A model generated the notes under the pieces. It was not told the DNA's origin. It saw nothing but the letters and a program-made list of their open reading frames with translations, and did not search any database. A stretch of 23,291 nt of DNA from a virus, in the IMG/VR virus record IMGVR_UViG_3300032220_000652, positions 1 to 23,291 of that record. One strand, written 5' to 3'. The first letter of the stretch is position 1, and every line of letters starts with the position of its first letter. The position numbers and the translations under genes are program-made. Below are positions 1-23,291 of this stretch, one piece after another.

Positions 1-423
1 ATAGGTGATATGAACTTTACTTGTGTTCTATATAAAATTGATAGAAACAAAATTAAAACTGACGATGTTTATGGTGAGGTTGTTGAAGACGGTATTAAAT
101 TTTTACCTCCTGTCGAATTTAACGCACAAATTACCGTTGCCGCACCTGAAAATAAAATGATTGGAACAACAAGAATGGATCAGTTTGAACCAGGAAACAT
201 AACAATTTCCGTTTATTTAAAAACTTTAAATAATTTGGGAATTGATGTAGATTTTGGTGATTATGTTGGATATTATGATAATGAAAATTTTGTTAGGTAT
301 TATACGGTTGTTAATGATGGTCGTGTAATTTCAGACACAAAACACACATATAAAGGTTTTAAACCTTTTTTTAGGACAATAATTGCCGCACCTGTTGGTC
401 CGAACGAATTTAAAGGATTATAA
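1..423 (+). CDS. Virion structural (neck-type) protein, 5' end outside window
   Basis: The reading frame is open from base 1 to a TAA at 421-423. An ATG at base 10 would give 137 aa, but the frame continues upstream (Ile-Gly-Asp before the Met) and no A-rich leader is visible, so this is probably the C-terminal part of a longer protein. The visible part is soluble, beta-rich and acidic, with 'DDVYGE', 'FGDYVGYYD' and 'HTYKGFKPFFRT' stretches and no membrane segment or Cys. It lies directly upstream of a gp15-like tail terminator, the position of neck proteins gp13/gp14 in T4. The late 'GDYVGYY...Y' part loosely recalls the gp14 'GD.I.FP' region. A neck or head-completion role is therefore an inference from position plus weak resemblance; no family motif is decisive. 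Confidence 0.55.
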   Translation: MGDMNFTCVLYKIDRNKIKTDDVYGEVVEDGIKFLPPVEFNAQITVAAPENKMIGTTRMDQFEPGNITISVYLKTLNNLGIDVDFGDYVGYYDNENFVRYYTVVNDGRVISDTKHTYKGFKPFFRTIIAAPVGPNEFKGL

Positions 424-449
424 TATAATTAAAAATAATAAAATTAATA

Positions 450-1490
450 ATGGGAATACCAAAGAAATCAGTTAAACCATCCATACCTTTAAACTACCCT
501 AAAACTCTTTTACCAAGAAGAGAAGAAATTAAAGATATGATTACTAAAGATGGAACTTACCTTCCTAAATCATTGCTACACGCAGATTTAGATCGTGGAT
601 TTTTAGATTTTGTAAAAGAAAAATTCAACATAGTTTCGGAAGGTAAAAAAATTCCTGTTGTAGATATTTTAATTACAACCCAAAATTGGTCTCAGTTTGT
701 TGAAACTTGGGATTTTCAAAATATAGATAAAAATATTGAACCTCCATTTATAACTGTTATTAGAAACCCCGAAGTTAAGTATGGAAATAACCCTGCGGTT
801 CTGTATAATATTCCAAATAGAAAAATGTATTATTATATGGAAGTACCAACATGGGATGGAAATAGGAAAGGGGCCGACATATACAAAATTCCACAACCAG
901 TTCCGGCCGATTTTAAATATACTGTTGCAATTATATGTAATAGAATGAGGGATCTTAACACTTTAAATCAAAGAGTTCTTGAAACATTTGCCTCAAAACA
1001 GGCTTACCAAGTAATTAATGGACATTATATTCCAATAATAAATGATTCATTTGCCGACGAGTCTGTTATGGATTTAGAGAAAAGAAAATATTATATACAG
1101 AAGTATGAGTTCACAATGATGGGATTCTTAATAGATGAAGAACAGTTTGAAGTTTTTCCTGCAATCTCTAGAACCTTTCAGGTAATTGAAACTGACCAAA
1201 GAAATATAAAAAGGAAACAAAAAAAACAAACCCCAATAGAGTTTGAAGTGATTACATTACAATATTTAAATAATGTCACAACGCAAGAATACTATTTTGA
1301 ATATACTTGTAATTTACTTTTTGAACGATCTGTTAATATAGAAGAATTTTCTGTCTACATAAATGAACAATATTATGGTGATAATGTTGAAACAATTCAA
1401 ATTAATACAAATGACATATTAAAGATTGATATAATATCTAGTGTTGGATCTGAGGATCCTTATCTTTTGTTTACTCAAATCTTAGTTTAA
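450..1490 (+). CDS. Tail terminator / sheath stabiliser, T4 gp15-like
   Basis: This 346-aa protein would sit at the top of the tail tube and sheath, ending polymerisation and joining the tail to the neck. The middle (about residues 150-235) contains 'VAIICNRMRDLNTLNQRVLE' and, further on, 'KRKYYIQKYEFTMMGFLIDE'. These match in order and spacing the T4 gp15 region with a 'YELSIFTRYEDDM..IVEQIL' helix followed by 'RRRIEWSLTFEVNGWMYP'. T4 gp15 is 272 aa; this one has about 100 extra C-terminal residues after a basic 'KRKQKKQ' segment, with a beta-sandwich look. It follows the neck-like gene by 26 nt and precedes the sheath gene, as expected for this role. The start ATG has an A/T-rich leader (AATAAAATTAATAATG). 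Its TAA overlaps the stop of the convergent minus-strand gene by 4 nt. The assignment rests on remembered motif similarity. Confidence 0.68.
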   Translation: MGIPKKSVKPSIPLNYPKTLLPRREEIKDMITKDGTYLPKSLLHADLDRGFLDFVKEKFNIVSEGKKIPVVDILITTQNWSQFVETWDFQNIDKNIEPPFITVIRNPEVKYGNNPAVLYNIPNRKMYYYMEVPTWDGNRKGADIYKIPQPVPADFKYTVAIICNRMRDLNTLNQRVLETFASKQAYQVINGHYIPIINDSFADESVMDLEKRKYYIQKYEFTMMGFLIDEEQFEVFPAISRTFQVIETDQRNIKRKQKKQTPIEFEVITLQYLNNVTTQEYYFEYTCNLLFERSVNIEEFSVYINEQYYGDNVETIQINTNDILKIDIISSVGSEDPYLLFTQILV

Positions 1491-1651
1491 TTTTCACCAT
1501 ATATATCTTTTTTATCTTTACATTTTTCAATAATTAATGACTCCAAAAATTTATATATTTTAAGTCCTCGTTTATCGCAATATTTTTTTAGGACTTCGTG
1601 AACTTCGGAGTCAATCTTGAGGTTTTTTATCTTCTTGTTATCATTAGTCAT
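1487..1651 (-). CDS. Small ribbon-helix-helix (Arc/MetJ-like) DNA-binding protein, 54 aa
   Basis: This is a complete small minus-strand gene: ATG at 1651-1649, TAA at 1489-1487. The protein begins MTNDNKKIKNLKID and continues with SEVHEVLKKYC, a Gly-containing turn (RGL), and IYKFLESLIIEKC. This is the ribbon-helix-helix layout: beta strand around residues 8-14 (basic/hydrophobic alternation), helix A about 15-27, turn at Gly29, helix B about 31-44. The strand would insert into the DNA major groove as a dimer. It is the only minus-strand gene in the window, tucked between the gp15-like gene (4-nt convergent overlap) and the sheath gene (divergent). A direct repeat (1655-1672) and a perfect dyad (1689-1740) lie immediately upstream, so autoregulation and control of the sheath gene are plausible. 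The function is inferred from fold and context. Confidence 0.72.
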   Translation of the reverse strand: MTNDNKKIKNLKIDSEVHEVLKKYCDKRGLKIYKFLESLIIEKCKDKKDIYGEN

Positions 1652-1654
1652 ATA

Positions 1655-1672
1655 GGCAGAAAAAAGGCAGAA
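1655..1672 (-). repeat. Direct repeat GGCAGAA upstream of the RHH gene (candidate operator)
   Basis: The heptamer GGCAGAA occurs at 1655-1661 and 1666-1672, 11 bp apart (about one helical turn), with a run of A between. It lies 3 nt upstream of the RHH start codon on the minus strand. RHH repressors often bind short tandem or inverted repeats near their own promoter, so this is a candidate operator. It could equally be a chance feature of the A-rich leader. Confidence 0.4.
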
Positions 1673-1688
1673 TAAAATCTTACCAAAA

Positions 1689-1740
1689 TATAAATACTTT
1701 TAGTAATGTAAAGTTTTTAGTATTTTACAAAGTATTTATA
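1689..1740. promoter_or_regulatory. 12-bp perfect dyad: candidate divergent promoter pair for the RHH and sheath genes
   Basis: The left arm TATAAATACTTT (1689-1700) is the exact reverse complement of the right arm AAAGTATTTATA (1729-1740), with a 28-nt spacer. Each divergent gene therefore sees AAAGTATTTATA upstream on its own coding strand, 30 nt before the sheath ATG (1771) and 37 nt before the RHH ATG (1651). A second nested inverted repeat, TGTAAA/TTTACA (1707-1712, 1724-1729), and a direct repeat TTTTAGTA (1698-1705, 1715-1722) lie inside. The same octamer TATTTATA precedes several other genes here. An alternative reading is that the left arm is a plus-strand TATAAATA, identical to the T4 late promoter core, driving the sheath gene. 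Confidence 0.5.
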
Positions 1741-1770
1741 GAAATAAATAACTAAAAAAAAATATTTAAC

Positions 1771-4700
1771 ATGGCAACTAATAGTAAAGTTTTTGTTTCA
1801 CCAGGTGTTTATACCTCAGAAGTTGATTTAAGTTTTGTGGCACAAAGTGTCGGAGTAACAACTTTGGGTATCGTGGGAGAAACGTTAATTGGTCCAGCAT
1901 TTGAACCAATTTTTATCACAAATTTTAACGAATTCCAAACGGTCTTCGGTGGAACATCACCAGAAAAATTTATAAACACACAAATCCCTAAATATGAGGC
2001 GTCTTATATCGCCAAAGCATATTTACAACAATCAAACCAACTATTTGTAACAAGAATATTAGGTTTATCGGGATATGATGCGGGTCCGTCTTGGTCTGTA
2101 ACAACTGTTGCAAATGTTGATCCGTCAACAATTGATGTTTGGTGTTTAAGTTCTGTTACTTTGACAGCAACTTGTGAAACAGTATGTGTTGAACCAAGAC
2201 AAGAAATATATTCAATTCCGTTTACCGGATGTAATAATGATATCTCAACAATATCATATCTTTCTTCATTCCCGGAAGAGATTCAATCTATATTATATCA
2301 ACAATATGAACAATTTAACGGAGGAACATCAACATTAGATGATGATATTAATAGTTTAATTTTTGATGTAATTACAAGTTCAAACCCATATACCGCAGAA
2401 GATAGATTTATTTCTTATTTTGGTTCAATTGCAACTAACGATTATAACACTTTAACTAACGCTGGTTGGTCAGCATCTACAAATGTATTTGGTGTTCCGT
2501 CTGTTTCGGTTGACGATACAAATCTTGAATCACCACTTAACGACTCTTGGTATTATGCATTATTTAATACAACCGGAAATACAAACTATAGTGGATTTTC
2601 ATTTTCCGCATTTGTTTCTGGTTTAACATTAAATCCGGTAACTACAACGACCACAATTTTACCAACAACTACAACTACAACAACTAGTCCTTGTGTAACC
2701 CCTGTTCCAACAACATCAACCACTACAACAACGACTTTACCATTAAACTGTTATACAGGTAATTTAATATTAAAACTTTATTATTATACCGGCACCTCAT
2801 TCTCAAATTACGACAACATTGTTGTTGGCACACTAAGATCAAGAGGTATTGCAACATATTCAACATCAGAAAATCCGGCTTATTCTGTAACAGGAACTTC
2901 AGAGGTTACTTTAAATATGACAGGTCAATACTCTAACGTTCTTAAGAATCCATACGCAACTTTTGGTGTGAATGTTGTTGACAAATTCGGAACACTTTAT
3001 TTCTTTGAAACTTCTTTCACTCAAAATGATCCGGAATATTGGAGTAAAGTTTTTGGTGTAACTAATTTTCAAAAACCAAGAATTGAAGTTCCGGTTTTTG
3101 CTGAAGAAAATTTCCAATCATGGTTAAACTTTGGTTGGAGAAAAGGTTACATTAAAGGTCTTAATCCAAACCTAATTGCTCTTGATTCTGCTCAAAGTGG
3201 TGATCCTAACTCAATTGGTTGGTATTTGGATAAATGGCAAACACCATATTCACCATTTGTTGTTTCTGAATTAAGAGGTAATAAAGTTTATGACTTATTT
3301 AGATTTTACACTATATCCGATGGTGATGCCGCAAACACTCTTATTAAAGTTTCAATTACTAATCAAACATTTAATAATTTAACATTTGATTTGTTGGTTC
3401 GTGATTATTTTGACACTGATGCGAATCCTGTTGTTTTAGAAAAGTTTACAAACTGTGCGATGGATCCAGGACAAAATAACTATGTTGCAAATAAGGTTGG
3501 TACTTTAGATGGCGAATACGCACTAAATTCAAAATATATTATGGTTGAAATGTCTGAAGATGCACCAATTGATGCTCTTCCTTGTGGATTTAACGGGTTT
3601 AATTTTAGAAACTACGCAGGAGCACAATCACCATTCCCTATAATTAAAGGTAAATACGATTTTCCTGGTGAAGTTATTTATAATCCTCCATTTGGTTTAT
3701 CTTCAGGAAACGACGATGCTTTGGTTAGTTCAGGTGATAACGTTAGAAGAACTTACTTAGGTATGTCTAATTCTTATGGTTGGGATCCTGCATTCTTTGA
3801 ATATTATGGTAAAAGAAACCCTGTTAACTCTTGTGATATTGATGGATTACCTTTTAATTACAGATCAGCTGGTTTCCACATGGATGTAAATGCAAGTGGA
3901 TTAACAATAGGACCTGAGTTTTCAACAAGTGGTGGACAAAGATTTATTTGTGGTAACTCACCATTTATAACAGATCCTGAATTACCAACAAACGCATATT
4001 ATAGACTGTTCGCTCGTAAATTCACATTCTTATTTCAAGGTGGTTTTGACGGATGGGACATCTATAGGGAATATAGAACTAACGAAGATAGATTCCAAAT
4101 TGGTAGAGCTGGATTTTTAAGGGGAGCATGTCCAACATCGAGATATCCTAACGCATCAGGATGGGGAGCATTTAAAGAAATTTCTCTTGGAGATGGAACT
4201 CAAAATTTTGCAAATACCGACTACTACGCATACTTGTTGGGTCAACAAACATTTGCTAATCCAGAATCAACTAATATTAATGTATTTGTAACACCTGGTA
4301 TTGATTATGTTAATAACAGTAATTTGGTTGAAGATGCTGTTCAGATGATTGAATTCAATAGAGCTGACTCATTATATATTTGTACAACCCCTGACTACGA
4401 TCTTTACTTACCAACAACTACTGGTGGGGACGGATTAATTTATCCAACTGAGGCGGTAGATAATTTAGATAACACAGGAATTGACTCTAACTATACCGCA
4501 ACTTACTATCCGTGGGTATTGACAAGAGACAGCGTAAACAACACACAAATTTATATTCCACCAACGGCTGAAGTTACAAAAAACTTGGCATTAACTGACA
4601 ACATTGCATTCCCTTGGTTTGCGGCGGCAGGTTACACTCGTGGTATTGTTAACTGTATTAAAGCACGTAAGAAGTTAACTCAAGAAGATAGAGACATTCT

Positions 4701-5106
4701 TTATAACGGAAGAATTAACCCAATTGCAACCTTCTCAGATGTAGGAACCGTAATTTGGGGTAATAAAACTCTACAAGTTAGAGAGTCTGCTCTTGATAGA
4801 ATTAACGTTAGAAGATTGTTATTACAAGCACGTAAATTGATTTCAGCGGTATCCGTTAGGTTATTGTTTGAACAAAACGACGCACAAGTAAGACAAGACT
4901 TCTTAAATGCGGTGAATCCAATCTTAGATGCGATTAGAAGAGACAGAGGTCTTTATGACTTTAGAGTAACAGTTTCTAGTGATCCTGAAGATTTAGATAG
5001 AAACCAAATGACCGGTAAGATTTATATTAAGCCTACTAGAGCTTTAGAATTTATAGATATAACCTTCTACATTACTCCAACTGGAGCATCGTTTGAGAAT
5101 ATATAA
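1771..5106 (+). CDS. gp18: Contractile tail sheath protein, gp18-like, enlarged
   Basis: This is the sheath subunit that assembles around the tail tube and contracts to drive the tube into the host. The N-terminus (MATNSKVFVSPGVYTSEVDL, then 'GIVGETLIGPA' and 'TNFNEFQTVFGG') is the classic sheath start. The C-terminal third carries 'FPWFAAAGYTRGI', 'RINPIATFSDVGTVIWGNKT', 'INVRRLLLQARKLISAV' and a final 'IDITFYITPTG', the conserved core that interlocks with neighbouring subunits. At 1111 aa it is much longer than T4 gp18 (659 aa). The extra length lies mainly between about residues 120 and 440 and includes several Cys (around residues 128-155) and a Thr-rich linker (291-325). Conserved sheath sequence seems to resume near residue 450. 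The insert is probably surface-exposed. The ATG is preceded by an A-rich leader, with a TATTTATA element 30 nt upstream and a terminator after the gene. Confidence 0.95.
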   Translation: MATNSKVFVSPGVYTSEVDLSFVAQSVGVTTLGIVGETLIGPAFEPIFITNFNEFQTVFGGTSPEKFINTQIPKYEASYIAKAYLQQSNQLFVTRILGLSGYDAGPSWSVTTVANVDPSTIDVWCLSSVTLTATCETVCVEPRQEIYSIPFTGCNNDISTISYLSSFPEEIQSILYQQYEQFNGGTSTLDDDINSLIFDVITSSNPYTAEDRFISYFGSIATNDYNTLTNAGWSASTNVFGVPSVSVDDTNLESPLNDSWYYALFNTTGNTNYSGFSFSAFVSGLTLNPVTTTTTILPTTTTTTTSPCVTPVPTTSTTTTTTLPLNCYTGNLILKLYYYTGTSFSNYDNIVVGTLRSRGIATYSTSENPAYSVTGTSEVTLNMTGQYSNVLKNPYATFGVNVVDKFGTLYFFETSFTQNDPEYWSKVFGVTNFQKPRIEVPVFAEENFQSWLNFGWRKGYIKGLNPNLIALDSAQSGDPNSIGWYLDKWQTPYSPFVVSELRGNKVYDLFRFYTISDGDAANTLIKVSITNQTFNNLTFDLLVRDYFDTDANPVVLEKFTNCAMDPGQNNYVANKVGTLDGEYALNSKYIMVEMSEDAPIDALPCGFNGFNFRNYAGAQSPFPIIKGKYDFPGEVIYNPPFGLSSGNDDALVSSGDNVRRTYLGMSNSYGWDPAFFEYYGKRNPVNSCDIDGLPFNYRSAGFHMDVNASGLTIGPEFSTSGGQRFICGNSPFITDPELPTNAYYRLFARKFTFLFQGGFDGWDIYREYRTNEDRFQIGRAGFLRGACPTSRYPNASGWGAFKEISLGDGTQNFANTDYYAYLLGQQTFANPESTNINVFVTPGIDYVNNSNLVEDAVQMIEFNRADSLYICTTPDYDLYLPTTTGGDGLIYPTEAVDNLDNTGIDSNYTATYYPWVLTRDSVNNTQIYIPPTAEVTKNLALTDNIAFPWFAAAGYTRGIVNCIKARKKLTQEDRDILYNGRINPIATFSDVGTVIWGNKTLQVRESALDRINVRRLLLQARKLISAVSVRLLFEQNDAQVRQDFLNAVNPILDAIRRDRGLYDFRVTVSSDPEDLDRNQMTGKIYIKPTRALEFIDITFYITPTGASFENI
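2641..2745 (+). repeat. Thr-rich low-complexity linker inside the sheath gene
   Basis: The DNA is dominated by ACA/ACT/ACC codons and encodes three Thr runs broken by Pro, with single Cys residues (residues about 291-325 of the sheath). It separates two parts of the sheath insertion and looks like a flexible, exposed linker. A 19-nt stretch at 2637-2655 is matched at 18 of 19 positions in the hub gene at 20767-20785. Confidence 0.8.
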
Positions 5107-5132
5107 ATCGGTTTAAAATACAAACACAAAAG

Positions 5133-5160
5133 AAAGGGGTATCGAAAGTTCCCCTTTTTT
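5133..5160 (+). terminator. Rho-independent terminator after the sheath gene
   Basis: Stem AAAGGGG (5133-5139) pairs with CCCCTTT (5151-5157) across an 11-nt loop and runs into a T tract (5155-5160). It lies 26 nt after the sheath stop, so the sheath mRNA probably ends here. The following HAD gene would then need its own promoter or read-through. Confidence 0.8.
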
Positions 5161-5171
5161 GTTAAACAAAC

Positions 5172-5179
5172 TATTTATT
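5172..5179 (+). promoter_or_regulatory. TATTTATT element just upstream of the HAD gene
   Basis: This is a one-mismatch copy of the TATTTATA octamer, lying between the sheath terminator and the ATG at 5183. The spacing to the ATG (3 nt) is too short for a normal leader. Either it is not a promoter here, or translation starts further downstream. Confidence 0.25.
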
Positions 5180-5182
5180 ATT

Positions 5183-6013
5183 ATGAATTATAAAAATACG
5201 GTAAGAGAAATCATTAGTGAGATTATTCACGATCAGATGACCCCTACTATGAAGTATTACGCTTTTGACTGGGATGACAATCTAATGTATATGCCAACCA
5301 AAATATATTTAAAGGATGATAAGGGAAATTCTGTTGGTATGTCTACCGAAGATTTTGCAGAATATAGAACTAAGATTGGTGAAAAACCTTTTAAATATGA
5401 AGGACATACTATAGTTGACTTTGATGAGAATTCTTTTAAGAACTTCAGAGTTCCTGGAGATAAGTTATTTATGAAAGATTCTATGACGGCTGAAACAGGT
5501 CCTGCTTGGTCTGATTTTGTTGAGGCGGTTAATAACGGGTCAATTTTTGCAATCGTTACAGCAAGGGGACATACCCCATCTGTTATCAGAAATTCCATTT
5601 ATAATTTAATAAAACAAAACAAAAACGGAATATCTTCAAGTGAGTTAGTTAAAAATCTTAAAAAATATAGAGAATTATCAGATGAGGATGATTTATCCAA
5701 TGATGAACTAATAAAAACATATTTGGATATGTGTAAATATTATCCTGTTACTTTTGGTGAGGGTTCAGCTGCGAATCCAGAAGAATTAAAAGTTAAATAT
5801 ATGAAAGAATTTATGACATATGTTAAACAAATGTCCCAACAACTACAAGAGAAAGCTTTTATGAAGAATAAAATAAGTAATTATTTTAACCCTTTTATTG
5901 GTTTTTCAGATGATGACATAAGAAATGTGAATACAATGAGAAAAAATTTTCCAAATAAAGATGAATTAAAGATTTATGCTACATCTAAAAAAGGAAAAGA
6001 AGAATATGAATAA
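5183..6013 (+). CDS. HAD-superfamily hydrolase (probable phosphatase)
   Basis: This 276-aa protein, counted from ATG 5183, shows the HAD catalytic motifs in order: motif I 'FDWDDN' with candidate nucleophile Asp29 and acid/base Asp31, motif II 'IVTARG' with Thr126, and motif IV 'GFSDDD' with Asp243-Asp245 for Mg binding. Residues about 45-110 between motifs I and II would form a cap. A helical, charged insert follows motif II. The substrate cannot be read from sequence; phage HAD proteins include nucleotide phosphatases and 3'-phosphatases. A TTG at 5159 gives a longer frame but lies inside the terminator T tract, so ATG 5183 is preferred. The N-terminal segment before motif I (NTVREIISEIIHDQ) is a short amphipathic helix. 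The gene interrupts the sheath-tube pair, which are adjacent in T4, so its link with tail assembly is unclear. Confidence 0.8.
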   Translation: MNYKNTVREIISEIIHDQMTPTMKYYAFDWDDNLMYMPTKIYLKDDKGNSVGMSTEDFAEYRTKIGEKPFKYEGHTIVDFDENSFKNFRVPGDKLFMKDSMTAETGPAWSDFVEAVNNGSIFAIVTARGHTPSVIRNSIYNLIKQNKNGISSSELVKNLKKYRELSDEDDLSNDELIKTYLDMCKYYPVTFGEGSAANPEELKVKYMKEFMTYVKQMSQQLQEKAFMKNKISNYFNPFIGFSDDDIRNVNTMRKNFPNKDELKIYATSKKGKEEYE

Positions 6014-6088
6014 TAATTAATAACTGGATCTAGTAATAATATATTTTAAAAAAAAGTGGAAGTAAATAGAAAAAAAAATTATTACATG

Positions 6089-6096
6089 TATTTATA
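6089..6096 (+). promoter_or_regulatory. TATTTATA candidate promoter element for the tail tube gene
   Basis: This is an exact copy of the recurrent octamer, 35 nt before the tube ATG, followed by a long A-rich leader (AATAAAAAATAAAC...). The 118-nt gap holds no other gene. Promoter function is inferred from recurrence upstream of other genes in this window. Confidence 0.45.
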
Positions 6097-6131
6097 ATAA
6101 AAAATAAACAAAAAAAATAAAAAAAGAAATT

Positions 6132-6620
6132 ATGGCTGATTTACTAATGAAAATGCCGATACCCTACGAACCGAAAAGGGAAAACCGATGGATCTTAAGA
6201 TTTCCTTCGTCACTTGGAATAAATGAGTGGTATGTAGAGTCCACGGCAAGACCTGCTCTTACAATTGCCTCAACACCAATTCCTTTCTTAAATACGGAAA
6301 CATACGTGGCTGGTAGATTTACTTGGGGAGAATTAGCGGTAACTTTTAGAGACCCTATTGGTCCATCAGCATCACAGGCATTAATGGAGTGGATTCGTTT
6401 ATGTGCTGAATCTGTAACAGGACGAATGGGATATGCTGCTGGTTACAAAAAAAATATTGACCTTGAGATGTTAGACCCAACAGGGGTTGTTGTTGAAAAA
6501 TGGATTTTAGAGGGAGCTTTTTTATTAAAATATGATGGTGGACAATTAACATACGCCAGTGATGGTTTAGCTAAAGTAACAAGTTCTATAAGAATGGATC
6601 GTTGCATATTAGTATATTAA
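6132..6620 (+). CDS. gp19: Tail tube protein, T4 gp19-like
   Basis: This 162-aa protein is nearly identical in length to T4 gp19 (163 aa). It forms stacked hexameric rings of the inner tail tube through which DNA passes. Diagnostic stretches are 'NRWILRFPSSLGINEW', 'ARPALTI', 'FTWGELAVTFRDPIGPSASQ' and 'ALMEWIRLCAESVTGRMGYA', followed by 'YKKNIDLEMLDPTGVVVEKW', all conserved in gp19 proteins of T4-like phages. No insert or truncation is seen. The leader AAAAAAGAAATT before ATG is A-rich, without Shine-Dalgarno. A terminator follows, so the gene may be a single, abundantly transcribed unit like the sheath gene. Confidence 0.95.
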   Translation: MADLLMKMPIPYEPKRENRWILRFPSSLGINEWYVESTARPALTIASTPIPFLNTETYVAGRFTWGELAVTFRDPIGPSASQALMEWIRLCAESVTGRMGYAAGYKKNIDLEMLDPTGVVVEKWILEGAFLLKYDGGQLTYASDGLAKVTSSIRMDRCILVY

Positions 6621-6642
6621 TTTTTTAATAAACAATATTATT

Positions 6643-6679
6643 AATTCCTATATGTTTTTATGTGTAGGAATTTTTTTTT
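6643..6679 (+). terminator. Rho-independent terminator after the tail tube gene
   Basis: AATTCCTA (6643-6650) pairs with TAGGAATT (6665-6672) across a 14-nt loop, and a run of nine T follows (6671-6679). It lies 22 nt past the tube stop and separates the tube from the chaperone/tape-measure cluster. Confidence 0.8.
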
Positions 6680-6749
6680 GTAAACGTTATGTAATTGTTT
6701 TAATCTTTACAAAAAAACATATGTTAATTATGTTTAAATTAAAAAAAAT

Positions 6750-7520
6750 ATGGAACAAAATTCTTACACGGCAGGACAAGCCGATTTCAATTTACCACAC
6801 GATGTTATAACACTACCTTCTGGAGGGATCTTTTATAAATCTAAAAAGAAAACCATTAAAGTTGGTTATTTAACTGCGTTTGATGAAAACATAATTGCCG
6901 AAGCTGACTATAAACAAAGTATTCAAGAAAGTATAGTTCTTCCTTTGCTTAGGAATAAAATTTATGAAAAAGATTTAAGACCTGAAGAATTAGTTGACGG
7001 AGACGTTGAAGCAATACTTTTATTTTTAAGAAATACGTCTTTTGGTCCCGAATATCCAATAACCGTAAATGACCCGAATACAGATAAAAAATTCACATCA
7101 ACAATTTTGTTGGACGAATTAAATATTAAAAAAACAAAAAATATTCCAGATGATGAAGGTTTGTTTGAAACAACTCTTCCTGTGTCTAAAAAACACGTTA
7201 AATTAAAGATTTTAAATATCTCTGATAAAATTAAAATAGAAACAATTTTAAAATCATATCCTAATGATAGAACAGCACCATCAATAACAACAAAATTATC
7301 TTTAATTATTGTATCTATTGATGGTAATACAGACAAGGGACATATAGCAACATTTATTCAACAAATGCCAATTGCCGATTCTAAATATGTTAGAAGATTT
7401 ATAGCCGAAAACGAACCAAGATTAGACTTATCAAAAGAAATTATCGCCCCGTCTGGAGAAAAAGTAATGATCGACATTACTTTTGGGGTGGAATTTTTTC
7501 GGCCTTTCATATCAGTATAA
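6750..7520 (+). CDS. Baseplate hub / tail assembly chaperone, T4 gp26-like
   Basis: This 256-aa cytoplasmic-type protein has features of the T4 gp26 baseplate-protein family: 'ITLPSGGIFY' near residue 20, then 'VGYLTAFDENIIAEADY', 'VLPLLRNKI', 'ELVDGDVEAILLFLRNTSFG' and a C-terminal 'ITFGVEFFRPF' that resembles the usual '..G..FFWP' end. T4 gp26 is 208 aa. Related proteins act in hub and tail assembly and need not be in the virion. It stands immediately before the candidate tape measure gene, the position of lambda G/GT-type chaperones. Near the 3' end, GAA TTT TTT CGG offers a +1 slip (UUU to UUC next to an Arg codon, CGG, that appears uncommon here) into a 51-codon frame ending at 7656. An ATG-leader AAATTAAAAAAAAT precedes the start. 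Confidence 0.75.
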   Translation: MEQNSYTAGQADFNLPHDVITLPSGGIFYKSKKKTIKVGYLTAFDENIIAEADYKQSIQESIVLPLLRNKIYEKDLRPEELVDGDVEAILLFLRNTSFGPEYPITVNDPNTDKKFTSTILLDELNIKKTKNIPDDEGLFETTLPVSKKHVKLKILNISDKIKIETILKSYPNDRTAPSITTKLSLIIVSIDGNTDKGHIATFIQQMPIADSKYVRRFIAENEPRLDLSKEIIAPSGEKVMIDITFGVEFFRPFISV

Positions 7521-7656
7521 GACAATAATAATTGACGAATTTTATTATTTTTCAAGAATATTTAGAACCCAATATTCTGAGTTTATTAATATGCCAACTT
7601 ATGTAAGAAAATATTTGATCAATAAATATGTTGAGGATAATAAAAAAACACAATAA
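7501..7656 (+). CDS. Putative +1 frameshift extension of the chaperone gene (51 codons)
   Basis: In the +1 frame, an open stretch runs from 7471 (after a TGA at 7468-7470) to TAA at 7654-7656. If ribosomes slip at TTT-C (7497-7500), the product is 250 aa of chaperone plus 51 aa, 301 aa in total. The extension reads 'IIIDEFYYFSRIF' then 'YSEFINMPTYVRKYLINKYV', the pattern 'helix-YSE-x-hh-MP-xY-x-R-x(4)-KhhE' that I associate with short chaperone or T-extension partners before tape measure genes. The only ATG in this frame (7591) would give just 21 aa and would cut the motif, and a TTG at 7483 is the only other common start, so frameshifting is preferred. A stand-alone small gene or a sequencing indel are the alternatives. 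No Shine-Dalgarno or A-rich leader is seen for a separate start. Confidence 0.6.
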   Translation, partial: GLSYQYKTIIIDEFYYFSRIFRTQYSEFINMPTYVRKYLINKYVEDNKKTQ

Positions 7657-7659
7657 AAG

Positions 7660-7667
7660 TATTTATT
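7660..7667 (+). promoter_or_regulatory. TATTTATT candidate promoter element before the tape measure gene
   Basis: AAAAGTATTTATT at 7655-7667 matches the AAAGTATTTATA arm of the 1689-1740 dyad except for its last base. It lies 14 nt before ATG 7682 and 3 nt after the stop of the frameshift extension. Confidence 0.4.
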
Positions 7668-7681
7668 AATTAAACTAATAT

Positions 7682-9433
7682 ATGGGATTTTTTTTTCAGA
7701 TAACTGGTCCTACCGGTATTCCATTGGCTAATGAAGGTTTAGGGGGAACATCCGCTGATTTTGATAAAAACGCATATACTTTAAATGTTGGCGCTATCAG
7801 TGCAAAAATTGACGAACAATTTCAAGGATTACTTAAAGCTATTAATCCGTTAGACACCGATATTTTTGCAGAGTTAGAAGGATATGCAAACAGTGTTCAA
7901 ACTGCCTTTGGTTTATCTAAAGAAAGAGTTGACGAGTTTAAAACTACTATTGCTGACGCAGCACCTGAATTAGCCAAATTAGGTCTTCAAGACGCCGACA
8001 TCTCCAACAATTTAATATCAATTATGCAAGGTCTTGGAGGAGCCGCCAGTGTTAGTAAAGAGGCCATTGTGGAATTAAGTGCCGCGGCAAAACTTACTGG
8101 TCAAGACGTTGGTACGTTAACAACTAACTTTAGAGATGTTGGAATTTCTGTTTATGATGTTGGGGAACAAATGAAAACTGTTACTGAGGTTGCGAGATCG
8201 GCCGGAGTTTCAGTTAATAAAGTTTCAGGTCAAGTAATGACCAATTTAGAAAAAATGAATCTTTTTAATTTTGAAAACGGAGTTAAAGGATTGGCCAAAA
8301 TGGCGGCACAAGCAGAAAGACTTGGAATTAATATGGCGAAGGTATTTGCTCAAACAGAAAAAGTTATGAATCCAGAAGGAGCAATTGATATGTCAGCAGC
8401 ACTACAACGATTAGGTGTGACATCAAGTGGCTTATTAGACCCTTTAAGGGCAATGGATATGTCTCAAAACGACCCTGAACAATTTCAAAAAGAAATGGTA
8501 AATCTTGGTAAAGAATTTACACGTTTTAATGAAAAAACAGGACAGACGGAAATTCTTCCTGGAGCTAAAAGAAGAATGAAAGAAGTCGCAGAGGCTGTTG
8601 GAATGACCGCAGAAGAATTTTCAAAAATGGCAATTAAAAGTTCCGACTTTGAAATGAAACTTAAACAAATTAAAATGCCATCTTTAAGTGTTGATGATGA
8701 CGAAACTAAAGAAATGATTGCTACAATGGCACAAATGAAAGATGGGGTCGCAACAATCCAAGTTAGAGATAAAGAAACCGGAATAACAACGGAAAAAAAG
8801 GTAGAAGAGTTAACACCTGAAGATATTGAAAATTTAAAAAAGGCAAATGAAGATTCCTCAAAAACCATTGAGGAGTTGGCGTTCAATCAATTAGACGTTA
8901 CTACTCAAATTAAAAATTTATTATCAACAGGTGAGGTGGCCGCAAAATTTGCAAAAGCAACAACCCCAACACTAAGTAAATTTTATGGTTTAGTTGCCGA
9001 CAGTAAATTAGAAATTGCAAAAGCTTCAGATAATATTTTTGGGTCAACCGAAGATATGAGAACGGCAATTGGAGACTTATCAAAACCAGTTGAGGGAATT
9101 ATAAAAGGAAAAATAACTGGCGATGATAAAATGGTGAATACAGAAATAGGTAACTTAGAAACAAATATTTTAAAAACTTTTAGTGACTTTACTGGTAAGT
9201 TTTCAACAGAGGTAAATTCCGTTCAAGAAAAACTAATTGAAAATGTTAAAACCGCTTACTCAGAACCAATAAAAATTGAGGGTAAGACAGATAGCAATTT
9301 AAATATTAATGTTAAGGTAACTGATAATGGGGGTAATTTGATTGATGATGCTAAACTAAAACGATCTTTGTTAGACGACCCTAATTTTATTAGTGATGTT
9401 AAAACTAAAATATCTGGAGTAGCCGCACCATAA
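7682..9433 (+). CDS. Candidate tail tape measure protein
   Basis: This 583-aa protein is almost the length of T4 gp29 (590 aa), the tape measure/hub protein that fixes tail length. It is mainly helical and Ala/Lys/Glu-rich: 'AAAKLTGQDVGTLTTNF', 'VTEVARSAGVSVNKVSG', 'LAKMAAQAERLGINMAKVF' and 'AEAVGMTAEEFSKMA' resemble tape measure segments of the TP901 type (repeated 'hA..AG.S...h' helices). It has an acidic C-terminal third and no clear membrane segment. Position directly after a gp26-like chaperone with a frameshift extension is the typical tape measure position. At about 0.15 nm per residue the tail would be roughly 85-90 nm. Codons 3-5 lie in a run of nine T (7688-7696), a potential slippage or sequencing-error site right after the start. 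Confidence 0.72.
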   Translation: MGFFFQITGPTGIPLANEGLGGTSADFDKNAYTLNVGAISAKIDEQFQGLLKAINPLDTDIFAELEGYANSVQTAFGLSKERVDEFKTTIADAAPELAKLGLQDADISNNLISIMQGLGGAASVSKEAIVELSAAAKLTGQDVGTLTTNFRDVGISVYDVGEQMKTVTEVARSAGVSVNKVSGQVMTNLEKMNLFNFENGVKGLAKMAAQAERLGINMAKVFAQTEKVMNPEGAIDMSAALQRLGVTSSGLLDPLRAMDMSQNDPEQFQKEMVNLGKEFTRFNEKTGQTEILPGAKRRMKEVAEAVGMTAEEFSKMAIKSSDFEMKLKQIKMPSLSVDDDETKEMIATMAQMKDGVATIQVRDKETGITTEKKVEELTPEDIENLKKANEDSSKTIEELAFNQLDVTTQIKNLLSTGEVAAKFAKATTPTLSKFYGLVADSKLEIAKASDNIFGSTEDMRTAIGDLSKPVEGIIKGKITGDDKMVNTEIGNLETNILKTFSDFTGKFSTEVNSVQEKLIENVKTAYSEPIKIEGKTDSNLNINVKVTDNGGNLIDDAKLKRSLLDDPNFISDVKTKISGVAAP

Positions 9434-9497
9434 AATTATTTAATGTTTAATTATATGGGATATGAACAACTCAAAATAAAAAAACTACTTTATAATC

Positions 9498-9505
9498 TAT
9501 TTATA
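9498..9505 (+). promoter_or_regulatory. TATTTATA candidate promoter element before the 1691-aa baseplate gene
   Basis: This is an exact octamer with 10 nt (AAATAAAAAA) to ATG 9516. If transcription starts a few bases downstream, the mRNA would be nearly leaderless with an A-rich start. Nothing else gene-like is in the 82-nt gap. Confidence 0.42.
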
Positions 9506-9515
9506 AAATAAAAAA

Positions 9516-12500
9516 ATGTCGGAAAGCTTTCTTTCTTTTGGTAACTCTGAATCTTTTAGAAAACAATTATTGGTAAGAAACCTACCGCCGTATAATGTGC
9601 CAGGAGCATACACATCCCCCGGCAACCCTGTTAACTACGAAACAAATATAGGGTCTTTAAATGTTGTTGACTCTCCAAACAACTATGTGTCTACAAATTT
9701 ATTTGCAAATGATCTATACCCACTAAATGAATTTGGGCCAGATGGTGGATTTGGACCCCCAGTTAATGTAAATTTAGTCCCCGTCTTAGACCCAAATCAA
9801 GGACCTTATTATCCAAAAGAAGGAACAAACTTAGATATAATCAATGAATTTTTTATTGAGTCGGCATATGTAACGAATAAATGGGGACCTTCTGGTGGTT
9901 ATAAAGATTTGGTTGTAATAACCGACATAATAAATGCGGGTAACATATATCAACCATATTGGAATCCAGGATATTATGTTTATTCTTCATACCCCACCTT
10001 TAATCTTGTATTCCAAGATGACCCAAACGGATCTAACGGACCTTTATCACAAGATACGTTTTTAGCTCAAATTGGGGCATCACAACTTAAATTTGCGTTT
10101 AACGAAAGAGTTTCTCAAGAAATACAACAAGCAACAATTGGAGCAATTAACTTAGACACTATAAGTGATCCTTTTTCTGCGAGTTTATTAGCGACAGGAC
10201 AACAACCATTTTTTATACGAAATTGGAAAATTACAGTTCCTGAAAATCCTGTGTTAGCGGCAGTTTCTTTGGCGAATAGATTAACAGGAACTTACTTTCC
10301 CGTTTCTTTCATTCCAGGTGATTATTTTGACGATGATGATCCGGTTAATAGACCACAAATGGAAGCGGCCTTAGGTGTTGCTAATAACTTAACAGGTGGA
10401 TTGTTAGCTCCTATAATGAATAGATACAGAAACCCTTCTGAGGTTTTTGTTGCTAATACAGGAAACGGACAAAGATCGGCATTATTTTCGGCATTAGATT
10501 ATAACTTATATAGACCCGCATATAATAGAGGTATTATTGGTGGTTTAATTGCAGGAGCATCTGCAGCCGTAAATAGATTATTTAATCAGGATAAGGCCCA
10601 ATCTTCGGGTTATTATGTTGGTAGTGAAAATGCAGAACCGTCTCAAATAGACGGACCTCCAAATCAACTTCCATCAAATCAATTCGGAGTTCAACAACAA
10701 AGTATTGTTTATGGCCCACAAGAGTTGGCGATTCTTTATGAGGGAAATGAAGAAACAATTAAATTTGGACTTAAAGGTAAATCCTATAGTGACGGGGGTG
10801 GAACCGCAGGACAATTGGTTTGGACATCACCAAAATATAAAAATAATGCAGGATTTAAGGCCACTGTTGGCGGAGGATCAGGAAGTTTAGATGATGAATT
10901 TAATCAGATATCTGCAGATTATTTACAATATCAATCTACCGACATTGAATTTAGACCAGGATCAATACTTTATAATACCCAAAGACTTGTTGAATCTGCC
11001 GATCAAGTACAAGGTCAGGCAAGATTAAAACATGTTGGAAATGCAATGAATCAAGTGTCTAAAGTTTTTAACGACGGATATAAAGAAATGACTAAAGGAT
11101 CTATGGTTCTTTCATATACTGATCAAACTGACGGATCTTTAGCTGGTTTAGAATATTGTAGAGTCTTTCAAAAAGATACGCCATATTATACATTTGCCGA
11201 TTTACAAAAAACAGACGGAATAACTAAATCGGGTCGACGTTTTGATTATTCTGTTTTAGATAACACATATAATTTAAATATAGCTCCTTTAAAAAATCCT
11301 GGATCAACAAATATTGTTGATGGTAAAGTTAAAAAATACATGTTCTCTATTGAGAACTTAGCATGGAGAACATCAGATAGACCAGGATTCACATATGATG
11401 ATATTCCTGTTTGTGAAAAAGGGCCAAATGGTGGTCGTGTTATGTGGTTTCCACCGTATGGGTTAACTTTCAGTGATGACTCAACTCCTGAGTTTAATGC
11501 TACGACTTTTGTAGGAAGACCAGAACCAATTTATACTTATAAGAATACATCTAGAGGAGGAACAATTTCTTGGACAATAATTGTGGATCATCCTTCGGCA
11601 ATAAACACAATAATTGAAAAACAACTTAATGGAGCTCAAAAAGAAAGAATACAAAGTATTACAGACTCATTTTTTGCTGGATGTGTAAAATATGATCTTT
11701 ATGAGTTGGGTATTAAATTTAATACAATACCATCAAAAGATTTATTTACATACCAACAAATATTAAACAACCCAAGATTAACAACAGAAGAACAAACACA
11801 AGTTTTAAAAAGTATTCCACAAGATGAGAGCACTTCACAACCTAATAGTTCTACTGGTGCGGACACTGTAACTAGTAATTCAACCGGTCAAGGAACCACC
11901 AAAACGGAAGACGCACCTAAACTTATCGATGTAACTTTATCTGAATACGAAGGTATTGGTTTTTATTTTGATAATAACTGTCCTGAGTGTACTAACTCAA
12001 CCGCTATTGTTGCAAGTAAACCATATGATACTTGGTATAATCAATATGTTGGAAACAAACAAACATATACACAACAAGCACCACAAAAAGTTAAAACTGG
12101 TTCAGACGAATTTTCAGGGTCATCAGTTCCAAATTTCTTTACAGATGTTGTTGAAGGTAATTTTAATTTTATACAAAAATCATTAATGCCAAGGATTGAT
12201 AAAATTTTATCTGAAGGTGGTGAAATAACCATATCTATGGTTGGTTCGGCTTCTGCAAACGCAACTGAATCATATAATGACAAATTATCACAAAGAAGAA
12301 ACAACTCTGTTGAGCAATGGTTTTTAAAACAAACTATAAGTGGTGGAACAACAACAATCCAAAAATACAAAGATTCGGGTAAGTTTAAAGTTATTTTGGT
12401 TGCAAAAGGTGAAACAATATCAATACCCCAAACAAAAAAAGAGGCCGATGAAAACAACATAACAGGTGATACTACGGTAACAAGTGCAACTGGTGGTAAT

Positions 12501-14591
12501 ATATTAACAGCGCCTGTTAATTGTAATACTGAGGTTATAAATTTATCCTCTCAACCACCAGCGGTTAACGATAAATCACAAATATATAGTATTCCAGCAA
12601 TGGCATGTAGACGTGTGTATATTCAAAAAATCACAGGAAAAGAAAAAGAAGAAATAAAACCAGAAGTAGTAACTGAAGTGGCTAACTCAACAACAGGAAC
12701 AAATGGAACTGTTACTGATCCACAAACTACCCCAAACACGGAAACTAATAGTATAAAGCCAGAACCAAAACTCACTATAGAACAAAAAATAAAAGAAGGT
12801 ATATCTAAAAAAATATTAAGAAATTTATTTTCAGAATGTGATTATTTTCAAGTTATAAAAGAAACAGACCCAATGGTCTATGATAACATAAGAGATAAAA
12901 TAAAATATTTTAATCCTGCATTTCACTCAATGACACCTGAAGGATTAAATGCTAGATTAACTTTTTTACAACAATGTACAAGACCAGGACAAACAATTCC
13001 AATAATAGGTCCCGACGGAAGACCAAAATATAATGACGCTCTTAACACTTCATTTGGAGCTCCACCCGTTTTAGTTTTAAGAATTGGAGATTTTTATCAC
13101 ACCAAAATTATTCCGTCCACGTTAAGTATAACATACGAAGGATTGGATTTAAATCCAGAAGGTATTGGAATACAACCTATGTTAGCAAAAATAACACTTG
13201 GGTTTAAAATTATTGGAGGTATGGGACTTAAAGAACCTGTACAAGAATTACAAAACGCTCTTTCATTTAATTACTATGCAAATACTGAAATTTATGATGA
13301 AAGAGCAACCGCAACTGAAGACACAAGTAAGTTAGATAAATATGTTGTTGAAAAAATAATGGGTGGTTTACCATTGGTTGGTCAAGCAGAACAGGTGGTG
13401 ATTAATAGCGTTCAACCAAAAAGGGGGGAATCAACCATTGGGGTCATTGTGGACGCAACCACAATGGACTATTCAAAAATCTATGGATCATTAGAGGGAA
13501 AACTACAAGAATATTTTAAAGCATACTACGACGCACTATCCAAAATAAATAATGATTATGGGTATGGGGCATTACAATTGGCAAATAAAGATAGAAACTA
13601 TATTAAAGGAGATTTATCTTCTCTTACACCTGAAAAAGTGGAAACAAATCTTTATGGTAAAACTAATGCGTATCAAGACTTAGTTGATAAACTTGTTGAA
13701 GAAGTTAAAAAAGATATTTCACAAGAAAAAGATCCTTACATTAGTTGGTTAAAAACTGAAAACACTAACCCAACTTCCAAACAGATAAGAGAATTACAAG
13801 AAAAATTAACAAATGTTGCAACACAAAGACAAACTGCCTTATTAAATGTTATATTAAATAATACCACTAATTTAGTTACGATACAAAATGATATAAACTA
13901 CATCTTTAGACAACTTGATGTTGTTGCATCAAAAACTGATGGTAATATGAGTCCATCTAACGAACCTTTAATTTATGATTTGAGTGGTGATACATTCTTT
14001 GCAATTGCAAATGATACGGGATCAATATTTGATGTTTACACAAATAAAGTTAAAACGGTTATTAATGACTTTAATACTTTATTATACAATAATAATATGA
14101 CGGTTGATTTTTATAAAACAAATACGTCAACTATTCAGAGTTCTGGTGGAACATGTGCTTTTTCTACAAACGGTACGGATGTATTTTTTGGTGATTGTGA
14201 AGATAATAGGTTTTATATATTAATGTCACAATTATATTTAAATCCTGAGTATTTAACAACATTGGTTAATGATTTAACTTCAGGTCCTGAGATAAAATCA
14301 AATTCACAACTTGTTGAAAAAATAAAAGAAAGATCTGAAGGATTAAAAGGTATATACGAAAAATTTCAAAATTATTATAAAGAATTATTTAAAACTAAGA
14401 TTGAAGATTCCGGAGATTATAAGACATATACTACTTGGAAAATTCCGGATAACACAGTAAAAACTTGTGGTTACATATACCCTGCGGTTGGAGACTTAGA
14501 CGCAAAAACAAAAAAATTAAAAGACCTATACTCATCACAAAATTTAAATCAAGATAAACAAACCTTTAATGGTAAAGTAACTTTAAACTAA
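9516..14591 (+). CDS. Giant baseplate structural protein with OmpA-like domain
   Basis: This 1691-aa protein begins MSESFLSFGN. The N-terminal 400 residues are Pro/Gly/Asn/Tyr-rich and contain a small glycine-rich hydrophobic segment (GIIGGLIAGASAAVNRLF, about residue 340). Around residues 600-700 is 'ISWTIIVDHPS', preceded by 'FVGRPEPIYTYKNTSRGG', a motif I associate with phage baseplate/tube-like beta domains. Residues about 805-1038 form an OmpA C-like domain: 'GFYFDNN' (F816-D819), 'ISMVGSASANATESYNDKLS' followed by QRRNNSV (Y920-R928), and 'ACRRVYIQ' (R1032-R1033). The canonical 'GHTD' Asp is replaced by 'GSAS', and a CPEC pair (C822, C825) is inserted. The domain is flanked by Ser/Thr-rich linkers. 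Residues about 1175-1260 contain 'VLVLRIGDFYHTKIIPSTLS' and 'GIGIQPMLAKITLGFKIIGG', a tail-tube-like beta fold. The C-terminal 400 residues are mostly helical. It probably forms part of the hub or wedge. Its TAA is one base before the next gene. Confidence 0.78.
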   Translation: MSESFLSFGNSESFRKQLLVRNLPPYNVPGAYTSPGNPVNYETNIGSLNVVDSPNNYVSTNLFANDLYPLNEFGPDGGFGPPVNVNLVPVLDPNQGPYYPKEGTNLDIINEFFIESAYVTNKWGPSGGYKDLVVITDIINAGNIYQPYWNPGYYVYSSYPTFNLVFQDDPNGSNGPLSQDTFLAQIGASQLKFAFNERVSQEIQQATIGAINLDTISDPFSASLLATGQQPFFIRNWKITVPENPVLAAVSLANRLTGTYFPVSFIPGDYFDDDDPVNRPQMEAALGVANNLTGGLLAPIMNRYRNPSEVFVANTGNGQRSALFSALDYNLYRPAYNRGIIGGLIAGASAAVNRLFNQDKAQSSGYYVGSENAEPSQIDGPPNQLPSNQFGVQQQSIVYGPQELAILYEGNEETIKFGLKGKSYSDGGGTAGQLVWTSPKYKNNAGFKATVGGGSGSLDDEFNQISADYLQYQSTDIEFRPGSILYNTQRLVESADQVQGQARLKHVGNAMNQVSKVFNDGYKEMTKGSMVLSYTDQTDGSLAGLEYCRVFQKDTPYYTFADLQKTDGITKSGRRFDYSVLDNTYNLNIAPLKNPGSTNIVDGKVKKYMFSIENLAWRTSDRPGFTYDDIPVCEKGPNGGRVMWFPPYGLTFSDDSTPEFNATTFVGRPEPIYTYKNTSRGGTISWTIIVDHPSAINTIIEKQLNGAQKERIQSITDSFFAGCVKYDLYELGIKFNTIPSKDLFTYQQILNNPRLTTEEQTQVLKSIPQDESTSQPNSSTGADTVTSNSTGQGTTKTEDAPKLIDVTLSEYEGIGFYFDNNCPECTNSTAIVASKPYDTWYNQYVGNKQTYTQQAPQKVKTGSDEFSGSSVPNFFTDVVEGNFNFIQKSLMPRIDKILSEGGEITISMVGSASANATESYNDKLSQRRNNSVEQWFLKQTISGGTTTIQKYKDSGKFKVILVAKGETISIPQTKKEADENNITGDTTVTSATGGNILTAPVNCNTEVINLSSQPPAVNDKSQIYSIPAMACRRVYIQKITGKEKEEIKPEVVTEVANSTTGTNGTVTDPQTTPNTETNSIKPEPKLTIEQKIKEGISKKILRNLFSECDYFQVIKETDPMVYDNIRDKIKYFNPAFHSMTPEGLNARLTFLQQCTRPGQTIPIIGPDGRPKYNDALNTSFGAPPVLVLRIGDFYHTKIIPSTLSITYEGLDLNPEGIGIQPMLAKITLGFKIIGGMGLKEPVQELQNALSFNYYANTEIYDERATATEDTSKLDKYVVEKIMGGLPLVGQAEQVVINSVQPKRGESTIGVIVDATTMDYSKIYGSLEGKLQEYFKAYYDALSKINNDYGYGALQLANKDRNYIKGDLSSLTPEKVETNLYGKTNAYQDLVDKLVEEVKKDISQEKDPYISWLKTENTNPTSKQIRELQEKLTNVATQRQTALLNVILNNTTNLVTIQNDINYIFRQLDVVASKTDGNMSPSNEPLIYDLSGDTFFAIANDTGSIFDVYTNKVKTVINDFNTLLYNNNMTVDFYKTNTSTIQSSGGTCAFSTNGTDVFFGDCEDNRFYILMSQLYLNPEYLTTLVNDLTSGPEIKSNSQLVEKIKERSEGLKGIYEKFQNYYKELFKTKIEDSGDYKTYTTWKIPDNTVKTCGYIYPAVGDLDAKTKKLKDLYSSQNLNQDKQTFNGKVTLN

Positions 14592-14592
14592 A

Positions 14593-14916
14593 ATGCCACT
14601 TCAATATTGGAACAGATATACCGATTTTTTAATTAATGGACAACAAACTGTTGTTCCATATATTGATTTACCATCAAAAAGTTCTGACAAAAATTACATA
14701 TATAAGGTAGGACAAAGTAGATTAGATAAAATATCTCAACAGATGTATGGAACACCATATTTTGGTTGGTTAATACAGGCGGCAAATCCACAATATTCTG
14801 GATATGAATTTGTAATTCCTGATGGTGCAGTATTGACAATTCCATTTCCTTTAGTAGCTTCATTACAGGATTATAAAAATTCTTACGAAAATTATTTTTT
14901 CTATTATGGTAGATGA
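14593..14916 (+). CDS. Baseplate wedge protein, gp53/LysM-like
   Basis: This 107-aa protein is probably a small wedge component clamping larger baseplate proteins. The core 'YKVGQSRLDKISQQMYGTPY' followed by 'FGWLIQAANPQYSGYEFVIPDGAVLTIP' fits a LysM-like fold ('G..LD.IA...YG....W..I..AN......I..G..L.IP'). It also parallels the T4 gp53 segment with 'ELANAIYGNPQLYWVLL..ND'. T4 gp53 is 196 aa; this one lacks its N- and C-terminal extensions. Translation is tightly coupled: 1 nt from the previous stop and 11 nt overlap with the next start (ATG at 14906). The aromatic C-terminus (ENYFFYYGR) may pack against a partner. Wedge role is inferred from context; LysM-like fold is clearer. Confidence 0.72.
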   Translation: MPLQYWNRYTDFLINGQQTVVPYIDLPSKSSDKNYIYKVGQSRLDKISQQMYGTPYFGWLIQAANPQYSGYEFVIPDGAVLTIPFPLVASLQDYKNSYENYFFYYGR

Positions 14917-17900
14917 TCAAGAAAATATATTAGTTGAATTAGACTACGATAATATAAGCCTCATTGATCCAAACAAAACTATAGATCAAGAGGGCAATGT
15001 TAAAGATAGGTTAGTTAAACAAGAAAACTTAGTGATGTATGCTAATTTAGAGTGCAATGTTCTTCCAAGAACTAAATTGGCTGTAGGCACCGCAATGAAT
15101 GATTCTCAAAGAACAATTTCAGTTGGCAAAATAAATTTTTTAAATCCTGGTAATAAATCTTTTATGGACACCGCTTGGTCCGATGAGTTAACCGGTAAAA
15201 ACACTGTACAAGGTAAGGGTGTTAATCAAATAAAACAAACCGCAGTTAAAAACCCAAACAAATCTGACGATTACTATATAACCCAAAATTTAAACTCTAA
15301 TGGAACACCAGGAGCTGTTGATAACGGATTTCTTGGTATGAAGTCAATAAGGGTGGATATTAATACAAGTTTTTTACCTGTTATAATGGTATCTTTAGAA
15401 GATGTTAAAGGAAGAGCTTTGTTTGAAGCTGGAAATAATTCACCATACGCCGCTTTTTTTCAACTACCATATCCCCAATTCACATTAACATTAAAAGGTT
15501 GGTATGGAAAGGCGATCAAGTTTCCAATAATGTTACAGTCTTTTACCTCCAGATTTGATCCGAACACACATAATTTTAATATTGACTTAACTTTTTATGG
15601 GTATAAATATACTTTATTGTCTTATGTAAATTTTGGGGCTTTAATGGCGGTTCCTCAAATGTATAATAATACGGTAACCCAAGTTCCGGCTTCCATAACT
15701 CAAGGAAATGAAATAAAAACCGACGTAACGGCAACAGCCCCTATTGTGGTTAGTAGAGGGTATCAAAAGATGAAGGAAGTTTATTCTATATACAAATCAA
15801 AAGGTTTGATTGACGATGAATTTCCTGAAATAACTTTAATGCAATTAAAATACCGGTTAGAAAATTTTATACAAGAAATTCTTAAGCAATTTGAAAAAGA
15901 AAATATGGGAATTCTTACCGACATGACCGTTTATCAAAAAAATTTATTAAACTATCAACAAAATATTTTCATATATAGTAATTCTTCTTGGTTTAACACA
16001 TATACGGATAAAAATAACCCAATTGTTTTAAAACAAGATTCTCAGAATGTTTTTTTATTTAAACCATCGAGCGCAGAATCAAAATTAAACGCAACAAACA
16101 AACTTGATGGTGAAATAAAAAAATATAACGATATTTTATTACAAAACGGTGTTTTTGGTGTTGGAGGAAAATATACTGTAGGAGGAATAACAACACCATC
16201 TAATATTGATATTCCAATAACATTAAAAACAACACAAGTAACCGATTTAACAATTGACAAGATTGATTTAGTTAAAACATACGTCTCACAAAAAAATGCA
16301 CCTAAAGGAAATTTTGTTGAAACAGATGCGGTAATACAACAATTTAAACAAACACTACAAGCACAAATAACCACAAATGGAGGTATAGCATACTTTTTTG
16401 AAGGACCCAAATCTTTTATGGAAATAACTGATGGTATGGCAAAAAAGGCCTCTGAAACAAGAAAAAAAGTTGAAACAGAAATATCTGCAAGTTTAGCAAC
16501 AAAGTTTAACTCACAAGGTAATGGTGGGTTAGGGTTCGTTCCTTCAATAAGAAATATTTTGGCCGTATTTTATTGTCAAGGAGAAGCATTTTTAAGGTTA
16601 TTAGATGATGTTCATAAATCAGCTTGGGATCAAAGAGAAAACCCATATAGACGAGGAGCAATATTTAACTCAACGTCAACCGCGCCAAGTGTTGATGTTA
16701 AATCTTCAACACAAAATAATGAACCAATTTATCCTTGGCCACAAGTTATTAAAGAATCGGTAGGTGACGATAATAAAGAAAAATTTGAAATAATTTATCC
16801 TGGAGACCAAACAGTTGCGTCTTCATATAGAGCATATAGTCCTGAAGTTTGGCCTGAGGTTGAATTTGTTGAACAATTTATTAAAGGGTATGTTCAAAGA
16901 CAAACAACCGGAGACAAAGACGCAGGTATTTTTGAGGTTAATCTACAACCATCAAGAATATCTTTGAACGCTATTGATTTTGTTGTTAATAATGAAATTT
17001 TACAAAACAAAGAAGAAACAAAATATTTTTTTGAAGTATACGAAAGATTAATGTTAAACTCATTTTACAGTAGATTTTCAAAAAAATCGGGAGATGTCTA
17101 TTCTATTCATGAAGTTGAAGCAGACGACGAAGCGGTAAATATGATACAAAGTTTGGGGGCAGATAACCCATTTCTAACAAAAAAAATTAAAGAATATCTA
17201 TTAGATTCAAGTAATTATGTTCCATTTTTAAAACATATTTCAAATCAAGGACAAGGTGAAAGTTGGCAAAATTTTGTAAAAGGAGATTTTGTAACCCCAT
17301 ATATAAAAAATGATGTTAAATCACCAAATGTAATTTACAATGGAGACATATTAGATTCCATTAAATCACAACCAGGAGTTTCATTAACCAACCCAAAAAG
17401 TTTGGTTAATATTGATAAATACTTAACAGGAACTTCAATAACAAATGAATTTGATTTTGTTGATACATACCCAATAACAGATTTTAATTGGAACAAGAAA
17501 AATTTAGCTAACGGAAAATTTTTAAATAATTTAACTGAGGTTTATGACACTAAAGAAGTTATAAGTTATAATGATATTGTAAAAACTGTTGCAAACTTTG
17601 ATTTAAATGACGGAACAACTTCTAAACAACCTTTTACCCACTTTAATTTTATTTCTTTAAGCACAATACCAAATATTTTATCTTTTAAAACTTTTTATGG
17701 ATCAAGAAATTACAAAGACCAATTTGTTACAGAAGGAAATTTATTTTATAATAATTACACAAATTATGTTTCTGACATACAAACAACTTCAATCCTTAAC
17801 TCACCATATTTTATAAATGCAATACAAAAGGGAGTTTTTAATTTTAGATATAAATCAAAAGATCTTCACCCCTATAAATCGGCGGCGTATCTGTTTTTGA

Positions 17901-20900
17901 ACAGTTTACCATTAGGGACTTTAAGGGAAAAATATAAAACTTTAAACGGTGAAACAACAACTGATCTTAGTTATATATTATCTACGTTAAAAAAGTTTGG
18001 ATCAATTCATAAACTACCATATTCTTGGATTTTAAAATATGGTTCTATATGGAATAGATATAAAACATATAAAGAAACTGGGGTTGATTTTTTAGACGAT
18101 GTTTGGAAAGATTTCAACTACAAAGAAAATTGGGATCCATCAACATCAGCAACTACATATTCTTATAATTTGGTAATTGATGGTATAGCTAGAAATTTGG
18201 TTTTAGATGACACAACTGGAACACCACCTTTTACAGATATTAACACAGGATTTTACCCTCAGCTTATTGATGACTATAATGTATTTATACAAGGATTAAA
18301 ACTATTTAGTGGACAAACCCAAAATGATGGAATTTGTGTCGGTTTAAATATTTCAGGTTCTTGTACCACTTTTGAAGTTACAGGAACTTGCTCAACAAAC
18401 GGAACGGGAATTACTATTACTAATATAAGTAAAAATTATATTAAAACACCGGACACCATATTTATACCACAATTTAATTCTAGTATTCAGTTAGTTTCAC
18501 AAGTTAATGGGGTTTCAGGTGGAACAGGATTTTATACAACACCATTAAATTTTAACGTTTCTTTTACAGGGGTAACATTTAAATTGGGCGACTATGCAAA
18601 TATAACTAACAATACCAAAAACCCAATTCAAACAGGACAAATTTTAAGTGGTGCGACTGGTGTCACTGGTGTTACTATAATAAATTTTATATCAGCTTCG
18701 ACGGCCACAACTACTGTAACGCCACAAATACCACAAAATCCTTTATTACTACCACCACCTAATGTGTATGGGGAGGCAATATCGGTTTATACTTTAACTA
18801 ATGGTAATATTCTTATAGTTTTCAAACAAGGACCTCGAAAATTTGTCGTACTTAAAGAACCTAATGGTGTAATTTTACAAATCGGGCAATTAGCATCTGC
18901 AACAGACTATACAAACGATCAACTTGTGAATGAAATTATACGAGCAAAATTTGTCTTTGTATCAACTAATCCGAATGATCCACAATATGTTGTGAGTATA
19001 CAATCTGCATCACAATACGGAGGAGTAACCACAACACCAACAACTCCGGTGGTTGAGACAACAACGGACTTATTTTGTAAGGTTACAACTGTGTCTGCAC
19101 AAACATTTAGTTTTACGGTATTAAATCCGCCAATACAGGTTACTAAAATAAGTGCCAATGTTTTGAGTGGAGGAACAATTATAAATGGTCAATATTTAAG
19201 TGGCGACGTTACAATATTATCTCAAATATCAGGAACAACAGGTGGAATTGGTTTATACCAAACAACAAATATTGCCCCACCAACAATTTCAACATTTGTT
19301 GTTAAAAATTCGTTTACACAAGGAATTGGTTCACAACAAATACAAAATTATTTAGATACGGAAAAGTTAATGATGTTTAACACCACAAACTCAACTTTAT
19401 TTGAAACTTCGGGATTTGACACTTCTAATAATTTGAGAACTATGAGAGTATCTCCTTGGTCAGTATTGGTTAGAGACACTAAAAATCCTGAAGAATATTA
19501 TGTTGTTCCTTCTTTTGGGTCAAATGTTAATCAAGCGAAAGAAGAGGTGTTTAAAAACGGAAATATGAAAGTAGACCTTTCTAATAATCCTGCAATGTTT
19601 AATGGCACTGTTAGAATGTTTTGGAACTCTCCACAATATGGATGGTTTGATAATTCAAAACTTGTAAAAAATAACCCTGAAACATATCTTAAACAAATTT
19701 TAAACGAACAAAAAGAACAACAAAATTTTTTAATATCAGGAAAACAAACAGACTATACAAATTTTGAAGAATTATTTACAACGTTTGACAATCAGTTAAT
19801 GGATGAGTTTGAAAGGCATTTTTTAAATTTTAGTAAATCTCTGTATGATTTTACTAATATTTTACCTAGTAATAATAAAAAAGACAAAGAACAATCTGAC
19901 GATAGCCAAACATCTTATCAAAACTTTCATTTATTTATGAGATCTTTAATGAAAGTTTCAAAACCAGTTGGAACATCTCCAGAAACAAAACTACAATCAG
20001 TAATTGAAAATCAAAATACAATCTTCCAATCCAATTTAAAATCATTTATGGAGTATGATGTTGTGTTTAAATTCGGTAACCCAAGTAATTTTGATAAAAG
20101 GTTATTTTACACATTTTCAACAAGATACATTGAAAATCCAATAAGTTATAGTTCATACGAACAAGGAAATTTACCACCACAAATTACTTTAGCTCAATCA
20201 AAAACACAAAACCCAAAAACATGGGAGGCACTTGAATTCTATGTTGGTAATTCCACAATTCCACAATTAGAATATAAAAATTCAGGATCATATATAACTG
20301 ACTTTTTTATAGACCTTAATGTTCAGTTTAATGAAAAAAATGTAATTGATTTTACACCTTTAATTAAGATATATGCGACACAAAAATTAAATGGATTTGC
20401 CGCACCACCAAAGCCACAACCAATAAATGCTCCACCATCTAACTCTATACCCGCACCAAACGGACCTCAACCTCCTCAATTACCATCGGCACCAAATAAT
20501 CAAGGGGATGCAATAGAACTTGCAACATTACAAAGTGGTAGTACGGTAACGATATATAAATTTGGGCCAAACATATACGCTGTTTTAAGAGATCAAAATG
20601 GAACAATATTAAAACAAGGTCAAAACGCATCGGCATCAATCACCACAAACGAACAATTAAGAAAAGAAATTATACAAAGTTATTATGGGTCAATATCTTT
20701 AAATCAAAACGATCCTCAGTTTGTTAAAACTATAGTTAATGTTTCACCTTCATCTCAAAATGTTCAGGTAACTACAACCACCACACAACAACAACAAGCA
20801 CCTCCGGGATTACCAACAAATACTTCTTTTGCTAATAGCGGAACGAATGTTGCTAAATTTTATGGGTTGATGGATGGATATATCGAACAAAATAATTATT

Positions 20901-22753
20901 ATATTGGAAACGTTTTAAACGTTATGTTACCAGCGGTAAGAAAACAATTACCAAACGTATTCATTGGTGATGGTGATGGGGCTAATAGGGCACCTTTAGA
21001 AGCTGGATTTACAGAACAAACAAGATTAGAACTTTGGGAAACATTTAAATCTTTAAATGACACTTGGATTGCGGGTTTTGATTTTGAAAGTAAAACTCTT
21101 TTTGAAGACGTATTACTTGTTGATAGGGCAAGTAGAAATGTTGGTGATAAAGTTTTGGTAGATATTTATAAAATTATAGATATTTTAGAGGACGGAGCAT
21201 CAGATAGACATCAAGGAAGCACTTCATACAAAAATACATTACTTGATATGGTTACAACCATATTAACTCAAAATAATTTCCAACACTTTATGTTACCTGC
21301 GTATGTTAATTTTTATAACGTACAAGACAATCAAAAAAACCCAACCCCAAGACCTGATGGAACTTTAGACGTTGCTAATACAATGTTTGGGACTTTTTTA
21401 AATGTTGATTATAGAGAAAGTTCGCCAAAGTTTTTATGTTATTATGTAAGTAAACCTAGTGAACATCTTAACATGAAAGATAATGTTGATTATAGATTTA
21501 GAGATGATGCTTTTGACTTAAGAAGGGCTAGTGACAACCCACTAACTGAAAATCAAACAAATAAAACGGATTGGGGCAAATCAAACAAAGTTGTTGGGTT
21601 TAATGTGGACCCAACAAGTCAAACCCAACAGATTTTTAAAAGTTTTAGTGTCTCACAAGATCCTGGAAAACCAACGTCAGAATCTTTAGAAATGTTAAAC
21701 CAAATGGCGAATTTAGGTAAAAATAGAAGATCTACATCGCAATCTGTTTCTTTATATAATTTATATAAAAACAGAAGTTATGGTTGTTCTGTTGACATGA
21801 TGGGATGTGCTTTGATACAACCTATGATGTATTTTAATATTAGAAATATACCTATGTTTTCTGGTCCATATATGATTACTAAAGTCAGTCATCAAATTGG
21901 TGAGGGAGAGTTTAACACTACTATTGAAGGGGTTAGACAACCTTTTTATAGTTTACCAACCATAGATAATTTTTTACAAACCCTTAATACTCAGATATTA
22001 TCACAACTTCAAGCTAAATTGGTTGAAAAAGAAACCACAGAAAAAGCAAGCTCAGTTAATATTTTATTCCAAGCGACAAATGTTATCTCAAACTTAGATA
22101 CTCAAGATACGTTAACTAAAAATCAAGATTGTGCCGAAAGTTTAAATAGTCGATATAATAATTTTGTTGGTGTTGACGCCCCACAACAAACAACTATATC
22201 CACTAACGAATTTTATAACACAATACGAACTTTAATGATTCAAAGAAATTATGATATGACCGGAGAAACTTCATTTAATGTTGCCGCAATGGCGTTTATG
22301 TATGTTTTTGTTGATTCAGGAAATAACAATGGAAATCAACTTGTTGCGTATGAAAATAACTATAGCACTATTAACCTTAAAGAGGTATATGGTGACACAT
22401 TTTACGAATATATAAATAGAAAATATTTTTGTGTGGCTAGAGGTAATGATAAAAACATTCCAGTTGTTGGGTTTAGATCCACAAACGATTTTGTAAACTT
22501 TGTGTTAAATAAAGTTTCTGGTATAAATACTTTTTTAAGACAAGATTCTGCAACGTTTAATCAAAAATACCCAAATAACGCTGATTTGGCGAGTGTTAGT
22601 AATTTAGCAAAACAATATGTTATTCATTACCCAATTAATCAGGAACCAAATGTTTATGTTCAAATTGAAAAAAATGAAAGCAAAGAATATGATAAATTAA
22701 TTTTAGAATTTAATAAAGCTTACGATGTTTTTATTGGTTTGATTAAAAAATAA
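14906..22753 (+). CDS. Giant baseplate hub-like protein with duplicated modules
   Basis: At 2615 aa this is the largest gene. Residues about 145-255 ('FLPVIMVSLEDVKGRALFE', 'PQFTLTLKGWYGKAIKFP', 'HNFNIDLTFYGYKYTLL') look like a gp27/VgrG-type tube-like beta domain. The middle (about 300-1150) is long, helical and unassigned. Residues 1193-1210 and 1434-1451 carry adhesin-like repeats ('VSQVNGVSGGTGFY', 'LSQISGTTGGIGLY'). Module A (1289-1371) and module B (1867-1950) are homologous and flanked by Pro-rich and Thr-rich linkers. Residues about 2283-2348 ('NRSYGCSVDMMGCALIQPMM', 'FSGPYMITKVSHQIGEGEF') match the C-terminal beta domain typical of phage hub proteins. The last 180 residues ('AMAFMYVFVDSGNNNG', 'YENNYST', 'VVGFRSTNDFVNFVLNKV') faintly resemble a glucosaminidase or lysozyme-like domain, like the lysozyme fused to T4 gp5, but a catalytic Glu is not evident. 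Its start overlaps the gp53-like gene by 11 nt. Confidence 0.75.
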   Translation: MVDDQENILVELDYDNISLIDPNKTIDQEGNVKDRLVKQENLVMYANLECNVLPRTKLAVGTAMNDSQRTISVGKINFLNPGNKSFMDTAWSDELTGKNTVQGKGVNQIKQTAVKNPNKSDDYYITQNLNSNGTPGAVDNGFLGMKSIRVDINTSFLPVIMVSLEDVKGRALFEAGNNSPYAAFFQLPYPQFTLTLKGWYGKAIKFPIMLQSFTSRFDPNTHNFNIDLTFYGYKYTLLSYVNFGALMAVPQMYNNTVTQVPASITQGNEIKTDVTATAPIVVSRGYQKMKEVYSIYKSKGLIDDEFPEITLMQLKYRLENFIQEILKQFEKENMGILTDMTVYQKNLLNYQQNIFIYSNSSWFNTYTDKNNPIVLKQDSQNVFLFKPSSAESKLNATNKLDGEIKKYNDILLQNGVFGVGGKYTVGGITTPSNIDIPITLKTTQVTDLTIDKIDLVKTYVSQKNAPKGNFVETDAVIQQFKQTLQAQITTNGGIAYFFEGPKSFMEITDGMAKKASETRKKVETEISASLATKFNSQGNGGLGFVPSIRNILAVFYCQGEAFLRLLDDVHKSAWDQRENPYRRGAIFNSTSTAPSVDVKSSTQNNEPIYPWPQVIKESVGDDNKEKFEIIYPGDQTVASSYRAYSPEVWPEVEFVEQFIKGYVQRQTTGDKDAGIFEVNLQPSRISLNAIDFVVNNEILQNKEETKYFFEVYERLMLNSFYSRFSKKSGDVYSIHEVEADDEAVNMIQSLGADNPFLTKKIKEYLLDSSNYVPFLKHISNQGQGESWQNFVKGDFVTPYIKNDVKSPNVIYNGDILDSIKSQPGVSLTNPKSLVNIDKYLTGTSITNEFDFVDTYPITDFNWNKKNLANGKFLNNLTEVYDTKEVISYNDIVKTVANFDLNDGTTSKQPFTHFNFISLSTIPNILSFKTFYGSRNYKDQFVTEGNLFYNNYTNYVSDIQTTSILNSPYFINAIQKGVFNFRYKSKDLHPYKSAAYLFLNSLPLGTLREKYKTLNGETTTDLSYILSTLKKFGSIHKLPYSWILKYGSIWNRYKTYKETGVDFLDDVWKDFNYKENWDPSTSATTYSYNLVIDGIARNLVLDDTTGTPPFTDINTGFYPQLIDDYNVFIQGLKLFSGQTQNDGICVGLNISGSCTTFEVTGTCSTNGTGITITNISKNYIKTPDTIFIPQFNSSIQLVSQVNGVSGGTGFYTTPLNFNVSFTGVTFKLGDYANITNNTKNPIQTGQILSGATGVTGVTIINFISASTATTTVTPQIPQNPLLLPPPNVYGEAISVYTLTNGNILIVFKQGPRKFVVLKEPNGVILQIGQLASATDYTNDQLVNEIIRAKFVFVSTNPNDPQYVVSIQSASQYGGVTTTPTTPVVETTTDLFCKVTTVSAQTFSFTVLNPPIQVTKISANVLSGGTIINGQYLSGDVTILSQISGTTGGIGLYQTTNIAPPTISTFVVKNSFTQGIGSQQIQNYLDTEKLMMFNTTNSTLFETSGFDTSNNLRTMRVSPWSVLVRDTKNPEEYYVVPSFGSNVNQAKEEVFKNGNMKVDLSNNPAMFNGTVRMFWNSPQYGWFDNSKLVKNNPETYLKQILNEQKEQQNFLISGKQTDYTNFEELFTTFDNQLMDEFERHFLNFSKSLYDFTNILPSNNKKDKEQSDDSQTSYQNFHLFMRSLMKVSKPVGTSPETKLQSVIENQNTIFQSNLKSFMEYDVVFKFGNPSNFDKRLFYTFSTRYIENPISYSSYEQGNLPPQITLAQSKTQNPKTWEALEFYVGNSTIPQLEYKNSGSYITDFFIDLNVQFNEKNVIDFTPLIKIYATQKLNGFAAPPKPQPINAPPSNSIPAPNGPQPPQLPSAPNNQGDAIELATLQSGSTVTIYKFGPNIYAVLRDQNGTILKQGQNASASITTNEQLRKEIIQSYYGSISLNQNDPQFVKTIVNVSPSSQNVQVTTTTTQQQQAPPGLPTNTSFANSGTNVAKFYGLMDGYIEQNNYYIGNVLNVMLPAVRKQLPNVFIGDGDGANRAPLEAGFTEQTRLELWETFKSLNDTWIAGFDFESKTLFEDVLLVDRASRNVGDKVLVDIYKIIDILEDGASDRHQGSTSYKNTLLDMVTTILTQNNFQHFMLPAYVNFYNVQDNQKNPTPRPDGTLDVANTMFGTFLNVDYRESSPKFLCYYVSKPSEHLNMKDNVDYRFRDDAFDLRRASDNPLTENQTNKTDWGKSNKVVGFNVDPTSQTQQIFKSFSVSQDPGKPTSESLEMLNQMANLGKNRRSTSQSVSLYNLYKNRSYGCSVDMMGCALIQPMMYFNIRNIPMFSGPYMITKVSHQIGEGEFNTTIEGVRQPFYSLPTIDNFLQTLNTQILSQLQAKLVEKETTEKASSVNILFQATNVISNLDTQDTLTKNQDCAESLNSRYNNFVGVDAPQQTTISTNEFYNTIRTLMIQRNYDMTGETSFNVAAMAFMYVFVDSGNNNGNQLVAYENNYSTINLKEVYGDTFYEYINRKYFCVARGNDKNIPVVGFRSTNDFVNFVLNKVSGINTFLRQDSATFNQKYPNNADLASVSNLAKQYVIHYPINQEPNVYVQIEKNESKEYDKLILEFNKAYDVFIGLIKK
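18770..19020 (+). repeat. Duplicated internal module A of the hub-like protein
   Basis: This segment encodes residues about 1289-1371, starting GEAISVYTLTNGNILIVFK and ending 'NPNDPQYVVSIQSAS'. It is homologous to module B at 20504-20755. It is preceded by a Pro-rich linker (PLLLPPPNVY) and followed by a Thr-rich linker (TTTPTTPVVETTTD). Confidence 0.75.
20504..20755 (+). repeat. Duplicated internal module B of the hub-like protein
   Basis: This segment encodes residues about 1867-1950, starting GDAIELATLQSGSTVTIYK and ending 'NQNDPQFVKTIVNVSPS'. Pro-rich sequence with PQPINAPP and PQPPQLPSAPNN precedes it, and VQVTTTTTQQQQAPP follows. Shared positions with module A include 'GxAI', 'L..G....I.K.GP..(F/Y)(V/A)VL...NG.IL..GQ.AS', a helix with '(N/E)QL..EII' and 'NDPQ(Y/F)V'. 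Confidence 0.75.
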
Positions 22754-22764
22754 AATAATGTAGA

Positions 22765-22772
22765 TATTTATA
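22765..22772 (+). promoter_or_regulatory. TATTTATA candidate promoter element before the 74-aa gene
   Basis: This is an exact octamer in the 32-nt gap, 13 nt before ATG 22786, followed by ATAAAATATAATT. It would let the two downstream genes be transcribed apart from the giant hub-like gene. Confidence 0.42.
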
Positions 22773-22785
22773 ATAAAATATAATT

Positions 22786-23010
22786 ATGAATACAAAATTA
22801 TTATTAGATAATTATCTTGGAAAAAACACAAGAGTATCTGAAAAAGAAATGGGTGACGGAACAAAAGAAGTTTGTGATCTAGACACTGGTGATTGTTATA
22901 CCCTAAGAATGAAAGATGGTCTTATTGAGAGGGTTGACAATACGAAGAGAGCATTTAAAAAAATACAAGTAGAGACCACACATGGTATAAAAACATTATT
23001 AAACGGATAG
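22786..23010 (+). CDS. Unknown small protein, 74 aa
   Basis: I do not recognise this protein. It is soluble, charged and Lys/Asp/Thr-rich, starting MNTKLLLDNYLGKNTRV. A central 'VCDLDTGDCYTLRMKDGLIE' has two Cys seven residues apart in an acidic beta-hairpin-like context (possible metal or disulfide pair), followed by a basic 'NTKRAFKKIQVE' segment. It has an A/T-rich leader, a TAG stop (its large neighbours use TAA), and 1 nt separates it from the next start, indicating a shared transcript. Position after the hub-like gene gives no firm role; a small virion or assembly protein is possible. Confidence 0.65.
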   Translation: MNTKLLLDNYLGKNTRVSEKEMGDGTKEVCDLDTGDCYTLRMKDGLIERVDNTKRAFKKIQVETTHGIKTLLNG

Positions 23011-23011
23011 T

Positions 23012-23291
23012 ATGAGAATAGATGAAAAAATATTAAATGAAATTGCTAGATACAATTCAATTAATCGATATATTACTGAACAAGATGTTCCCCCAGCAGA
23101 TCCCGCTGCGGCAGGAGCACCCCCACCACCATTAGATCCCGCTGCGGCAGGAGCACCACCACCCCCAGCAGATCCCGCTGCGGCAGGAGCACCAGCTCCA
23201 CCAACACCTGTTGATGTTGCTGCGGACCCTGATGTTGAAGAAGTTGGAGGAGAAGAAGGTGAAGGTGAAGAAGGTGTTGAAGAACTTGATA
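23012..23291 (+). CDS. Pro/Ala-repeat, acidic protein, 3' end outside window
   Basis: The frame runs from ATG 23012 to the window edge (93 full codons). The N-terminus MRIDEKILNEIARYNSINRY, followed by ITEQD, is an amphipathic helix. Three copies of a 12-residue DPAAAGAPPPPx unit follow, then a highly acidic tail (DPDVEEVGGEEGEGEEGVEE). This is a disordered linker or spacer between an N-terminal helix and whatever follows. The helix-plus-'EQ' start resembles short N-terminal segments seen on several phage virion proteins (possibly a capsid-targeting or pro-sequence); this is only a guess. The GC-rich repeat contrasts with the AT-rich surroundings. The ATG follows the previous TAG by 1 nt. Confidence 0.7.
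   Translation, partial: MRIDEKILNEIARYNSINRYITEQDVPPADPAAAGAPPPPLDPAAAGAPPPPADPAAAGAPAPPTPVDVAADPDVEEVGGEEGEGEEGVEELD
23099..23206 (+). repeat. GC-rich 36-bp in-frame tandem repeat, 3 copies
   Basis: Units at 23099-23134, 23135-23170 and 23171-23206 share an identical core of 22 nt beginning GATCCCGCTGCGGCAGGAG. The last ~14 nt of each unit differ only in Pro/Ala codons. Each encodes DPAAAGAPxPPx. Exact 36-bp periodicity and identical cores point to recent expansion by slippage or unequal crossing-over. Confidence 0.9.

Follow-up and report, generated by a model that had tools for sequence, protein, structure and literature searches.

Phage lambda makes two proteins from one gene, which has the major tail protein gene on one side and the tape measure gene on the other: a short product, gpG, and a low-level frameshift product, gpGT, which carries a C-terminal extension; a start of its own is needed by neither part. 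A review of the G-T chaperones describes such frameshifting as widely conserved, with T4 excepted (PMC5009743). SPP1 uses a -1 shift at UUUUUUC for its chaperones 17.5 and 17.5*, and a +1 shift is very likely in the tail chaperone gene of the archaeal myovirus HSTV-2 (PMC5009743). Another +1 site, UCC_UUU_CGU, serves the PA-X protein of influenza A virus, with UUU_C in the P site and CGN in the A site, at very low efficiency and with no evident stimulator (PMC5009743). UUU_C followed by CGN is the PA-X type of site, and its authors foresaw a wider class (PMC3498833). T4 itself has two separate genes, 26 and 51. Cyanophages and vibriophages also have a gp26 and a gp51, but their gp51 lacks the first 200 residues of the T4 protein (Sullivan et al. 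2010, PMC3037559); its short length was noted there and left unexplained. In the open literature that we searched (subscription papers and preprints lay outside the search), there was no report of frameshifting in the family of T4 gp26, PF12322.

We analyzed a member of this family in a viral contig of 23,291 nucleotides, IMG/VR record IMGVR_UViG_3300032220_000652 (the window), for which an initial annotation had proposed a +1 ribosomal frameshift. The gene resembles lambda G/GT in its place, in its design of a short and a predicted long product and in needing no separate start for either part, but differs in the direction of the shift (+1, at UUU_UUU_CGN), in having a hairpin 5' of the site and in belonging to PF12322. 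With T4 gp26 and gp51 it shares this Pfam family over the whole profile, and the tail of gp51 resembles the cyanophage extension; unlike T4, which has two separate genes and no slip site, the window would combine one gene with a frameshift. In cyanophages and vibriophages an extension is found at the same place behind U_UUU_UUC, yet in the -1 frame, and it is annotated in cyanophages as a separate gp51 of 57 amino acids. SPP1 has the slip sequence UUUUUUC in its tail chaperone gene as well, though it is a siphovirus with a -1 shift and a chaperone of a different family, whereas HSTV-2 very likely shares the +1 direction but belongs to a different phage group. The P-site UUU_C, the A-site CGN and the +1 shift are all found in PA-X, which comes from a eukaryotic virus; since the two genes are unrelated, the shared site is convergent.

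The features of the locus are as follows.

6132 to 6620, plus strand: tail tube gene (gp19-like), the upstream neighbour (PHROG_4542 tail tube, E = 4e-19)
6750 to 7520, plus strand: gp26-like gene, short product of 256 amino acids read in frame 0 (Pfam, PHROG and AlphaFold matches)
7483 to 7485, plus strand: +1-frame TTG, discarded as a start codon
7494 to 7502, plus strand: predicted +1 slippery site UUU_UUU_CGG, TTTTTTCGG (P-site UUU to UUC, CGG in the A site)
7501 to 7656, plus strand: +1 frame extension, 51 codons (7501 to 7653) and a stop (7654 to 7656), reached only via the slip
7518 to 7520, plus strand: frame 0 stop, 15 nt past the CGG codon
6750 to 7656, plus strand: predicted long product of 301 amino acids (6750 to 7499 joined to 7501 to 7653)
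7682 to 9433, plus strand: next gene, at the tape measure position as in immuto and LIS04

The gp26-like gene is a member of the T4 gp26 family. It matched Pfam T4_baseplate PF12322 with E = 1.2e-6 (28.9 bits, above the curated cut-off, which is 24.5; the match covers positions 10-217 in a profile of 219) and PHROG_150 baseplate hub with E = 1.8e-11, and the AlphaFold model of its short form resembles T4-like baseplate hub subunits. The gene sits between the tube gene and the tape measure position, as do chaperones of the G/GT type. The gene at 7682 to 9433 had no significant family match in Pfam or PHROGs; in immuto and LIS04, the gene at this place carries a tape measure annotation. Upstream, a tail sheath gene (1771-5106) encodes 1,111 amino acids, roughly double what is usual, with linkers rich in threonine (PTTTTTTTSP), and sheath families match its C-terminal part only. 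A 284-aa protein encoded at 5159-6013, between the sheath and tube genes, has a DWDDNL motif reminiscent of HAD-type phosphatases and no significant family match. Elsewhere in the window, a short ORF of 54 amino acids with a ribbon-helix-helix-like sequence lies on the minus strand (1487-1651) in a gap among the plus-strand structural genes; the +1 frame stays open for 64 codons beyond the stop of the tail tube gene (6620-6810), probably by chance; and Ala/Pro-rich coding repeats (PADPAAAGAPPPP units) occupy the right end of the record (23060-23290). Rfam gave no match in the window, and a search of bacterial genomes for the host found no relative.

The gp26-like frame ends in GAA TTT TTT CGG CCT TTC ATA TCA GTA TAA, as the initial annotation had quoted it, and the open +1 frame of 51 codons is present together with the peptides cited from it. 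The long product was translated by reading TTTC as one Phe step, the single such word within the gene. The features of a UUU_C-type +1 site, namely UUU followed by C and a rare CGG codon in the A site, are present in sequence and codon usage. Among the 214 Arg codons of the window, 161 are AGA, in line with the earlier remark that most are, against 25 AGG, 13 CGT, 13 CGA, 2 CGG and no CGC. A single TTT followed by CGN was found among 7,470 codons. The junction peptide EFFGLSYQ, which had been placed at residues 248-256, occupies 248-255.

Relatives of 58-99% identity were drawn from IMG/VR by patterns neutral as to codon and reduced to a non-redundant set of 113 genes, each less than 95% identical. 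TTTTTTC was kept in all 113, and Arg251 was always a CGN codon (CGG in 87, CGT in 13, CGC in 11 and CGA in 2). The rest of the same genes contains 1,123 Arg codons, and among these CGN made up only 10.3% and CGG 0.3%. At other positions where Phe is invariant, about one gene in five had TTC, and at those where Arg is invariant the codon was mostly AGA; Gly246 was GGG in 111 of 113, and the short frame 0 tail after FFRPF varied. A separate scan, made with every codon spelling of GVEFFRPF and yielding at least 80 loci, gave the same picture: among the 80 matches listed, all had TTTTTTC, CGN and an open +1 extension. Double coding by itself accounts for some of the conservation of CGGCCTTTC. The invariance of TTTTTTC and CGN excludes chance as the origin of the slip site, and what is conserved is UUU_UUU_CGN, any base being allowed at its last position. 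The emphasis that the initial annotation placed on CGG thus holds for the CGN box and not for CGG itself. An indel or assembly error was rejected, because the arrangement is common to more than 100 contigs and several isolates.

We considered the possibility that the extension is a separate small gene that overlaps the end of the gp26-like gene and starts from TTG 7483 or ATG 7590. That TTG, which the initial annotation had passed over in finding no good start codon, lies in the +1 frame 11 nt ahead of the slip run, and its source codon is TTT in 107 of the 113 relatives; moreover, the cyanophage -1 extension has a conserved ATG and is annotated as gene 51. Yet, six relatives have no ATG, GTG or TTG ahead of the extension, five of them because a Val codon spelled GTA creates a +1-frame TAG immediately before the slip run, and all six retain the extension. 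TTG 7483 was therefore rejected as a start: in these six it is either missing or separated from the extension by a stop in the +1 frame, and the extension is reachable only by a frameshift (or from a non-standard start), as judged from their sequences. A separate gene is thereby refuted as a general rule for the clade, so that the absence of a good start, asserted earlier, stands in the relatives even though a TTG exists in the window. Start codons within the extension occur at scattered positions, and a gene with an own start would need neither the invariant TTTTTTC/CGN nor the 5' hairpin. We regard separate initiation as very unlikely. The comparison of homologous junctions that had been proposed as a check showed, for the window's clade, that the site and the extension are kept with no conserved start for a small protein: fusion of the extension in frame to the gp26-like gene was found in none of the 113 relatives, and none had lost the slip site.

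At the site, the Val, Glu and Arg codons vary in their third bases; these changes are silent in frame 0 but alter residues in the +1 frame. This variation, next to an invariant TTTTTTC/CGN, indicates that use of the +1 frame is confined to the sequence past the site. Beyond it, the +1 extension frame is free of stops in 113 of 113 relatives, versus averages of 3.5 and 5.8 stops in the other two frames. Third codon positions of the extension were the most variable (0.55 versus 0.36 and 0.31), and its median pairwise omega was 0.38 (0.56 for low-dS pairs). Both the third-position variation and omega indicate that the extension evolves as a protein. With structures predicted separately for the short form and the extension, the latter was modelled as three helices with a mean pLDDT of 91; a fold search with it gave no significant match, the second match being labelled tail assembly chaperone (E = 0.93).

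Directly upstream of the site, a covariation analysis and a blind helix scan identified an RNA element that, like the link to T4 gp51 described below, goes beyond the initial annotation.

7447 to 7488, plus strand: RNA stem-loop directly 5' of the slip site

Its outer stem pairs CCCC (7447-7450) with GGGG (7485-7488), and its inner stem of ten pairs joins 7460-7469 to 7475-7484 around a loop at 7470-7474. The hairpin was tested on a gapless alignment of 112 sequences, with slid and shuffled controls (500 shuffles): 86.5% of cells were paired, compared with 42-61% when slid, and double-change cells numbered 124, against 48 ± 6 in shuffled alignments and with 0 of 500 reaching the observed value. 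A blind helix search over a stretch that began 60 nt ahead of GGGG and reached about 58 nt beyond the slip run ranked this hairpin first by a wide margin and found no covarying helix downstream of the slip site in the window clade. The bulge at 7451-7459 (GUCUGGAGA) is nearly invariant at synonymous sites; it may act as an internal SD-like AGGAG, present in most relatives, or pair with the U run. In addition, the stretch 25-39 nt ahead of GGGG is frozen at its synonymous sites.

The GGGG strand could itself act as a Shine-Dalgarno sequence: pairing of GGGGUG with the anti-SD amounts to -9.4 kcal/mol, close to the -10.3 of prfB. However, reported +1 stimulators of the Shine-Dalgarno type lie 3 nt from the shift site (PMC5009743), a spacing that GGGG does not share. 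An internal Shine-Dalgarno as the sole role of GGGG was set aside, as GGGG also pairs with an invariant CCCC; the pairing holds throughout the alignment, with a compensatory A-U in one relative, and another relative has an A-A mismatch. We infer that the element raises the shift rate, through refolding behind the ribosome and/or through pairing with rRNA.

More distant relatives showed the same junction with shifts of either direction. In Flavobacterium phage immuto and 79 related contigs the site reads UUU[U/C]U[U/A]UGG, the third codon deviating in a single case, and the continuation in the +1 frame reads FFGLTPEYR or a close variant. An open +1 extension was also found in Mel-JY01, RM378, LR756508, SP-15, LIS04 and GXN1; a scan of viral contigs with an SP-15 profile retrieved nothing beyond SP-15 itself. 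The site of LIS04 is compatible with a slip at the first UUU and that of GXN1 (UUC_UUU_CGU) with the second only; the window is compatible with both, and because the product is the same either way, the two Phe codons are not distinguishable there. By contrast, the canonical heptamer U_UUU_UUC followed by an extension in the -1 frame was present in P-SSM2, in 80 of 80 cyanophage-like contigs and in Bellamy, KVP40, PA5oct, Atu_ph07 and LR756511. LR756511, the 595-kb record of a huge phage, has U UUU UUC and the -1 extension at the homologous place, and the 484-kb record LR756508 has the +1 version, with UUU_CUA. Only in the distant cyanophages does the extension frame contain a conserved ATG, so that separate initiation is possible there. 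In P-SSM2 and cyanophage gene 26, an 8-bp stem can form 12-42 nt from the heptamer's first U in 95% of cells; its position is typical of -1 stimulators and it shows little covariation.

The distant +1 sites also bear on whether the frame changes in the RNA rather than on the ribosome, through RNA polymerase slippage on the run of six U that would leave part of the mRNA one base short. The T6 run is invariant in the window's clade, as this explanation would have it. Yet, the run is missing at the related +1 sites of immuto (TTTCTTTGG), GXN1 (TTCTTTCGT) and LR756508 (TTTCTATTC), which makes transcriptional slippage unlikely; six bases are in any case short for slippage, and the CGN codon after the run is conserved too. 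We consider it even less probable than an own start for the extension. A -2 shift would reach the same frame as a +1 shift, with one extra residue at the junction, but UUU_C lets tRNA-Phe re-pair better at +1 (the argument of PMC3498833), while at -2 it would have to pair with codons that include purines from GAA or GAG; we give this reading almost no credence. A real and programmed +1 frameshift is very likely on the comparative evidence, and the interpretation first offered proves largely right.

The extensions of the different groups can be connected by a chain of profile matches, from the window clade to immuto (E = 2e-11), from immuto to the cyanophages (7e-5) and from the cyanophages to the tail of T4 gp51 (4.5e-5); a direct match of the window extension to T4 gp51 was not significant (E 0.25-0.65). 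Over its full length, PF12322 is matched by T4 gp26 (E = 8.8e-64) as well as by gp51 (E = 3.9e-52), which makes the two proteins paralogues, and gp51 consists of a gp26-like domain followed by a tail of about 50 amino acids. The slip site is absent from T4, which has TTCTTTGAG in gene 26 and TTTAAG in gene 51. By this comparison, the 200 residues missing from the short gp51 proteins would be made up for by a gp26-like domain, gained through frameshifting out of gene 26, and T4 probably replaced the frameshift by a gene duplication (26 and 51). This suggests that T4 is not an exception to frameshifting of the G/GT type, its relatives using a frameshift and gp26/gp51 being the split equivalent.

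We propose that most ribosomes would halt at 7518-7520 and release the 256-aa short form, while in a minority the tRNA-Phe on UUU, with the rare CGG in the A site, would slip forward from UUU to UUC. The slip would be stimulated, probably, by refolding of the hairpin behind the ribosome and/or by GGGG acting as an internal Shine-Dalgarno, and would add 51 residues from the +1 frame to give the 301-aa long form. As with gpG and gpGT of lambda, the tape measure protein would be coated by many copies of the short form and few of the long one, the helical extension helping to recruit the tail tube protein. The conserved site and extension, the lack of a start and the hairpin are established by comparing sequences; the slip itself and its rate, the contribution of the hairpin and the chaperone function are what we infer from them. 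A role as tail assembly chaperone is likely from the position, the family, the short/long design and a weak fold similarity, the top match to a solved fold being the HK97 tail assembly chaperone 2ob9 (probability 0.72; E = 0.38, not significant), with all others below 0.13. Taken as a whole, this model, with two products made by a hairpin-stimulated +1 slip and acting in the manner of G/GT chaperones, appears highly probable.

We also considered that the +1 frame is real but that its products serve baseplate hub assembly instead of coating the tape measure. The T4 hub contains the tape measure protein gp29, so that hub and tail-chaperone roles may be one. The T4 proteins gp26 and gp51 count as chaperones of hub assembly (PMC3004832), and the family is named baseplate hub in both Pfam and PHROG. 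The order of the genes, the design with a short and a long product and the HK97 chaperone as best fold match nevertheless fit the pattern of tail chaperones, and we look upon a purely hub-directed function as possible though rather unlikely.

Coming back to coating of the tape measure by the two forms, we think it probable that the T4 superfamily ancestrally made a short and a long gp26-type tail chaperone by frameshifting, +1 in some lineages and -1 in others; that T4 substituted the duplicated genes 26 and 51; and that the lineage of the window adds a covarying hairpin 5' of its +1 site, which would make an unusual +1 stimulator in bacteria. If this is true, gp51, a poorly understood hub protein, gains a testable role, and a cyanophage gp51 without its first 200 residues is explained (PMC3037559). 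Many phage genome annotations would change as well, their long chaperones having been missed or split. In the lineage, +1 and -1 sites occupy a single homologous junction and form a natural series, and the 5' hairpin provides an opportunity to study forward slipping in bacteria.
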